The position numbers were made by a program, and so were the translations under genes. A stretch of 64,000 bases of DNA from contig DASVBS010000074.1 in assembly GCA_036375715.1 (NCBI GenBank), forward strand, positions 1 to 64,000. The letters run 5' to 3'. The notes under the pieces are model-generated. The model worked only from the letters and a program-made list of their open reading frames with translations, was not told the DNA's origin and ran no database searches. Origin of the DNA: Longimicrobiaceae bacterium (GTDB taxonomy: Bacteria > Gemmatimonadota > Gemmatimonadetes > Longimicrobiales > Longimicrobiaceae). Positions 1 through 64,000 of this stretch are shown piece by piece (position 1 is the first letter of the stretch; each line of letters begins with the position of its first letter).

Positions 1-1
1 C

Positions 2-1558
2 AACCTCGGCTCGATCAATCTCGGCGCCTTCGTGAAGGATGGGGAGATCGACTGGGAGCGGCTGCGCCGCGTCATCCACCTCTCGACCCACTTCCTCGAG
101 AACGTGATCGACGCCAACCAGTACCCGCTGCCCGAGATCACCGACCTGGCCCAGCGGATTCGCCGCATCGGTCTCGGCGTCATGGGGCTGGCGGACGTGC
201 TGATCAAGCTCGGCGTGCCCTACGACTCCGACGAGGGCGTCGAGCTCGGACGCCGGATCCAGCAGTTCGTGGACGACGAGGCCAAGACCGAGTCCGAGCG
301 GCTCGCCGCCGTCCGCGGCACCTTCCCCGAGTGGGCGCAGAGCATCTGGGGCCCCGACGAGACCTGCGCCCGCACCCCCACCGGCGAGCGGGTCCGGCCG
401 ATGCGCCGGCTGCGCAACTGCAACGTCACCACGGTGGCCCCCACCGGCACCATCTCCATCATCGCCGGGTGCAGCTCCGGCATCGAGCCGTTGTTCGCGG
501 TTGCCTTCATGCGCAACCAGGCCGGTGTGATGATGCCCGACGTGAACGAGGATTTCGTGCGCATCGCCAGGGAGCGCGGCTTCTACTCCGATGAGCTGAT
601 GCAGCGCATCGCCGAGGAGGGGCACATCCACTTCCCCGAAGTGCCGGATGACGTGCAGCGAGTCTTCGTGACCGCCCACGACATCACGCCCGAGTGGCAC
701 GTGCGCATGCAGGCGGCTTTCCAGGAGTTCGTGGACTCGGCGATCTCGAAGACCACGAACTTCCCGCACAGCGCCACGGAGGAGGACGTCCGCAAGATCT
801 ACGAGCTGGCGTACAAGCTCGGAGCCAAGGGCGTCACGGTCTATCGGGATGGCAGTCGCGAAAACCAGGTTCTCTCCACAGGGAAGACCAAGAGCCCGGT
901 GCAGCAGGCGGATCAGAAGGCGAAGATCGAGGAGCTGGAGAAGCAGGTGGAGGCGCTGAAGGCAGAGCTGCGGCAAACGCAGGAGAAGCTGGCCGCGGCG
1001 GAAGCCGCGTCCCAGTCGGTGCGCCGGCAGAAGCGTCGTCGGCCGGCAGTGCTGCGAGGCACCACTCGCAGGATGGCGTCCCCGATCGGCGACGTGTATG
1101 TCACCATCAACGAGGACGAGGACAAGGTGCCCTTCGAGGTCTTCGCCACCCTCGGCAAGGCGGGCTCCGTGGCCATGGCGGACACCGAGGCGATCGGGCG
1201 GCTGATCTCGCTGGCGCTGCGCTTCGGCATCCCCATCTCCGAGATCCACACCCAGCTTCGGGGGATCTCCTCGGACAAGGCGATCGGCTTCGGTGAGAAC
1301 AAGGTGCTCTCCGTGCCCGACGCGATCGCCCAGGCCATCGCCCTGCGCGAGGCGGAGAAGGCGGGCATCCAGCAGGAGCTGATACCGACGGGCGATCTGG
1401 AGGGGACGTCGAAGCCGGCGCAGCCCACGCTCGACCTGGGGCTGACCTACGACCCGGGCGAGACCTTTATCGGCACCTGCCCCGACTGCTCGAGCCAGCT
1501 CGAGTTCGCCGAGGGGTGCATGAAGTGCCACGTCTGCGGCTACAGCGAATGCGGATGA
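2..1558 (+). CDS. nrdJ: Vitamin B12-dependent (class II) ribonucleotide reductase, C-terminal part; 5' end outside window
   Basis: The enzyme reduces ribonucleotides to deoxyribonucleotides using adenosylcobalamin. The reading frame is open from base 2, so the gene begins upstream and the GTG at 32 is internal. Visible are the end of the catalytic barrel, with the PTGTIS phosphate-binding motif followed by GCSSGIEP, then a charged coiled-coil linker (about residues 290-335 counted from base 32), a TSCPD domain starting near SPIGDVYVTI, and a terminal zinc ribbon CPDC-x10-CMKCHVCG ending in SECG. The terminal cysteines are the usual shuttle that re-reduces the active site. The 520 visible codons fit the C-terminal half to two thirds of a NrdJ of about 850-950 residues. 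It is followed by an intrinsic terminator, so it is the last gene of its transcript. Confidence 0.94.
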   Translation, partial: NLGSINLGAFVKDGEIDWERLRRVIHLSTHFLENVIDANQYPLPEITDLAQRIRRIGLGVMGLADVLIKLGVPYDSDEGVELGRRIQQFVDDEAKTESERLAAVRGTFPEWAQSIWGPDETCARTPTGERVRPMRRLRNCNVTTVAPTGTISIIAGCSSGIEPLFAVAFMRNQAGVMMPDVNEDFVRIARERGFYSDELMQRIAEEGHIHFPEVPDDVQRVFVTAHDITPEWHVRMQAAFQEFVDSAISKTTNFPHSATEEDVRKIYELAYKLGAKGVTVYRDGSRENQVLSTGKTKSPVQQADQKAKIEELEKQVEALKAELRQTQEKLAAAEAASQSVRRQKRRRPAVLRGTTRRMASPIGDVYVTINEDEDKVPFEVFATLGKAGSVAMADTEAIGRLISLALRFGIPISEIHTQLRGISSDKAIGFGENKVLSVPDAIAQAIALREAEKAGIQQELIPTGDLEGTSKPAQPTLDLGLTYDPGETFIGTCPDCSSQLEFAEGCMKCHVCGYSECG

Positions 1559-1664
1559 GCCGCTGATGTTCCCATCCGAAAAGTCACAGGCTCGACGGCG
1601 GGTCATGCCGTGGCACGCAGAGCGCGAGCAATATTGACCCGTCTACGCCCGAACGATACGCATG

Positions 1665-1700
1665 ACCCGGTCGCCATACGGCGGCCGGGTTACTAATTTT
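1665..1700 (+). terminator. Intrinsic terminator downstream of nrdJ
   Basis: An 11-bp stem, 1665-1675 pairing with 1680-1690 and containing one G-U pair, closes an ATAC loop and is followed by TACTAATTTT. It lies 107 bases after the nrdJ stop. Confidence 0.6.
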
Positions 1701-1842
1701 GTGCAGTGCGGGGACATGATCCGCCGCGGCGGTCTTCCTCGATGTCAGGTCCGACAGGGCTCCCGGATGATTAAAGTCATACGATGATCCGACCCTCGAT
1801 CCTCACCCCCCGCCGCTGACCACCCCAGCCGGGATTCGAAAG

Positions 1843-3189
1843 ATGATCCGACCCGAGCACACCTCCCGACGGACCTTCGTGAAGACGCTGGCCAGTGGGG
1901 CCGTTGGCGCCGGCCTCACGGCCACCTTGCCGGCTGCCTCCGCAGCGAGCCCCCTCCGTCGCATGCCGCCGACCGAGCGTGTCGGCGTGGCGATCGTGGG
2001 CGCGGGAGGACGCGGCACCCCGCTCGCCGAGGGCTTTGCCCGCCTCGACGTCGCGGAGGTGGTCTTCGTCTGCGATCCCGACGCGCAGCGCGCCGCGGAG
2101 GTTGTGGGCAAGGTCTCGGCCCTCGGGCAGAGGCCACGGGCCGTCGCCGATTTCCGCCGCGCCCTCGAGAGCGCCGACGTGGACGCGGTGGTCATCGCCA
2201 CGCCTGACCACTGGCACACCCCCGCCGCCATGCTGGCCATGCAGGCCGGCAAACACGTCTACGTAGAGAAGCCGGCGAGCCACAACGCGCGCGAGGGCGA
2301 GCTGATCGTCGAAGCCTCCCGCCGCTACTCGCGCGTAGTCCAGATGGGCAACCAGCGCCGCTCTTGGCCGAAGGTCGCCGAGGGGATCGAGCGCGTACGC
2401 CGCGGCGACATCGGTCCCGTCCACTACGCCCGCGGCTGGTACGCCAACGCCCGTGACTCGATCGGCGTCGGCAAACGCGGTCCCGCCCCCTCCCATCTCG
2501 ACTATGAGCTCTGGCAGGGGCCCGCCCCTCGCGAGCCTTTCCGCGACAACATCCTGCACTACAATTGGCACTGGTTCTGGAACTGGGGCACCGGTGAGGT
2601 GGGCAACAACGGCGTGCACGCCCTGGACCTCTGTCGCTGGGGTCTCGACGTCGACCGCCCTATCCGGGTCACCTCCACCGCCGGGCGCTATTACTGGGAC
2701 GACGACCAGGAGACGCCGGACACCCAGGTCCTCACCTTCGAATTCCCCGACGAGCGCACCATCGCCTGGGAGGGGATGAGCTGCAACCGCCGCGGCATCG
2801 AGGGCTCCGGGTTCGGCGCCTCCTTCCACGGGCGCGACGGGGCCCTGGTCATCGAGGGCTTCGGCTACGCCCTCTACGACCGCGCCGGGAAGCTGGTCGA
2901 GAAGGTAACCGGCGGGGAGGCCGGGGAGATCGGGGTTACGGGGCCGGGCTTCGCCGCGGATCGCGCCCACCTGGAGAACTTCCTTGCCGCCATCCGCAGC
3001 GGCGAGCGCCTCCGCGCGCCGATCGACGATGGGCAGAGGAGCACCCTCCTCTGTCACCTCGGCAACATCGCCCATCGCACCGGCCGCACCCTGCGGGTGG
3101 ACCCCGCGAGCGGGCACATCCTCGACGACGCGGAGGCCATGCAGCTCTGGAGCCGGACGTACGCGCCCGGGTGGGAGCCCTCACTCTGA
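1843..3189 (+). CDS. Tat-exported Gfo/Idh/MocA family oxidoreductase
   Basis: This is an NAD(P)-dependent sugar or polyol dehydrogenase-type protein of 448 residues. The N-terminus carries a twin-arginine signal (SRRTFVKTL, residues 8-16) with a cleavage region near AASAAS, as in the many secreted Gfo/Idh/MocA proteins of Planctomycetes and Gemmatimonadota. The Rossmann glycine motif is GAGGRG (residues 53-58). The family's active-site EKP motif is at 142-144, and a C-terminal substrate domain follows with NWHWFWNWG. The substrate cannot be read from sequence. The ATG at 1843 is chosen because it gives an intact Tat signal. It stands alone between the nrdJ terminator and an opposite-strand gene. 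Confidence 0.88.
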   Translation: MIRPEHTSRRTFVKTLASGAVGAGLTATLPAASAASPLRRMPPTERVGVAIVGAGGRGTPLAEGFARLDVAEVVFVCDPDAQRAAEVVGKVSALGQRPRAVADFRRALESADVDAVVIATPDHWHTPAAMLAMQAGKHVYVEKPASHNAREGELIVEASRRYSRVVQMGNQRRSWPKVAEGIERVRRGDIGPVHYARGWYANARDSIGVGKRGPAPSHLDYELWQGPAPREPFRDNILHYNWHWFWNWGTGEVGNNGVHALDLCRWGLDVDRPIRVTSTAGRYYWDDDQETPDTQVLTFEFPDERTIAWEGMSCNRRGIEGSGFGASFHGRDGALVIEGFGYALYDRAGKLVEKVTGGEAGEIGVTGPGFAADRAHLENFLAAIRSGERLRAPIDDGQRSTLLCHLGNIAHRTGRTLRVDPASGHILDDAEAMQLWSRTYAPGWEPSL

Positions 3190-3257
3190 AAGGCGAGCCA
3201 CTCTCATCTCGGATTGCACCAGCGGGATGTCGTTCAGCGCCTCGGCCGCCTTCCGCG

Positions 3258-5123
3258 TCAGTCGCCCACCGCCGCCCTCCACGCGGCGGCGCCACCCACC
3301 ACCGGCAACTCCAGCCAGGTACCGTCGAGCGCGAGGGTCAGCCGCGTTCCCGGCGAGGGCCAGAGGGTGAAGTCACGGTCGCTGGAGAAGACCATCAGCC
3401 CGATCCTCCTTCCCGCGGGGATTACCTGGTCGTCCGGCTGCAGGTCGAAGGAGACCTGGTAGAAGCGGCCTGGGATGAGCGGCTCACTCTCCGTGAGCGA
3501 GCGGTAATTCTGCGGATCGGCCCAGCCCCGGGTGATGATGTTCCCCGGGTCTCCCGCCTCCTCATCCCACGGCAGCATCACCAGCCACACCGAGAGGTTG
3601 GCCGCCGGCCGGTCGGCGGACACGATCAGGTTCACCCGCGGCCTACCCGACAGGTGGACGTCCTGGTGCAGCGGCGCCGTGGCGTACAGCAACCGGTGCT
3701 CCGAGGAGGGCAACTGCGCCAGCTCGGCTCCGCTGAAGGACACATCGTCGGTGAGACGCTCCGAGCCCTGCGCCTCGACGGGTCGCGCAGCCAGGGAGAG
3801 CGCTCCGATCTCTCCTCCACCCGCGAGCGGCCGGACTCGAACGGGCGACGCATCGGGATGTGGGTAATCCGGATACGGCGTAGGCTTCAGCCGGTCCTCT
3901 CCCTCGCGCACGATCCAGGCGTGCGGCGGATCCTCGATCCCGTTGTCCACTCCGTAGAGGTAGCGGGTGAACCAGCGGTTCATCAGCTCCAGCGGTGGCT
4001 CCCCCCCGTGGCCTCCCTGGTGGAAGTAGATCTCCGCGGGCACGCCGCGCGCTTTGAGAGCCTCGTACACGCGCACGCTGTGCTCGGGCATCACGTTCCA
4101 GTCGTTGAACGCATGGGCGAGGAAGGTCGCTGCCTTTACGCGGTCGATCGAGCGCAGGTAGTCCCGGCTCATCCAGAAATCGTTCAGGTCGCCGCTGATG
4201 CGGTCGCGCCCTTTCGCGTACTCGCCGTCGCGGATGCGAGCGTTGCAGTACGCCCGCCGCTCCGGTCTGCCGCTGTTGATGAAGTCGTAGAGGAAGTCGA
4301 TGTCCTCTCCCAGCCAGCCCCCCGGGTGCCGGATGAGGCCGTTGGAGCGATAGTAGTGGTAGTACGACGTGTTCGGAGCGACCGGAATGATGGCCTCCAG
4401 CCCCTCGACGCCGGTCGTCGCGGCGGCGATGGGGAGCGTCCCGTTGTACGAGGTCCCGATCATCCCCACCTTCCCGGTCGACCAGTAGGCGGTGACCTCC
4501 TCGTTCCCGTCAATGGTCGTGTAGCCCTTCGCCCGGCCATTCAGCCAGTCGATCACTGCTTTCGGGGCGAGCGATTCGTTCTCGCCCCCCACGGTCGGGC
4601 AGCCCTGCGACAGCCCCGTTCCGGGCGATTCGGAGTGGACCACGGCGAAGCCGCGCGGCACCCACGTCTCCACGTGCGAGTCGGAGATGGTCGTCCGATG
4701 GGGCTCGAAGGGGATCTCGGGCTGGTTCTGGCGCGGGGGAGGTGGCGAGCCGAGCTCCTGCCGCACGTCCCAGAGGTACTGACGCTGGCCGGCGACTCCT
4801 GCGTAGTAGGGACTTGATTCGTAGATGACTGGCACCTTCAGCCCCTCTGTCTCGGTCTGGCCGGGGCGGAACACGTCCACGTGCAGCCGGTCCGGCTTGC
4901 CGTCGCCGTCGGAGTCGAATTCCGCCTCGACCCAGAGGTGATGGTGGATCCAGGTGGAGGGGTCCGCAAAGGCGGGCACGATCTGGGCTTGTCCGTCACG
5001 GATGATCGGCCCGGCGGGTTCCTGCTGCGCAACGAGGCCGGAGGCAACCGCGCCGTGCAGGGCGGTCAGCAGGCCGATCGTCCGCGCAGCGGAGCTGGAA
5101 TGCAGCGATCTCACGTTGGTCAT
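3258..5123 (-). CDS. Secreted Xaa-Pro dipeptidyl-peptidase-like (PepX/CocE, S15) serine hydrolase
   Basis: A 621-residue alpha/beta hydrolase that probably removes X-Pro dipeptides from peptides outside the cytoplasm. The nucleophile lies in GTSYNGTLP (Ser225). The stretch after it, with TTGVEGL and GGWLGED, follows the lactococcal PepX pattern closely. The probable acid is Asp341 (AFNDWN) and the base His372 (GGHGG). The C-terminal half is the jelly-roll PepX_C domain. It lacks the long N-terminal helical domain of the roughly 760-residue lactic PepX. Residues 12-33 form a hydrophobic signal-like segment ending near VAQQ. It is divergent from the GNAT genes, with 92 bp between start codons. 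CocE-type esterase activity remains possible. Confidence 0.85.
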   Translation of the reverse strand: MTNVRSLHSSSAARTIGLLTALHGAVASGLVAQQEPAGPIIRDGQAQIVPAFADPSTWIHHHLWVEAEFDSDGDGKPDRLHVDVFRPGQTETEGLKVPVIYESSPYYAGVAGQRQYLWDVRQELGSPPPPRQNQPEIPFEPHRTTISDSHVETWVPRGFAVVHSESPGTGLSQGCPTVGGENESLAPKAVIDWLNGRAKGYTTIDGNEEVTAYWSTGKVGMIGTSYNGTLPIAAATTGVEGLEAIIPVAPNTSYYHYYRSNGLIRHPGGWLGEDIDFLYDFINSGRPERRAYCNARIRDGEYAKGRDRISGDLNDFWMSRDYLRSIDRVKAATFLAHAFNDWNVMPEHSVRVYEALKARGVPAEIYFHQGGHGGEPPLELMNRWFTRYLYGVDNGIEDPPHAWIVREGEDRLKPTPYPDYPHPDASPVRVRPLAGGGEIGALSLAARPVEAQGSERLTDDVSFSGAELAQLPSSEHRLLYATAPLHQDVHLSGRPRVNLIVSADRPAANLSVWLVMLPWDEEAGDPGNIITRGWADPQNYRSLTESEPLIPGRFYQVSFDLQPDDQVIPAGRRIGLMVFSSDRDFTLWPSPGTRLTLALDGTWLELPVVGGAAAWRAAVGD

Positions 5124-5215
5124 TCGGTCGGGGAGTGGTGCGGAATGTCGCCGGGAAGATATCGTGGTGCTGCCTCTGTGTCATTCCGTCAGGAAACCTC
5201 CAGAGCGTTCTATCG

Positions 5216-5632
5216 ATGATCCGGGAAGTCTTGACCGACGGAGAGATCGCCCGCTGTTACCCGGTGATGCGCCAGCTCCGGCCTCACCTGGTAGAGGAAC
5301 GGTTCGTGGAGACCGTTCGCCGGCAGATCTCCGGCGGATACCGCCTCGCCTGCCTCGAAAGCGAAGGCAAGGTGCGCTCGGTGGCAGGGTTCCGCATTCT
5401 CGAGAATCTGGCGAGCGGGCGCGTGCTGTACGTCGATGACCTCGTCTCCGACGAAGGCGCTCGCTCGCGCGGCCACGGTGCACGGCTGCTCCGCTGGCTG
5501 ATCGGCCTGGCCAGAGAGGAGGGCTGTCAGACGCTCGAACTCGACTCCGGCGTCCATCGGGCCGATGCGCACCGGTTCTACTTCACCAACCGACTGACGA
5601 TCAACTCCTTCCATTTCAGGATGGACCTGTGA
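5216..5632 (+). CDS. GNAT family N-acetyltransferase
   Basis: A 138-residue protein with a GCN5-related fold that transfers acetyl from acetyl-CoA to an unknown amine. The core beta4-alpha3 acetyl-CoA loop is seen around DDLVSDEGARSRGHGARLL, and TLELDSGVHRADAHRFY matches the terminal beta5-alpha4 region. An open frame extends upstream to 5135, but residues before MIREVLTDGE do not look like the family and would run into the promoter of the divergent peptidase, so the ATG at 5216 is preferred. It overlaps the next GNAT gene by 4 bases (GTGA), so the two are translationally coupled. No substrate can be assigned. Confidence 0.82.
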   Translation: MIREVLTDGEIARCYPVMRQLRPHLVEERFVETVRRQISGGYRLACLESEGKVRSVAGFRILENLASGRVLYVDDLVSDEGARSRGHGARLLRWLIGLAREEGCQTLELDSGVHRADAHRFYFTNRLTINSFHFRMDL

Positions 5633-6150
5633 GCCTCCCGCCAACCCGCCACGCAACTCCCCTGATCCGGCAGGCGACTCTGGAGGATGCGGCGGCGACT
5701 GCCGCCCTTCTCCACGACGCCGAGGCGTGGCTTCGCTCCCTCGGAATACCGATGTGGCGCCCGGATGAGCTGGACACTGAGCGGCTGCGGAGCGACGTCG
5801 CGGCGGGCCTCCACTATGTGGCGGAGATCCAGGGGGAGGTCGTGGGGACGCTTCGCTTCCAGCTCGAGGATCCCGAGTTCTGGCCGGACCGTCCGTCGGG
5901 TGAGGCGGCCTACGTGCACCGGCTGGCAGTCGGGCGGGACTACGCGGGGCGGGGGATCGGCGCCGCGCTGCTCGATTGGGCCGCGCGACAGGCGGCCAAG
6001 CTCGGCTACGAGTGGTTGCGCCTCGATTGCGAGAGAGATCGACCGCGGCTACGGGCCTTCTACGAGCGGAACCGCTTCGAGCATCACAGCGACCGCGACG
6101 TTGGCCCCTTCCGCGTGGCACGTTATCAGCGATGGTGCGGTGGCGCCTGA
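5629..6150 (+). CDS. GNAT family N-acetyltransferase
   Basis: A 173-residue acetyltransferase. It starts on a GTG overlapping the upstream stop codon. The acetyl-CoA pyrophosphate loop is RDYAGRGIGAALLDWA, preceded by AYVHRLAVG (beta4) and followed by WLRLDCERDRPRLRAFYERN, the typical beta5-alpha4 signature with a catalytic-type tyrosine. It is coupled to the preceding GNAT gene and about 70 bp before a small secreted protein gene. The substrate is unknown. Confidence 0.86.
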   Translation: MSLPPTRHATPLIRQATLEDAAATAALLHDAEAWLRSLGIPMWRPDELDTERLRSDVAAGLHYVAEIQGEVVGTLRFQLEDPEFWPDRPSGEAAYVHRLAVGRDYAGRGIGAALLDWAARQAAKLGYEWLRLDCERDRPRLRAFYERNRFEHHSDRDVGPFRVARYQRWCGGA

Positions 6151-6218
6151 AACCGGGCGTTCGGTGGACGCGTACCCAGTGCGGTTCACCGCCTTCCCCC
6201 TTGCAGCGAGAAACTGCC

Positions 6219-6629
6219 ATGGCCATCCCGCTCAGCGGAGTCCTCCGCCCCGTCGTGTTTTCGGTGGTGCTCGTCGCCGGACCCGCCTTGCTCGAGGCGC
6301 AGTCGACGCCCACCGCGCCCTCCGCCGAAGCGGACACCGCCGTTGCCCTGACGGCAGAGGAGCGGGCCCGATACGTCGGTACGTACGAAGTGGAGACCTC
6401 CGACGGGCTGATGGCCATCCACGTCTATGAAGAGGGCGATGGGTTGATGGCGCGACCGGAGCACGAAGAGGAACCCTCTCCGCTGATCCCCTTAGGAGAG
6501 CATCGCTTCCGGCCGGTGCTCGCCGATCAGGCGGTGATCACCTTCGCGGTCGAAAACGACCGTGCCACCAGCTTCACCATCGTCTTCCCCGACGAGCGCG
6601 GTACGATGGTCGCCCAACGGCGGCCGTAA
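6219..6629 (+). CDS. Small secreted protein of unknown function
   Basis: A 136-residue protein with a signal peptide (hydrophobic residues 8-24, cleavage near LLEAQS). The mature part contains ERARYVGTYEV, which resembles the small beta-rich C-terminal domain often attached to beta-lactamase-like or S41 peptidases (DUF3471-type). Here it stands alone. The start is the ATG at 6219, because the upstream in-frame extension overlaps the GNAT gene in another frame and would bury the signal peptide. It follows the two GNAT genes on the same strand and may share their transcript. Confidence 0.7.
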   Translation: MAIPLSGVLRPVVFSVVLVAGPALLEAQSTPTAPSAEADTAVALTAEERARYVGTYEVETSDGLMAIHVYEEGDGLMARPEHEEEPSPLIPLGEHRFRPVLADQAVITFAVENDRATSFTIVFPDERGTMVAQRRP

Positions 6630-6687
6630 CCAGCGTTGACTGGTACGCCTCCACTCTCGGTTCGCGACAATTTTGCGCCGCTCCCCG

Positions 6688-6725
6688 TTGACCGGCCCGG
6701 TTTCGCTACGTAGCTTGACCGGGCC
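6688..6725 (+). promoter_or_regulatory. Possible sigma70-type promoter with overlapping inverted repeat
   Basis: TTGACC (6688-6693) and TAGCTT (6711-6716) are 17 bases apart. An 8-bp inverted repeat, GGCCCGGT (6694-6701) and ACCGGGCC (6718-6725), brackets the -10 region, and TTGACCGG recurs at 6715. It lies about 150 bases before the next GNAT gene. The -10 match is weak, so this is tentative. Confidence 0.3.
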
Positions 6726-6868
6726 GCTCCTCGGAAAGCGGCGCTAAATCCAGCGGTACCTCCCGACTCCCGCTACAGCCCCGTACCACCCGCGAGCCGC
6801 GACGCCCGCGGCGATGCTTTACACCTGTAGCCGTCTCCGGCGGTCATCACAGGTTGAACCCCGAGCAG

Positions 6869-7402
6869 ATGCCAACCATTCGACCGGCCCGCCAGGACGA
6901 CTTGGAGGCGATCGCATCCCTCCACGTCTCGTCCTGGCAAAGCGCGTATCGCGGGATCCTTCCCGACGTCGTCCTCGACAGCCTGAACGCTGCCGACCGC
7001 CTTCGTGACTGGATGCGCTGGCTGGCAGTACCGGAGGCCAACACGTACGCCGCCTTGAAAGGAAGAAAGCTGGTGGGTTTCGCCCGCGTCCTCCCGGCCG
7101 ATCTCGAGTACGATCCACCGCCATTGAGTGCCGAGATATCGCACCTGTACGTGGCCCCCGATTCTCAGAGCATGGGGGTGGGTCGAGCCCTGCTGGCGCG
7201 CTCCTTCGAGGACATTGCGGCGCGCGGATTGGAACGGGCCGTGCTATGGGTGCTCGAGAAGAACTACCGTGCGCGGGCCTTCTACGAGCGTGCGGGCTTC
7301 CGTCTGGACGGCGCACGGCGGACGGATCCGGAGCGGCTCGGGCACGAGACGCCCGAGGTTCGGTACCAGATGAGCCTCGCCGACGCGGGGCGACGACGCT
7401 GA
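6869..7402 (+). CDS. GNAT family N-acetyltransferase (RimI-like)
   Basis: A 177-residue acetyltransferase with TIRPARQDDLEAIASLH at the N-terminus, HVSSWQSAYRGI (a common motif in this GNAT subgroup), the acetyl-CoA loop SQSMGVGRALL and the C-terminal ERAVLWVLEKNYRARAFYERAGF. That last segment matches the subgroup annotated as ribosomal-protein-alanine or unknown-amine acetyltransferases. The ATG at 6869 is chosen over the TTG at 6854, because family members usually begin a few residues before IRPA. It is transcribed alone after a 240-base gap holding a possible promoter. Confidence 0.85.
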   Translation: MPTIRPARQDDLEAIASLHVSSWQSAYRGILPDVVLDSLNAADRLRDWMRWLAVPEANTYAALKGRKLVGFARVLPADLEYDPPPLSAEISHLYVAPDSQSMGVGRALLARSFEDIAARGLERAVLWVLEKNYRARAFYERAGFRLDGARRTDPERLGHETPEVRYQMSLADAGRRR

Positions 7403-7509
7403 AGCCACTGTCCGGCGATCGTGGCTCCGGTGGACCGAGTGTTGCGCTTCGCGCTCCCTGATCTTTTCCATGCCCTCAGCACGTTCGAAGTTTCCGGAAC
7501 AGGGCGCTG

Positions 7510-8376
7510 ATGTTCGTTCGAGGCCGAGGTTTCCTGGCCGCCGTCCGCGCTGGGCGGGGGCCGTTGCTGCGTACTGCTCTGCCACTGATGGTGCTGGCCG
7601 GAGCGGTGACTGCGCTTGCGCAGTCCCCACGCTGGGGGCGGGGGGCCTGGCAGCCACGTGCCGTACATGAGGGGCTTCCCGAGGAGCGCGGGGGCTTCAT
7701 GTTCTGCCGACTCCTCTACACCAGCGTGCGCAGGGAGCCGGGCGGGCAGGGGTGGAGCACGGACTATCCCGTCTCTGACGGGAACTTTATGACCCGGCTT
7801 TCCCAGTTCACGGAGACGCCGATCTCGCGCTGGTCTCCGGAGGAACCGGGATACGTCGTCGTCCGAGCCACCGATCCGAACCTCTTCCAGTGCCCCCTTC
7901 TGTTCGCTTCCGACGTGGGGACCATGGGGTTGGAGGATGCCGAGGTCGAGCGACTGCGCGAGTACCTGCTGAAGGGCGGTTTCTTCTGGGTGGACGATTT
8001 CTGGGGGGATCGCGCCTGGCGGCACTGGGTGGATCAGATCGCCCGCGTGCTGCCCGGGTACGCGATCGAGGAGGTGCCGCTCGACCACCGGATCCTCTCG
8101 ACCTTCTACCAGGTGGATCACATCCCCCAGATCCCCTCCATTCAGTTCTGGCGGGGGAGCGGTGGAGCGACCTCGGAGCGGGGAGACGAGAGCGCCGAGC
8201 CCCACCTTCGGGCCATCTTTGACGAGAGCGGGCGCATCCTCGTACTGATGAGCCACAACACCGATATCGCTGACGGGTGGGAGCGGGAAGGCGAAGACCT
8301 GCGCTTCCTCGACGCCTTCTCTCCCGACGCCTATGCCCTGGGGATCAACATCGCGCTCTGGGCGATGACGCACTGA
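7510..8376 (+). CDS. DUF4159 domain-containing membrane/secreted protein
   Basis: A 288-residue protein. Residues 20-38 form a hydrophobic segment that may be an uncleaved anchor or a signal peptide. The rest is a DUF4159 domain, with YPVSDGNFMTRLSQFTET, FASDVGTMGL and LREYLLKGGFFWVDDFWG. DUF4159 has a class-I glutamine amidotransferase-like fold. It often sits near MoxR/BatA-type clusters, which are absent here. No enzymatic function is established. The ATG at 7510 has an AGGG five bases upstream. A strong terminator follows the gene. Confidence 0.85.
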   Translation: MFVRGRGFLAAVRAGRGPLLRTALPLMVLAGAVTALAQSPRWGRGAWQPRAVHEGLPEERGGFMFCRLLYTSVRREPGGQGWSTDYPVSDGNFMTRLSQFTETPISRWSPEEPGYVVVRATDPNLFQCPLLFASDVGTMGLEDAEVERLREYLLKGGFFWVDDFWGDRAWRHWVDQIARVLPGYAIEEVPLDHRILSTFYQVDHIPQIPSIQFWRGSGGATSERGDESAEPHLRAIFDESGRILVLMSHNTDIADGWEREGEDLRFLDAFSPDAYALGINIALWAMTH

Positions 8377-8456
8377 GGGGCGATCTTCGTTTCCTCACGC
8401 GCGTGCCGACACGACCTTTTCCGAAGCCCCGGGGTAACAACCAACTCTGAACGAAT

Positions 8457-8490
8457 CGGCGGGCCACGCCGCGGGCCCGCCGCTTCTTTT
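8457..8490 (+). terminator. Intrinsic terminator after the DUF4159 gene
   Basis: A perfect 9-bp stem, CGGCGGGCC (8457-8465) pairing with 8474-8482, has an 8-base loop and is followed by CTTCTTTT. It ends about 70 bases before the helicase start, so it could also act as an attenuator in the helicase leader. Confidence 0.75.
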
Positions 8491-8559
8491 ATAAGTCGCC
8501 ACGGATGCGGCGTATCCGGCCACCGCAAGCGGGGGCTCCCGTGGGATACCAGACAGCAC

Positions 8560-9978
8560 ATGGCTTTCGATACTTTCAAGCTCCACCCGAGCCTTCTCGC
8601 TGGCGTCCGTGATCTCGGCTTTACCTCCCCCACCCCGATCCAGGCACAGTCGATTGCTCCCGCGCTCGAAGGGCGCGACCTGCTCGCCTGCGCCATGACC
8701 GGCAGCGGCAAGACGGCTGCCTTCCTCCTACCCACACTGCACCGTCTGCTACAGCGTCCTGGCAGCGCGACGCGGGCCCTCGTCCTATCGCCGACCCGGG
8801 AGCTGGCTGCTCAGATCCACGAGCACTTCCAAGCTCTCGCGGCCCATACCGAGCTCACCGGTGCGGCGATCTTTGGCGGTGTCTCGATGGGCCCCCAGGA
8901 GCGTGCCTTCCGCGAGAAGGTCGACCTCCTCGTGGCCACGCCGGGGCGGCTGCTGGATCATCTGAGGAACGAATACGCGAGCCTCGCCGACATTGAGATC
9001 CTCGTCCTCGACGAGGCCGACCGAATGCTGGATATGGGTTTCCTGCCGGACATCCGACGCATCCTTCGGCACCTCCCGGCGCGGCGGCAGACCCTCTTCT
9101 TCAGCGCCACCATGCCCGCGCCGATCGTCAAGCTCTCGGCCGAGATGCTGCGCGATCCGATCGCGATCAACCTCGAGCGGAAGTCGGCGCCGGCGCGGGG
9201 GATCACCCAGGCGGTCTATCCCGTGCCTGAGGACCTGAAGCCCCGGCTCTTTGTGGAGCTTCTCAAGCGCGGCGAAGTCGGCAACGCCATCGTCTTCTGT
9301 CGCACCAAGCATCGGTCCAACCGCCTCGCCGAGGTGCTCGAGCAGGCGGGAATCCCCGCCGCCCGCATCCACGGCAACCGCAGCCAGGCTGCTCGCACGG
9401 AGGCGCTCGCCGGCTTCAAGAGCGGCAGGTACCGGGTGCTCGTGGCGACCGATATCGTGGCGCGTGGAATCGACGTCGAGGCCCTGGAACACGTCGTCAA
9501 CTTCGACGTTCCGGCGCAGCCGGAGGATTACATCCATCGGGTCGGGCGCACCGCCCGGGCGGAAGCGACCGGCGACGCCTACACGCTCGTCTCGCCGTCG
9601 GAGGAGAAGGAGTTGCAGGCGATCGAGCGGGCGGTGGGCAAGCGCCTCCCGCGGGTGAGACTGGATGGGTTCGACTATTCTGCCCGGCCCACCGAACGCT
9701 TCGAGGTGCCACTGGCGGAGCGCATCGCCGAGATTCGGCGGCGCAGGGCGGAGGAGCGGGCGCGTGCTCGTGAGAAGGCGGAGCGGAAGGCGCAGCGCGA
9801 GACCGAGGGCGCGGCGCGCCGCTCACCGGGTGGCGGCCGCGATCGGCGTGGTGTCCCGGCCCGCACGGAGGGCCGCCGCGAGCGCGAACCCGCCATGGCT
9901 GGAGGACCGCCGAGATCCCGCCGGCGCCGGCGGCGCCGCGGAGGGGGAGGTGGCAGAGGGGGACGTTCGGAGAGCTGA
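8560..9978 (+). CDS. DEAD-box ATP-dependent RNA helicase (RhlE-like)
   Basis: A 472-residue helicase that unwinds RNA duplexes, probably in ribosome assembly or mRNA turnover. The helicase motifs appear in order: Q-motif (GFTSPTPIQAQ), motif I AMTGSGKT, Ia PTRELA, Ib TPGR, II DEAD, III SAT, then in the second RecA domain IV FCRTKH, V ATDIVARGIDV and VI HRVGRTAR. After about residue 380 comes a highly basic, glycine/arginine-rich tail ending in a poly-Arg/Gly stretch, the usual non-specific RNA-binding extension of RhlE proteins. The start ATG is 183 bases after the previous stop and is a single-gene transcript by context. Confidence 0.95.
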   Translation: MAFDTFKLHPSLLAGVRDLGFTSPTPIQAQSIAPALEGRDLLACAMTGSGKTAAFLLPTLHRLLQRPGSATRALVLSPTRELAAQIHEHFQALAAHTELTGAAIFGGVSMGPQERAFREKVDLLVATPGRLLDHLRNEYASLADIEILVLDEADRMLDMGFLPDIRRILRHLPARRQTLFFSATMPAPIVKLSAEMLRDPIAINLERKSAPARGITQAVYPVPEDLKPRLFVELLKRGEVGNAIVFCRTKHRSNRLAEVLEQAGIPAARIHGNRSQAARTEALAGFKSGRYRVLVATDIVARGIDVEALEHVVNFDVPAQPEDYIHRVGRTARAEATGDAYTLVSPSEEKELQAIERAVGKRLPRVRLDGFDYSARPTERFEVPLAERIAEIRRRRAEERARAREKAERKAQRETEGAARRSPGGGRDRRGVPARTEGRREREPAMAGGPPRSRRRRRRRGGGGGRGGRSES

Positions 9979-10232
9979 CCGGGGAAGCTACGCTCGACCG
10001 GTGTCTCGACCGGCCGCGCCGAGTAACCCCCAGTGGCACCTTCGGCAGCAGCATGAGCGGTACGTTCGGATCGGATTTCAAATCATCGAACGCAAATGGG
10101 CACCGAGCGGTGCGCATCGCTGAGGCAGACCGGCCCAGATCCGAGGCGGTTCGATTCCGGAATGTCCGGCCTGACGCGCTCTTGGCCGGTCGGCCCAGAC
10201 GGTGGCTTGGTACTGCGCCGGAAGCTGGCGCC

Positions 10233-10448
10233 CTACTGCGCCGCCCCGGCCGGAGAATTCGGCGCGTCAACCGGGGGTGTCGCCTCGGGGTTGGGGCCCA
10301 CCTCCGAGGCCGGCTCTACTAGCCGGGCTCCCGCGTCGTCACCTCCGACGAGCCGCATCAACGCCCATATCAGGAGCGCCACCACGAGCAGTCCGAGGAT
10401 CCAGGGCCAGACGCTGTGACCCTTCCTCTGTACGTTGATGTCTGCCAT
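10233..10448 (-). CDS. Small single-pass membrane protein, unknown function
   Basis: A 71-residue protein with a basic N-terminus, one transmembrane helix (WPWILGLLVVALLIWALM, residues 14-31) and a short Pro/Ala-rich hydrophilic tail. No family is recognised. It stands alone, in reverse orientation to its neighbours. The preceding 9979-10232 stretch (about 250 bases after the helicase) shows no other gene. Confidence 0.65.
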   Translation of the reverse strand: MADINVQRKGHSVWPWILGLLVVALLIWALMRLVGGDDAGARLVEPASEVGPNPEATPPVDAPNSPAGAAQ

Positions 10449-10670
10449 TTGCTCCTCCGGGGGTGTACGTCCGTGGGTCGGCCTCGGGCGGCCGCTTGCC
10501 GAGTCCCCTCGTGCCGCGTGAGCTGACCGCGGAATTCGCGTTCGCTAACGCAAGTCGAGTACCGGTATCTTCTTAGGCGCTTCTATCCTGGCCCGGGCCG
10601 CCTGCTGGAGCACCTTCTGCAATCCTGAGGCGACCCAACTGATCGAGGCGGGGTAACAGCGGGAAGGCAG

Positions 10671-10694
10671 CCGCACGGTGTAAAAACCGTGCGG
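10671..10694. repeat. Perfect 9-bp inverted repeat upstream of the 258-residue unknown gene
   Basis: CCGCACGGT (10671-10679), a GTAAAA loop, then ACCGTGCGG (10686-10694). It lies 31 bases before the ATG at 10726. No T-tract follows, so it is more likely an operator or leader hairpin than a terminator. The surrounding 10449-10725 gap shows no gene. Confidence 0.55.
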
Positions 10695-10725
10695 TAGAAA
10701 TCGACCTCACCACCCCAACCCGGAT

Positions 10726-11502
10726 ATGTGCATCCTTTGCGACCACGGTTCTCTGGAGCTGCTCACTACCTCGCTGGAGAGCCTCTCTCCGGGTCGGCTT
10801 TCCGAGGCTGTACGCGCCGCGCGCGAAGCGGCAGGACCGGGGGTGATGGATCACGCCGAGGCGGTGCTCCGCGGCGACGCGGAGCCCACGGCGGAGGCGA
10901 GCCTCTACGACGAGATCGTGGCCCGGGCGCTGGAGTCGGGAGTCCTGTCCAGCGCAGCAGCGAGCGACTGGGGAGCGCGCATCGAAGCGGGGGAAGCCCT
11001 GCGTGACCCGCGCGTGCAGGCGTACCTCTCTTCCTGCGCGGAAATTCTGGACGAGTACTTGGTGCTCCTGCAGGAGCGCCGACAGGTGGTGGAGCGATTC
11101 GTCGAGGCCCCCGAGGGCAGAGTGAGTTTCCTCGGGCTTGGACCCGACGGTGAGCTCTGGTTCGATTTCGACGGCGAGTCGTACGTGGCGCTTTCAGCGG
11201 AGGAGGCCAAGGAGATTGTCCAGCGGGAGCTGGGAGCCACCCTACACACGCTGGATGCTTCCGTGCTGATGCGCTACAGCAGCCTGCCGGAGTCGGCCGG
11301 CGACGTGGTCGCGGGGATTCTCGCAAAACCCACGGATGTCGCCAACGGGATCCTCGGTGGGATCATCGACCTCCCCCTGCTCGCGGAGGACCGCATCCGA
11401 GCGGTCGGCTACGCACCCTTCTTCCGTGGCGACCCTCCGCGGCCGGCCGAGGACCTGCGCTTCGGGGAGTGGATCATCGTGCGCATTCCCTCACAGGTGT
11501 AG
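10726..11502 (+). CDS. Protein of unknown function (258 residues)
   Basis: No family is recognised. The N-terminus begins MCILC, a CxxC pair. The rest is acidic and mostly soluble, with no signal peptide or transmembrane helix. A central helical part (SCAEILDEYLVLLQERRQVVERF) is followed by beta-rich stretches with FLGLGPDGELWFDFDGESY. The C-terminal DRIRAVGYAPFFRGDPPR...WIIVRIPSQV looks like a compact final domain. The start is the only ATG near the beginning and is preceded by a perfect inverted repeat that may control it. A bidirectional-looking hairpin follows at 11605. Confidence 0.75.
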   Translation: MCILCDHGSLELLTTSLESLSPGRLSEAVRAAREAAGPGVMDHAEAVLRGDAEPTAEASLYDEIVARALESGVLSSAAASDWGARIEAGEALRDPRVQAYLSSCAEILDEYLVLLQERRQVVERFVEAPEGRVSFLGLGPDGELWFDFDGESYVALSAEEAKEIVQRELGATLHTLDASVLMRYSSLPESAGDVVAGILAKPTDVANGILGGIIDLPLLAEDRIRAVGYAPFFRGDPPRPAEDLRFGEWIIVRIPSQV

Positions 11503-11604
11503 TGCTCTGACCGGTCGCGTCTGGCGGCCGAGGGTACTCCCGCCCAGCCGAGGCCTCCGCCGGCGCAGACGCGGTACAGTAGGCCGGACGCTACCGAAAT
11601 GGGG

Positions 11605-11640
11605 AAGGGGCTCAATGCCCCTTCTTCCGTTTCTTTTTCT
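11605..11640 (+). terminator. Intrinsic terminator overlapping the 3' end of the opposite-strand gene
   Basis: AAGGGGC (11605-11611), a 5-base TCAAT loop and GCCCCTT (11617-11623) are followed by a long T-rich run to about 11645. The loop contains the stop codon of the minus-strand gene, and the T-rich run is the complement of that gene's lysine codons. Confidence 0.6.
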
Positions 11641-11824
11641 TTTTCCCCTCCTTCCTGTCCTTTGTGCGGTTTTTCTGGGGCTCCCCAGCGCCTTCGGCGG
11701 GTTCCATCTGGAAGGTGCGCTTCACCCCGATGATGAACAGAAAGAGGCTCGCGGCGCCCAGCGCCAGTTTCAGCTTCGAAATCCCGGGCTCCCCGGGCTT
11801 CTTCCTCACGTCGTCTTTGCTCAT
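11612..11824 (-). CDS. Small membrane protein with lysine-rich tail, unknown function
   Basis: A 70-residue protein with a polar N-terminus (MSKDDVRKKPGEPGISK), one hydrophobic helix (LKLALGAASLFLFIIGV) and a strongly basic C-terminus ending in KKKKKRKKGH. The start is the ATG at 11824. A longer frame to 11986 exists but overlaps the next gene and lacks coding character. The tail could contact nucleic acid or phospholipid head groups, but no function is known. It lies downstream of the 124-residue unknown gene on the same strand (67-base gap). Confidence 0.6.
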   Translation of the reverse strand: MSKDDVRKKPGEPGISKLKLALGAASLFLFIIGVKRTFQMEPAEGAGEPQKNRTKDRKEGKKKKKRKKGH

Positions 11825-11891
11825 CCGTAAGAATCCGGTGCAGGTGTAACCGGCTGCCGGAGGAGAAATGGGAGCTCGCTGTGCCCGGTTG

Positions 11892-12266
11892 TTAGCGACC
11901 GGGGAGCGAGAGTGCCTCCGCCACGTCCTCCTCCGGATCGAGAAGTATGCGCTCCACGTCCGGGTGACGAAACACCCGGAGGCCATGACGTTCCCAGATC
12001 TCGTCGGGCACCCATCCGAGCGCCTCGCACCAGTCCAGCCAATCGTCGCTCTCGCCTCCGAGGGCCGCCTCGCCCTCTGGCGAGAGCATGAATTCGCGGA
12101 CCGCGCTCTTCAGCGCCTCCTCGGCATCTGCCACTTCGGCTGACGCGCGGAACAGCCAGGCACATCCCGGGTCGGCGCGGTCTTCCTCCGTTGCCAGCGA
12201 GATCTCGAACGGCGGCCTGCGAGATCGCGGCTGGCCCGGGAGGGTGACGATGACGTATCTGGCCAT
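11892..12266 (-). CDS. Acidic protein of unknown function (124 residues)
   Basis: No family is recognised. The protein is soluble and acidic and begins MARYVIVTLPGQPRSRRPPFEISL. It has a helical centre rich in Ala/Glu, then DDWLDWCEALGWVPDEIWERHGLRVF and EEDVAEALSLPG. It has no membrane segment. The ATG at 12266 is preferred to an upstream in-frame start at 12371, which would extend into the region before ridA. It is divergent from the RidA-family gene. Confidence 0.65.
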   Translation of the reverse strand: MARYVIVTLPGQPRSRRPPFEISLATEEDRADPGCAWLFRASAEVADAEEALKSAVREFMLSPEGEAALGGESDDWLDWCEALGWVPDEIWERHGLRVFRHPDVERILLDPEEDVAEALSLPGR

Positions 12267-12424
12267 GAGCCTCCTCCGGTCGCGGGGTGGTGCGCTCCCC
12301 GTGCGTGTGGCTCCCCTACACTGTAAGATCGGGAGTGATGTACCATCGGGCGCGTGCAGGGGCCGTTCCAACGCTATCCGACCCGGGGTACGACCCGAGG
12401 GTGTTCACCCGTACCGCAACGTTC

Positions 12425-12856
12425 GTGGCTGAGCGACAACTCTTTTCCAGCGGTGCACCGTGGGAGCCGAAGGTGGGGTACTCCCGGGCCGTCCGCGTGG
12501 GAAACCAGGTCCACGTTTCCGGGTGCACCGCCATTGACGAGGCAGGGAACGTCGTGGGCGTAAACGACCCTTACCAGCAGACCCGCCAGACCCTAGGCAA
12601 CATCGAGCGCGCGCTGCACGCTCTCGGCGCCACCTTCGAGGACGTGGTCCGCACCCGCATCTACGTGACCGACATCACTCATTGGGAGGAGGTTGGTCGG
12701 GCCCACGGCGAAGTGTTTGGGGCGATCCGGCCCGCCACCAGCATGGTGCAGGTGGCGGGGCTGATCGATTCCCGCATGATGGTGGAGATAGAAGCCGATG
12801 CCGTGGTGGGATCGGGAACCGGGCAGACATCACCCTCTGCGAGCACCGAAGCATGA
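12425..12856 (+). CDS. RidA family (YjgF/YER057c/UK114) protein
   Basis: Proteins of this family hydrolyse reactive enamine/imine intermediates such as 2-aminoacrylate, or act in related catabolic steps. The segment RQLFSSGAPWEPKVGYSRAV is the typical start of one RidA subgroup. It is followed by GNQVHVSGCTA, TRQTLGNIERAL and the C-terminal RTRIYVTDI and the family's final VEIEADAV. The start is uncertain. GTG at 12425 gives MAERQLFSSG like relatives, whereas in-frame starts at 12401 (GTG), 12338 (ATG) and 12287 (GTG) would add non-conserved residues. The stop overlaps the next ATG by 4 bases, so it is coupled to the DinB-like gene. Confidence 0.85.
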   Translation: MAERQLFSSGAPWEPKVGYSRAVRVGNQVHVSGCTAIDEAGNVVGVNDPYQQTRQTLGNIERALHALGATFEDVVRTRIYVTDITHWEEVGRAHGEVFGAIRPATSMVQVAGLIDSRMMVEIEADAVVGSGTGQTSPSASTEA

Positions 12857-13353
12857 ACGCAATCCCTTCCGAATACCTCGACGACGCCATCCGCAGCTAC
12901 GAGAAGTATCGGGACCTCGGCGCGAGAGCGATGGCACAGCTGGACGATGCACAGCTCTTCCACGTCCTCGATCCGGAATCCAACTCCATCGCCGTGATCG
13001 TGAAGCACCTTCGCGGCAACATGCTCTCGCGTTGGACAGACTTTCTCACCAGCGACGGAGAGAAGCCGGACCGCGACCGGGATTCAGAGTTCGAGATGGC
13101 GGAGGGAACGACGCGTGAGGAGGTGGAACGCTGGTGGGACGAAGGCTGGAGCACAGTGATCAGCGCGCTTCAGTCGCTCCGCCCCACCGATCTGGACCGT
13201 GTGGTGACGATTCGCGGCGAGCCCCACTCGGTGCTGCAGGCCATCCAGCGGAACCTGCTGCACGCGGCCTATCACGTCGGTCAGATCGTGCTTCTCGCCA
13301 AGCACCTGCGCGGCGAGGCGTGGCAGTCACTCAGCATTCCACGCCGCCGGTAG
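12853..13353 (+). CDS. DinB-superfamily protein (DUF1572)
   Basis: A 166-residue four-helix-bundle protein. The possible metal ligands of the DinB fold are His in VIVKHLRGNMLSRW (first helix pair) and the pair in LLHAAYHVGQIVLLAKHL. SLSIPRR closes it, as in DUF1572 proteins. Members are metal-dependent and thiol-linked proteins of mostly unknown substrate. The ATG overlaps the ridA-family stop (ATGA), which suggests one transcript. It converges on infC with only 17 bases between the stop codons. Confidence 0.8.
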   Translation: MNAIPSEYLDDAIRSYEKYRDLGARAMAQLDDAQLFHVLDPESNSIAVIVKHLRGNMLSRWTDFLTSDGEKPDRDRDSEFEMAEGTTREEVERWWDEGWSTVISALQSLRPTDLDRVVTIRGEPHSVLQAIQRNLLHAAYHVGQIVLLAKHLRGEAWQSLSIPRRR

Positions 13354-13370
13354 TATGGCGTGCAACGGCC

Positions 13371-13880
13371 TCAATCCGGGGTCAGCATCATCGTGAGCTG
13401 CCGCGCGTTGATGTCGCCGCTGCGGCTCTCGACGCTGGCCAGGTCGTCCAGCTCCACGGTGATGCGGTCGAGAAGGTCGAAGCCCTGCTCCGGACGGCGC
13501 AGCTCCCGGCCGCGATAGCGCACCGTTACCTTCACCTTCTGCCCCTTCTCGAGGAAGCGGCGGGCGTGCCGGAGCTTCACGTCGAGGTCGTGGACGTCAG
13601 TGCCGGGGCGGAGCTTGAGCTCCTTCACCTCCACCGTGTGCTGGCGCTTGCGTGCCTCACGCGCCGCCTTCTGCTGCTGGTACTGGTGCTTGCCCCAGTC
13701 CATGATACGGCAGACCGGGGGGCGAGCGGTGGGGGCGACTTCGACGAGGTCCAACCCGTGCTCGCGGGCACGCTCTCGGGCGGCTTCGATGGGAAGGATT
13801 CCGAGCTGTTCGCCGTCGGGGCCGATTACTCGGACAGGGGAGAAGCGGATCTGGTCGTTGATTCGGTTCGTATGCGCGAT
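13371..13880 (-). CDS. infC: Translation initiation factor IF-3, with a non-canonical AUC start
   Basis: IF-3 binds the 30S subunit, checks the initiator codon-anticodon pair and prevents premature 50S joining. The 169-residue product has the full two-domain structure: N-domain with NRINDQIRF, DGEQLGI and VCRIMDWGK, a basic linker, and C-domain with VKELKLRPGTDVHDLDVKL and VKVTVRYRGRE. The homologous region begins at NRIND, and no ATG, GTG, TTG or CTG lies in frame within more than 50 codons upstream. Two adjacent ATC codons (13883 and 13880) follow AGAGAGGAC, and the second has a 5-base gap from GAGG, so I take it as the start. The rare start matches the known autoregulation of infC by AUU in enterobacteria. 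The gene is solitary: no thrS, rpmI or rplT is nearby. Confidence 0.93.
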   Translation of the reverse strand: MAHTNRINDQIRFSPVRVIGPDGEQLGILPIEAARERAREHGLDLVEVAPTARPPVCRIMDWGKHQYQQQKAAREARKRQHTVEVKELKLRPGTDVHDLDVKLRHARRFLEKGQKVKVTVRYRGRELRRPEQGFDLLDRITVELDDLASVESRSGDINARQLTMMLTPD

Positions 13881-13892
13881 GATGTCCTCTCT
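13878..13892 (-). promoter_or_regulatory. infC: Shine-Dalgarno and AUC start region of infC
   Basis: On the minus strand AGAGAGG (13892-13886) precedes two ATC codons at 13883-13881 and 13880-13878. IF-3 discriminates against such starts, so this arrangement would let high IF-3 levels repress its own synthesis. Confidence 0.7.
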
Positions 13893-13984
13893 AGGTTGAT
13901 GTTGATGCTGTGCACGTCTCGTCCCCTTGCATACACCGGACCGCGCCCCGGGCTCCTGCGTTCGTCTGGCCTGCCGGTTTGGGC

Positions 13985-14341
13985 ATGAGCCGGGCGAATG
14001 AAGCCGGGCCGGACCGGCTCGCGCCTGGATACGGTGCCGGCCCGTTCGTGGACGCGGTGCTCGCACAGCTCGCGCGCGGCATCGGCGATGCGGGTTTGGG
14101 CGCGCAGGAGCGGCTCGACGAGCTGGCCGATCGGCTGACCAGCATCCTGCTCGCAGCCGAGCAGAACGACGCGGAATCGGCGGTGCAGCTGCTGATCGAG
14201 GACGTAACGCTCCTCTCCACGATCTTCCAGAACATCGATCTGCTGTATGCCCAAAATTATCCCTTTGCCGACGCCCTGAGCATGATGACCCTCGACGCGG
14301 TGCATCGCGCCGTCGAAGCAGAGGAAGGGAAGGAGGATTGA
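13985..14341 (+). CDS. Protein of unknown function (118 residues)
   Basis: A small, soluble, acidic, mostly helical protein without recognised family. The central part ERLDELADRLTSILLAAEQNDAESAVQLLIEDVTLLSTIFQNIDLLY looks like a helical bundle. It is divergent from infC (about 104 bases between starts). The start is the ATG at 13985; an earlier ATG at 13910 would lie in the infC leader. It precedes the VOC gene by four bases, so the two are likely cotranscribed. Confidence 0.65.
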   Translation: MSRANEAGPDRLAPGYGAGPFVDAVLAQLARGIGDAGLGAQERLDELADRLTSILLAAEQNDAESAVQLLIEDVTLLSTIFQNIDLLYAQNYPFADALSMMTLDAVHRAVEAEEGKED

Positions 14342-14345
14342 CCGC

Positions 14346-14750
14346 GTGCCACGCCTGACTCGCGTGTTGGAAACCAGCCTGTACGCAATGGATCTGGAGC
14401 GTACGGCCCGCTTCTACGAAGAAGTCCTCGGCCTGGAGCCGCTGAGCAGCGTGCCTGGCCGGCACGCCTTCTTCCGGCTGCCGGGGGCGATGTTCCTTCT
14501 CTTTCAGCCCGAGAGCACGGCGGCATCGACGGACGTCCCCCCTCACGGCGCCAGCGGACCCGGGCACGTGGCCTTTGCGGTTGAACCGGAAGAGATGGAC
14601 GGCTGGCGGGAGCGCCTGCGCTCCTTCGGGATTCCAGTGGAGAGGGAGGTGACCTGGCCGCGCGGAGGTCTCTCGCTCTACTTCCGCGACCCCGCCGGCA
14701 ACTGCGTGGAGCTCGCCACCCCGGACATCTGGCCGCTCAGCTCGGAGTGA
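14346..14750 (+). CDS. VOC family (glyoxalase/bleomycin resistance/dioxygenase) protein
   Basis: A 134-residue protein with two beta-alpha-beta-beta-beta modules. The first has VLETSLYAMDLERTARFYEEVLGLEPL. The second has GHVAFAVEPEEMDGWRERLRSFGIPVE followed by SLYFRDPAGNCVELATPDIW, where His and Glu are the usual metal ligands. The substrate is unknown. It starts on GTG four bases after the upstream gene. Its 3' end overlaps the convergent glycosyltransferase gene by 14 bases. Confidence 0.85.
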   Translation: MPRLTRVLETSLYAMDLERTARFYEEVLGLEPLSSVPGRHAFFRLPGAMFLLFQPESTAASTDVPPHGASGPGHVAFAVEPEEMDGWRERLRSFGIPVEREVTWPRGGLSLYFRDPAGNCVELATPDIWPLSSE

Positions 14751-16224
14751 CTCGCCCCCGAGCCGCACTGATTCGTTCCGCGTCGCTGAGGAACCGCTGC
14801 GACCAGCGGTGAATGTCGTGCGTGAGCACGCGATCGCGCATGGTGAGCATGCGGGCGACCCGCTCACCGGGCGCCAGGTCGAAAGCCTGCTCGAGCGCCC
14901 GGTCCATGTCGTCTGGACTGTACGGGTTGGTGAGGATCGCGCCTGGCAGCTCGGCGGCGGCACCCGCGAACTCCGACAGGATCACCACCCCATCACCCCC
15001 GAGCGAGCAGGCAATGTACTCCTTCACCACCAGGTTCAGGCCGTCGCGCAGAGGGGTCACCCAGGCGACATCCGCCGCCGTGTAGAAGGCGATCAGCTCC
15101 TCCCGGTCGAAAGCGCCGTAGAAGTGGATGACCGGCTGCCAGTCCATAGTCCCGAAACGCCCGTTGATCCTTCCCACCGCCTCCTCAGTGAGCCGGCGCA
15201 TCGCCTGGAATTCTTCCATACCCGTGCGGGTCGGCACCGCGATCTGCACGAAAGAGACGTCCCCGTGGCGCTCCGGATGGCGCTGCAGGAAGCGCTCGAA
15301 GCACTCCAGTCTCTCCAGCACCCCCTTGACGTAATCCAGTCGCTCGGCGCTGAGGATGAGCGTGCTGGCTCCCGTGCGCTCCCGGATCTCGTCGCGGCGT
15401 TGGCGAGTGCCGGGTGCCTGTGCCAGCCTGGTGAAGTACTCGACATCCACTCCAACCGGGTAGACGCCAATCCCGACGTCGTGGTCGCCGTAGCGAAGAT
15501 TGAGGGGATATCGCGGAACCGCCACCGCCGGCCCGTGCGGGATCAGGTCGGTACGCGCTACCGCGGTGGGCGTGGCCTCCATGAAGCGCTCCGCCGTATC
15601 GGCGAAGTTGCGTGCGTAGGAGGGGATATGGAAGCCGATCAGGTCCAGGTGCAGGAGGCCGTCGAGCAACTCTTCCCGCCAGGGTATCACCCCGAAGATG
15701 TCAGGCGGCGGAAAGGTCGTGTGCAGGAAGAGGGCGATGGTCACGTCGGGGCGCTTCTGCTTGATCAGCTTCGGCGCCAGCATCAGGTGGAAATCGTTGA
15801 CCCACACCAGCGCCCCGGGTGCCGCTTCCGCGCAGGTGGCCTCGGCGAAGGCTTCGTTCACCTCGCGGTAGGTTTCCCAGGCACTCTGGGTGAAGCGCGC
15901 CTTGTCGAGGAGCGAGAAGAGCACCGGCCATAGGGCCGTCGAGGTGAAGTCGTAGTAGAAGCGCTCGGCTTTCTCCGGCGAGAGCGGCAGGCGCTGCACC
16001 GTGTAGGATTGAGGATGGTCCTCCGCGGGGACCTGCACCCGCTCCGGCCAAGTCTGTCCCGCAGCTCTCTCCTTCCAGGCGATCCAGGTGCCGCGTCGGG
16101 CGCGCATGACCGAGTCGAGGGTAGTGAAAACGCCGTTGGTTTTGCGGCGCAGCTCCGTGCCGTTGTCCGTCTCGACCTCTTCGTAAGGCTCCCGGTGCGA
16201 CAGAACGATGAAGTCACTGGACAT
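14737..16224 (-). CDS. GT20 glycosyltransferase, glucosylglycerol-phosphate synthase-like
   Basis: A 495-residue retaining glucosyltransferase of the trehalose-6-phosphate synthase superfamily. The N-terminus (FIVLSHREPYEEV) and TWIAWKE follow the pattern of cyanobacterial glucosylglycerol-phosphate synthase rather than E. coli OtsA. Also visible are VWVNDFHLMLAP, LFLHTTFPPPDIF, PWREELLDGLLHLDLIGFHI, RLDYVKG, TPLRDGLNLVVKEY and ILSEFAGAA, the nucleotide-sugar and phosphate sites of GT20. The likely product is glucosylglycerol-phosphate or trehalose-6-phosphate, precursor of a compatible solute. The ATG at 16224 follows the phosphatase gene by 13 bases. Substrate choice remains inferred. Confidence 0.85.
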   Translation of the reverse strand: MSSDFIVLSHREPYEEVETDNGTELRRKTNGVFTTLDSVMRARRGTWIAWKERAAGQTWPERVQVPAEDHPQSYTVQRLPLSPEKAERFYYDFTSTALWPVLFSLLDKARFTQSAWETYREVNEAFAEATCAEAAPGALVWVNDFHLMLAPKLIKQKRPDVTIALFLHTTFPPPDIFGVIPWREELLDGLLHLDLIGFHIPSYARNFADTAERFMEATPTAVARTDLIPHGPAVAVPRYPLNLRYGDHDVGIGVYPVGVDVEYFTRLAQAPGTRQRRDEIRERTGASTLILSAERLDYVKGVLERLECFERFLQRHPERHGDVSFVQIAVPTRTGMEEFQAMRRLTEEAVGRINGRFGTMDWQPVIHFYGAFDREELIAFYTAADVAWVTPLRDGLNLVVKEYIACSLGGDGVVILSEFAGAAAELPGAILTNPYSPDDMDRALEQAFDLAPGERVARMLTMRDRVLTHDIHRWSQRFLSDAERISAARGRVTPS

Positions 16225-16237
16225 CGATGCTCCCGGG

Positions 16238-16993
16238 CTAAAGCCAACCGAAATGACGAAGGCCTTCCAGGATACCCGCGGCACCCTCCCCGCTCGCCAG
16301 GTAGAGGTGCTCGCGGCCGCTGACACGCTCGCGAAGGGCCTCCTCACAATTCCCCACCACCACACCGCACAACCCGGTCTCGAACAAAGCAAGGTCGTTC
16401 AGTGTGTCACCGGCAACCACTACGTCGGCGTCAACCCGCTCCAACCAATCGAGCGCGCGACGGAGCGTGGTCCCCTTGTTCACGCCGGGAGGAAGCACGT
16501 CCAGGTAGATCCCAGCCGACGCGACCAGATCGACATTCAGATCACCCAGCGCTCTGGCGGCCCGGTCGATCGCTTCGTCCATGCTTCCGTGGCAGATCCA
16601 GTAGGAGACGCGGCGTGCAGCTCGAACCTCCTGTTCCTCCAGCCCGGAAACTTCGGCCAGCCGCTGGCGAATCGCCTCGCCTCCGGGCCAGAGGGCATCC
16701 AGCTGCGACTCGATCTCGGTCAGCGGCTCCAGATGCGGTCCCTTTCGTACACTGGTGCCGACGTCGGCGATGAGAATGTCGGGGGTCGGTAGGGGAGCTT
16801 CCGCCATGATCTCACGGGTGGCTTCGACGCTGCGACCCGTCACGTAGATCAGCGTCGCGCCAGGCAGCCCTCTCAGGGTTTGCTGCAGCAGCTCCCGATC
16901 GGCAGGAGTGCCACCCGCGAATGTCCCGTCGAGGTCGGTGGCGAGGATGAGGGATTCTCGTTCGGCTCTAAGGTCACTCCGGTCTGACGTCAT
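16238..16993 (-). CDS. HAD-IIB phosphatase (sucrose-6-phosphate phosphatase-like)
   Basis: A 251-residue HAD hydrolase. Motif I is ATDLDGTF (nucleophile Asp and acid Asp), motif II is in IYVTGRS, Lys is in PPGVNKGTTL and motif IV is VAGDTLNDLALFE. The cap is of the C2B type found in sucrose-phosphate and mannosylglycerate-phosphate phosphatases. It is the first gene of a two-gene operon with the GT20 enzyme, so it most likely dephosphorylates that enzyme's product to free glucosylglycerol or trehalose. In some Pseudomonas a HAD domain is fused in front of GgpS, and here the same order exists as separate genes. Confidence 0.85.
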   Translation of the reverse strand: MTSDRSDLRAERESLILATDLDGTFAGGTPADRELLQQTLRGLPGATLIYVTGRSVEATREIMAEAPLPTPDILIADVGTSVRKGPHLEPLTEIESQLDALWPGGEAIRQRLAEVSGLEEQEVRAARRVSYWICHGSMDEAIDRAARALGDLNVDLVASAGIYLDVLPPGVNKGTTLRRALDWLERVDADVVVAGDTLNDLALFETGLCGVVVGNCEEALRERVSGREHLYLASGEGAAGILEGLRHFGWL

Positions 16994-17401
16994 GCCATTC
17001 TGGTCTGTAGTCCGATCATGTCCAGTCCGCCGAACCTAGGCCTCCCCGCCGGGGGATGCAAACGGTTCCCACCATCCGGAGTCGACGCCATCATGGTCTT
17101 GCCGGGCAACCCGGTTCGCACGTCGCGCTTGCCGGCGCCCCAACCGAGGATGACGGCGCAGTCGATGAGCCCTTGCCGAAGATGGCGGGGTGGCGCAGGG
17201 TGACTCCACGCCGCGGCCCCTCCTGGTAGTTCGGGCCGCAGCTGCGATCCGCTGGCGGAACGAACAGGGACGGCGGGGGGTGCCCCCGGTCGCGTGTGCG
17301 CATAGATTGCCGGCGAATGTCGTTGCCGGGAATCACCGCCGGGCCCGCATCCTGCACGGTCAGCGGCGATCCCGGCTCTTGCGGACCAATGGAGGATGAC
17401 C
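16994..17401. other. Gene-free divergent region between the HAD phosphatase and osmC genes
   Basis: About 408 bases. Short open frames exist on both strands but none has a recognisable product or a good ribosome-binding site. It must contain the promoters of both divergent transcripts. I see no clear -35/-10 pair. Confidence 0.5.
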
Positions 17402-17827
17402 ATGCCGACACGGAATGCCGAAGCGACCTGGGAAGGAACCCTGACGAAGGGGAAGGGCACTTACAAGGCGGAGAGCGGCAGCGTCGGAGGATCGTACAAC
17501 TTCGGCACTCGCTTCGAAGACACTCCCGGCTCCAACCCCGAGGAGCTGCTCGCGGCGGCGCACGCCGCCTGCTTCAGCATGGCCCTTTCCGGGCAGATCG
17601 AAAAGCTCGGAGGGACCCCGCAGAGCATCACCACCGAGGCCGCGTGCACGGTCGAGCGGGTGGGTCAGGGCTTCAAGATCACGACGATGGAGCTGCGGAC
17701 CCGCGCCCGTGTCTCGGGGATGGACGAGGCGAAGTTCCAGGAGGCGGCGCAGAACGCCAAGACGGGCTGCCCCGTGTCCCAGGCCCTCGCCGGAGTCGAC
17801 ATCAAGCTGGACGCCGCGCTCGAGTAG
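17402..17827 (+). CDS. osmC: OsmC family peroxiredoxin
   Basis: A 141-residue thiol peroxidase reducing organic hydroperoxides. The two redox cysteines are Cys57 (AAHAACFSMALS) and Cys123 (TGCPVSQAL). The N-terminus RNAEATWEGTLTKGKG and the segment FEDTPGSNPEELLAAAHA are typical of the OsmC (not Ohr) branch. GGAGG at 17391-17395 sits six bases before the ATG at 17402. The in-frame ATG at 17396 directly abuts it and is a poor start. OsmC proteins are usually osmotically and stress induced, which fits the neighbouring compatible-solute operon. Confidence 0.93.
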   Translation: MPTRNAEATWEGTLTKGKGTYKAESGSVGGSYNFGTRFEDTPGSNPEELLAAAHAACFSMALSGQIEKLGGTPQSITTEAACTVERVGQGFKITTMELRTRARVSGMDEAKFQEAAQNAKTGCPVSQALAGVDIKLDAALE

Positions 17828-17979
17828 CCGTCCGCGCAGGTCCGGGCCGCTGCCGGCTCAGTCACGCGCGGGTGGCGGCCCGGATGTCTGCAGCCGGTGG
17901 AGCTTCACCCGTCGGCGGACTCACCGCTATCTACCACCCGAACCTCATTCCCGAACTGCATTCCAGGAGCAAGCCCGAG

Positions 17980-18498
17980 GTGCAACGCTGGACGCAGCTG
18001 GTGCGCCCCATAGCCGACTTCCCGAGCCCCGGGGTGACGTTCCGAGACATCACCCCTCTGGTGCGCGATCCGGATGCGCTGAGCGAGGTGGTCGACGCGC
18101 TGGCCGGCCAGTTTCGCCCGGGAGACATCGATGCGGTGGCCGCCATCGAATCGCGCGGCTTCATCTTCGGCGCTCCGCTGGCCTTCGAGCTGGAGGCGGG
18201 CTTCATCCCCATTCGCAAGCTCGGCAAGCTCCCGGCGCCGACCATTCGACGTGAGTACGCCCTCGAGTACGGCAGCGGCTCTCTCGAGATGCACCGCGAT
18301 GCCCTGCGGCCCGGGGACCGGATCCTCCTGGTGGATGACGTGCTGGCTACCGGGGGCACCGCGCGCGCGGCGGTGGAAATGATCGAGGAGCTCGGCGGGC
18401 ACCTGGTAGAGGTTGTCTTCGTGATCGAGCTACTCGAGCTCGGCGGACGTTCGCGCCTGCCGGAGAGCTGCCCGGTCCGCGCGCTCACGGAGTTCTAA
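17980..18498 (+). CDS. apt: Adenine phosphoribosyltransferase
   Basis: Converts adenine and PRPP to AMP in purine salvage. The 172-residue protein has IADFPSPGVTFRDITPLV at the N-terminus, AIESRGFIFGAPLA, FIPIRKLGKLP, YALEYG and the PRPP-binding loop ILLVDDVLATGGTA, all matching E. coli Apt. GTG at 17980, with AGGAG about 10 bases upstream, gives the normal length. An in-frame ATG at 17884 would add about 32 non-conserved residues. It is followed 14 bases later by the GH16 gene. Confidence 0.93.
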   Translation: MQRWTQLVRPIADFPSPGVTFRDITPLVRDPDALSEVVDALAGQFRPGDIDAVAAIESRGFIFGAPLAFELEAGFIPIRKLGKLPAPTIRREYALEYGSGSLEMHRDALRPGDRILLVDDVLATGGTARAAVEMIEELGGHLVEVVFVIELLELGGRSRLPESCPVRALTEF

Positions 18499-18512
18499 CC
18501 AGCGACATTGCC

Positions 18513-19343
18513 ATGCACAGGTCTGCCTTCTGCGCTGTCTTCCTCCTCGCGACCGGCTGCGCCTCGGGATCCGGGACGGAGGCTCTGCCGGGTCCGGGGA
18601 CCGGTTCGGGCCCCGCTCCGGTAAGCTGGACGCTGGTCTGGGCTGACGAATTCGACCGGGAGGGGCTTCCGGACCCGGAGAAGTGGAGCTACGAGGAGGG
18701 CTTCATCCGCAACCACGAGCTGCAGTATTACACGAGCGGACGTCAGGAGAACGCGCGGGTAGAAGACGGCAACCTGGTCATCGAGGCGCGCCGCGAGTCC
18801 TTCGGTGAGGCGGAGTATACCTCGGCAAGCCTGACAACGCGCGGCAAGGCGAGCTGGCGCTACGGCCGGGTCGAGGTACGGGCGAAGCTACCGACAGGGC
18901 GGGGGATGTGGCCGGCGATCTGGATGCTGGGCACGAACATCGACGAAGTCGGCTGGCCCGAGTGCGGCGAGATCGACATCATGGAGAACGTCGGTTTCGA
19001 TCCCGACCTGATCCATGGCAACGTCCACACGAAGTCCTTCAACCACGTTCTGAAGACTAACAAGGGCGCCGCCATCTGGGTGCCGGACTCCCACGCCAAC
19101 TTCCACGTCTACGCCATCGAGTGGTTCCCCGACCGCATCGACTTCTTCGTCGACGACACGAAGTACCTCACCTTCGAGAACAGCGGCGCCGGCACAGCCG
19201 AATGGCCCTTCGACCAGCCCCACTACCTGATCATCAACGCCGCCATCGGCGGCGACTGGGGCGGCCAGGAGGGCGTCGACGACTCGATTTTCCCGCAACG
19301 GTATTATGTCGATTATGTCAGGGTGTATGGGGTGATGGGGTGA
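18513..19343 (+). CDS. Glycoside hydrolase family 16 lipoprotein (beta-glucanase/laminarinase-like)
   Basis: A 276-residue secreted enzyme cleaving beta-1,3 or mixed-linkage glucans or galactans. The lipoprotein signal is LLATGC (Cys16). The GH16 jelly roll includes FDREGLPDPEKWSYE, GRGMWPAIWMLG, the catalytic EIDIME (Glu153 nucleophile, Glu158 acid/base) and HGNVH. The domain's last strand is YYVDYVRVYG. The three final residues and the stop codon come from a GGGGTGAT-type tandem repeat that begins right there. The gene starts 14 bases after apt. Confidence 0.92.
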   Translation: MHRSAFCAVFLLATGCASGSGTEALPGPGTGSGPAPVSWTLVWADEFDREGLPDPEKWSYEEGFIRNHELQYYTSGRQENARVEDGNLVIEARRESFGEAEYTSASLTTRGKASWRYGRVEVRAKLPTGRGMWPAIWMLGTNIDEVGWPECGEIDIMENVGFDPDLIHGNVHTKSFNHVLKTNKGAAIWVPDSHANFHVYAIEWFPDRIDFFVDDTKYLTFENSGAGTAEWPFDQPHYLIINAAIGGDWGGQEGVDDSIFPQRYYVDYVRVYGVMG

Positions 19344-19413
19344 TGGGGTGACAAGGTGACAAGGTGACAAGGTGACGGGGGGACAAGGGGACAAAGGGAC
19401 AAGGGGACAAGGA
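19329..19413 (+). repeat. 8-bp-period microsatellite array (left arm)
   Basis: The units run as GGGGTGAT-like twice, then GGTGACAA three times, then GGGGACAA/AGGGACAA variants. The array begins inside the last codons of the GH16 gene and supplies its TGA stop. The same unit recurs in reverse complement at 19597-19672. Confidence 0.8.
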
Positions 19414-19551
19414 GTGATGTCGTAGGCTGGCCGCGCCTGGCGAGGCCGCCCTGGAGCGACTAGCACGTGTCACTTTACCAGTCAACGAATGTTCACCTTG
19501 CCACCCCGACCTGAGCTGGCCGTCTCCAGCGCCTAAATCAGGCTACAGTAA

Positions 19552-19591
19552 GAGGCCGGCATCGATCTGGATGCCGGCCTCGCCTTCGTTT
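19552..19591. terminator. Strong hairpin terminator between convergent genes
   Basis: A perfect 12-bp stem, 19552-19563 pairing with 19570-19581, has a GATCTG loop and is followed by GCCTTCGTTT on the plus strand. It sits between the two arrays and between the convergent GH16 and permease genes. The rest of the 19344-19664 gap shows no gene. Confidence 0.7.
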
Positions 19592-19596
19592 ACCCG

Positions 19597-19672
19597 TTCA
19601 CCCCTTGTCTCCTTGTCTCCTTGTCCCCCGTCACCTTGTCACCCCCGTCACCTTGCCCCCCCCGTCACCCCG
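19597..19672 (-). repeat. 8-bp-period microsatellite array (right arm, inverted)
   Basis: TTGTCTCC repeats are followed by TTGTCCCC, CGTCACC, TTGTCACC and related units, the reverse complement of the left-arm units. The array overlaps and provides the stop codon (19665-19667) of the minus-strand permease gene. Confidence 0.8.
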
Positions 19673-20747
19673 CCTGCCCCTCCTCCGCCCGCACCCCCAA
19701 CTCCCCGCGCCGGTCCCATTCCGGCAGCCGCTCCGTCGGCTCGAAGTAGAGAATCCGCGCGACCACCGAGATCACCGCGAGCAGAGGGGTGGCCACGAAG
19801 AGGCCCAGGATGCCGAAGCCCACGGCCAGCATGAGCTGCCAGATGAGGAGTGCGGCGGGCGGGATGTCGACCGCGCGCCGCTCCACCAACGGCACGGTAA
19901 CGGCGGACTGGATCTGCTGGAAAGCAAAGAAATAGATCGCTACCCAGAGGGCGGTCGCGGGCGAGATGAGGAAGGCGGAGATCACGGCGGGCCCCGCCGC
20001 CAGGGTCGGCCCGAAGTTGGGGATGAACTCGAGCAACGCCGCCAGCGCCGCCAGGGCGAGCGCCCCCGGCACGCCGAAGATGGTCAGGCCGATCCAGATG
20101 AACACCCCCGTCATGGCCATCGTGAAGACCTTGCCCAGCACCCAGTTGCGCAGGTTGCGCCCGGCTTCGTCGTAGATCTCGCGGGCGCGCTCGCGCGAGG
20201 GGGGTGGGACGAGCCGTAACAGCAGGTCCCGGTAGGTGTCGGGTTGTGCCGCCAGGAAGATGGCCAGGATGATGATGGCAAAGCCGCCGACGACCACCGA
20301 GATGAGGTTGAAGGCCAGCGGTACGAAGCGCCCGATGAACTCCCCGAGCTGGGCGTTGACCTGCGCCGCGAGCTCCGGGCTCGTCGGTGTCCCCGTTCGC
20401 TCCTCGATCCATTCCCCGAGGTACTCCATCGCGGCGGGCAGCTGCCCGGCGAGCTGGGACATCTGGGTGAGGAGCTGCGGGATCAGGCGGACGAAGAGTG
20501 CCGCGAGTACGGCGAGGAAGGCGATTACGCTGAGCGCGAAGGCCAGGCGGAAGGGCAGCCAGCGCGCGAGGAGCCGGGCAGGTGCGTGCAGGATGATGGC
20601 GATCAGCACGGCCAGCAGGCCGAGCAGCAGCGCCGAGTGCACCATCCAGAAAAACCTCCAGAGGAACAGCACCAGCACGCCCAGCATCAGGATGCGGACG
20701 ACGTCGGCTGTCCTCCAGGTGATCCTCTGGACCGGATTTTCGATCAT
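19665..20747 (-). CDS. AI-2E family transporter (YdiK/TqsA/PerM-type permease)
   Basis: A 360-residue inner-membrane protein with about eight hydrophobic segments. It has the family's paired N-terminal helices, a soluble loop (about residues 95-150), and the conserved C-terminal core with LLEFIPNFGPTLAAGPAV and IQSAVTVPLVERRAVDIPP. Family members are proposed to export AI-2 or small metabolites, or to act in Na+/H+ antiport. The substrate here is unknown. It starts 18 bases after the M48 protease gene, so the pair is probably one operon. A second paralogue lies at 38562. Confidence 0.88.
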   Translation of the reverse strand: MIENPVQRITWRTADVVRILMLGVLVLFLWRFFWMVHSALLLGLLAVLIAIILHAPARLLARWLPFRLAFALSVIAFLAVLAALFVRLIPQLLTQMSQLAGQLPAAMEYLGEWIEERTGTPTSPELAAQVNAQLGEFIGRFVPLAFNLISVVVGGFAIIILAIFLAAQPDTYRDLLLRLVPPPSRERAREIYDEAGRNLRNWVLGKVFTMAMTGVFIWIGLTIFGVPGALALAALAALLEFIPNFGPTLAAGPAVISAFLISPATALWVAIYFFAFQQIQSAVTVPLVERRAVDIPPAALLIWQLMLAVGFGILGLFVATPLLAVISVVARILYFEPTERLPEWDRRGELGVRAEEGQAG

Positions 20748-20765
20748 CGGCGCGGCTCTAAGGCC

Positions 20766-21755
20766 TCATGATGGCGTTCGGTTCTGCCTGGTGAACCCGG
20801 TTCGGAAGGAATCCACCACCCGCTTCGCCGCTTCCGACGCGGCCTGGAAGCCCTGCCTGGCGTCTTCCGCGTAGGCGTGGGCTGCCGCCTGGAGATCCTC
20901 CGTGTAAGGAGTGTTCGCCTCCCCCCGACGGATGTACTCGCCTCCCAGGATCCGCTCGTACGCGCCGGACTCGAACCAATCTCGCAACTCGGCAACCCGC
21001 AGCACCGGGAACGGATGATCCGTGCCGAGAAGATTCAGCACTTTGAAAATCTGGTCCGCCAGATCCCCGCCCTGCCGGTATGCGTCCGCCTGCTGGATGA
21101 ACTCCGGCAGGTTGGTATCGCTCAACGTGCCCCCGCCGGCGAACTTGAGCATCGTTCGCATCCCCACCTCCGGCTTCTGCACGGCCAGCGACCCGGCCCG
21201 ATCGCTCGAGAGCTCCGCCTTGCGATACCATTCCATCAGCGCGATGAGGACCGCGCGGGCGGCCAGACCGACAATGGGGAAGCCGCGCTCGGCCAGCTGC
21301 ACCAGCAGCGCCATCATCGTCGTGTAGAGCACGTGACCGCTCATGATGTGGCCGATCTCGTGTCCGATCACGAACTGGAGCTCGTCGTCGTCGAGCAGGA
21401 CCAGGGAAGCGGAGTTGACGATGATGAACGGTTTCTCCATCCCGTACGCTCCGGCGTTCACCACTGGTGACTGGGACACGAAGATCGGGTACTCTTGCGG
21501 AGCGTCCAGCGCGCTGGCGGCACGGAGGTAGAGGCGGTAGACCCGCGCGTACTGCGTCGGCGAGCAGCGCACCGCGTTGGCGAGGAAGGCGAGCCGGATC
21601 GGCTTCTCGCCGAAAAAGCCGAAGACCTTGCGGAGGACCTCGTCAAAGGCGGGTATTTTACGCAGCGCATTCAACGCGGCTCGGTCCGCCGGGTGCTCCC
21701 AGGTGCGGGGATCGATCTGCGAGAGAACCTGGATGGGCGGCAGAGTTTCGGTCAT
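20766..21755 (-). CDS. M48 family zinc metallopeptidase
   Basis: A 329-residue membrane-associated protease. The zinc site is HEIGH (residues 132-136), with the likely third ligand Glu in KAELSSDRAG. A hydrophobic stretch (MMALLVQLAERGFPIVGLAARAVLIALM) lies between them, as in Oma1/YfgC-like M48 proteins. The C-terminus (ANTPYTEDLQAAAHAYAEDARQGFQAASEAAKR) is a helical tail. It is the first gene of the operon with the AI-2E-type permease and probably takes part in envelope protein quality control. It is divergent from the secreted protein gene at 21968. Confidence 0.88.
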   Translation of the reverse strand: MTETLPPIQVLSQIDPRTWEHPADRAALNALRKIPAFDEVLRKVFGFFGEKPIRLAFLANAVRCSPTQYARVYRLYLRAASALDAPQEYPIFVSQSPVVNAGAYGMEKPFIIVNSASLVLLDDDELQFVIGHEIGHIMSGHVLYTTMMALLVQLAERGFPIVGLAARAVLIALMEWYRKAELSSDRAGSLAVQKPEVGMRTMLKFAGGGTLSDTNLPEFIQQADAYRQGGDLADQIFKVLNLLGTDHPFPVLRVAELRDWFESGAYERILGGEYIRRGEANTPYTEDLQAAAHAYAEDARQGFQAASEAAKRVVDSFRTGFTRQNRTPS

Positions 21756-21967
21756 GGCTCTTCGGGGGAAAGCAGGGGAATGGTGGAACGGCGGGCTCTA
21801 CGGCCATGACCCGGCGGTGGTTTCGGAAGGGCCGCGGCCAGAGGGACCGGGAACTTCTGGCTGAGCGGAGCGGTACGAGATCCACCCACAACGGGTGGAT
21901 GTATCATGCCACACCACCGGCGTTTCCGCGCCTTCTCCCGCTGCCCCGCTCACCTCGGAGAAACTAC

Positions 21968-22489
21968 ATGCGTCTCCATCGGCACGCCATCGCTGCTCTG
22001 GGCTTCGCCCTTGTGGCTGGGTCCGCCCTTCCAGCCGCCGCTCAGAATCCGGATCTCACCGGCACCTTCGCCCTGGTGGAGGCGGAGAGCGACGACGTAA
22101 AGGCGGCTATCGAGCAGGCGGTGCGCGGGATGAACTTCATCACCCGCCCGATCGCGCGCGGCCGTCTGACCCGCACCAACGTGCCCTATCGAACCATCCG
22201 CATCGAACAATCCGGAGATCAGGTGACGATCGTCACGGATGAGCGCCCCATCGTCGCCACCGCCGACGGCAACCCGATGAAGTGGACGCGGGAAGACGGC
22301 GAGGTACTGGATCTGACGACGCGCTGGGCCGACGGGGCTCTCGAACAGACCTTCGTCGCCGACGACGGTCAGCGCACTAATACCTTCACCCTCAGCGCCG
22401 ATGGTGGCACCCTGGAGATGCGAGTGGTCGTCGCCAGCCCCCGCCTCGACAGGCCTGTGGAGTACACACTGCGATACCGGAGGCAATGA
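21968..22489 (+). CDS. Secreted protein of unknown function (173 residues)
   Basis: The signal peptide is clear (RLHRHAIAALGFALVAG then PAAAQ, about 24 residues). The mature part starts NPDLTGTFALVEAESDDVKAAIEQAV and continues beta-rich through TIRIEQSGDQVTIVTD, a lipocalin-like pattern of short strands ending EYTLRYRR. No named family is identified. CGGAG lies seven bases before the ATG at 21968. It is followed tail-to-tail by the PIG-L gene (15 bases). Confidence 0.75.
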   Translation: MRLHRHAIAALGFALVAGSALPAAAQNPDLTGTFALVEAESDDVKAAIEQAVRGMNFITRPIARGRLTRTNVPYRTIRIEQSGDQVTIVTDERPIVATADGNPMKWTREDGEVLDLTTRWADGALEQTFVADDGQRTNTFTLSADGGTLEMRVVVASPRLDRPVEYTLRYRRQ

Positions 22490-22504
22490 GGTAGTCCCGG
22501 CCCG

Positions 22505-23248
22505 TCACCCCCCGCCTTCCCGCCGGGCCGGATGAAAGGTGTGGTCGGCCAGGGGAGCAGGGAGAAGGCTCGTTACGAGGCGATTTCCTTCGGTCTCCCA
22601 GGCGTCCAGTTCCTCGGCGTAGCGGCATCCCCAGCGCTCGCCCGCCTGTCGCAGCCGATGCTCCATCCACTCCGGGTGCCCGAATCCCACGCCGTGGAAG
22701 TAGAAGTCCGCCAGCTCGGCGACACGCTCGCGGTACGGGCTCACGTCGACCGCGACCGGAGGGAGGGTCGAGTGGATGTCGCGAATGGTGAAGATCGGTA
22801 GGTCTGCCCGGTGGGGCGTCGCCGGAGCGACCACCTTGGCCATTCGTGCCAATCCGACCGCGTTGCGGAAGATGCGTCCGCACGCCTGGTGATCGGGGTG
22901 GCGCATGCCCCGGACCCATGCCTCTCCCCAGGTAATCAACCCGGTCGGGCGGATCTCGCAGATCAGGCGCGCTACATACACAGCGGTCTCGCGATCGTCG
23001 ACTAGCGCCGTGTCCGGGAAGTCCAGGAAGCGCGTCTCGACCCCCAGGATCTCCCCGGCGCGATGGCCCTGTTCGGTACGGCGGCGGGCCACCTCCGCCG
23101 GCGGAATGGGCCCGAAGGCCTCCGTCATCTCCCCTCGGGTCAGCCACACGATCACGACTCGATCCCCCCGGGCCCTCTGCGCCAGCAGAGTACCTGCGAT
23201 TCCCACCTCGTCGTCCGGATGGGCCAGTCCCACAAGCAGCGTTTCCAT
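22505..23248 (-). CDS. PIG-L family N-deacetylase
   Basis: A 247-residue zinc-dependent deacetylase of the LmbE/MshB/BshB type. The metal motif AHPDDE lies at residues 9-14, followed by GIAGTLLAQRARGDRVVIVWLTRGE. The second motif is the MRHPDHQACG region. Possible substrates are N-acetylglucosaminyl thiol precursors or antibiotic-like amides, and none is shown by context. An upstream open extension to 23509 runs through a structured non-coding region, so the ATG at 23248 is chosen. A second PIG-L domain is encoded within the NagB fusion at 46079. Confidence 0.88.
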   Translation of the reverse strand: METLLVGLAHPDDEVGIAGTLLAQRARGDRVVIVWLTRGEMTEAFGPIPPAEVARRRTEQGHRAGEILGVETRFLDFPDTALVDDRETAVYVARLICEIRPTGLITWGEAWVRGMRHPDHQACGRIFRNAVGLARMAKVVAPATPHRADLPIFTIRDIHSTLPPVAVDVSPYRERVAELADFYFHGVGFGHPEWMEHRLRQAGERWGCRYAEELDAWETEGNRLVTSLLPAPLADHTFHPARREGGG

Positions 23249-23328
23249 GTCTTCCGCGATCCAACCGTTGGGCGACCCTTTCCGCAAGGGGCGCTTGCTT
23301 CCGTAAGTGATTCTTCGCGTGTCTCCTC

Positions 23329-23387
23329 GGCTGCGGATACCGATTTCCCGTATCCGGATCAGGATCAAGACTCGATCCGGTGCAGCC
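23329..23387. other. Nested inverted repeats forming a potential three-way junction, in the divergent leader region
   Basis: An outer stem GGCTGC/GCAGCC (23329-23334 with 23382-23387) encloses GGATAC/GTATCC (23335-23340 with 23350-23355) and CCGGATC/GATCCGG (23354-23360 with 23374-23380, sharing two bases). It lies in the 304-base gene-free divergent region 23249-23552 between the PIG-L and lytic transglycosylase genes. Nothing else is recognised in that gap. Confidence 0.5.
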
Positions 23388-23552
23388 GAATCTAGCCAGA
23401 CAGCGGTCGGGAGCACGACCTGCGCGGCGCGCACCTCTGTCGAGCGTCTGGCGTTTTTCGCAAGTTCATGTTTTCTTGTGGCCCGAAAGCTGTCGGCGCG
23501 CCGCGGCAATTCCCGTCCAGGCGAAGATCAATTTCACTGAGTTACCGCACCG

Positions 23553-25184
23553 ATGCACAGCTGCACTCCGGTTCGACTCCCGATGGCGATGGCCGCGCTC
23601 GTCCTCGGTTTCAACGCGTGCGTGCCGAATCGCCCCCCGCCACCGCCTCCGGCCCCAGCGCCCGTGTGGCAGCCGGAGCCGGAGGAGCTGAACGAGTCCC
23701 CGGAGTTGCTGGAGGTGGAGATCACCGCTCCCCGGCGCGACATCCTCGGCGATGTTGCGTACGATCTACCGGTCGAGGCGAACTCCTGGGTGGAGGCGGA
23801 GCTGGATTTCCTGGTCCAGGAGCGCCGCGATGTGATCGCGCGCTGGTTGGAGAGGGGCTCTTTCTACGAGGAGTTCATCAAGGCTGAGCTGAGACGGCAG
23901 GGCGTGCCCACCGATCTCTTCCACCTGGCGATGATCGAGAGCGGATTCATCCCCACCGCGCGCAGCCGGGCGGGAGCGGTCGGTTTCTGGCAGTTCATGC
24001 CCGCCACCGCGCGTGCCATGGGGCTGCGAATCGACGCCAGCGTGGACGAGCGGATGGACCCGGTGCGCTCGACTCGCGCCGCCGCACGGCACCTGCGCGA
24101 CCTCCAGCGGTCGATGGGGAACTGGGCGCTTGCCGCCGCCGCGTACAATGCGGGCCCGGGACGGATCAATCGCAGCCTGCAGGCACACGACGCGAAGGAC
24201 TTCTGGGAGCTTGCCGAGCGAGGCGACCTGGCGGCCGAGACGAAGCACTACGTGCCTCGTCTCTACGCGATGACCGTCATCGCGCACCGATCGGCCGAGT
24301 TCGGCTTCGATACCTCCCGATCGGAATCGTTCGCCTTCGATAGCGTCTACGTCGAATACGCAACTCCGCTGACCGTGCTCGCCGATATCGGCGGCGTGAA
24401 GTTGGCGGATCTGCAGAAGCTCAATCCGCACCTGATCAGGGGGATAACCCCGGCGGGCTACTGGGTGTGGGTGCCCAGCAGTCGCGGCCCCGAGATCCAG
24501 CGAGCTTACCTGGCCAGCGATTTCCACCGCGAGCGCGGTTTCGCCACCTATGTGGTGCGGCGGGGAGACTACCTTGGCCGCATCGCCGAGCGTTCGGGGG
24601 TGAAGATGGCTCGCATCCGTGAGCTGAACCCTGACGTGGATTTCGAGCCGCTGCAGATCGGCGAGAAGTTGCGTCTACCCTACACGGCTCTGCAGCGTCT
24701 GGAAGAATCCAACCGCGCAGCCGCCGAGCGTCTGGCCGCGAGTGAGGCCCCGAGAGCTTCGCGGGCGTCCGGTTCCGCTGATGCGCCGAAGGCCTCGTCC
24801 GCCTCCGCTTCGGAGGGGCGCGCGTATGCCTCGGCGACGACGCGGGTGCATAGGGTCCGGAGCGGGGAGACGCTGTGGGCGATTGCCCGCGCCAACGACA
24901 CCACGGTGGAGGCGATCCAGGAGGCCAACGGGCTGACGAGTGCGACGATCCGACCGGGGATGGAGCTGAAGCTGCCGGATGGAGGGAGCGCGGAGGTGGG
25001 CGAGGAGGCGCCCAAGGCGGTCGAGCATGTGGTTGCAGCGGGCGACACGCTCTGGGGGATCGCCCGGAAGTACGGCTCGACCGTTGCCGCCATCGAGGAA
25101 GCCAACCAGCTCGGAAAGCGGCCCATCCGGCCGGGTCAGAGACTTCGTGTGCCCCTGGGACCGGATTCGGGCGAGGGCGGATGA
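23553..25184 (+). CDS. Membrane-bound lytic murein transglycosylase with LysM repeats (MltD-like)
   Basis: A 543-residue enzyme that cleaves peptidoglycan glycan strands to 1,6-anhydro-muropeptides. A hydrophobic leader ends at Cys23, suggesting a lipoprotein, followed by a Pro-rich spacer. The SLT domain (about residues 85-260) has the catalytic Glu129 in LAMIESGF, then GAVGFWQFMPATA and AAYNAGPGRI. Three LysM modules follow, around residues 330-375, 430-470 and 485-530, each with the YVVRRGDYL or VRSGETLWAIA pattern. An Ala/Ser-rich linker separates the first two. It is longer than E. coli MltD (452 residues) because of the extra LysM. Confidence 0.92.
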   Translation: MHSCTPVRLPMAMAALVLGFNACVPNRPPPPPPAPAPVWQPEPEELNESPELLEVEITAPRRDILGDVAYDLPVEANSWVEAELDFLVQERRDVIARWLERGSFYEEFIKAELRRQGVPTDLFHLAMIESGFIPTARSRAGAVGFWQFMPATARAMGLRIDASVDERMDPVRSTRAAARHLRDLQRSMGNWALAAAAYNAGPGRINRSLQAHDAKDFWELAERGDLAAETKHYVPRLYAMTVIAHRSAEFGFDTSRSESFAFDSVYVEYATPLTVLADIGGVKLADLQKLNPHLIRGITPAGYWVWVPSSRGPEIQRAYLASDFHRERGFATYVVRRGDYLGRIAERSGVKMARIRELNPDVDFEPLQIGEKLRLPYTALQRLEESNRAAAERLAASEAPRASRASGSADAPKASSASASEGRAYASATTRVHRVRSGETLWAIARANDTTVEAIQEANGLTSATIRPGMELKLPDGGSAEVGEEAPKAVEHVVAAGDTLWGIARKYGSTVAAIEEANQLGKRPIRPGQRLRVPLGPDSGEGG

Positions 25185-25242
25185 GAATGGGTTCAGGCCG
25201 GGAGAGGGCGGGGATCCACTCCCCGGCCCGGCTGGATCCGGG

Positions 25243-25262
25243 CGCAGTCTTCTCCGACTGCG
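25243..25262. other. Hairpin between convergent genes
   Basis: CGCAGTC (25243-25249), a TTCTCC loop and GACTGCG (25256-25262). No T-tract follows, so it is only a weak terminator candidate for the transglycosylase gene. Confidence 0.3.
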
Positions 25263-25294
25263 GACCACCCTGCGCTTCGTGAGCCTCGCCCCGC

Positions 25295-25495
25295 TCACCC
25301 GGTGATGTCAGCCGTGACGTTCTCCACCTCGTCCACGGCGACTCCCACGATCTTCCCGTCAGGGAACTCCACAAGGTACCCCTCGCGCCCCTCCCGGTTG
25401 TTCTCGGCTCCCCAATGCCCGATCACCTCTCCCACCTTGCCGGCGTAGGGGCGGGACTGGTCGTACTGGGGATTGACGACGCGGATCTTGTGCAT
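25295..25495 (-). CDS. Small protein of unknown function (66 residues)
   Basis: A small soluble protein (MHKIRVVNPQYDQSRPYAGK) with a beta-rich sequence and the pattern GKVGEVIGHWG...GYLVEFPDGKIVGVAVDEVE, which resembles an SH3/KOW-like barrel. No named family is recognised. The ATG at 25495 is chosen because the upstream open frame has no protein-like character. Confidence 0.65.
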   Translation of the reverse strand: MHKIRVVNPQYDQSRPYAGKVGEVIGHWGAENNREGREGYLVEFPDGKIVGVAVDEVENVTADITG

Positions 25496-25735
25496 GGTTC
25501 GACCCTCCCACCAGCTTGTGTAAGATCTCCGCGATCGGATCACCCTCTTCTCCTCCCGCGGTCGACCCCTGCCGCTCTCTCGCCGTCTCGCGGGCGGGCG
25601 GTGGACGAGGGCAAGAGGCGTGCCCCCTAGCTCGGCGTGAGCCTTGCACCTGCCGGTGCGGGAGCCCAGGATTCGAGGGCGCAATTGCGACCGGGGGACT
25701 GGCTTCCCGGGCCGACCGACTCACCCCTGTACTCG

Positions 25736-26422
25736 ATGAACAGTCCGGATCAACCAGCCGCGGATTCTGCCAAGCCGCGCGGTGGAGATCGTCGGCGCCA
25801 GGACCGGCGCAGGGCCGATCGTCGCGCCCCCGTGCCGCTATGGCGTCGTTCCTGGGCGTTCGTGGCCTATGGTGTGGTGGGAGCTTTCGCGGTGGTGGTG
25901 CTCTTCTCGCTCGGGGGAGACGAGCCGGAGGAACCCACGGCTGCGACCCCGGTCGGAACGCGCGTGGCGCTCCCCTACGTGGACTCGGCGTCCCTCGACT
26001 CTGCGCCCGGTGGGGTGCGAGATGCCGACGGTCCCGCCGGCTTCGAAGCGCTGCTGGCGGAGGGGGAGGCCGCGGCGGGCACGAGGGTACGGACCACTCT
26101 CTACTGTGAGCCGATGCGATCGGTGGCGATCCGGCGCGATCCGGAGGTGAGCGTGCACGCATCGGTCATGGCGCACGCAGGGAGCGACGGCCGGGTCCCG
26201 GGCGCCGAATGTCAGTGGGGCAGCCAGGCGACGGCGCCGGACGTGCTGTTGATCGTCCCTGCGGCCCTCGCCCAACAGTTCGCGTCGATGCCGGAGGTGG
26301 AGCAGTCGTTCGTCCGCCGGCGGGAGGTTCCGGCCGTGGTGGAGTGGATCGGCCGCTCCGAGGCTCTGGCTCTCCGCAACGTCGCCGTGCTCCAGTCGAT
26401 AGAGGCTCCGGCGGACCGCTAG
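25736..26422 (+). CDS. Single-pass membrane protein of unknown function
   Basis: A 228-residue protein with a strongly basic N-terminal segment (RRRQDRRRADRRAP) and one transmembrane helix (SWAFVAYGVVGAFAVVVLFSL, about residues 39-59). The remainder is an extracytoplasmic domain containing single cysteines in TTLYCEPM and GAECQWGS that could form a disulfide. The segment RRDPEVSVHASVMA and the end LRNVAVLQSIEAP are unassigned. The ATG at 25736 is preferred to the GTG at 25637. It ends four bases before the convergent small gene. Confidence 0.7.
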   Translation: MNSPDQPAADSAKPRGGDRRRQDRRRADRRAPVPLWRRSWAFVAYGVVGAFAVVVLFSLGGDEPEEPTAATPVGTRVALPYVDSASLDSAPGGVRDADGPAGFEALLAEGEAAAGTRVRTTLYCEPMRSVAIRRDPEVSVHASVMAHAGSDGRVPGAECQWGSQATAPDVLLIVPAALAQQFASMPEVEQSFVRRREVPAVVEWIGRSEALALRNVAVLQSIEAPADR

Positions 26423-26426
26423 AGGG

Positions 26427-26705
26427 TCAGACCCGACCCGCCTGCGCCTGTGCGAGCGTCAGGCGCCGCAGGAGCTCCTTCTCCCCTAGGGTCCGCAGGG
26501 CGAAGTCGGCGGCCTCCCGACTGTTGAAAGTCACCCGCGAGGGGAGCGGCGGGGCCGTGGGGTCGTCGGCAGGCCGGAACGCCAATCGCACCCCGAGCTT
26601 GCCGTGAGCAACGATGTCGTCCACCCCGAACGCCTCCCAGGCGACGCCATGCGGGTCGACGATGCGGCGGACCGTCCGTGTATCTGCGTTCGACTCGGTT
26701 GTCAT
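26427..26705 (-). CDS. Small protein of unknown function (92 residues)
   Basis: A soluble protein starting MTTESNADTRTVRRIVDPHGV, with a probable beta-rich first half (WEAFGVDDIV, VRLAFRP, SRVTFNSREAADFALRTLG) and a helical C-terminus. No family is recognised. It is the third gene of an apparent operon with rnd and the 122-residue gene, 15 bases downstream of the latter, so it may share a post-transcriptional role. Confidence 0.65.
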   Translation of the reverse strand: MTTESNADTRTVRRIVDPHGVAWEAFGVDDIVAHGKLGVRLAFRPADDPTAPPLPSRVTFNSREAADFALRTLGEKELLRRLTLAQAQAGRV

Positions 26706-26720
26706 TCTCGTTGATTCCGC

Positions 26721-27089
26721 TCAGCTCTGTTCCTCGTCCGGATTATCGGCGAACTCCGGGCTGATCTCGCGCCACAGCTCCTCGACTAGACGGCGAAGCT
26801 CGCGCACCTGCTCCTCCTCCGGACGATCCTGCAGGTGGTAGCGCGCGGCGCTCAGAGCCCTGTAGGCTCGCCACAGGGCGGCCGAAGCGGGGGTTTGCTC
26901 GTGCGGCCTGCGCTTCTCCGCCTGTAGCTGTGCAACGAGCCACTCCGTGAGCTCGTCCTCGAGCTGCATCACTTCGGCATCGGCCTTCTCCGACTCGACG
27001 AGCTTTCGCAGCTTCGCGAGAAAGCTCTTCGGGAGCCCGGCGATCAAGTACGCCGTCAGATCATCCCGCTGCAGCATCTCACTCGCCAT
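26721..27089 (-). CDS. Acidic helical protein of unknown function (122 residues)
   Basis: A soluble helical protein beginning MASEMLQRDDLTAYLIAGL, followed by LPKSFLAKLRKLVESEKADAE and an acidic C-terminus ending PEFADNPDEEQS. No motif or membrane segment is visible. It lies 22 bases after the RNase D gene and 15 bases before the next small gene on the same strand, so it is very probably cotranscribed with rnd. Confidence 0.65.
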   Translation of the reverse strand: MASEMLQRDDLTAYLIAGLPKSFLAKLRKLVESEKADAEVMQLEDELTEWLVAQLQAEKRRPHEQTPASAALWRAYRALSAARYHLQDRPEEEQVRELRRLVEELWREISPEFADNPDEEQS

Positions 27090-27111
27090 CCCCGTACTCC
27101 GGGTTAGAGGT

Positions 27112-28239
27112 TCAGCTTCGCAGCGCCTCCAGCAGCGCGTCGCCGAGCGCCTCCACCTGCCAGCGCCGGATCTCCGGTATTCCCTGCAGCTCCGCCACCG
27201 AGGCAGGGTTCTGCCGCGCGACCTCCTCCAGCATCGCGCGCGGCATCAGGAAGCCCGGATCGAGATCGAGATCCTCCGCGCGTCGGGTTCGCGCAGCGCG
27301 CAGGCGCTCCGCGCGCGCCTCTACCTCGGGGTCGCGCTCCCAGCGCCGTCCAGGCGGGAATCGGGGCAGCTCTTCTTCCGCCAGCTCCAGCCCCCGCCGG
27401 ATCGCCGCCACGATCTCCTGACCACGGCGCTCGATCAGACCCCCTCCCACCCCTTTGATCTCCGCCAGCTCCCGTTGGCTCGTTGGCGGCCGCAGACTCA
27501 GCTCGACCAGCGCCTGGTTGGAGATCACGCGGAAGGTGGCCTGGTCTCGCTCGCGCGCGACTTCTTCCCGCCAGGCGTAAAGCTCCCGCAGAATGGCCAG
27601 TCCACGCGGCGTCAGCTCGCGCGCGCCCTTGACGCGCAGGAAGGCCTCCCGCCCGTCGCCGGGCTCGATCCAGCGGGTCGCCTCGCGCCGCTGAAACTCC
27701 TCCTCCGCCCACCTCAACCGGTCCATCTTGATCAGCTCCTCCCGGAGGCGATCGCGAAGGGCGGGGAGATACGCGGTGTCCGTGGCCGCATACTCCTTCA
27801 TCCCCTCCGAAAGGGGACGCTCCGCCCAGTCTGCCCGCTGGTAGGCCTTGGGCAGTACCGGACCGAGGTAGCGCTCCACCAGCGCTCCCAGCCCGAGAGA
27901 CCGCTCTCCCAGGAACGCTGCCGCAATCTGCGTGTCGAAGAGTCCGGCGATGGAGAGTCCGAGGTCCCGATCGAGAATGCGCAGGTCGTAGTCGGCGTCG
28001 TGCAGGACCTTCTCGATCGCACGATCGGACAGCAGTGGCCCGATCGGCGACAGGTCCTCGATCGCCACGGGATCGATCAGGAAGTTTTCCCGCCGAGAGG
28101 AGATCTGGACCAGGCTGATGCGGTCCAGATATCGGTGATAGCCGGCCGCCTCCGTGTCCACGCCGAGCAGTGGCTCGCCTGCCAGGCGTTGCACGACCCT
28201 TGCGAGCCGACCGGGGCTGTCGATGTACTCGTATTCCAT
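27112..28239 (-). CDS. rnd: Ribonuclease D
   Basis: A 375-residue 3'-5' exoribonuclease involved in tRNA and small RNA 3' maturation. The DEDDy exonuclease residues are visible: Asp28 and Glu30 in GVDTEA, Asp85 in HDADYDLRIL, and Tyr150/Asp154 in YAATDTAYL. An HRDC domain follows (about residues 212-295, with LRELYAWREEVARERDQATF and ELAEIKGVG), and a second helical segment ends the protein. The length matches E. coli RNase D (375). The ATG at 28239 is chosen; an upstream in-frame extension has no homology. It heads a three-gene operon with two unknown genes. Confidence 0.93.
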   Translation of the reverse strand: MEYEYIDSPGRLARVVQRLAGEPLLGVDTEAAGYHRYLDRISLVQISSRRENFLIDPVAIEDLSPIGPLLSDRAIEKVLHDADYDLRILDRDLGLSIAGLFDTQIAAAFLGERSLGLGALVERYLGPVLPKAYQRADWAERPLSEGMKEYAATDTAYLPALRDRLREELIKMDRLRWAEEEFQRREATRWIEPGDGREAFLRVKGARELTPRGLAILRELYAWREEVARERDQATFRVISNQALVELSLRPPTSQRELAEIKGVGGGLIERRGQEIVAAIRRGLELAEEELPRFPPGRRWERDPEVEARAERLRAARTRRAEDLDLDPGFLMPRAMLEEVARQNPASVAELQGIPEIRRWQVEALGDALLEALRS

Positions 28240-28568
28240 AGCGGCGGTTCGCGGATCGCCTCCATCCGATCGACACCCCCGCCCGCGGAAGCCAGGTTGC
28301 GACGCGTTTGGTGACGGATTACAGGTGGCGTCGAGCCGGCGGAAAATGGTCGGGCCCCCGAGTACTCGCAAGACCGGCACCCGGAACCCGGTCCCCATTG
28401 CCGTCCGCTCGGCCGGTGGTCTACATTCGCTGGCTTCGAGCGCCCGGCGGCCGAACCGTGCCGCACCCGCTCCACGGGTGAACCGTTGCCAACCATCCCG
28501 CTCGCAGGGAGGGGGATCGGTGAGCGGAGGGCGCAGGGGGACCCGGAAGCGACCAGGGAGAGCCGAGG
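28240..28568. other. Divergent region between rnd and pyk with a possible pyk promoter
   Basis: 329 gene-free bases. TTGCCG (28398-28403) and TACATT (28422-28427), 18 bases apart, form a candidate sigma70-type promoter pointing to pyk, about 140 bases upstream of its ATG. Nothing else is recognisable. Confidence 0.35.
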
Positions 28569-29990
28569 ATGATCCGACGGACCAAGATCGTGTGCACGCT
28601 GGGGCCGAGCTCCTGGAGTGAGGAGCGCGTCGAAGCCCTGATGCGGGCAGGGATGGACGTGGCGCGCATCAATTTCTCTCATGGAGACCTGCAGCGGCAC
28701 GGCGAGACCATTGCCACCGTTCGCCGGGTGGCGGAGCGCCTCGGCAAGCCGGTCGCGGTGCTCGGGGATCTCCAGGGACCGAAGATCCGGGTGGGCGTGT
28801 TGCCGCAGCCGGTGGAGCTCCGGGTCGGCGAGAGCGTGGTCTTCGCGCCGGAGGGGGAGGAGCGACCGGGCGAGCTGCCGACCACCTACCGCGAGCTGGC
28901 CCACGACGTGGAGGCGGGTGACGTCGTACTGTTGGCGGACGGCTTGATGGAGCTGATCGTCCAGGAGGTGACGGGCAACCGGGTCAAGATGCGCGTGGTG
29001 CACGGCGGGGTGCTCACCTCCAACAAGGGGATCAACCTCCCCGGCGTGAAGATGAGTGTCCCGAGCCTGACCGAGAAGGACATCCGGGATCTCGAGTTCG
29101 CTCTGGAGCAGGGGGTCGACTACATCGCCCTCTCCTTCGTGCGCGAAGTGGAGGACGTGCTCGAGCTGAAACGCAGGATCCCGCCGAATGGGCCGCTGGT
29201 AGTGGTGAAGGTCGAGAAGGGGATGGCGCTGGTAAACCTGAAGGCGATCCTGGAGGTGAGCGCGGCGGCGATGGTGGCCCGCGGCGACCTCGGCGTGGAG
29301 CTCCCCTTCGAGCAGGTCCCGCTGGCGCAGAAGCGGATGATCCAGCTCTGCAACCTCTCCAGCCGGCCGGTCATCACCGCGACCCAGATGCTGGAGTCGA
29401 TGATCGAGAATCCGCGGCCCACCCGGGCGGAGGCGTCCGACGTGGCGAACGCGATCATCGACGGAACGGATGCCGTGATGCTTTCTGCCGAGACGGCAAC
29501 CGGGAAGTTCCCGGTCGAGGCGGTGAAGGCGATGGTCCGCATTGCGGAAGAGATCGAGCGCAGCCACATCATCGACAGCGGCCCGCACTACGATATCCCC
29601 GTCGAGCCGCGCGAGGAGGACGTTGCAACGCCCACGGAGTGGGCCATCGCGGCTGCGACCGTCGAGGCGGTTCGTCGGGTGCAGGCGCCGCTCCTCGTCA
29701 CCATCACGCAGACCGGGTTCACCGCACGCGTCGTCTCCAGCTTCCGTCCGCCAGTCCCCATCCTCGCCATCACCGACGACCGCAAGACCTTCAACCAGCT
29801 CGCTCTGGTCTGGGGCGTGATTCCTGTCCATTGCCCGCCCGGGCTCGATTTCGATCAAACGCTGGCGCAGGTGAAGCGGGAAGTGCTGAAGCGCGAGCTC
29901 GCGCGCGAAGGCGATCGGATGGTGGTCACCGCGGGCCTGCCCCTGCATCAACCCGGCACCACCAACTTTCTCCAGGTCGAAGTTCTGTGA
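28569..29990 (+). CDS. pyk: Pyruvate kinase
   Basis: Catalyses phosphoenolpyruvate + ADP to pyruvate + ATP, the last step of glycolysis. The 473-residue protein has TKIVCTLGPSS, ARINFSHG, LQGPKIRVG, the active-site region VVVKVEKGMALVNL (Lys214, Glu216), metal ligand Asp240 in ARGDLGVE, and ATQMLESM followed by PTRAEASDVANAI and DAVMLSAETA. The C-terminal allosteric domain is complete and ends in TTNFLQVEVL. Its TGA overlaps the next gene's GTG by four bases, so it heads a pyk-MBL-pgi cluster. Confidence 0.96.
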   Translation: MIRRTKIVCTLGPSSWSEERVEALMRAGMDVARINFSHGDLQRHGETIATVRRVAERLGKPVAVLGDLQGPKIRVGVLPQPVELRVGESVVFAPEGEERPGELPTTYRELAHDVEAGDVVLLADGLMELIVQEVTGNRVKMRVVHGGVLTSNKGINLPGVKMSVPSLTEKDIRDLEFALEQGVDYIALSFVREVEDVLELKRRIPPNGPLVVVKVEKGMALVNLKAILEVSAAAMVARGDLGVELPFEQVPLAQKRMIQLCNLSSRPVITATQMLESMIENPRPTRAEASDVANAIIDGTDAVMLSAETATGKFPVEAVKAMVRIAEEIERSHIIDSGPHYDIPVEPREEDVATPTEWAIAAATVEAVRRVQAPLLVTITQTGFTARVVSSFRPPVPILAITDDRKTFNQLALVWGVIPVHCPPGLDFDQTLAQVKREVLKRELAREGDRMVVTAGLPLHQPGTTNFLQVEVL

Positions 29991-30763
29991 GGCTGCACTT
30001 CCTCGGCACCGGCACGTCGTTCGGGGTGCCGGTGATCGGGTGCAGGTGCGCGACCTGCACCTCCTCCGACCCACGGGACCAGCGTATGCGGCACTGCGCG
30101 CTGGTGGAGGAAGGTGAGCGGCGCGTGCTGATCGACACGCCGCCCGAGCTACGGCTGCAGCTCGTGCGTGCAGGGGTCGCATCGATCGACGCCGTCTGGT
30201 ACACCCACTGCCATGCCGACCACACCCACGGGGTCGACGACCTGCGGGTCTTTTCGGATCGGCGGCGCCGGGCGCTCGACGTCTTCGCCGACCCCGAGTG
30301 CATGAAGCTGCTGGAGTCGAAGTTCGACTATGTGTTCGACCCCAGGGTGAAGCCCATGGAGGGGACCTCCCGCCCTGAGGCGAACTTGCGGCCGTTTCAC
30401 GCCTACGAGCCCGTGCAGGTGGGCGGCCTGGAGATGCTCCCGCTGCCGGTGCCGCACGGGCAGGTGCAGGCGTACGGCTTCCGTCTCGGCGGCCTGGGCT
30501 ACATCACCGACGGGAAGAGCCTGCCGGAACGAACCTTTCATGCCCTCGAGGGAGTGCGGGTGCTGGTGCTGAACGCCTTATGGGTGGGTGATCCGCACCC
30601 CACCCACTTCAACGTGGAGGAAGCCGTGGAGGTCGCGCGCGCGATCGGCGCCGACCGCACCTACCTCACGCACCTCAGCCACCGCGTTCGCCACGCCGAG
30701 CTCGCTGCCGCGCTTCCCCCCGGCATCGAGCCGGCCTTCGACGGCCTGGTGGTGGAGGTCTGA
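29987..30763 (+). CDS. Metallo-beta-lactamase fold hydrolase (PhnP-like)
   Basis: A 258-residue metallohydrolase. The N-terminus LHFLGTGTSFGVPVIGC is followed by CxCxxC (Cys19, 21, 24) and SSDPRDQRMR, resembling the structural zinc site of PhnP. The catalytic HCHADH motif lies in WYTHCHADHTHG. Further ligands are in PVPHG and YLTHLSH. Close relatives are annotated as phosphoribosyl-1,2-cyclic-phosphate or related phosphodiesterases, but there is no phn operon here, so the substrate is open. It starts on GTG overlapping the pyk stop (GTGA) and is 61 bases upstream of pgi. Confidence 0.87.
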   Translation: MRLHFLGTGTSFGVPVIGCRCATCTSSDPRDQRMRHCALVEEGERRVLIDTPPELRLQLVRAGVASIDAVWYTHCHADHTHGVDDLRVFSDRRRRALDVFADPECMKLLESKFDYVFDPRVKPMEGTSRPEANLRPFHAYEPVQVGGLEMLPLPVPHGQVQAYGFRLGGLGYITDGKSLPERTFHALEGVRVLVLNALWVGDPHPTHFNVEEAVEVARAIGADRTYLTHLSHRVRHAELAAALPPGIEPAFDGLVVEV

Positions 30764-30824
30764 GAAGCTCCGGGGCCTTCTTCGTCTGACGAGAAAACCG
30801 AGAAATCTGAGAATCGGAGATTCG

Positions 30825-32219
30825 ATGCTCTCCCTCGACTACAACAATATGCTTTCCCCCCGGTTGGGTGGACGGGGGATCGATCCCGAGGCGCTGACGG
30901 GGCTACGGGAGCGCTTTGCTGCGGTGCACGAGGATACCGCGCGCCGGCGCCGCGAAGGCGAGCTGGGCTTCTTCGAGCTTCCCTACGCCAGCGAGCTGGT
31001 CGACCAGATCGAGCGATTCGCCAACGGTGGGGGCCAGGCGTTCGAGAACGTCGTGGTGCTGGGGATCGGGGGCAGCGCCCTTGGTACCATCGCACTGCGT
31101 ACCGCCCTGCTGAACCCCTTCTGGAATGAGCTGAGCAGCGAGGAGCGGGATTTCTACCCTCGCCTCTACGTGATCGATAACCCCGATCCGGTCACCTTCT
31201 CCGCCTTCCTGGACCACATCGACCTGCGCAAGACCCTCTTCAACGTCATCTCCAAGTCGGGGGGGACGGCGGAGACGATGAGCCAGATGCTCGTGGTTCG
31301 CGCGCGGTTGGAGGCGGAGCTGGGCGAGGGGTATCGGGGGCATCTCCTCTTCACCACTGACCCCAGCAAAGGGGTTCTGCGCCGGCTCGCCGAAGCCGAG
31401 CAGATCGCAACCCTCTCGGTTCCGCCCAATGTCGGGGGACGCTTCAGCGTGCTCTCCTCGGTCGGGTTGCTGCCCGCGGCCCTGGTCGGGATCGACGTGC
31501 GAGAGCTGCTCGCGGGCGCGGCGGAGATGGTCGACCGCTGCGCCACCCCCGAGCTGGAGCGCAATCCGGCCGGGGTGTACGCCTGTCTACAGTACCTCGC
31601 CGACACGCAGGCGGGCGCGCCGATTCACGTGATGATGCCGTACTCCGATCGCCTGCGCGACGTGGCCGACTGGTTCCGTCAGCTCTGGGCCGAGAGCCTA
31701 GGCAAGCAGCGCGACCGTGAGGGCAAAGAGGTCTTTGTGGGGCCGACGCCGGTGAAGTCGCTGGGGGCGACCGACCAGCACTCGCAGGTGCAGCTCTACA
31801 TGGAGGGGCCCTTCGACAAGACGATTACCTTCATCACCGAGCGGAAGCGCGAGAACGATCTGACCATCCCCTCCCTGTATCCGGAGGTCGAGGAGCTCGG
31901 CTACCTCGGCGGCCACACCCTGGGCGAGCTCCTGCAGGTGGAGAAGGAAGCCACCGAAGCGGCGCTGACCCTGCGTGGCCGGATGAACATGACGATCGAG
32001 CTCGAGCAGGTGAATGCCCGCTCGCTGGGCGCCCTCTTCATGCTGCTGGAGATCGCCACCGTGTACGCCGGCGGCCTCTACGGGGTCGACCCGCTGGACC
32101 AGCCCGGCGTGGAGCTCGGCAAGCAGCTGACGTACGGCGTCTTCGGTCGCGCCGGCTTCGAGGAAGCGCGCGCCGAATGGGAGCGAAGGGAGGGGAAGAA
32201 GGAGGAGTGGAGGGTGTGA
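30825..32219 (+). CDS. pgi: Glucose-6-phosphate isomerase
   Basis: Interconverts glucose-6-phosphate and fructose-6-phosphate. The 464-residue protein has GIGGSALGTIALRTAL, VISKSGGTAETMSQ (phosphosugar site), SVLSSVGLLPAAL, and the GATDQHSQVQLYMEGP region that supplies active-site residues, typical of the short bacterial Pgi. The start is the ATG at 30825, with GGAGA four bases upstream. Upstream in-frame sequence overlaps the MBL gene. It probably shares a transcript with pyk. Confidence 0.95.
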   Translation: MLSLDYNNMLSPRLGGRGIDPEALTGLRERFAAVHEDTARRRREGELGFFELPYASELVDQIERFANGGGQAFENVVVLGIGGSALGTIALRTALLNPFWNELSSEERDFYPRLYVIDNPDPVTFSAFLDHIDLRKTLFNVISKSGGTAETMSQMLVVRARLEAELGEGYRGHLLFTTDPSKGVLRRLAEAEQIATLSVPPNVGGRFSVLSSVGLLPAALVGIDVRELLAGAAEMVDRCATPELERNPAGVYACLQYLADTQAGAPIHVMMPYSDRLRDVADWFRQLWAESLGKQRDREGKEVFVGPTPVKSLGATDQHSQVQLYMEGPFDKTITFITERKRENDLTIPSLYPEVEELGYLGGHTLGELLQVEKEATEAALTLRGRMNMTIELEQVNARSLGALFMLLEIATVYAGGLYGVDPLDQPGVELGKQLTYGVFGRAGFEEARAEWERREGKKEEWRV

Positions 32220-32345
32220 GGTTGGAAGCGGGATGAAGCTTCCGAATACCCAAAAACCCTCTTCTCAGCTCCGAAACCCTGTACTCCGATCCGGGTACCA
32301 CATTTCAACAATCCATCTCCTCATTCAGGAATTCCCGAGACAGGT

Positions 32346-33242
32346 ATGGAAAAGATCCGAGTGGTCGGCTTGATGACCGTCCTCACCCTCCTGTTGGTGG
32401 GGCTCGGAGGGTACGTGGGCGGCAACGGCGGGGCGCTGATGTTCTTCCTCATCGCTCTGGCGATGAACTTCGGGATGTACTGGTTCAGCGACCGGATCGT
32501 CCTCAAGCAGTATCGCGCCCACATCGTCGAGCGGGGTGAGGAGGGTGGCCGCTTCGATCGGCTCTACGACATGGTGGACCGGCTGCGTCGCAACGCTGGT
32601 CTTCCTATGCCCGTCGTGGCGGTCTCCGAGCAGATGCAGCCCAACGCCTTCGCTACCGGTCGCAACCCGAAGCATGCGGTCGTGTGTGTGACCCGCGGAA
32701 TGTGGGAGCTGGTCGCGCGCGGCCACATGACGGAGGAGGAGCTCGAGGGCGTGATGGCGCACGAGCTCGCCCATATCCAGCACCGGCACATGCTGGTCGG
32801 CACGATCGCGGCAAGCATGGCCGGCGCGGTGATGATGATCGGGAACATGCTCAAGTGGGGCGCGATCTTCGGGATGGGCGGCCGCGACAGTGAGGACAAC
32901 AACCCGCTGGCGTTGATCGCCCTCGCGATCCTCGCCCCGATTGCCGCCATGTTGGTGCAGTTGGCGATCTCCCGCCGCAACGAGTTCGAGGCGGACGCCG
33001 GTGCGGCGCGCATCAGCGGCAAGCCCCTGGCCCTCGCCAGTGCCCTGCAGAAGATCGAGCAGATCGCGACCCGTCACCCAATGGACGTGAGCCCTTCCGC
33101 GGCGCACCTGGCGATCGTGAACCCGCTGGGAGCGCTCGGAGGCATCACCAACCTCTTCCGCACCCATCCTCCGACCGAGGAGCGGGTCGAGCGGCTGCAG
33201 CAGCTGACCACCCAGATCGGCGCAGTGCCGCTGCCGCGGTGA
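32346..33242 (+). CDS. htpX: HtpX-type M48 membrane metalloprotease
   Basis: A 298-residue inner-membrane zinc protease degrading misfolded membrane proteins. Two N-terminal hydrophobic segments (residues 8-24 and 30-48) precede the zinc motif HELAH (139-143). Two further hydrophobic stretches (155-175 and 190-212) are followed by NEFEADAGAARISGKP, with the third zinc ligand Glu. The C-terminus (FRTHPPTEERVERLQQL) is the HtpX signature. It is the first gene of the overlapping htpX-lipid kinase-uvrA trio. Confidence 0.95.
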   Translation: MEKIRVVGLMTVLTLLLVGLGGYVGGNGGALMFFLIALAMNFGMYWFSDRIVLKQYRAHIVERGEEGGRFDRLYDMVDRLRRNAGLPMPVVAVSEQMQPNAFATGRNPKHAVVCVTRGMWELVARGHMTEEELEGVMAHELAHIQHRHMLVGTIAASMAGAVMMIGNMLKWGAIFGMGGRDSEDNNPLALIALAILAPIAAMLVQLAISRRNEFEADAGAARISGKPLALASALQKIEQIATRHPMDVSPSAAHLAIVNPLGALGGITNLFRTHPPTEERVERLQQLTTQIGAVPLPR

Positions 33243-34180
33243 CCCTCCTTCCGCCGGATCCCTTCGCCGGCCGGATGCTGGTCATCTTCAATCCGGTCGC
33301 CGGGCAGGATGACCCCTCGCGAGTGCGTCGCCAGATCGGCGGCGCACTTGCCGTACGCGGGGCCTCGTTCGACCTCGTCGAGACGAAGGGTGCAGGCCAC
33401 GCCGAGCAGTTCGCGAAGGAGGCGGTAGAACGAGGCTACGGCTGCGTAGTGGCCGCCGGCGGCGACGGTACCATCGCCGAGGTGATCACCGGTCTCGCGG
33501 GAGGCAATGTCCCGTTGGGAATCATCCCGCTGGGCACGGGGAACCAGCTCGCCGCCAATCTAGGTATTCCCACCGACGTCGAGCGGGCGGTGGAGGTCGC
33601 CGTGAGTGGGTCTCCCCGTCCCATCGACATCGGCCAGCTCGATAGCGGGCGCTACTTCGCCCTGATGGCAGGGGCGGGTTGGGATGCGGAGGTGATGGGA
33701 AGCTGCACCCGCGAGCTGAAGGAGCGCTGGGGCTTCGGCGCTTATCTCTTCCAGGGTCTGCGACGCGCAGCCGCCCCGCCGTCCGCCCTCTTTCGCATCA
33801 TCGCTGACGGCGCCGAATTCGAAGTTCGGGCCGCGACGGTCCTCATCGCCAACGCCGGACAGCTTTTCTCGAGCCTCTTCCCGGTGGAGGTGCGGATCGC
33901 GCCTGATGTGTCCTTCCAGGACGGCAAACTCGACATCTGCATCTTCGCGCCTCGCACCCTGCCGGACGTCGCCGCGGTGCTGTGGAAGGTCGCTCGCCGC
34001 AAGTACGTGGGGGACGACCGGATGATCTACCTGCAAGCTCGCGAAGTGACCCTCCAGGCCGACCCACCTACCATCACCCAGGTGGATGGAGACTGCATGG
34101 GTGAGACACCTCTTGCCGCCCGCGCCATCCCCGGAGGCGTGCAGGTCCTCATGCCTGAGGGATCGATACGCGGCGCTTGA
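33239..34180 (+). CDS. Diacylglycerol/lipid kinase (DagK_cat, LCB5/YegS type)
   Basis: A 313-residue ATP-dependent lipid kinase. VIFNPVAGQ at the N-terminus, the nucleotide-binding GGDGT (residues 74-78) and [19 protein letters not shown] are the defining motifs. The C-terminal beta-domain includes [13 protein letters not shown]. It probably phosphorylates diacylglycerol or a related membrane lipid. GTG at 33239 overlaps the htpX stop by four bases. Its own stop overlaps a TTG that could be an alternative uvrA start. Confidence 0.92.
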
Positions 34181-34212
34181 AAGCGGCTGGTCCTTGCGGT
34201 AAATTTTCGGGA

Positions 34213-37077
<2,865 letters not shown>

Positions 37078-37210
37078 GCTAGCGGCTGCGGCGGGCCCTG
37101 CCGAAACTATCCTTGCCAAATGCCGTAAAGGCTATTCAAGATGTGAAGTGGCATGGTGGCGGCGGCGCTCGGCATGCCGGGATCACCCTCGCACTCAACC
37201 GGAGAATCGC

Positions 37211-37600
37211 ATGGTGACGCGCGAAGATGTGGAGAGCTTCCTCCTTCGGATGGAGCTGGAGGTCGAGGAGGTCGAACCCGGGATGTGGGTGGCGCACCAC
37301 GCCGACGACAGTGCACGCCTGGTGGTACACTATTCGCCACCGCTAGTGGTGCTGCGCACGAAAGTCATGGACGTTCCGGATGATGAGCAGCGCTGCCTGG
37401 AACTGTACCGCCGGCTGCTGGAGCTAAACGCCACCGATCTCGTGCACGGCGCTTATGGAATCGAGGAGGGTGACATCATCCTCTCGGACTCGCTGGAGCT
37501 CGAGAACCTCGACTTCAACGAATTCCAGGCGTCCGTCGACTCGATGCAGCTCGCGGTCGCCTCGCACCTGGAGAGCCTTTCGCCCTTTCGCAACTGCTAA
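37211..37600 (+). CDS. YbjN domain-containing protein
   Basis: A 129-residue soluble protein with the CesT/YbjN-like chaperone fold. It begins TREDVESFLLRMELEVEEVE, then has beta strands (WVAHHADD, RLVVHYSPPLVVLRTKVMDVP), and LELYRRLLELNATDLVHGAYGIEEGDIILSDSLELE, which matches the YbjN pattern. GGAG lies six bases before the ATG at 37211. It ends 11 bases before pspA, so the two are likely coexpressed, suggesting a role in envelope stress. Confidence 0.8.
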   Translation: MVTREDVESFLLRMELEVEEVEPGMWVAHHADDSARLVVHYSPPLVVLRTKVMDVPDDEQRCLELYRRLLELNATDLVHGAYGIEEGDIILSDSLELENLDFNEFQASVDSMQLAVASHLESLSPFRNC

Positions 37601-37611
37601 CCCCACGATCC

Positions 37612-38466
37612 ATGGGCATCTTTTCCAAACTCTCCACGGTCATCAGGTCCAACATCAATGATCTGATCGCTCGGGCGGAAAATCCCGAGAAGATGCTGAA
37701 TCAGATCATCCTGGACATGCGCGAGCAGCTCACCAAGGCCAAGCAGGAGGTCGCGGTGGCGATCGCGGATGAGCGCAAGCTGAAGGCGCAGGCGGAGGAG
37801 GAGGCGCGACAGGCGCAGGAGTGGGAGCGCCGGGCGATGCTGGCCGTCAAGGAGAACAGGGATGATCTCGCGCGGCAGGCGCTGCTGCGTCAGCAGGAGT
37901 ACGCGCAGCGAGCGCAGAGCCTGTACGAGACCTGGCAGCGACAATCCGCCGAAACGGAGCGCCTGAAGGAATCCCTCCGGCAGCTCAACGCCAAGATCGA
38001 GGAAGCGCGGCGCAAGAAGAACCTCCTCATCGCCAAGCAGAAGCGGGCGGAGGCGCAGAAGCGGATCCACGAGACCATGGCCGGGCTGTCCGACCGGTCT
38101 GCCTTCGAGGCGTTCGACCGGATGGCGGAGCGGATCGAGGACAACGAACGCCGCACCCTCGCTTCAGCGGAGGTGACCGCTGAGCTGAGCGCGGGCGACC
38201 ACCTGGAGAGGGAGTTTAAGGCTCTCGAGAGCGGCGACAACGCTGACGAACGGCTCATCGAGCTCAAGCGTAAGATGGGCCTGCTCCCGCCGCCGGAGCC
38301 GGAAGAAACCGCGCAACTGAGCTCCGGTGACAACGGTCAGCGGCAGCTCAACTCGGGGTCGAGCGAGCACCCGGGGGCAGGGCCGAGCGACCACCCCGTG
38401 CAGGAGGCCGAGCTGCTGGAGGAGTTCGAGGAGTTGGAGAAGGGTGAAGCCGGCGCCGGAGGCTGA
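37612..38466 (+). CDS. pspA: Phage shock protein A family (PspA/IM30/Vipp1)
   Basis: A 284-residue membrane-stress effector that oligomerises on and protects damaged membranes. GIFSKLSTVIRSNINDLIARAENPEKMLNQIILDM is the typical N-terminal amphipathic and helix-1 region, followed by long coiled-coil helices to about residue 190. The remaining 90 residues form an acidic, low-complexity tail ending LLEEFEELEKGEAG, longer than E. coli PspA (222 residues) and reminiscent of Vipp1-like extensions. No pspBC or pspF is present nearby. It lies in an operon with the YbjN-like gene and is followed by a strong terminator. Confidence 0.92.
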   Translation: MGIFSKLSTVIRSNINDLIARAENPEKMLNQIILDMREQLTKAKQEVAVAIADERKLKAQAEEEARQAQEWERRAMLAVKENRDDLARQALLRQQEYAQRAQSLYETWQRQSAETERLKESLRQLNAKIEEARRKKNLLIAKQKRAEAQKRIHETMAGLSDRSAFEAFDRMAERIEDNERRTLASAEVTAELSAGDHLEREFKALESGDNADERLIELKRKMGLLPPPEPEETAQLSSGDNGQRQLNSGSSEHPGAGPSDHPVQEAELLEEFEELEKGEAGAGG

Positions 38467-38506
38467 TTCGCCACTTCCCCGGTCACTCGGCTATCTGTAG
38501 TTTCAA

Positions 38507-38540
38507 CCGGACGGGAGCGTCGCTTCCGTCCGGGTTTTTT
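38507..38540 (+). terminator. Intrinsic terminator after pspA
   Basis: An 11-bp stem (38507-38517 pairing with 38523-38533, one G-U) has a CGTCG loop and is followed by G and six T (38535-38540). It ends 21 bases before the next ATG. Confidence 0.9.
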
Positions 38541-38561
38541 CGTCCTTCACCTTCAAGCGGT

Positions 38562-39683
38562 ATGGCGAGGGTTCGCAATCCATTCGGTCTGTTCGTGGCG
38601 ATCCTCGTCACCATTCTGGTGCTGCTCTTCATCAAGAGCATCGCCGACATTCTGCTGCTCTTCTTCATCGCGGTTCTCTTCTCGCTGTACCTGCACGCGA
38701 TCACGGATTTCCTCGAGCAGCGGCTCGACGTGCCGCGGGTTGTGGGGCTCTGTGCGGCGCTCATTTTCACGCTGATCGCCGTAGGTGCGCTGGTGGCGTT
38801 GATCGTTCCCCCGGTCCTGCGGCAGACCCAGGATCTGCTGATCGCCCTGCCGGGGCTCCTCGTGCAGTGGCAGCAGGCGCTGATCGATCTGGCCAGTGAC
38901 TACCCGCTGATCGGCCAACTGGTGGAGACCACGAACCCGCGGCCGCTGGAGCTGGATTCGCCGTTGGCGACGCTCGGACAGTACTTCACCAACCTGTTCC
39001 CGTACCTCTACAGTGTCCTGCACCTCCTCATCCTGCTGGTGTCGGTGGTGGTGATGGGGGTCTACATGACCCTGCGGCCGTCGGTGTACGAGACCGGGTT
39101 CATCCGCCTCCTGCCGCCGGTACACCGGGATCTGGGGCGGGACATCCTGCGGGAGCTGTCCATCACTCTGCGAGCCTGGATCGTAGGACAGTTGCTCGCG
39201 ATGGTCTTCCTGGGCGTGCTGACCTGGATCGGGCTGCTCATCCTGCAGGTGCCCTACGCCCTGGCCTTCGCGGTCTTTACCGGCGTGGTCGTGGTGGTGC
39301 CCTTCTTCGGCACCCTGGTGTCGACCGTTCTGCCCGCGCTCTTCGTGCTGGGCTCGCACGGCCTGCTGCACGCTCTGCTGGTGGTGCTGCTCGGTGTGGT
39401 GATCCACCTCATCGAAGCGAACCTCGTGCACCCGATGATCATGGAGCGCCAGGTCCACCTGCCCCCGGTGCTCTCCATCCTGAGCGTGTTGGTGATGGCC
39501 GAGCTGCTGGGCCCCATCGGGCTGCTGGTCGCCGTGCCGACCCTCGCCACCGTCATGGTGGTCGTGCGGCGGCTCTACGTGGAGAGGATCCTGGAAGGGC
39601 GGGGATTCCGGCGGAAGCTTCGGCCCCCCGGGGCGCGTATGCCGGCCGAGCGCACAGGGGCGGCGGAGACGGCGGAGGTGTGA
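38562..39683 (+). CDS. AI-2E family transporter (YdiK/TqsA/PerM-type permease)
   Basis: A 373-residue polytopic membrane protein with the family's pattern: two helix pairs at the N-terminus, a soluble region (about residues 90-150), and the conserved C-terminal half with VVVVPFFGTLVSTVLPALFVLG and LIEANLVHPMIMERQVHLPPVLS. The substrate is unknown. It is paralogous to 19665-20747. The ATG at 38562 comes directly after the pspA terminator, so it has its own promoter or depends on readthrough. Its 3' side abuts an inverted-repeat intergenic element. Confidence 0.88.
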   Translation: MARVRNPFGLFVAILVTILVLLFIKSIADILLLFFIAVLFSLYLHAITDFLEQRLDVPRVVGLCAALIFTLIAVGALVALIVPPVLRQTQDLLIALPGLLVQWQQALIDLASDYPLIGQLVETTNPRPLELDSPLATLGQYFTNLFPYLYSVLHLLILLVSVVVMGVYMTLRPSVYETGFIRLLPPVHRDLGRDILRELSITLRAWIVGQLLAMVFLGVLTWIGLLILQVPYALAFAVFTGVVVVVPFFGTLVSTVLPALFVLGSHGLLHALLVVLLGVVIHLIEANLVHPMIMERQVHLPPVLSILSVLVMAELLGPIGLLVAVPTLATVMVVVRRLYVERILEGRGFRRKLRPPGARMPAERTGAAETAEV

Positions 39684-39691
39684 GCCACAAT

Positions 39692-39907
39692 CTATCGGCT
39701 ACCGGCCATCATCCATCGGCTATCAGCCCGGACCGGTCCGTCGGCTTCGAACGGTATGGGGTTGATGCCGAGGTCGAGACCGGTGGCGCCGTTGAAAGGG
39801 TAGAACCGTAGAAAAATCGGACCGCTTATCGGGCATTGGCCTGCTGCCCGGAGGATCGGCAAGCATCCAGCCCACCGATCCCGAGCGATAGCCGACGGCC
39901 GATAGCC
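39692..39907. repeat. Intergenic element with inverted GATAGCCGA/TCGGCTATC-type repeats
   Basis: CTATCGGCT at 39692-39700 and CATCGGCTATC within 39711-39728 face two reverse-complement copies at 39887-39907 (GATAGCCGACGGCCGATAG). It fills the gap between the convergent AI-2E permease and YggX-like genes. No coding sequence is seen. Confidence 0.55.
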
Positions 39908-39929
39908 CCGGTAACCGGTCGCGGGCCAG

Positions 39930-40208
39930 TTACCACGAAATCGTTCCCTTCTTGCTGGTGTCCACCTGCTCCGCTTCGCCCGTGGAGAACAGGTACTTCT
40001 CCATGTTCTCCATCAGGAACTTCTTGGCGTCGGGATCGCGGAGGTTGAGGCCGTAGTGGTTGATCAGCATGGTCTGGTATTTCAACCACTCGCTCCAGCA
40101 GTTCTGGCAGATCTCCCTCTGGACCCGCTTCCCCAACTCGTTGTTGAGGGGAGCATAAGGCAGAGGCTGACCGGTATTGCCGCAGCGAGTGCACTGGACT
40201 TCTGACAT
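39930..40208 (-). CDS. YggX-like Fe(II)-trafficking protein with added zinc-ribbon cysteines
   Basis: A 92-residue protein resembling YggX, which protects Fe-S clusters and is proposed to traffic Fe(II). ELGKRVQREI, W-x2-W-x5-QTMLINHYGLNLRDPDAKKFLMENMEKYLF matches the YggX core helix order. Unlike enteric YggX it carries two CxxC pairs (Cys6/Cys9 and Cys34/Cys37), forming a likely zinc ribbon or Fe site. The ATG at 40208 is chosen. It is divergent from the small gene at 40345 and from glgP. Confidence 0.85.
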   Translation of the reverse strand: MSEVQCTRCGNTGQPLPYAPLNNELGKRVQREICQNCWSEWLKYQTMLINHYGLNLRDPDAKKFLMENMEKYLFSTGEAEQVDTSKKGTISW

Positions 40209-40344
40209 GATGTTCTCTCGATCGGAAGGCAACGGTACGGGCTCGCCTGAACGCGTAACCAGCGTACCTCTGACTGCGTCGCCCTATCGGGGGTCGAATT
40301 GTCTCTCCTGATACCTGTTTCCATCGATTCCGTTCGTCGCCGAC

Positions 40345-40542
40345 ATGCCGAGCGAACTGCCCGCAAGGATTTCCCCGGATGGCCGTACCGCCACCTGGAA
40401 CCCCGCGCTGACCCGTGCCGCGCAGGTCAGTATCGAGGTCCGCACCCCTTCGGGCGAGCTCGTTCTCCGCACAACGATGAACAGCGGGCGCGCCCGCGTG
40501 CGCGAGCCGGAGCGCATAGAACGGATCCTTTGCGACGACTGA
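40345..40542 (+). CDS. Possible small protein of unknown function (65 residues)
   Basis: An open frame with protein-like composition: ARISPDGRTATWNPALTRAAQVSIEVRTPSGELVLRTT reads like short beta strands. No family, no signal and no clear Shine-Dalgarno are seen. It lies between the divergent YggX-like gene and glgP in an otherwise empty 460-base gap. It may be a chance frame. Confidence 0.4.
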   Translation: MPSELPARISPDGRTATWNPALTRAAQVSIEVRTPSGELVLRTTMNSGRARVREPERIERILCDD

Positions 40543-40676
40543 GGATACAATCCCCGGCGGCCCGAGCCGTGCAGCACCCCCGTCGGCGCGTTGTCCGCCC
40601 GTGAAGTTGCCGGTATCTTCCGGCGTTCGCCGCTCCCCGAGCGGGAGCTCCTCACTCGTCTGTTGGTGCGGTGCAA

Positions 40677-43172
40677 ATGCCAGATCTGTTCTCTCCCGAA
40701 ACTTCCCGTCGGCGGACTCGCGCCGAGATGATGAAGCGGGCGATCAACGACCACATCATCTATACGCTCGCGCTCGAGCCCGCGGCGGCGACGGACCGCG
40801 ATTTCTACATGAGCACGGCGTGGGCGGTCCGGGATCAGCTCGCGGAGCGATGGGCCGCCACGCAGCGCCGCTACGAGCGTGAGGATGCCAAGCGGGTCTA
40901 CTACCTCTCGCTCGAGTTCCTCATGGGGCGCGCCCTGGGCAACGCCATGCTCAGCCTGGGGTTGCGCGAGCCGGTGGCGGAGGCGCTTCTGCCCCTCGGT
41001 TACGACGTGGAGGATCTGGAGGCCATGGAGCCGGACGCCGGGCTGGGTAACGGCGGCCTCGGGCGACTTGCCGCCTGCTACCTCGACTCCATGGCCACGA
41101 TGGGGATCGCGGGCTACGGCTACGGCATCCGCTACGAGCACGGCATCTTCAAACAGCGAATCGTGAACGGGCGCCAGGTGGAGGTGCCCGACAACTGGCT
41201 GCACGACGACAACCCGTGGGAGATTGCCCGCCCGGATCGCACCTACACGGTGAAGTTCTACGGGCGGGTCCATTCGGAGCGCACGCCTGACGGTCGGATC
41301 GCCTTTTCCTGGGTCGATACCCAGGACGTGCTTGCCGTAGCCTACGACACGCCGATTCCCGGCTACCGCAACAACACGGTCAACACGCTGCGGTTGTGGG
41401 CCGCTAAGGCGACCGAGGAGTTCGACCTGCAGGACTTCATCCGTGGCGACTACCTGGCTGCCGTCGAGGCTAAGGCCCACAGCGAAACCATCTCGAAAGT
41501 CCTCTACCCACCCGACGACACCGGCTCGGGCAAGGAGCTGCGCCTCAAGCAGCAGTACTTCTTCGTCACGGCCACGCTGCAGGACATCCTGAGTCGGTAC
41601 AAGCGCGAGCGCCGCACCTTTGACGACTTCCCGGAAAAGGTGCAGATCCAGCTCAACGACACCCACCCTTCTGTGGCCATCCCCGAGCTGATGCGCCTGC
41701 TGATGGACGGCGAAGGGCTGGCGTGGGACGAGGCCTGGCGGATCACGAGGCGTACCTTCGCCTACACGAACCACACGGTTCTTCCCGAAGCGCTCGAGCG
41801 CTGGAGCTACGATCTGTTCGGGCGGCTGCTTCCGCGGCACCTGGAGATCATTCAGGAAGTAGATCGGCGGCTGCGTGCGCGCGTACAGGACCGCTTCCCC
41901 GGGGATCCCGGCCGCGTGGAGCGTATGGCCATCATCGCCAACGGGGAGGTCCGTATGGCCAGCCTGGCCATCGCCGGAAGCCATACGGTCAACGGGGTGG
42001 CCGAGCTGCACTCGAACATCCTGAAGAACGTTCTCTTCCGCGACTTCTACGAGCTCTGGCCAGACCGCTTCACCTCGGTGACGAACGGGGTGACCCAGCG
42101 CCGCTGGATGCTGCACGCCAACCCGGAGCTTTCCGGCTTGATCTCCTCGCGCATCGGCGAGGAGTGGGTGAGCGACCTCCCCCAGCTCCGGCAGCTCGAA
42201 TCGCACGTGGACGATGCCGCGTTCCGCGAACAGTGGCGCTACGTCAAGGAGATCAAGAAGGGAGAGCTCGCGCGGGTGGTGAAGGAGCTGACGGGCGTGC
42301 CAATCGACCCGGCGATGCTCTTCGACGTGCACGTGAAGCGGCTCCACGAGTATAAGCGGCAGCTTCTCAATGCACTCCGGTTGGTCGATCTCTACCTCCG
42401 GTTGCGGGACGATCCCTTGCTGGACATCGTCCCGCGAGCCGTCCTCTTCGGGGGCAAGGCCGCGCCCACATACTGGTTCGCGAAGCTGATCATCAAGCTG
42501 ATCAACTGCATCGCCGACGCGGTGAACAGCGATCCGCTGGTCAACCGCAAGCTGCGCGTGGCTTTCATCCCCGACTACCGGGTCTCGCTGGCGGAGAAGA
42601 TCTTCCCGGGGAGCGACCTGTCCGAACAGATCTCCACGGCCGGGTACGAGGCCTCCGGTACCGGGAACATGAAGTTCGCGCTGAACGGGGCCCTGACGAT
42701 CGGTACCCTGGACGGTGCCAACATCGAGATCGCTGAAGCTGTCGGCCGGGAGAACATCTTCATCTTCGGCCTCACCGCCGAGCAGGTGGCCGAACGCAAG
42801 GCCAACGGGTACCAACCGCGGGAGATCCTGGAGACCAACCCGCGCGTCCGGCGTGTGCTGGATTTCATCCGGGGCAATGGGCTGTGCAGCGAGGAAGGCG
42901 GGATCTTCAAGCCCATCGTAGACGAGCTGGAGACAAACGACCGCTTCATGCTGTTGGCCGATTTCGACGACTTCATTCGCGCGCAGGAGGAGGTGGACGC
43001 GCTGTATCGGAGACCCGACGAATGGACGCGCAGGTCGATCCTCAACGTCGCGCGGTGCGGCTACTTCTCCAGTGACCGGGCAGTGCGCGAGTACGCGGAG
43101 CGCATCTGGCGCCTGCCCGGATGGACGCCGGAGGATGCCTCGACCGAGGGGAGTGTGAGGGGCGAAGGGTGA
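40677..43172 (+). CDS. glgP: Glycogen/starch alpha-glucan phosphorylase
   Basis: Releases glucose-1-phosphate from alpha-1,4-glucans, feeding phosphoglucomutase and glycolysis. The 831-residue GT35 protein has YYLSLEFLMGRALGNAML, GNGGLGRLAACYLDSMA, NDTHPSVAIPELMR, and the pyridoxal-phosphate loop EASGTGNMKFALNGALTIGT with its Schiff-base lysine. The length is that of full phosphorylases (E. coli GlgP 815). The ATG at 40677 is chosen; a GTG six bases upstream is possible. Its TGA overlaps the next gene's GTG, so it heads the saccharide block. Confidence 0.96.
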   Translation: MPDLFSPETSRRRTRAEMMKRAINDHIIYTLALEPAAATDRDFYMSTAWAVRDQLAERWAATQRRYEREDAKRVYYLSLEFLMGRALGNAMLSLGLREPVAEALLPLGYDVEDLEAMEPDAGLGNGGLGRLAACYLDSMATMGIAGYGYGIRYEHGIFKQRIVNGRQVEVPDNWLHDDNPWEIARPDRTYTVKFYGRVHSERTPDGRIAFSWVDTQDVLAVAYDTPIPGYRNNTVNTLRLWAAKATEEFDLQDFIRGDYLAAVEAKAHSETISKVLYPPDDTGSGKELRLKQQYFFVTATLQDILSRYKRERRTFDDFPEKVQIQLNDTHPSVAIPELMRLLMDGEGLAWDEAWRITRRTFAYTNHTVLPEALERWSYDLFGRLLPRHLEIIQEVDRRLRARVQDRFPGDPGRVERMAIIANGEVRMASLAIAGSHTVNGVAELHSNILKNVLFRDFYELWPDRFTSVTNGVTQRRWMLHANPELSGLISSRIGEEWVSDLPQLRQLESHVDDAAFREQWRYVKEIKKGELARVVKELTGVPIDPAMLFDVHVKRLHEYKRQLLNALRLVDLYLRLRDDPLLDIVPRAVLFGGKAAPTYWFAKLIIKLINCIADAVNSDPLVNRKLRVAFIPDYRVSLAEKIFPGSDLSEQISTAGYEASGTGNMKFALNGALTIGTLDGANIEIAEAVGRENIFIFGLTAEQVAERKANGYQPREILETNPRVRRVLDFIRGNGLCSEEGGIFKPIVDELETNDRFMLLADFDDFIRAQEEVDALYRRPDEWTRRSILNVARCGYFSSDRAVREYAERIWRLPGWTPEDASTEGSVRGEG

Positions 43173-44713
43173 CGAAGGCGGCTGCTTCAATCCTGGCCGT
43201 CCTATCAGCCGCCGGCTGTGCGCGCGTGCAGCCGGTGGCCACGCCCACGCCCCCTCCTCCGCCATCGGTGGAGGTGGCGGTATCCGAGCCGGTGCCGCCC
43301 CTCCCGGTGACCGATCTGCCGCGCGAGTTCCGCGGCGTCTGGGTGGCATCGGTCGGCAACATCGACTGGCCCTCGCGACCCGGCTTGCCGGTTGAGCAAC
43401 AGCAGGCGGAGCTCATCCGGATCCTGGACACGGCCGTGGCGCTCGGGCTGAACGCCGTCATCTTCCAGGTTCGGCCCGCCGCCGACGCGCTCTACGTCTC
43501 GCCGCTGGAGCCCTGGTCCGAGTACCTCACCGGGACCATGGGCCAGCCCCCGCAACCGCTGTACGATCCGCTCGAGTTCGCGATCCGCGAGGCTCACCTG
43601 CGCGGGCTCGAATTGCACGCCTGGTTCAACCCGTACCGTGCGCGGCACCCCTCGGGCCGTTCACCCATCTCACCCGACCACCTGAGCCGCACCCGCCCGG
43701 ACCTCGTCAAGCGGTATGGCACGCACCTGTGGATGGATCCCGGAGAGCCCGAGGTGCAGGACCGAACGGTGGAGGTCATCGTCGACGTAGTCCGCCGGTA
43801 CGACATCGACGGCGTGCACATTGACGACTACTTCTATCCGTACCAGGAGCGGAACCGCTCCGGCCGGTTGATCGCCTTTCCCGACGACGAGAGCTACCGC
43901 CGTTATCGAGCGGTGGGCGGAGATCTGCCCCGCGACGACTGGCGTCGCGAAAACGTGAACACGCTGGTGGCCCGGCTTTACCGGGAGATCAAGGAGGCGA
44001 AGCGCTGGGTCAAGTTCGGTATCAGCCCTTTTGGGATCTGGCGGCCGGGCTATCCCCCGTCGGTTCGGGGTCTGGATGCCTATGGCACCCTCTTCGCTGA
44101 TGCGCGGAAGTGGCTCGCCAACGGGTGGGTCGACTATTTTTCCCCGCAACTCTACTGGCGGATCTCCGCCCCCGAGCAGAGCTACCCGGTTCTGCTCGGC
44201 TGGTGGGCGGAGCAGAACACGTTCGGACGGCACCTCTGGCCGGGCAATTACATCGATCGGGTGGGGGATTCACGGCAGTGGCCCGCGGAGGAGATCGTCG
44301 CGCAGATCGAGCTCACCCGAGCCGAGCTTGGGGCAACCGGGAACGTCCTCTTCAGCATGAAGACGCTTCTCCAGAACCCCAGCGGCCTGTGCGAATTGCT
44401 CACTTCCGGACCGTATCGCGGCCCGGCTCTGGTGCCCGCCTCACCCTGGCTCGACGACCGTCGGCCTGATCCCCCGCGCGTGAGCGCCCACTGGACGATG
44501 GACGAAGGGGTGCAGGTCGATCTCGAGCCGGCCGGTGAGGTGCCGGTGCGCTGGTGGGCGGTGCAGACGCTGGAGGGAGGGGAGTGGCGACTGCGCGTGA
44601 TCCCGGCTGAATTGCGAACACTCCAGCTCCCCGGCACCTTCGAGTGGATCGCGGTCCGCGCGATCAGCCTCACCGGGATGGAGAGCGAACCGATTGTCTC
44701 GCCGCTCGCCTGA
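43169..44713 (+). CDS. Lipoprotein with GH10-like (GHL10/DUF187, YddW-type) glycosidase domain
   Basis: A 514-residue extracytoplasmic glycoside hydrolase-like protein. The lipobox SAAGC ends at Cys17. The TIM-barrel domain starts at FRGVWVASVGNIDWPSRPGL and includes LDTAVALGLNAVIFQVRPAADALY, GLELHAWFNPYRA, YDIDGVHIDDYFYP (probable catalytic acid region) and GISPFGIWRPG, matching the E. coli YddW (DigH) family. DigH cleaves denuded peptidoglycan glycan strands. A C-terminal beta-rich module follows from about residue 410. GTG overlaps the glgP stop by four bases. Confidence 0.9.
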   Translation: MTKAAASILAVLSAAGCARVQPVATPTPPPPPSVEVAVSEPVPPLPVTDLPREFRGVWVASVGNIDWPSRPGLPVEQQQAELIRILDTAVALGLNAVIFQVRPAADALYVSPLEPWSEYLTGTMGQPPQPLYDPLEFAIREAHLRGLELHAWFNPYRARHPSGRSPISPDHLSRTRPDLVKRYGTHLWMDPGEPEVQDRTVEVIVDVVRRYDIDGVHIDDYFYPYQERNRSGRLIAFPDDESYRRYRAVGGDLPRDDWRRENVNTLVARLYREIKEAKRWVKFGISPFGIWRPGYPPSVRGLDAYGTLFADARKWLANGWVDYFSPQLYWRISAPEQSYPVLLGWWAEQNTFGRHLWPGNYIDRVGDSRQWPAEEIVAQIELTRAELGATGNVLFSMKTLLQNPSGLCELLTSGPYRGPALVPASPWLDDRRPDPPRVSAHWTMDEGVQVDLEPAGEVPVRWWAVQTLEGGEWRLRVIPAELRTLQLPGTFEWIAVRAISLTGMESEPIVSPLA

Positions 44714-44757
44714 ATGCGAAGCACCGACTCGATTCTCGACCCCTACGCGGAGGCCGG

Positions 44758-45990
44758 ATGCTGATCCGGATAGTGCTGCTCGTGGCCCTGCTTGCCGGTT
44801 GTGTTCCCGCCCGCCGCGCCGCTGTACCACCGCCCGAGCCATCGCCTCCACCGGTCGCCATGACCCTGATCCGTGCAGCGCCAGAGGAGGTGGGAATGAG
44901 CCCTCGTCTGGACGAGCGGCTCGACTCCCTGCTCTCGGCCGCCGTGGCCGAGGGGGTCGCGCCCGCGGTGGCCGCTGCAGTCGGGCGTTACGGCCGGCTG
45001 GTGTACCTGAAGGGGTTCGGCACCACGCATGGTGCACCGGGCTATCGGCCCGTCGATCCCGAGACGATGTTCGACCTGGCCTCTCTCACCAAGGTGGTCG
45101 CCACCACCACCGCGGCCATGATGCTGGAGGATGAGGGGAGGTTGGATCTCAACCGCACCGTCGCCAGCTATCTTCCGGAGTTCTCCGACCCGGCGAAGGC
45201 GAGCATCACGGTCGAGCAGCTCCTCACCCACTCGGGGGGTCTGGAGGCCTTTGCGCGCCTGTTCGAGACCTATCGCGGGCGCGCGGAGTACCTGCAGGCG
45301 ATCAATAGCCGTCCGCTGCAGTATCCGCCCGGCACGGGGACGGTGTACAGCGACTGGGACATGATCCTCCTGCAGCTCGTGATCGAACGCATCACGGGCC
45401 AGCCGCTCGACCGCCTGGTGACGGAAAGAATCTTCCAGCCGCTGGGTATGTCGCGCACGATGTTCACGCCGCCGCCCTCCCTCGCCGAAAATATCGCGGC
45501 TACCGAGGTGGATGAGTCGCGCGGCGGACTCATCCACGGAGTCGTCCACGATCCGAATGCCTGGGCGATGGGGGGCGTGGCCGGGCACGCAGGACTCTTC
45601 TCCACCGCCTCCGACCTCGCCATTTTTGCCCAGATGATGTTGAACGGCGGCTGGTACGACGAGGTGCGCCTCCTGCGCCCGGAGACCATCGCGCGCTGGA
45701 CCGCGCGGCAATCCCCGTACTCGAGCCGCGCGTTGGGTTGGGACACCCCTTCCGGAGAGTCCAGCTCGGGCCGCTACTTCTCGGCGCGTGCCTTCGGCCA
45801 TACCGGCTTCACCGGCACCTCGATGTGGATGGACCCTGAGCGCGGACTCTTCGTGATCCTGTTGACGAACCGGGTAGATCCCACCGCCGAGAATCAGAAG
45901 CACGTTCCGTTGAGGCGCTCCTTCGCCGATGCGGTGCAGCGCGCCGTGATCGATGCACCGCTGATCGACTGGGAGGTACAGAGGGAGTAG
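44758..45990 (+). CDS. Beta-lactamase-family serine hydrolase lipoprotein
   Basis: A 410-residue class C beta-lactamase/penicillin-binding-type hydrolase. The lipoprotein signal is LLVALLAGC (Cys15). The nucleophile is in LASLTKVVATTTA (S-x-x-K), the second motif is YSD and the third HTGFTG. The neighbouring segment PPGTGTVYSDWDMILLQLVIE is typical of the S12 family (EstB/FlpA-like). It may cleave peptidoglycan peptides, D-amino-acid bonds or esters, and antibiotic resistance is not indicated. It is 44 bases after the YddW-like gene, and the pair suggests cell-wall turnover. Confidence 0.88.
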   Translation: MLIRIVLLVALLAGCVPARRAAVPPPEPSPPPVAMTLIRAAPEEVGMSPRLDERLDSLLSAAVAEGVAPAVAAAVGRYGRLVYLKGFGTTHGAPGYRPVDPETMFDLASLTKVVATTTAAMMLEDEGRLDLNRTVASYLPEFSDPAKASITVEQLLTHSGGLEAFARLFETYRGRAEYLQAINSRPLQYPPGTGTVYSDWDMILLQLVIERITGQPLDRLVTERIFQPLGMSRTMFTPPPSLAENIAATEVDESRGGLIHGVVHDPNAWAMGGVAGHAGLFSTASDLAIFAQMMLNGGWYDEVRLLRPETIARWTARQSPYSSRALGWDTPSGESSSGRYFSARAFGHTGFTGTSMWMDPERGLFVILLTNRVDPTAENQKHVPLRRSFADAVQRAVIDAPLIDWEVQRE

Positions 45991-46078
45991 CAACGGAGTA
46001 GGGAGGAGACGGGCAGTAGTGCGCCCTGCACGCACGAGCGGCCAGGACGCTGTTCACTCTTCGACCATCACGTTTCAG

Positions 46079-48049
46079 ATGTCCAATCCACTTAGTGCCA
46101 GTGCGCGCGCCCGGCGGCTCGGACGGGAGCGGCTAAACGTGGTCATCTTCGATGACTACGACGAGATGACCAAGACCTCGGCCAGGCGAATCGCCGAGAT
46201 CATTCGAGAGAAGGACGCTGCCGGGAAGCGGGCTGTGCTGGGCCTGGCGACCGGGAGCACGCCGATCAGTATCTATCGCGAGCTGATCCGGATGCACCGG
46301 GAAGAGGGGCTCAGCTTTCGCAACGTGGTGACTTTCAACCTCGACGAATACTACCCGATGCAGCCGGACAGCATTCACAGCTTCCGGCGCTTCATGTGGG
46401 AGAACTTCTTCGACGAGATCGACATCCTCCCCGAGAACGTGCACATCCTGCGCGGCGACCTTCCCCGCGAGGAGATGGAGGCCCACGCGCAGGAGTTCGA
46501 GCGCCAGATCCAGGAGGCGGGGGGGATCGACTACCAGATCCTCGGCATCGGCAAGACGGGGCACATCGGTTTCAACGAGCCGGGCTCCGGGTTCGATAGC
46601 CGGACGCGCATCGTGGCGCTGGACACGCTGACGCGGCGCGACGCGGCGGCCGACTTCTTTGGCGAGGACGCGGTGCCGACCGAGGGCATCACCATGGGGA
46701 TCGCCACGATCCTCGACGCGCGGGAGATCGTGCTGCTCGCCACCGGCGAGCACAAGGCGCGGATCATCCGCCGGGCTGTGGAGGGCGAGATCACCCCCGA
46801 CGTTCCCGCGACCTACCTCCAGGAGCACCCGAACACCATCGTCTATCTCGACCGCGCGGCGGCGGGCGAGCTAACGCGCATCAAAACTCCGTGGGTGGTG
46901 GGCGAGGTAACCTGGACGCGACCACTCGAGATCCAGGCGGTCATCTGGCTCTCGCAGGAGACGGGCAAATCGATCCTGCGGCTCGACACTCCTGATTACC
47001 GCCGCCACCACCTCAGCTCTCTGGTTGCTCGCTACGGCAGCGCCGGGCCCCTGAACGGGGAGGTTTTCAACGCCCTCCTCTCGAAGATTCGCGGGAGGAG
47101 CCGGCTCCCCAGCGGGAAGAGGATTCTCGTCTTCAGCCCCCACCCGGACGACGATGTGATCTCCGCTGGCGGGATCCTGAACAAGCTGCATCAGAACGGC
47201 AACGACATCATCGTCGCGTATCAGACCTCGGGGAATATCGCCGTCTTCGATCACGAGGTGCGGCGCTATCTCGACTTCGTCCGCCGGAGCAAGGATTGTT
47301 TCGGTATCGCCGGGAGCGACCTCGAGCGACGCCTGGAGGAGATCGAAAGCTTCCTCGCCACCAAGGAGCGCGGCCAGGTCGACATCCCGGTGGTACAGGA
47401 GCTCAAGCGTGCGATCCGCGAAGCCGAGGCCGTCTCGGGCATCGAGACTTTCGGGATGCGGCGCGACCAGGCTCGCTTCCTCAACCTCCCCTTCTATCAG
47501 ACGGGGAAGGTGAAGAAAGACCCCATCGGGGAACGGGACGTCGAGATCACGCTGGCGCTCATCGAGGAGCACCGACCCGAATACATCCTCGTGGCGGGAG
47601 ACCTCTCCGATCCGCACGGCACCCACCGGATGTGCCTCGAGGCAGTGGAGCTGGCTCTCAAGCGCTACAGCGGTGAGCCACCCGAGATCTGGTACTACCG
47701 GGGCGCCTGGCAGGAGTGGAGCGTGGCCGAAGCCGACGTGCTCGTGCCTATGTCCGAGGACGAGCTGCGCCAGAAGATCCTCGCCATCTTCAAGCACCAG
47801 AGCCAGAAGGATCGTGCCCCCTTCCCGGGCGAGGACGACCGCGAGTTCTGGCAGCGCGTGGAGGAGCGGAACACCACGACGGCACGCATCGTCGATTCGC
47901 TCGGCCTGCCCGAGTACTTCGCCATGGAGGCGTACGTGGTGCGCCAGGGAGGGGAGCCGGTGGAGCGGGAGATGATCTCCACGGCCGCGCTTGCCTCGCC
48001 ACCGCGGCTGCGACGCGCCAGCGACCGAATGGCCATCGGAGGCCGATAG
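46079..48049 (+). CDS. Fusion of glucosamine-6-phosphate deaminase-like (NagB) and PIG-L deacetylase domains
   Basis: A 656-residue bifunctional protein. The N-terminal half (about residues 20-290) is NagB-like: LGLATGSTPISIYREL, VTFNLDEYYPM, GIGKTGHIGFNEPGSGF, TMGIATILDA and ATGEHKARII. In enteric NagB the loop reads N-D-G-H; here it is K-T-G-H, so the Asp141 equivalent is Thr160, while His162 and Glu167 remain. The C-terminal half is PIG-L-type with FSPHPDDDVISAGG (about 352-365) and DPHGTHRM. Related fusions occur in Bacteroidetes. A probable role is deacetylation and deamination of an N-acetylhexosamine derivative in amino-sugar salvage. Confidence 0.88.
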   Translation: MSNPLSASARARRLGRERLNVVIFDDYDEMTKTSARRIAEIIREKDAAGKRAVLGLATGSTPISIYRELIRMHREEGLSFRNVVTFNLDEYYPMQPDSIHSFRRFMWENFFDEIDILPENVHILRGDLPREEMEAHAQEFERQIQEAGGIDYQILGIGKTGHIGFNEPGSGFDSRTRIVALDTLTRRDAAADFFGEDAVPTEGITMGIATILDAREIVLLATGEHKARIIRRAVEGEITPDVPATYLQEHPNTIVYLDRAAAGELTRIKTPWVVGEVTWTRPLEIQAVIWLSQETGKSILRLDTPDYRRHHLSSLVARYGSAGPLNGEVFNALLSKIRGRSRLPSGKRILVFSPHPDDDVISAGGILNKLHQNGNDIIVAYQTSGNIAVFDHEVRRYLDFVRRSKDCFGIAGSDLERRLEEIESFLATKERGQVDIPVVQELKRAIREAEAVSGIETFGMRRDQARFLNLPFYQTGKVKKDPIGERDVEITLALIEEHRPEYILVAGDLSDPHGTHRMCLEAVELALKRYSGEPPEIWYYRGAWQEWSVAEADVLVPMSEDELRQKILAIFKHQSQKDRAPFPGEDDREFWQRVEERNTTTARIVDSLGLPEYFAMEAYVVRQGGEPVEREMISTAALASPPRLRRASDRMAIGGR

Positions 48050-48082
48050 AGGATAGCGGGCTCGCACGCGCGTCGAGCGCGT

Positions 48083-48997
48083 ATGCACGTCCTCGCGGTG
48101 GACGGTGGTGGGACGCGGACCACCATCGCCCTCGCGGACGGTGACGGCCGCGAGCTCGTGCGACGCACGGGACCCGCCGGGATCGTCGATCCACGCTGGC
48201 CGCTGGCCGCGGCCGAGGCGGTGGTCGGGCTCGCGCGGAGCGTGCTCGACGCCGCCGGGGTTGTGCCGCCCGTGGAGGTGCTGTGCGCCGGCCTTGCCGG
48301 TTCAGGCGATGCGTCCTCCCGAGAGATCGTGCGCCGCGGGCTGATTTCCGCTGGCCTTGCGCGTCGGGTCGTGGTGTGCTCGGACGGCGAGATCGCGCTG
48401 GAAGGGGCGCTGATGGGCGGGGCGGGAGTGCTTCTCGTGGCGGGGACCGGTTCGATCGCCTGGGGGCGGGGGGAGGATGGGCGCGTCGCGCGCTGCGGGG
48501 GGTGGGGACGGATTGTGGGTGACGAGGGAAGCGCCTACTGGCTCGGGCGAGAGGCGTTGCGCGCGGTGCTGCGGGCGGCGGATGGGCGCGGGGAGGACAC
48601 CACGCTGCGCAGTCGGGTGATCGGCCCCGGGCGGGTGGTGGCGGCCGCGGAGGCGATTTCCGGCTGGACCGCCCGGGCGACCAAAGCCCAGATCGCAGCG
48701 CTTGCTCGCGATGTGGTGGAGGCGGCAGCGGAGGGAGACGGCGTCGCCCGGCGTCTGCTTCGCGACGCCGCGGCGGCGCTGGCGGAGCACGCGACCACAC
48801 TGGCGCGCAGGCTCGCCCCGTGGTCGGGAGCGGTGCCGGTGGTTCTGCACGGTGGGCTCGCCGGCGAGAGCGCCTTTTCGACTCTGGTGGTCGACCTGCT
48901 CAGCCGGGCAAGGGGCTGGGACGGCGGGGCTCTGGAGATCCGCTACCCGCTCACCGACCCGGTCACGGGGGCAATCCGGCTAGCGCTGCGCTCTTGA
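48083..48997 (+). CDS. BadF/BadG/BcrA/BcrD-type ATPase, probable N-acetylglucosamine/amino-sugar kinase
   Basis: A 304-residue actin-fold kinase. VLAVDGGGTRTTIALAD is the phosphate-1 loop, DGEIALEGALMGGAGVLLVAGTGSIA the phosphate-2 region, and GGWGRIVGDEGSAYWLGREA the conserved segment of GlcNAc kinases of this family. It is 33 bases after the NagB/PIG-L gene. Together they would phosphorylate and then deaminate amino sugars released by the preceding hydrolases. Exact sugar specificity is inferred. Confidence 0.85.
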   Translation: MHVLAVDGGGTRTTIALADGDGRELVRRTGPAGIVDPRWPLAAAEAVVGLARSVLDAAGVVPPVEVLCAGLAGSGDASSREIVRRGLISAGLARRVVVCSDGEIALEGALMGGAGVLLVAGTGSIAWGRGEDGRVARCGGWGRIVGDEGSAYWLGREALRAVLRAADGRGEDTTLRSRVIGPGRVVAAAEAISGWTARATKAQIAALARDVVEAAAEGDGVARRLLRDAAAALAEHATTLARRLAPWSGAVPVVLHGGLAGESAFSTLVVDLLSRARGWDGGALEIRYPLTDPVTGAIRLALRS

Positions 48998-49033
48998 TCC
49001 TGGGCTCTCGGCGGGCCGTCCCGGCCAGCCTGC

Positions 49034-50254
49034 TCAGCGGCCGGTCGCCGAACGCCGGGCGCCGCCGGTGTAGATCTGCAGTCCCAGCTCGGTCCGCTCC
49101 CCCGCCGGCGAGGTACGGATGAAAGGCCGCAGCAAAGGGCCTCCGGTAGTCAGGGCGCCGGCGCCACTCGCCGGTGGCCCGTCGACGCGCGAGCGCGCGT
49201 ACAGGTAAGCCTCCAGCGCTCCCGCCACGGCAATTCCCGCCGCCGCGGCAATCCCCGGGACGAGATAGGTCCGCTCACGGGCCACCACCTCGTACTCGTA
49301 CGGGTTGCCGAAAGGATCCTGCGCAGTTCTCGTCTGGGTGACCTCCTGTTCCCTCAAACCCCACCATAGAGCGGCTGCCGTTCCCCCCAGAACGGCCAGG
49401 CCGGCCACCGGCCGCCGGGTCAGCTGCTGTCCCAGGCCAGGCACGACGAGTCCTCCCGCCAGTGCGGTGACCGCGGAGGTGGTGTTAGCCCGTCGAGTAG
49501 CTTCCGAGGCCCGGAGTGAATCCGCGAAGGCCTGCACCAGCTGCCGGTCTGCCGAGCTGGGGACCAGCTCCAAATAGCGATCCAGGTCGGCGACGGCATC
49601 CGCCACCTGCCCGGCCGCGGCGCGGGCGAGGGCCCGGTTGTAATGGGCCGCGGCCCAGGTCGGGCGCCGTTCGATCACGTTGCTGAAGGCGCGCACGGCC
49701 GCGGAGTATCGCTGTCCCTCGAGCGCCTCGAGACCGGCGCGGACCATGGCGGCCACCTCGTCTCGGTCGTCGCCCTGGGCGTTGGAGAGCAGCTGCCGCA
49801 TCCGTTCGCGAACGACGGGGAGCTCGGATCCGTTGGGAGCTACTCGCAGGTACTTGCAGTACTCCTCCGCGGCGCGATCGAGCTCTCCGCGTTCCTCGTA
49901 GATGCGTGCCAGTCGGTAAGCGATGATCGGATTACCCGGGTCGAGTCGGGCGGCGCGCTCGAGCGCGTCCGCCGCGGCCTCCTGGTCGCCGAGGATCGCG
50001 GCCTCGGTGCCCAGGGTCAGCAGGGAGTCGACCGCCGCCAGCGAGGGGGTGTTGATCAGGGAAGGGACGGGTGCGGGACGGCACAGCTCGAGCGGATCCG
50101 GCTCCAGGGCGGTCTTCGGGGTGAGTGTCTGCCCGTGGAGCGGCGGCGCCGCTTCCAGGCTGGCGAAGAGCATTGCCGCAAGGGCCGCATAGCGAGGCAG
50201 CGATCCCATCCGACCGCTCGGTCGGTGCGCTGGCACCGCTGTGTGGAGCAGCAT
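49034..50254 (-). CDS. TPR-repeat membrane/secreted protein
   Basis: A protein of 406 residues from ATG 50254 (or 391 from ATG 50209, which gives a tidier signal peptide starting MGSLPRYAALAAMLF). TPR motifs are seen around ALGDQEAAADALERAARLDPGNPIIAYRLARIY, ELDRAAEEYCKYL and RAFSNVIERRPTWAAAHYNRALARA. The C-terminal half has hydrophobic segments (ALAGGLVVPGLGQQLTRRPVAGLAVLGG and LVPGIAAAAGIAVAGALEAYL), like TM2/DUF5683-type proteins. It is the last gene of the kinase-BIG2-TPR operon, eight bases after the BIG2 stop, and could be a scaffold or substrate for the kinase. Confidence 0.8.
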   Translation of the reverse strand: MLLHTAVPAHRPSGRMGSLPRYAALAAMLFASLEAAPPLHGQTLTPKTALEPDPLELCRPAPVPSLINTPSLAAVDSLLTLGTEAAILGDQEAAADALERAARLDPGNPIIAYRLARIYEERGELDRAAEEYCKYLRVAPNGSELPVVRERMRQLLSNAQGDDRDEVAAMVRAGLEALEGQRYSAAVRAFSNVIERRPTWAAAHYNRALARAAAGQVADAVADLDRYLELVPSSADRQLVQAFADSLRASEATRRANTTSAVTALAGGLVVPGLGQQLTRRPVAGLAVLGGTAAALWWGLREQEVTQTRTAQDPFGNPYEYEVVARERTYLVPGIAAAAGIAVAGALEAYLYARSRVDGPPASGAGALTTGGPLLRPFIRTSPAGERTELGLQIYTGGARRSATGR

Positions 50255-50262
50255 GGTTCGGA

Positions 50263-51909
50263 TCAGTCCCGCATGGCTCGGAAGACCACTCGATTCACCC
50301 CTTCGACGGAAGCCCAGGCGGCCCAGAACAGGTCCAGCCCTCCCCCCAACGTCCAGGTCGAGGTGGCGAGTCCCTCCTCGTCTGTGACAGTTGTTTCCGG
50401 GTCCATCGATCCGGTGGTCGTGCTCCACTCCACCGTCACGCGCGGCACCGGGTCCCCGTCCAGATCCACAACGCGTACGACGAGCGGATCCTCCAACGAC
50501 TCACCGCTGTTGCCCTCCTGGTTGTTCCCGCTCACGATCTCGATTCGCGCAGGCCTGCCGAATACCTGTACTTCGGCAGTCGCCTCCTGCCCTTCGCTGC
50601 GGGCAACGATCTCGGCCTTGCCCTTGGCGACGGCGGTGACCTCGCCCTCGTCGTCGACGACCGCCACCGACTCGTCACTGCTTTCCCACTCGACCTCCCG
50701 GTCGGTCAGCACCGTTCCATCCTCTGCCCTCAGCGTTGCCTGGATGTCCGCGGACTCGCCGATCGCGAGCTCGAGCGAGGTAGGATCCAGCTCGATGCTG
50801 TGTACGGGTGGGGGAACGACCGTGACCCTGGCGCTTCCCTCATGTCCCTCGCTGCGAGCGGTGATGACGGTCTCACCCGGACGGCGTCCCGTGACGACGC
50901 CGTCGCGGTCGACCTGGGCAGTGCGGGAATCTTCACTTTTCCACTCGACCTTCCGGTCGGTCAGCACCACCCCGTTCGCCGCTCGCACGATCGCCTCCAG
51001 CGTGAGCGATGCCCCCACCACTATCTCGACCTCATCCGGTTCCACCTCGACGCTTCCGACCTCCAGGTCTTCCACGGAAACCTGGGCGGCCCCGCTCTTC
51101 CCTTCGCTGGTCGCGGTGATCGTAGCGCTCCCCGCGCGCACCGCCGTCACAAGCCCTCGTTTGTCCACCCGCGCGACCCTCTCGTCGCTGCTGCTCCACT
51201 CCACGTCCCGGCCGCTCAGCACCGCGCCGTCTTCGGAGCGCGTGATCGCTTCGAGCTGTTGCGTCTCCCCGACAATGAGCTCCAACGACTCTGGGGTGAT
51301 CTCTACGGAAGCAACCGGCTGGGGACCGACCGCCACGCCAGCGCTGCCGCTCCGTCCATCGATCGTGGCGACCACCTCGGCGGCTCCGAGCCGGAGTGCC
51401 TTGGCCAGCCCTTCGCTGGAAACGGAGACCACCTCCGGATCCGAGCTGGACCACTCCACCGACTCGACGTCGAGCTCGTTCCCGTCCTCGTCCAGGGCGC
51501 GCGCCTCGAACTGCCGTTCCTGCCCCACCAGGAGCGCGACCGACGCCGGCAGGACCTGCACGCGGTGGGGGCGGCGATTCTGCACTACGATCGTCGCGAT
51601 GCTGCTGACTCCATTGGCGCTGGCTGCCACCCGGACCGTTCCGGGAGCCCTTCCGAGCACTTCGCCGTTTTCCGAGACGGTGGCGATGAGCGTGTCCTCG
51701 CTGGACCAGAACAGCCTGGCGTCGCTGACAGGATTCGATTCCGGGTCGAGCACGGTCGCCTGCAGCTGCACGGTCGCTCCGACCGTCACCACCGCCTGAT
51801 CCGGTTCGATGCTGAGTGCCCCGATCTCTTGCCGCGCGGTTTCGGAAGGGGAGTCGCAGGAAACCAGTAGCCCGAGCACGATCGCAAGAGCGGCGCGCAC
51901 AGGGTTCAC
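50263..51909 (-). CDS. Lipoprotein with five BIG2 Ig-like domains
   Basis: A 548-residue cell-surface or periplasmic protein. The lipobox LLVSC places Cys18 at the mature N-terminus. Five tandem bacterial Ig-like (BIG2) domains of about 83 residues follow (starting near residues 30, 113, 198, 283 and 366), each with the pattern L..W.S.D...V..G.VT....G...ITA. A final Big_1-like domain lies at about 455-545. Such repeats usually act as stalks or adhesins. It starts two bases after the kinase stop, so it is coexpressed with the kinase. Confidence 0.88.
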   Translation of the reverse strand: MNPVRAALAIVLGLLVSCDSPSETARQEIGALSIEPDQAVVTVGATVQLQATVLDPESNPVSDARLFWSSEDTLIATVSENGEVLGRAPGTVRVAASANGVSSIATIVVQNRRPHRVQVLPASVALLVGQERQFEARALDEDGNELDVESVEWSSSDPEVVSVSSEGLAKALRLGAAEVVATIDGRSGSAGVAVGPQPVASVEITPESLELIVGETQQLEAITRSEDGAVLSGRDVEWSSSDERVARVDKRGLVTAVRAGSATITATSEGKSGAAQVSVEDLEVGSVEVEPDEVEIVVGASLTLEAIVRAANGVVLTDRKVEWKSEDSRTAQVDRDGVVTGRRPGETVITARSEGHEGSARVTVVPPPVHSIELDPTSLELAIGESADIQATLRAEDGTVLTDREVEWESSDESVAVVDDEGEVTAVAKGKAEIVARSEGQEATAEVQVFGRPARIEIVSGNNQEGNSGESLEDPLVVRVVDLDGDPVPRVTVEWSTTTGSMDPETTVTDEEGLATSTWTLGGGLDLFWAAWASVEGVNRVVFRAMRD

Positions 51910-51911
51910 GG

Positions 51912-54884
51912 CTAACCTCCGGGAATCGTTTCAACGGGGGTGGGGACCGTCCGGTGAACCAGCGTTCCGTCCCCGAGTTGGCCCTCGATGTTGTAGCCCC
52001 AGCAATACCGCTGGCCATCGGTGCCCAGAGCGCAGGTGTGAGATCCGCTGGCCAGCACGGCAGTGAAGCCGACCTCGGAATGGACAAAGACCGGCTCGAG
52101 ACGGGGGGTCGTACTGGCGTCCCCGAGCTGGCCGTAGTTGTTCTGGCCCCAGCAGTAGGCGCTGCGATCCTCGGCGATGCCGCAGGTATGGCGGCCCCCG
52201 GCGCTGACCTGCACGAACCGTAGCGAGGTCGGGAGTCGAAGGGGGACCAGGCTGTCCCCACTGCCACCATCACCCAACCTCCCGTCCGCTCCCTGACCCC
52301 AGCAGAAGACCTCCCCCTCGAGCGTCAGGCCACAGGTGTGCGCGCTGCCGGCCGTAAGCGCGCGGAAACGGTGGCCACCCGCGACGGGAACGGGGCGAAC
52401 ACGGGAAACCACCGTGCCATCCCCGAGCTGTCCGTTGTTGTTGCGGCCCCAGCAGAACGCCTCTCCACGGGAGTTCAGCGCGCAGGTATGATTCCAGCCC
52501 GCGGCGATGCCGACGAAGCGCTCGGTGGTTTCCACCGGAGTCGGAACTGCCCGCGCGCCGTCGCCGCCGATCCCGAGCTGTCCGTAGGAATCGGACCCCC
52601 AGCAGAAGGCGCGCCCATCGAGCGCGATGCCGCAACTGTGGGCGGAACCCAACGCGAGTGCAGCGAACCGGCGGTTGGCGATGCGCCGTAGCCCGGTGAC
52701 CGGCCCCACCGTTCCGGCACCGAGCTGACCGTGCCGGTTGTCGCCCCAGCAATAGGCGGTCCCCTGGCCGTCCAGGATGCACGAGTGGAAGCTCCCGGCA
52801 GAAACGGAGCGCGGGCGCACGTTGATCTCCATCCGTCGAGGCGACGGAGTGCGCGGTCGGCCTCCCGGGCCGAGCTGCCCCCGTTCATTGCCTCCCCAGC
52901 ACGCGAGGATCCCTGCCTCGATCGCGCAGGTGTGCATACCTCCCACCGCCAGCGACCAGCCATCCCGGACGAGGGGCAGGTCGGGCACTGCGCCTTCGGG
53001 CTCGGACTCGTCCGCCTCCGCTTCGGCTGCTTCCTCCTCGGATTCAGTCGCATCCGAGGAGTCGGTGGCTGCCGGTGAATCGGTGGACTCCGCAGCCGCG
53101 ACGTCGGCCTCGCCCGCTTCGGCGTCGGCTCCGCCCTCGCCGGCGTCGTCCGATTCGTCGGTGCTGATCGCGGTGGCCGGCAGGGCGGGCTGCACCCGCG
53201 TCATCCACTCGCGTTCGATGTCCGGCGCCCCCGCCCCGCCCGCTGCACCGCCCGCACCGGTCGATCCATTCGGGCCGCTCGGGCCGCTCGTGGCGCCGGG
53301 GCCCCCAGTGCTGCCGCCGCGCTCGGCGGTGGCTTCGACGCCCGCAGGTCCCGACTGCTCGGACTGTTCGCCCGTCGCGACCATGGCGAGGCGCTCCGCC
53401 TGCTCCGAGACCTGCTCCCACGCCGGTGCGATCAGGCGTTCGGCGGGCTCGGCTATGGGGGGCCATCCCAGATGCCACGCCGTCCCGGCGGAAGCGAGCG
53501 CGACAAAGACCAGACAGAGGATCGCGGCTGCGGCCCTCCGGCGACGGCGAGCCATCGACTTCGCGCGGCGGGTGGGCACGATCGCCGGACGAGGCCCGGT
53601 GACCGGCGCCCCTGCAAGTACCATTGCTGGACGACGCGCGGGGCCCGGGGCTCCTCCAACGACCGCGGCTGGACGGGGCCCGAGCGCCGACGCCTCGGCG
53701 GACCCGGTCGCCGGGCTGGCTGCAGGGACCGGCGTCTCCCCGGGCACGAAGCGCACGGTGGGAGCAGTCGCCGGGTCCTGTGCAAACGGAGTGACTTCTC
53801 TTGCGAGCGCCTTGTCTTCTCGCGACGGCGAAGGAGGAGCGCTCATCACCTCCTGTCTACGCTCGCGGCGCAGCCAGGAGAAGCGCGGCGACCGGCCCTC
53901 GAGGGCGGCCATGAACTCCGCGACGTCGGCCCAACGCTCGTCCGGCTCTTTCGCCAGCGCTCGCTTCACCGCCAGGGATACCGACTTCGGAATGTCAGGG
54001 CGCAGCTTGCGGAGGGAGGGAAGCTGCTCTTCCCTCTGCTTGCGGATGACGTTGTAGAGGCTCTCCCCCTCCCACGGCGCCCGACCGCTCAACATCTCCC
54101 AGGCGACCAGTCCCAGCGCGTATTGATCGCTGCGTGCGTCCAGCGCCCCACCCTCGAACTGCTCGGGGGCCATGTAGGCCGGCGTTCCGATCACCGACCC
54201 GGTGTGTGTAATCCGAGTCGTGTCGTCGAGCGGTACGGCGATGCCGAAATCGGCGAGCAGCGCGCGCCCCGTGGTGGCGTGCAGGAAGATGTTTTGCGGC
54301 TTGATGTCGCGGTGGATGATCCCCTGGCTGTGCGCGGCGATCAGCGCCTCGCCGACGTCGCGGAGGATCTCCATGGCCCGATCGAGGGGGAGCGGCCCCT
54401 CCTCCCGGACCAGGTCGCGGAGGGTGCGGCCCGGGATGTACTCCATGATCAGGGCCAGCCCGCCGTCGGTCAGCTTCTTGACTCCGTAGATGGAGACGAC
54501 GCGCGGGTGCTTGAGGTTGGCCACCAGGCGGGCCTCCCGCGTGAAGCGGGCGAGGCTCTCCTCGTCGGCGGAGGCGGTCGGGTGCAGCACCTTGATTGCC
54601 ACCTGACGGCCCAGAAGAATGTCGCGAGCCCGGTAGACCGAGGAGGTCCCCCCCCGCCCGAGCTCATCGACGATCTCGAATTCCTCGAGACCTTCGACGA
54701 TGTACGCTGCCGGACGATATCCGGCCACGCGGGCCGCTCGCTCGCTCGCGAACCAGCGCCGCTCGCCGGCGGGCACGTTGCGAGCGGCCGGTGAATCCGC
54801 GGGGTGATAGACCTCGCCTTTCGAAGACGCGACGAAGCCGCCCGAAGGCGGTGTCTCCGTCGTTTCCAGCATATCTGGGCCCAT
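51912..54884 (-). CDS. Membrane Ser/Thr protein kinase with external seven-repeat RCC1 propeller
   Basis: A 990-residue bacterial PKN2-type kinase. Residues 25-60 resemble the Ada/zinc-binding fold (VYH...WFASERAARVAGYRPA) but lack its cysteines. The kinase domain is at about 70-330: GRGGTSSVYRA, Lys98 in VAIKV, catalytic HRDIKPQN (Asp193), DFG (Asp212) and GTPAYMAPEQ, so all key residues are present. One transmembrane helix (450-468) follows a basic stretch. A long Ser/Glu/Ala-rich linker leads to seven RCC1 repeats (645-985), each with H-[ST]-C...CWG cysteine pairs that suggest an external disulfide-braced propeller. It heads the operon with the BIG2 and TPR genes. The ligand and targets are unknown. 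Confidence 0.93.
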   Translation of the reverse strand: MGPDMLETTETPPSGGFVASSKGEVYHPADSPAARNVPAGERRWFASERAARVAGYRPAAYIVEGLEEFEIVDELGRGGTSSVYRARDILLGRQVAIKVLHPTASADEESLARFTREARLVANLKHPRVVSIYGVKKLTDGGLALIMEYIPGRTLRDLVREEGPLPLDRAMEILRDVGEALIAAHSQGIIHRDIKPQNIFLHATTGRALLADFGIAVPLDDTTRITHTGSVIGTPAYMAPEQFEGGALDARSDQYALGLVAWEMLSGRAPWEGESLYNVIRKQREEQLPSLRKLRPDIPKSVSLAVKRALAKEPDERWADVAEFMAALEGRSPRFSWLRRERRQEVMSAPPSPSREDKALAREVTPFAQDPATAPTVRFVPGETPVPAASPATGSAEASALGPRPAAVVGGAPGPARRPAMVLAGAPVTGPRPAIVPTRRAKSMARRRRRAAAAILCLVFVALASAGTAWHLGWPPIAEPAERLIAPAWEQVSEQAERLAMVATGEQSEQSGPAGVEATAERGGSTGGPGATSGPSGPNGSTGAGGAAGGAGAPDIEREWMTRVQPALPATAISTDESDDAGEGGADAEAGEADVAAAESTDSPAATDSSDATESEEEAAEAEADESEPEGAVPDLPLVRDGWSLAVGGMHTCAIEAGILACWGGNERGQLGPGGRPRTPSPRRMEINVRPRSVSAGSFHSCILDGQGTAYCWGDNRHGQLGAGTVGPVTGLRRIANRRFAALALGSAHSCGIALDGRAFCWGSDSYGQLGIGGDGARAVPTPVETTERFVGIAAGWNHTCALNSRGEAFCWGRNNNGQLGDGTVVSRVRPVPVAGGHRFRALTAGSAHTCGLTLEGEVFCWGQGADGRLGDGGSGDSLVPLRLPTSLRFVQVSAGGRHTCGIAEDRSAYCWGQNNYGQLGDASTTPRLEPVFVHSEVGFTAVLASGSHTCALGTDGQRYCWGYNIEGQLGDGTLVHRTVPTPVETIPGG

Positions 54885-55199
54885 ATCGCTTCACCGGAGA
54901 ACGTGCCGGGCGGTCGAAAGTAGCGCGCCTCCCGGAAGATGCCCTGTGCCACCCCCCGCCGCCTCGCCCTAGCCAGGAACCCTGACCCCACCCTCGTACC
55001 CCTCACCCGACCCAGCCCCGCATCGGTGGCTCCAGTTCCGACAGGGCGTCCGCTCGTGACGCGGTCCTGGCGCGCTTCGTCTACCCAGGCGGGCCATCGT
55101 CCTGACCGGGGTCGGCGCGAGGGCACGCGAGCTCTGGCATTGCCGCGCGCGAGTACAACTCTTTCCTCGGCCGCCCTCCTATCCGCAGTTCGTGACTCG
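54885..55199. other. Divergent gene-free region between the RCC1 kinase and the beta-helix gene
   Basis: 315 bases. An open frame runs through it in phase with the beta-helix gene from 54939, but the residues are low-complexity and no signal or domain appears before residue MTGTVKHRYR. No clear promoter is seen. It must hold those for both genes. Confidence 0.4.
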
Positions 55200-56384
55200 A
55201 TGACAGGAACCGTGAAGCATCGCTATCGCATCGCCGGGCTGGTGGCCCTTTTCGCGCTGATTGCCGGTGTCGCCCTGGTTGTCAGTCTCCGTACCAGGAA
55301 TCGGCTCGAACCCCCGCTGGAACCGGGCCAACCGTCTGTTGGCGCAGAATCACCCCGTCGCGCGGATCTCCCCGCTGCGTCGGAATCGGCAGCGCCGGCC
55401 GCGGAAGCCCCGGCGCCGGCGGCTGAGTCCACTTCGGAACCGACAACCGAGTTGCCGGCAACCGAGCCCTCGGAAACAGAGCCACTGGGAACCGCTTCCG
55501 GCCCCCGGGCGGCTAACCGGATCGACGTGTATCCCGGCGACGACCTCGTCACCATCGTGAACACCGCTCCGGAGGGGAGCTTCATCTTCCTGCACGGCCT
55601 CCCCGACGGAAGCGGATACACCTACGACATCGGCGACCGCGTGCTCACGCTGCCGAACGGCGCCACCATCCGTGGCCCCGATGCTACCCGCGGCCCCCGG
55701 GGAGAGATCGACGCGCCCGTGAAGATCCGCGGTAGCGGTCCGCAGATCTTCAATCAGCAGAACCGCTCGGGCTGGACTATCGAGCACCTCGACATCAGTG
55801 GCGCCCGCTTCGTCTCCGACCAGAATCAGGACGGCGTCGCGATCAACCGCGGCCGAGGTACCGTGCGCTTCGTCAAGATCCACGGCAACGACAACAAGGG
55901 CCTCGGCGGCTGGTCTGGGACACTGGAGTACAGCGAGCTCACCGACAATTCCGCCGCACGCATCCCCGGCCACAGTGCCGCGAGCAAGTCGATCTACGTT
56001 CACTCCATTCGCCACTCCTACATCCATCACAACCACTTCCACGGCCTCTGGACCGACTGCGACAACCCGGGGTGGCGGGTCGAGGACAACGTGGTCAGCG
56101 ACAACTTCGGGACCGGGGTTTTCAACGAGATCTCACGCGGCCCGTCCGTGATCGCGCGCAACCTCATCGTGCGCAACAATCAGGGAAACGTCGAAGGACG
56201 GGCCGGCCTCGTCGTGACCTCCAGCAAGAACGTCGAGATTCACGACAACGTCATTCACTCCAACGGCCGGGAGGACGTCCGCATCTGGGAGGACCACCGT
56301 GCCGGCAACGGGCCGGCCAGGTGCCGCTCCGGGTATCGGACCGAGAAGGTGTTGCTGCGGGCGAACGCCATCGGGCGTCCGTAG
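55200..56384 (+). CDS. Membrane-anchored parallel beta-helix protein
   Basis: A 394-residue protein with a short basic N-terminus and one transmembrane helix (IAGLVALFALIAGVALVVSL, residues 11-30). An Ala/Pro/Glu/Thr-rich linker runs to about residue 105. The rest is a right-handed parallel beta-helix of the polysaccharide lyase/pectate lyase-like type, with coils such as FIFLHGLPDGSG, WTIEHLDISGARF, GVAINRGRG, SYIHHNHFHGLWTDCDN, NVVSDNFGTGVFNEIS and NVEIHDNVIHSNG. No catalytic Lys/Arg set of a known lyase is obvious. It may be a surface glycan-binding or -cleaving protein. It lies between two RCC1-protein genes. Confidence 0.82.
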   Translation: MTGTVKHRYRIAGLVALFALIAGVALVVSLRTRNRLEPPLEPGQPSVGAESPRRADLPAASESAAPAAEAPAPAAESTSEPTTELPATEPSETEPLGTASGPRAANRIDVYPGDDLVTIVNTAPEGSFIFLHGLPDGSGYTYDIGDRVLTLPNGATIRGPDATRGPRGEIDAPVKIRGSGPQIFNQQNRSGWTIEHLDISGARFVSDQNQDGVAINRGRGTVRFVKIHGNDNKGLGGWSGTLEYSELTDNSAARIPGHSAASKSIYVHSIRHSYIHHNHFHGLWTDCDNPGWRVEDNVVSDNFGTGVFNEISRGPSVIARNLIVRNNQGNVEGRAGLVVTSSKNVEIHDNVIHSNGREDVRIWEDHRAGNGPARCRSGYRTEKVLLRANAIGRP

Positions 56385-56442
56385 CCGGTGCGCCCCGGGC
56401 CCCGCCCCGCGACCTGGGTACCCGATCCCGGAGCGACCCTCC

Positions 56443-57651
56443 TCACTCGGACTCGAACTTCACCAGGTGCGGGACCAGCGCGTTGGTCCGGTCTCCCGTC
56501 CCGACCTGTCCGTGTCCGTTGTAGCCCCAGCAGAGGACCTCGCCCGAGGTGGTTACGCCGCAGGTGTGATCCCAGCCCAGGCTGAGGTTCTTGAAGTCGT
56601 GGGCATCGCTCACCTGCACAGGCGGGGTGAACTCGCCTTCCTCGACGTCGGCGTTGCCGAGTTGCCCGCGCTTGCTGTCACCCCAGCACCACGCTTCGCC
56701 GCCCGGTGTGAGGGCGCAGGAATGGTCTCCTCCTGCCGCGATCCGATCCATGGCAGGAACGTCCGGCACCACCATCGGCGTCAAGAACACATTGCGGGAC
56801 ACCGTCTGCCCCGACTGGTTGTGCCAGTTGTCGCCCCAGCAGTAGGCACGGTTGTCCGTTGAGATCGCGCAGGTGTGATTCTGCCCCGCCGAGGCAATCA
56901 TCGGTCCAGAGGTCTTGAAGGTGACGTCGGTCTTCACCTGGACCGGGGTATTCTTTGCCGTCCGGGTGTTGTCACCGAGCTGGCCGCTGGCGTTCTTGCC
57001 CCAGCAGTAGGCGCCTCCGTCGCCGGTGATCCCGCAGGTGTGCTCGTAGCCGGCAAAGAGGGCCACGAAGGTGTGCCCGCCCGAAACCTGAACTGGCTCC
57101 ACCGCGTTGGTGTTGGAGCCGTTCCCGAGCTGGCCCTTGGCGTTCAGGCCCCAGCAATAGGCCTCGCCGCTCTCGCTCAGGCCGCAGGTATGGCTCTCGC
57201 CTGCGGTCAGAGCCTGGAAGTGGTGCCCACCCGCGACCTCGGCCGGTGTGCTGGAACCCTCCGTGCCCCCGTTGCCGAGCTGACCCGCCTCATTGTCCCC
57301 CCAGCAGTAGGCCTCTCCGTCGGTGGTCAGTCCGCAAGTGTGACTGCCGCCGCCCACCAGCTGCTCGAACCGGAGGTCGCCGTGCACGGTCACTGGCAGG
57401 ATGCGATTGAAGGTCGTTCCGTCGCCGAGCTGTCCCGAGGGGCGATTGTAGCCCCAGCAGAAAGCCACTCCGTCGCTAGCGACCGCACAGCTGTGATAGT
57501 AGCCCGCCGCGGTTGACTCGAATGTGGACGGCGAAGTCGGATCGGGTTCGGTAATGCCATCGGAGCTGTCCTCACACGCAGCGACGCCGACGGCGATCAG
57601 ACAGAGCGCCGTGAGGTTCCGATAGCGGGTGAGCCAAGTCATCGTGACCAT
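56443..57651 (-). CDS. RCC1-repeat lipoprotein
   Basis: A 402-residue surface lipoprotein (lipobox ending at Cys26) with seven RCC1 repeats, each again with the H-[ST]-C...CWG cysteine pair (for example SHTCGL...YCWG). Its propeller resembles the external domain of the nearby kinase but is a separate protein without a kinase. GGAG lies six bases before the ATG at 57651. It converges with the beta-helix gene (58 bases between stops). Possible roles are ligand capture for the kinase or competition with its sensor; both are conjectural. Confidence 0.87.
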   Translation of the reverse strand: MVTMTWLTRYRNLTALCLIAVGVAACEDSSDGITEPDPTSPSTFESTAAGYYHSCAVASDGVAFCWGYNRPSGQLGDGTTFNRILPVTVHGDLRFEQLVGGGSHTCGLTTDGEAYCWGDNEAGQLGNGGTEGSSTPAEVAGGHHFQALTAGESHTCGLSESGEAYCWGLNAKGQLGNGSNTNAVEPVQVSGGHTFVALFAGYEHTCGITGDGGAYCWGKNASGQLGDNTRTAKNTPVQVKTDVTFKTSGPMIASAGQNHTCAISTDNRAYCWGDNWHNQSGQTVSRNVFLTPMVVPDVPAMDRIAAGGDHSCALTPGGEAWCWGDSKRGQLGNADVEEGEFTPPVQVSDAHDFKNLSLGWDHTCGVTTSGEVLCWGYNGHGQVGTGDRTNALVPHLVKFESE

Positions 57652-58201
57652 CACTTTCTCCGGGCTCGGGTCGCAGGAATGGCTCAACAGGACGCCTCGG
57701 GACCCCGGCACACCCCATCCACGCCGAGCCCCGTGGCTCAATGAGCATAGACGACCCATTCCGGGACCGGGTCACAACCGGAACGCTCCAATCGATCGCC
57801 CGCCGACCGCCGCAGGCCTCCTTCTGACACCATTCGCCGACACCCCCCGCCATCACGTGTTTTCGGGTGCGAATGCGACGCAGGCCCGGCTTTCCCGCCG
57901 TGCGGAAGGGCTGGAACCATCTTTTACGTGTCAATTCCATGCGAACAAAGGATGTGACCTGACCTCTCACTCCATCGTCTTAGCGGTCAGTCGGCCGGGC
58001 TGAGCGGTCTCGGCCGCTGCGTCGTTTTTCTCCATCCCCGCGGTTTGACGGCGCGGGAGCGAGGGTGGTTGCGGTTGTGGAGCGGGCCGACTGCACGGCG
58101 GCGATGATCGCCAGCGGGCCGCGTGGAGATGGCGGCAGTCCCGCAGCAGTGCGGGATTCGGTGTTCCGAACCGGGAAGGCCCGGTTCCGTGTTCGATCGT
58201 G
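57652..58201. other. 550-base divergent region with a two-hairpin leader before the exopolysaccharide cluster
   Basis: No convincing gene is present. Just before the priming transferase there are two perfect hairpins: TCCCGCA-GCAG-TGCGGGA (58139-58156) and GAACCGGG-AAGG-CCCGGTTC (58168-58187), the second ending 14 bases before the ATG at 58202. No Shine-Dalgarno is visible, so the hairpins may control ribosome access. No clear promoter can be named. Confidence 0.5.
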
Positions 58202-59773
58202 ATGAGGATCCTCCGAGCAATGGTTCCAGTCAGCGGTCTTCGGACTACCGAGATCCCCGCGCGTTCAACACAGGTGTTGGAGGCCGAGGCGCGCATTGCG
58301 CCGGAAGAGACTCCTCCAGGCGGGCGGTCGAGGATACTCCGACGGTACTGGCACAATAGCCGCCTGACCTCAGAGATCTGGCGGTCGGCGGACCTCGGGG
58401 TGGCGGTGGCGGCGCTCTTCGGCGCGGTTCTGCTGACGAACCCCTTTCTGCGCGATACCGGGCTGGGAGAGTTCATCACGGTCCGGATCACGCCTCTGAA
58501 TGTTGTTCTGCTCTGTCTGTTCCTGGTCATCTGGCCGCTGATCTTCTCGATCTTCGGCCTGTACGACCCGGCCCAGATCACCACCCCCCGGGTTGAGGCC
58601 ACCCGGGTTCTGGGCGCCTACACGATCATCACCCTTACATCGCTGGCCCTTCTCTTCACCGGTGAAGGCGATGCCTATCGGCTCAGTACCGCGGCGGTCT
58701 TCTTCGTCGCAGCCAGCGGGGGGACGCTGGCGCTTCGGCATGCCTCGCGATTCCTGATTGCGCTGCGGGGCGGGAGCATGCCGCGGCACATCCTCATCGT
58801 GGGAACGGGCCCGCGCGCCTACAACCTGTACCGAAGCCTCCTCGCCGACTCCCGGGCAGGCCAGGAGGTCGTCGGCTTCGTGGATTCCAGTGACGTCGGC
58901 GTCGACGTGGCCGACGAAGTACGGGAGCGCATCCTGGGGACGCTCGACGACCTCGAGAGGATTCTGCTCGAATATCGGGTCGACGAGGTCCGAATCGCCC
59001 TGCCGATCCGCTCGTGCTACGGCCGCATCCAGGACACGATCGCCACGTGTGAGCGGATCGGAATCGAGTCGCGTCTCCCCGCGGACCTCTTCCAGTTCTC
59101 GCTGGCCCGGCCGGAGTACGAACCCTCGTCCAGCGCGCCGGTCATCGCCCTGAAAGTCGTGCAGGACGACATCCGGCTCATCGTCAAGCGACTCATCGAC
59201 GTGGTGTTCGCGGGGGCGGGTCTGATCCTGCTCTCGCCGCTACTCCTGATCATCGCGCTGCTGATCAAGCTGACGAGTCCCGGGCCGGTGTTCTTCGCCC
59301 AGGACCGCTACGGCTACAACCGGCGGCTCTTCCGCATGTACAAGTTCCGGACGATGACCGTCGGCGCGGAGGCCATGCAGGAGCAGCTGGAGCACCTGAA
59401 CGAGGCACGCGGGCCCGTCTTCAAGATCCGCGATGACCCCCGCATCACCCCCATCGGGAGGTTCCTGCGGCGAACCTCGCTGGACGAGCTCCCGCAGCTC
59501 TTCAACGTGCTGAAGGGCGACATGTCGCTGGTGGGGCCGCGGCCCCTTCCCAAGCGAGACGTGAATCATTTCCAGGACGCGTGGCTGATGCGCCGCTTCA
59601 GCGTCCTGCCCGGCCTGACCTGCCTCTGGCAGGTGAGCGGTCGCAGCAACCTGGGGTTCGACGACTGGGTCACGTTGGACCTCGCCTACATCGATCGTTG
59701 GTCGCTGCGTCTCGACTTTCTGATCCTGTTGCGAACGATTCCGGCGGTGTTCAAGGGGACCGGGGCCGCCTGA
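58202..59773 (+). CDS. Undecaprenyl-phosphate sugar phosphotransferase (WcaJ/WbaP/EpsE-type), exopolysaccharide priming enzyme
   Basis: A 523-residue membrane enzyme that transfers a sugar-1-phosphate to undecaprenyl phosphate, the first step of exopolysaccharide repeat assembly. N-terminal hydrophobic helices (starting AALFGAVLLTNPF, VVLLCLFLVIWPLIFSIF) and a nucleotide-binding CoA-like domain with ILIVGTGPRAYNLYRSLL precede the bacterial sugar transferase domain: KRLIDVVFAGAGLILLSPLL, SPGPVFFAQDRYG, YKFRTM, LDELPQLFNVLKGDMSLVGPRP. ATG 58202 is chosen over GTG 58199. It opens the exopolysaccharide cluster. Confidence 0.92.
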   Translation: MRILRAMVPVSGLRTTEIPARSTQVLEAEARIAPEETPPGGRSRILRRYWHNSRLTSEIWRSADLGVAVAALFGAVLLTNPFLRDTGLGEFITVRITPLNVVLLCLFLVIWPLIFSIFGLYDPAQITTPRVEATRVLGAYTIITLTSLALLFTGEGDAYRLSTAAVFFVAASGGTLALRHASRFLIALRGGSMPRHILIVGTGPRAYNLYRSLLADSRAGQEVVGFVDSSDVGVDVADEVRERILGTLDDLERILLEYRVDEVRIALPIRSCYGRIQDTIATCERIGIESRLPADLFQFSLARPEYEPSSSAPVIALKVVQDDIRLIVKRLIDVVFAGAGLILLSPLLLIIALLIKLTSPGPVFFAQDRYGYNRRLFRMYKFRTMTVGAEAMQEQLEHLNEARGPVFKIRDDPRITPIGRFLRRTSLDELPQLFNVLKGDMSLVGPRPLPKRDVNHFQDAWLMRRFSVLPGLTCLWQVSGRSNLGFDDWVTLDLAYIDRWSLRLDFLILLRTIPAVFKGTGAA

Positions 59774-59872
59774 TGTGGATGCCGACGTTCGCGACTTCCT
59801 GCGGCAGCAGCCGCGGGCGGCAGTGTGTCCCGGCAAGGGACTACGAAACCCGCACCTCTAATTAGGAGAGCC

Positions 59873-60874
59873 ATGATGAAGGAGCGCGTGCTTGTGACTG
59901 GTGCCGGGGGCTTCATCGGCCACCACCTCGTGAACTACCTGAAGGAGAAGGGCTACTGGGTACGCGGGGTGGACCTGAAATACCCGGAGTTCGCGCCCAC
60001 TGCCGCGGACGAGTTCCTGATCGCGGACCTGCGCCGCTGGCCGGAGTGCCTCAAGGCGACTGAGGGCATTGACGAGGTCTACGCGCTTGCGGCGGACATG
60101 GGCGGGATGGGCTTCATCTCCTCGCACCACGCCGAGATCCTGCACAACAACATCCTGATCAGCACGCACACCATCGAGGCGGCCCGACAGAACGGCGTGA
60201 AGCGCTACCTCTACACCTCCTCTGCTTGCATCTATCCCGAGTACAAGCAGATGGAGACCAACGTGACGCCGCTGAAGGAGGACGACGCGTATCCGGCTCA
60301 GCCGCAGGATGCCTACGGGTGGGAGAAGCTCATCACCGAGCGCATGTGCGCCCACTACCGCGAGGACTATGGCCTCGAGACCCGGACGGTCCGGTTCCAC
60401 AACATCTTCGGGCCGCTAGGCACCTGGGACGGCGGTCGTGAAAAGGCTCCTGCTGCCATGTGCCGCAAGGTCGCCGTCGCCAAGCTCACCGGGAATCCGA
60501 AGGTGGAGATCTGGGGGGATGGTGAGCAGACGCGGTCGTTCTGCTACATCGACGACTGCGTGGAGGGCATCTACCGCCTCATGCGCTCGGACTACCACGA
60601 GCCGCTCAACCTCGGCCAGGACCGCCTGATCACCATCAACGAGCTGGCGGACATGGTCGCGGATGCGGCCGGCATCACCATCGAGAAGGTTCACGTCCCG
60701 GGTCCCCAGGGCGTGCGCGGGCGCAACTCGGACAATACCCGCCTGCGCGAGGTGCTCGGCTGGGAGCCACAGATCAGCCTGGAGGAAGGGATCGCTCGCA
60801 CCTACCGCTGGATCGAGGAGCAGGTAGCGAAGCGCGGGCGCGCGGTCGAGGCGGAGATCGCGGTCCAGGTATGA
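59873..60874 (+). CDS. GDP-mannose 3,5-epimerase-like NAD-dependent epimerase
   Basis: A 333-residue extended short-chain dehydrogenase. VTGAGGFIGHHL binds NAD. The catalytic Tyr148 and Lys152 lie in YGWEK, and Cys119 (SSACIYPE) and Lys191 (GGREKAPAA) match the extra epimerase residues known from plant GDP-mannose 3,5-epimerase. The segments AADMGGMGFISSHH and GPQGVRGRNSDN agree closely with that enzyme. It probably converts GDP-D-mannose to GDP-L-galactose/L-gulose for the exopolysaccharide. AGGAG (59864-59868) lies four bases before ATG 59873. It follows the priming enzyme by about 100 bases. Confidence 0.87.
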   Translation: MMKERVLVTGAGGFIGHHLVNYLKEKGYWVRGVDLKYPEFAPTAADEFLIADLRRWPECLKATEGIDEVYALAADMGGMGFISSHHAEILHNNILISTHTIEAARQNGVKRYLYTSSACIYPEYKQMETNVTPLKEDDAYPAQPQDAYGWEKLITERMCAHYREDYGLETRTVRFHNIFGPLGTWDGGREKAPAAMCRKVAVAKLTGNPKVEIWGDGEQTRSFCYIDDCVEGIYRLMRSDYHEPLNLGQDRLITINELADMVADAAGITIEKVHVPGPQGVRGRNSDNTRLREVLGWEPQISLEEGIARTYRWIEEQVAKRGRAVEAEIAVQV

Positions 60875-60911
60875 GCGCCCTCTGGCACTCGCCGGCGAGC
60901 AATCGGGAGCG

Positions 60912-61718
60912 ATGAGCCTGGACCTGGCAGCCGCACCGGAAGGCGCGATCATCGAACGGACGAATGTTCTGGGCGTCGGCGTCAGCGCCGTCAACATGGA
61001 GCTGGCGCTCAGAACGATCGAGGGCTGGATCGCCCGGGGCGAGCAGCACTACGTCTGCGTGTCCGGGGTGCACGGGGTGATGGAGAGCCAGGCCGACGAG
61101 GCCCTGCGACAGATCCACAACCGGGCCGGGATGGTCACGCCCGATGGTATGCCGCTCGTCTGGCTCAGTCGGCTGAACGGACGCCGGCACGTCGACCGGG
61201 TGTACGGCCCCGACCTGATGCTGGCGTGTTGCGAGCTGTCGTTACGGCGGGGGTACCGGCACTACTTCTACGGCGGCGCTGAAGGAGTGCCGGAGCTTCT
61301 GGCCGAGCGCCTCTCAAAGCGCTTCCCCGGTCTGCGTGTGGTGGGCACCTACTCACCCCCGTTCCGGCCGTTGACGCCGGAGGAAGACGAGACGCTGGTC
61401 GACCGGATCAACGCGACCGAGCCGGACATCGTCTGGGTGGGTCTCAGCACTCCCAAGCAGGAACGGTGGATGGCGGCGCATGTCGGTCGGGTCAGGGCTC
61501 CCGTGCTGATCGGCGTGGGAGCCGCTTTCGACTTCCACGCGGGGTTGAAGAAACAGGCGCCCTTCTGGATGCAGCGGAGCGGATTGGAGTGGCTGTTCCG
61601 GCTCGGCACCGAGCCGCGCCGGCTGTGGAAGCGATATCTGGTGAACAACCCCCGGTTCGTCTGGCGCATCCTGCTCCAGGCCGCTGGTCTGGTGCACTAC
61701 GATCTGGCCGAGCGATGA
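60912..61718 (+). CDS. WecG/TagA/CpsF family glycosyltransferase
   Basis: A 268-residue GT26 enzyme. NVLGVGVSAVNMELALRTIEGWI, TPDGMPLVWLSRL, RVYGPDLML, FYGGAEGVPELLAERL, IVWVGLSTPKQERWM and GVGAAFDFHAGLKKQAPFWMQRSGLEWLFRL are the family blocks. It adds the second sugar (ManNAc or mannose-type) to the lipid-linked intermediate. GGGAGC precedes the ATG at 60912. It lies in the exopolysaccharide operon, downstream of the epimerase. Confidence 0.93.
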   Translation: MSLDLAAAPEGAIIERTNVLGVGVSAVNMELALRTIEGWIARGEQHYVCVSGVHGVMESQADEALRQIHNRAGMVTPDGMPLVWLSRLNGRRHVDRVYGPDLMLACCELSLRRGYRHYFYGGAEGVPELLAERLSKRFPGLRVVGTYSPPFRPLTPEEDETLVDRINATEPDIVWVGLSTPKQERWMAAHVGRVRAPVLIGVGAAFDFHAGLKKQAPFWMQRSGLEWLFRLGTEPRRLWKRYLVNNPRFVWRILLQAAGLVHYDLAER

Positions 61719-61843
61719 CCACTGGGCGGATGGGGGCGAGAGGGGGTTCGCGAAGCTGGAGACCGGTTCGGAGTGTGTGAGTTTGTCGCCCGACGGGTGA
61801 CGACTCGTTGTTACGGGTTACCCGCAGCAGTCGAGTTCCTGCT

Positions 61844-62482
61844 ATGCGAAGAATGATCGGTCTACTGCTGGCGATCGCGACGCTCCTCCCCATCCGGATC
61901 GGGGCGCAGGAGGCCACCCGGGTGGAGGCCACCGGGGCACCGCCAGCCGTCCTCCAGCCGGGAGACGCGGTCCGGATCGTCGTGTGGCGCAAGCCGGAGC
62001 TGAGCGGCGAGTTCCAGATTGCCGCGGATGGCCACATCGGCAGTCCGTTCTACATGGAGATCAACGTAGCGGGGGTTCCGCTCGACGAGGTCGCCGAGCT
62101 GGTGCGATCTCACGTATCCGTCTACCAGCAGGAGCCACGGGTATTCGTGGAGCCGCTGCTCCAGGTCAGCGTGGGCGGTGAGGTGCGGAACCCTTCGCTG
62201 TATCGGTTGCCGCCGGAGACGACCATCGCGGAAGCGGTGATGAACGCGGGCGGGCCAACCGAGCGAGGGCACGTCACCCAGGTCGTCCTGTGGCGCGGGG
62301 GGCAGCAGCACACGGTGGATCTGACCCGCCCCGAGGAAGGGCTGGCGGGTCAGCCGATCCGGTCCGGCGACCAGATCATGATGCCGCGCAAGGTCTCCAT
62401 TCTGCGCGACTACATCGCTCCGTTCGGTAGCATCATCGGCGCGGCGGCGGCTGTAGCGAACATCATGCTGCGAAAGTGGTAG
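61844..62482 (+). CDS. Polysaccharide export protein (Wza-like, Poly_export/SLBB)
   Basis: A 212-residue secreted outer-membrane export protein. The signal peptide (RRMIGLLLAIATLLPIRIGAQ) leads to the Poly_export domain with LQPGDAVRIVVWRKPELSGEFQIAADGHIG, then one SLBB domain (VSVGGEVRNPSLYRLPPETTIAEAVMNAGG). It is shorter than E. coli Wza (379 residues), having one SLBB repeat. The C-terminus has a hydrophobic stretch (PFGSIIGAAAAVANIML). ATG 61844 is chosen because it gives the signal peptide. It ends five bases before the Wzz/Wzc gene. Confidence 0.88.
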   Translation: MRRMIGLLLAIATLLPIRIGAQEATRVEATGAPPAVLQPGDAVRIVVWRKPELSGEFQIAADGHIGSPFYMEINVAGVPLDEVAELVRSHVSVYQQEPRVFVEPLLQVSVGGEVRNPSLYRLPPETTIAEAVMNAGGPTERGHVTQVVLWRGGQQHTVDLTRPEEGLAGQPIRSGDQIMMPRKVSILRDYIAPFGSIIGAAAAVANIMLRKW

Positions 62483-62487
62483 CGCGT

Positions 62488-64000
62488 ATGTCTGAGAATC
62501 GGTCGTACGGGCGATGGGGTGACGAATCGTGGGCTCCGGCACCCGCGGCTCTGGGCCCGGGCCGTCCCCTGGAGGCGCCGGTGGTGGTCCCGAGCGTGCC
62601 GCTCAAGGACCTTTTCGCAGTATTGCGGCATCACGCCCGTTTGATCCTCCTGATCACCGCCCTGACCATGCTGCCCGTGGTCTGGTGGGTGTACCTGCGT
62701 CCTCCCACCTACGAGGCGCGCGCTCTGGTCCGGCTGGCCGACGTACGCCGCGCCATCGCCGGTGGCATCGAGAGCGACCCCGATGCGCAGCCCATCGGCA
62801 AGTTCACGGACGAGCTGCTGTCGCAGGTGCAGGTGCTCCAGGGGCGGACGGTGCTCGGGGACGTCGTTGATCGGGAGGGCCTGCGCCTTGTCTCCGCCGA
62901 TACCAAGCTGCCCAGCCGGTATCTTGCCGGGGTCAGGGTCGCAGACAGTGCCGCGCCGGATACCTTCACTCTTCGCTTCGTAGGCGACGGGGCTGTGGTC
63001 GAACGGGGTGGAAGGGAGATGGAGGTGCCCGTCGGCTCGCCCGTAGACCTGGGTGACATCCAGCTGACGATCGCGGCGAGCGCGCCGGCGGGTCATGAAG
63101 AGACCCTGGAAGTGCGCACCAAGGAGACAGCGGTCGATTGGGTCATCGAGGGTCTGTCGGCGGCGCCGCGAACCGGAACGGACGTGATCGACGTGACCTT
63201 TACCTCGCGCGACTCCGTGCTGTCGCAGAGGGTGGTCAATTCGATCGTGAATGCCTTCCGCGACTACGACCTGCGGGTCGCCCAGGAGATTTCCACGCGC
63301 AGGGTGGAGTTCCTCGAGGAGCAGCTCCGACAGGTCGATTCAATCCACACCGCCGCACAGCAGGAGCTGAGCGCCTTCCGCGCCGAGAGTCAGTTTTTCT
63401 TCTCGGAGGGGAGGATCGGCGATCAGCAGCAGACGCTGGAGGATCTCGACAAGCGGTGGGAAGAGCTGGCGGCCGATCGTCGCATGTTCAGCGACCTGCT
63501 CTCCACCGCCACCAGTGCGCAGGGCGAGGAGCAGGAGCGAGCTTTCCGGACGCTGCTCGCCACCCCGGAGATCGCCTCGAACGGCGCGATTCAGCAGCTC
63601 TACACCCAGCTCATCCAGTACCAGGCGCAGCGTGAGGAGCTGACCGCAGGACCGCTCGGGAGCACCAGCCAGGATCCGGAGGTGCGGCGGCTCGAATCGT
63701 TGATCACGAGCACGCGCGCGAAGCTGCTCGACGCTGCGCGGAGCCACCTGGCGTCGATTTCCGCGCAGCTCGCCTCGGTGGACGAGCTCCGCGCTCGCAG
63801 CCGGGCCCGTGCGCAACCGCTTCCGGTCCTGGCGGCCACGGAGGAACGACTGCTCGAGCGGGTCAACAGCGCCGGGCGGGCGCTGGAGCAGCTTCGCGCC
63901 GACCTGCGGGAAGCCAGCATGGCGCAGGCGGTGGAGGCGGGGCGTGTCCAGATCATCGATTATGCGCCCGGTTCCGAGCCGACGGGCTCCAACGGGCCCC
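62488..64000 (+). CDS. Polysaccharide chain-length determinant / tyrosine autokinase-type protein, N-terminal part; 3' end outside window
   Basis: An open frame of 504 codons with no stop before the window end. It begins MSENRSYGRWGDESWAPA. A first transmembrane helix (ARLILLITALTMLPVVWWVYL, about residues 50-70) is followed by a Wzz-like domain (PPTYEARALVRLADV) and a long periplasmic alpha-helical region (STRRVEFLEEQLRQVDSIHTAAQQELSAFR and later heptad-like stretches). This fits Wzc/GumC-type proteins that regulate polymer length. Whether a C-terminal BY-kinase domain is present cannot be seen. It starts five bases after the Wza-like gene. Confidence 0.85.
   Translation, partial: MSENRSYGRWGDESWAPAPAALGPGRPLEAPVVVPSVPLKDLFAVLRHHARLILLITALTMLPVVWWVYLRPPTYEARALVRLADVRRAIAGGIESDPDAQPIGKFTDELLSQVQVLQGRTVLGDVVDREGLRLVSADTKLPSRYLAGVRVADSAAPDTFTLRFVGDGAVVERGGREMEVPVGSPVDLGDIQLTIAASAPAGHEETLEVRTKETAVDWVIEGLSAAPRTGTDVIDVTFTSRDSVLSQRVVNSIVNAFRDYDLRVAQEISTRRVEFLEEQLRQVDSIHTAAQQELSAFRAESQFFFSEGRIGDQQQTLEDLDKRWEELAADRRMFSDLLSTATSAQGEEQERAFRTLLATPEIASNGAIQQLYTQLIQYQAQREELTAGPLGSTSQDPEVRRLESLITSTRAKLLDAARSHLASISAQLASVDELRARSRARAQPLPVLAATEERLLERVNSAGRALEQLRADLREASMAQAVEAGRVQIIDYAPGSEPTGSNGP

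Follow-up and report, generated by a model that had tools for sequence, protein, structure and literature searches.

What would a bacterial kinase read with an RCC1 propeller placed outside the cytoplasm? The question is raised by a gene of a Longimicrobiaceae bacterium (contig DASVBS010000074.1, 51912..54884 of the window, i.e., the whole 64,000-nucleotide stretch of DNA that was analysed), which lies on the (-) strand, as do all features given below unless marked otherwise. It encodes a kinase-TM-RCC1 receptor kinase of 990 aa, recognised from its open reading frame and Pfam matches, from a paralogue in the same genome and from a family of 32 proteins. A preceding sequence-only reading had described an intact kinase, one transmembrane (TM) helix and seven RCC1 repeats, each with an H-[ST]-C...CWG cysteine pair, and the Pfam, motif and hydropathy analyses recovered all of these. 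The architecture is well supported; the ligand and the output are what we infer.

Domain architecture and predicted topology

The Hanks-type kinase domain occupies residues 69–318 (53931..54680; Pfam PF00069, E 3.5e-47) and its motifs are intact, including the Gly loop, VAIK (K98), HRD (HRDIKPQN), DFG and APE, with Thr/Ser in the activation segment. The nearest solved structure in the PDB is that of mycobacterial PknB (E about 5e-55), and the domain looks active and of the PknB type. As is characteristic of Hanks-type receptor kinases, the catalytic domain is complete and hydropathy places a single TM helix before the C-terminal sensor. The relationship to PknB and the single-pass layout are shared with the PASTA kinases, including StkP and Stk1, but Pfam found no PASTA domain in the window protein and the NCBIfam model PknB_PASTA (NF033483) scored 305 bits against a cut-off of 450, so identity as a PASTA kinase was rejected.

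The kinase domain is preceded by an N-terminal extension of 66 aa (54687..54884), which has a similar counterpart in the own-genome paralogue (L021) and not in other family members. The extension may resemble a short motif known from nucleases and from Ada proteins; an assignment of this kind was discarded, since Pfam and PDB searches at E values up to 10 gave no match. Scanning for promoter and terminator consensus sequences gave no hits.

Hydropathy and charge define the single TM helix at residues 451–470 (53475..53534), Arg-rich on the kinase side and followed by a low-complexity linker of about 160 aa (52995..53474), visible in the sequence, that leads to the propeller. Since nine Lys/Arg residues are found among the 20 residues before this helix and one among the 20 after it, following the positive-inside pattern, the kinase is predicted to be cytoplasmic and the RCC1 propeller to lie outside the cytoplasm. 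The same bias was present in 24 of the 32 relatives, not in all, with TM segments and topology assigned by hydropathy only.

Pfam searches, modelling, Foldseek and alignment agree on a seven-bladed RCC1 propeller with seven Cys pairs as the ectodomain (residues 631–990, 51915..52994); the Pfam match comprises seven RCC1 repeats at about residues 640–990 (E 2.7e-63). The H-[ST]-C...CWG pair is found in all seven blades (Cys 653/662, 702/712, 751/761, 801/811, 851/861, 901/911 and 951/961), with the spacing C(X8)CWG in blade 1 and C(X9)CWG in the others. AlphaFold2 modelling of residues 631–990, using six aligned sequences, yielded 27 strands with a mean pLDDT of 91.7 and a pTM of 0.90, bearing out the seven-bladed propeller that the sequence-only reading had anticipated. 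A Foldseek search of the PDB indicated that UVR8 is the closest structure (TM-score 0.92, rmsd about 1.4 Å), followed by HERC2, RPGR, RCC1 and then the ectodomain of plant CR4 (7a0k, E 3e-17), while a sequence profile search with the propeller found ACR4 (7a0j, E 8e-23) and BLIP-II (E 3e-17). In the model each Cys pair faces across one β-hairpin, as judged from strand boundaries and not from distances; e.g., strands 70–75 and 79–84 hold Cys 72 and Cys 82 of the ectodomain. Such an arrangement would suit a hairpin disulfide. The RCC1 domain is thus modelled as a rigid seven-bladed propeller, with one predicted hairpin disulfide per blade that would have a stabilising role in an oxidising compartment.

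The loss of the Cys pairs in close homologues, named by the sequence-only reading as the observation that would tell against it, was not seen: the pairs hold across the 32 kinase-RCC1 proteins. Their alignment shows no variation at 12 of the 14 ectodomain cysteines, and the remaining two are present in at least 90%; exactly 14 ectodomain cysteines were counted in 30 of the 32 proteins, and 12 in L169 and L180, whose stretches, as cut for counting, stop short of the first blade. Topology, model and conservation together support the prediction of an external propeller braced by its cysteines.

Distribution of the family and its gene cassette

The own genome encodes 15 kinases, two of which carry RCC1 repeats, the window gene and the paralogue on contig C85, which has the same layout and 49% identity to the window protein. 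Because of this paralogue and 30 further examples, the kinase-TM-RCC1 layout is neither a chance arrangement nor a one-off. RCC1 repeats occur in 210 of the 298 genomes of the phylum searched, and the search of other genomes for the architecture, which had been suggested from the sequence, returned, from long RCC1 frames, at least 32 proteins with this layout in 29 genomes of the Gemmatimonadota (28 from the sample of 298 and L052, a Gemmatimonadetes MAG whose protein nests among the kinase-RCC1 proteins in the tree). None of the kinases listed for 13 genomes that bear RCC1 repeats in other phyla lay in the same open frame as one of the listed repeats. In archaea of Candidatus Poseidoniaceae (L054 and L062), open frames containing 16–17 or more RCC1 motifs extend over about 3,500 residues.

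Directly downstream of the window kinase, 2 bases past its stop codon, starts a gene for a lipoprotein (50263..51909) whose lipobox is LVSC and whose Ig-like domains comprise five of the Big_2 and one of the Big_1 type, and this is followed by a gene for a TPR protein with one or more C-terminal hydrophobic segments (49034..50254; the start is uncertain, 50254 or 50212). The own genome carries this cassette twice, the paralogue locus having both partner families in swapped order. A Big_2 and/or a TPR homologue lies directly downstream on the same strand in 21 of the 32 kinase-RCC1 genes, and both do so in 16; counted over informative genes only, the cassette is kept in 21 of 28, there being little downstream sequence in L052, L146 and L170, and L179_b being a second copy cut by a contig end. 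This second copy lies just past the cassette of the first. In L179, two kinase-RCC1 genes flank a single Big_2–TPR pair. In G298 the kinase-RCC1 gene is split over two contig ends and is then followed by both partners. As a control, 20 loci with another kinase of this family at their centre contained neither partner, and in the own genome no Big_2 match occurs in the 5 kb around any of the 13 other kinases.

Cassette and non-cassette members are separated by only four changes on the tree, and families f1, f2, f3 and f5 all have the cassette; the small number of changes is consistent with an early origin of the cassette and its subsequent loss in some members. The distance matrices of kinase, propeller and TPR protein correlate (r 0.76–0.84), as would be expected for joint inheritance, and vertical descent alone would give the same picture. 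That these two partner genes recur beside the kinase-propeller gene in many relatives suggests that the three form a signalling module not described before. The sequence-only reading had left out the cassette partners, along with the 66-aa extension and the linker of about 160 residues, and the conserved neighbours are the best lead to a ligand.

The Ig-like protein of the cassette varies widely in length, with open frames of about 550 to more than 2,300 aa (L021, 8380–12342; L147, L168, L173 and L177), and some cassettes (L152, L163, L173 and L181) contain two or three Ig-like genes. On the other side of the window kinase, its divergent neighbour (54939–56384, (+) strand) encodes a right-handed β-helix protein (Pfam Beta_helix) with an N-terminal hydrophobic segment. 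Beyond this gene, about 1.6 kb from the start of the kinase gene, lies a separate RCC1 lipoprotein gene (56443–57759, (-) strand), whose product has a lipobox-like VAAC and Cys-paired repeats and no kinase.

What the propeller may read

RCC1-like propellers are known protein binders, with Ran, COP1 and β-lactamase among their partners. The reading that we prefer, and to which as a whole we give slightly less than an even chance, is that of an extracytoplasmic receptor kinase of the PknB type, with a propeller that probably senses the Ig-like lipoprotein of the cassette and with clustering-driven signalling on the envelope state. The propeller would bind a protein partner, most likely the lipoprotein encoded directly downstream, and the TPR membrane protein may act as a membrane scaffold that helps to hold or assemble that partner. 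Binding or release would change the clustering of the receptor and with it the trans-autophosphorylation of the kinase on its activation loop, by analogy with PknB and PknD, and in this way the kinase would relay the condition of the envelope to substrates in the cytoplasm.

No cassette follows seven of the kinase-RCC1 genes for which 5 kb or more of sequence is available downstream (L150, L166, L169, L172, L174, L176 and L180), so the cassette partner is not obligatory, and it is because kinase and propeller are kept in such members that direct binding of an external or cell-wall ligand (a glycan, peptide or small molecule) is the main rival; the lipoprotein and the TPR protein would then be kinase-controlled outputs or envelope structures and not the ligand. 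PASTA receptor kinases sense wall fragments in this way, having no co-encoded protein partner. Some residues are also conserved in single blades across the kinase-RCC1 proteins, including a Trp that precedes the first Cys in blade 4 alone (76%), Tyr, Arg and Asp in blade 6 and Arg in blade 7; these residues of blades 4, 6 and 7 may form one conserved face, a candidate binding face. Against this stands a cassette that is frequent, adjacent and specific to the kinase-RCC1 type, and we regard a direct external ligand as possible but doubtful.

A redox switch, in which kinase activity would depend on whether the propeller is oxidised or reduced in the periplasm, could be proposed from the distribution of cysteines, since the 14 nearly invariant blade cysteines are all those of the ectodomain, whereas the kinase domain of the window protein has none (mean 0.4 across the family) and the one further Cys lies in the TM helix. 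The corresponding pairs of plant CR4 have been read as stabilising (PMC4617170). Equivalent pairs are present in RCC1 proteins that have no kinase, among them the lipoprotein at 56443–57759, L068 and L069 (judged on aligned examples only), and for this reason the Cys pairs look structural; their identical form in seven blades, with no odd Cys, also fits bracing. As the main role of the pairs, a redox switch was accordingly lowered to a very unlikely explanation. Least credible of all is a cytoplasmic RCC1 part working as an exchange-factor or chromatin-like module, as RCC1 itself does in its capacity as a RanGEF and chromatin binder, with the hydrophobic segment not being a TM helix: the predicted topology puts the propeller outside, which removes what the sequence-only reading had named as its other possible refutation, a TM-like segment separates kinase and propeller in 32 of 32 family members (hydropathy >1.6 in 30 of 32), the blade cysteines are confined to the propeller and the co-encoded partner is a lipoprotein.

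Relation to known propeller proteins and kinases

The closest parallel is found in plants. CRINKLY4/ACR4 (7a0j, 7a0k) likewise joins a Ser/Thr kinase across the membrane to an RCC1-like ectodomain of seven blades; the core C(X~10)CWG of its seven crinkly repeats has been proposed to make stabilising disulfides on the outside of the cell, and the RCC1 and BLIP-II templates lack such regularly spaced cysteines (PMC4617170). The order of domains is reversed, with the ectodomain N-terminal and the kinase C-terminal in the plant protein and the kinase N-terminal in the bacterial one; the bacterial ectodomain ends at the last blade, without the TNFR-like Cys-rich domain, its blades are of about 50 residues compared to about 39 in CRINKLY4/ACR4, its kinase is PknB-like and belongs to another kinase family, and the conserved gene cassette is a bacterial feature. 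Although the seven repeats are present, membership in the CRINKLY4 family is ruled out by the reversed order and the missing TNFR-like domain. The novelty implied by the sequence-only reading was overstated to the extent that it missed this precedent, as well as the Cys pairs of secreted RCC1 proteins free of a kinase; its statement that no ligand has been described stands, and searches of the open-access literature did not turn up a bacterial RCC1 kinase, which is weak evidence of absence.

Among bacterial kinases, PknD of M. tuberculosis has the same plan of an N-terminal Hanks kinase, one TM helix and an extracytoplasmic propeller, but its sensor is six-bladed (PMC2877116), formed by NHL blades, in contrast to the seven Cys-paired RCC1 blades of the window protein. 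A PknD-type NHL kinase was rejected, since Pfam gave no NHL match and seven RCC1 repeats instead. RCC1 is not mentioned in the 2010 survey of prokaryotic kinase domains (PMC2877116). UVR8, RCC1 and HERC2 share the seven-bladed fold, but are eukaryotic and without this TM-kinase layout, while BLIP-II of Streptomyces, also a bacterial secreted RCC1-like propeller, is a soluble β-lactamase inhibitor with no kinase.

Taken in its widest form, the finding would be an undescribed three-gene receptor system of the Gemmatimonadota, whose kinase, with a CRINKLY4-like propeller design that arose separately from that of plants, would sense a stalk formed by the Ig-like lipoprotein of the cassette, with the TPR protein as a membrane partner; we put this forward tentatively. 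Known ligands are rare among bacterial receptor kinases, and here a conserved neighbour gene offers a concrete candidate ligand. The protein would also provide a bacterial counterpart to plant CRINKLY4, with the same type of sensor outside the cell on Ser/Thr kinases of opposite domain order.
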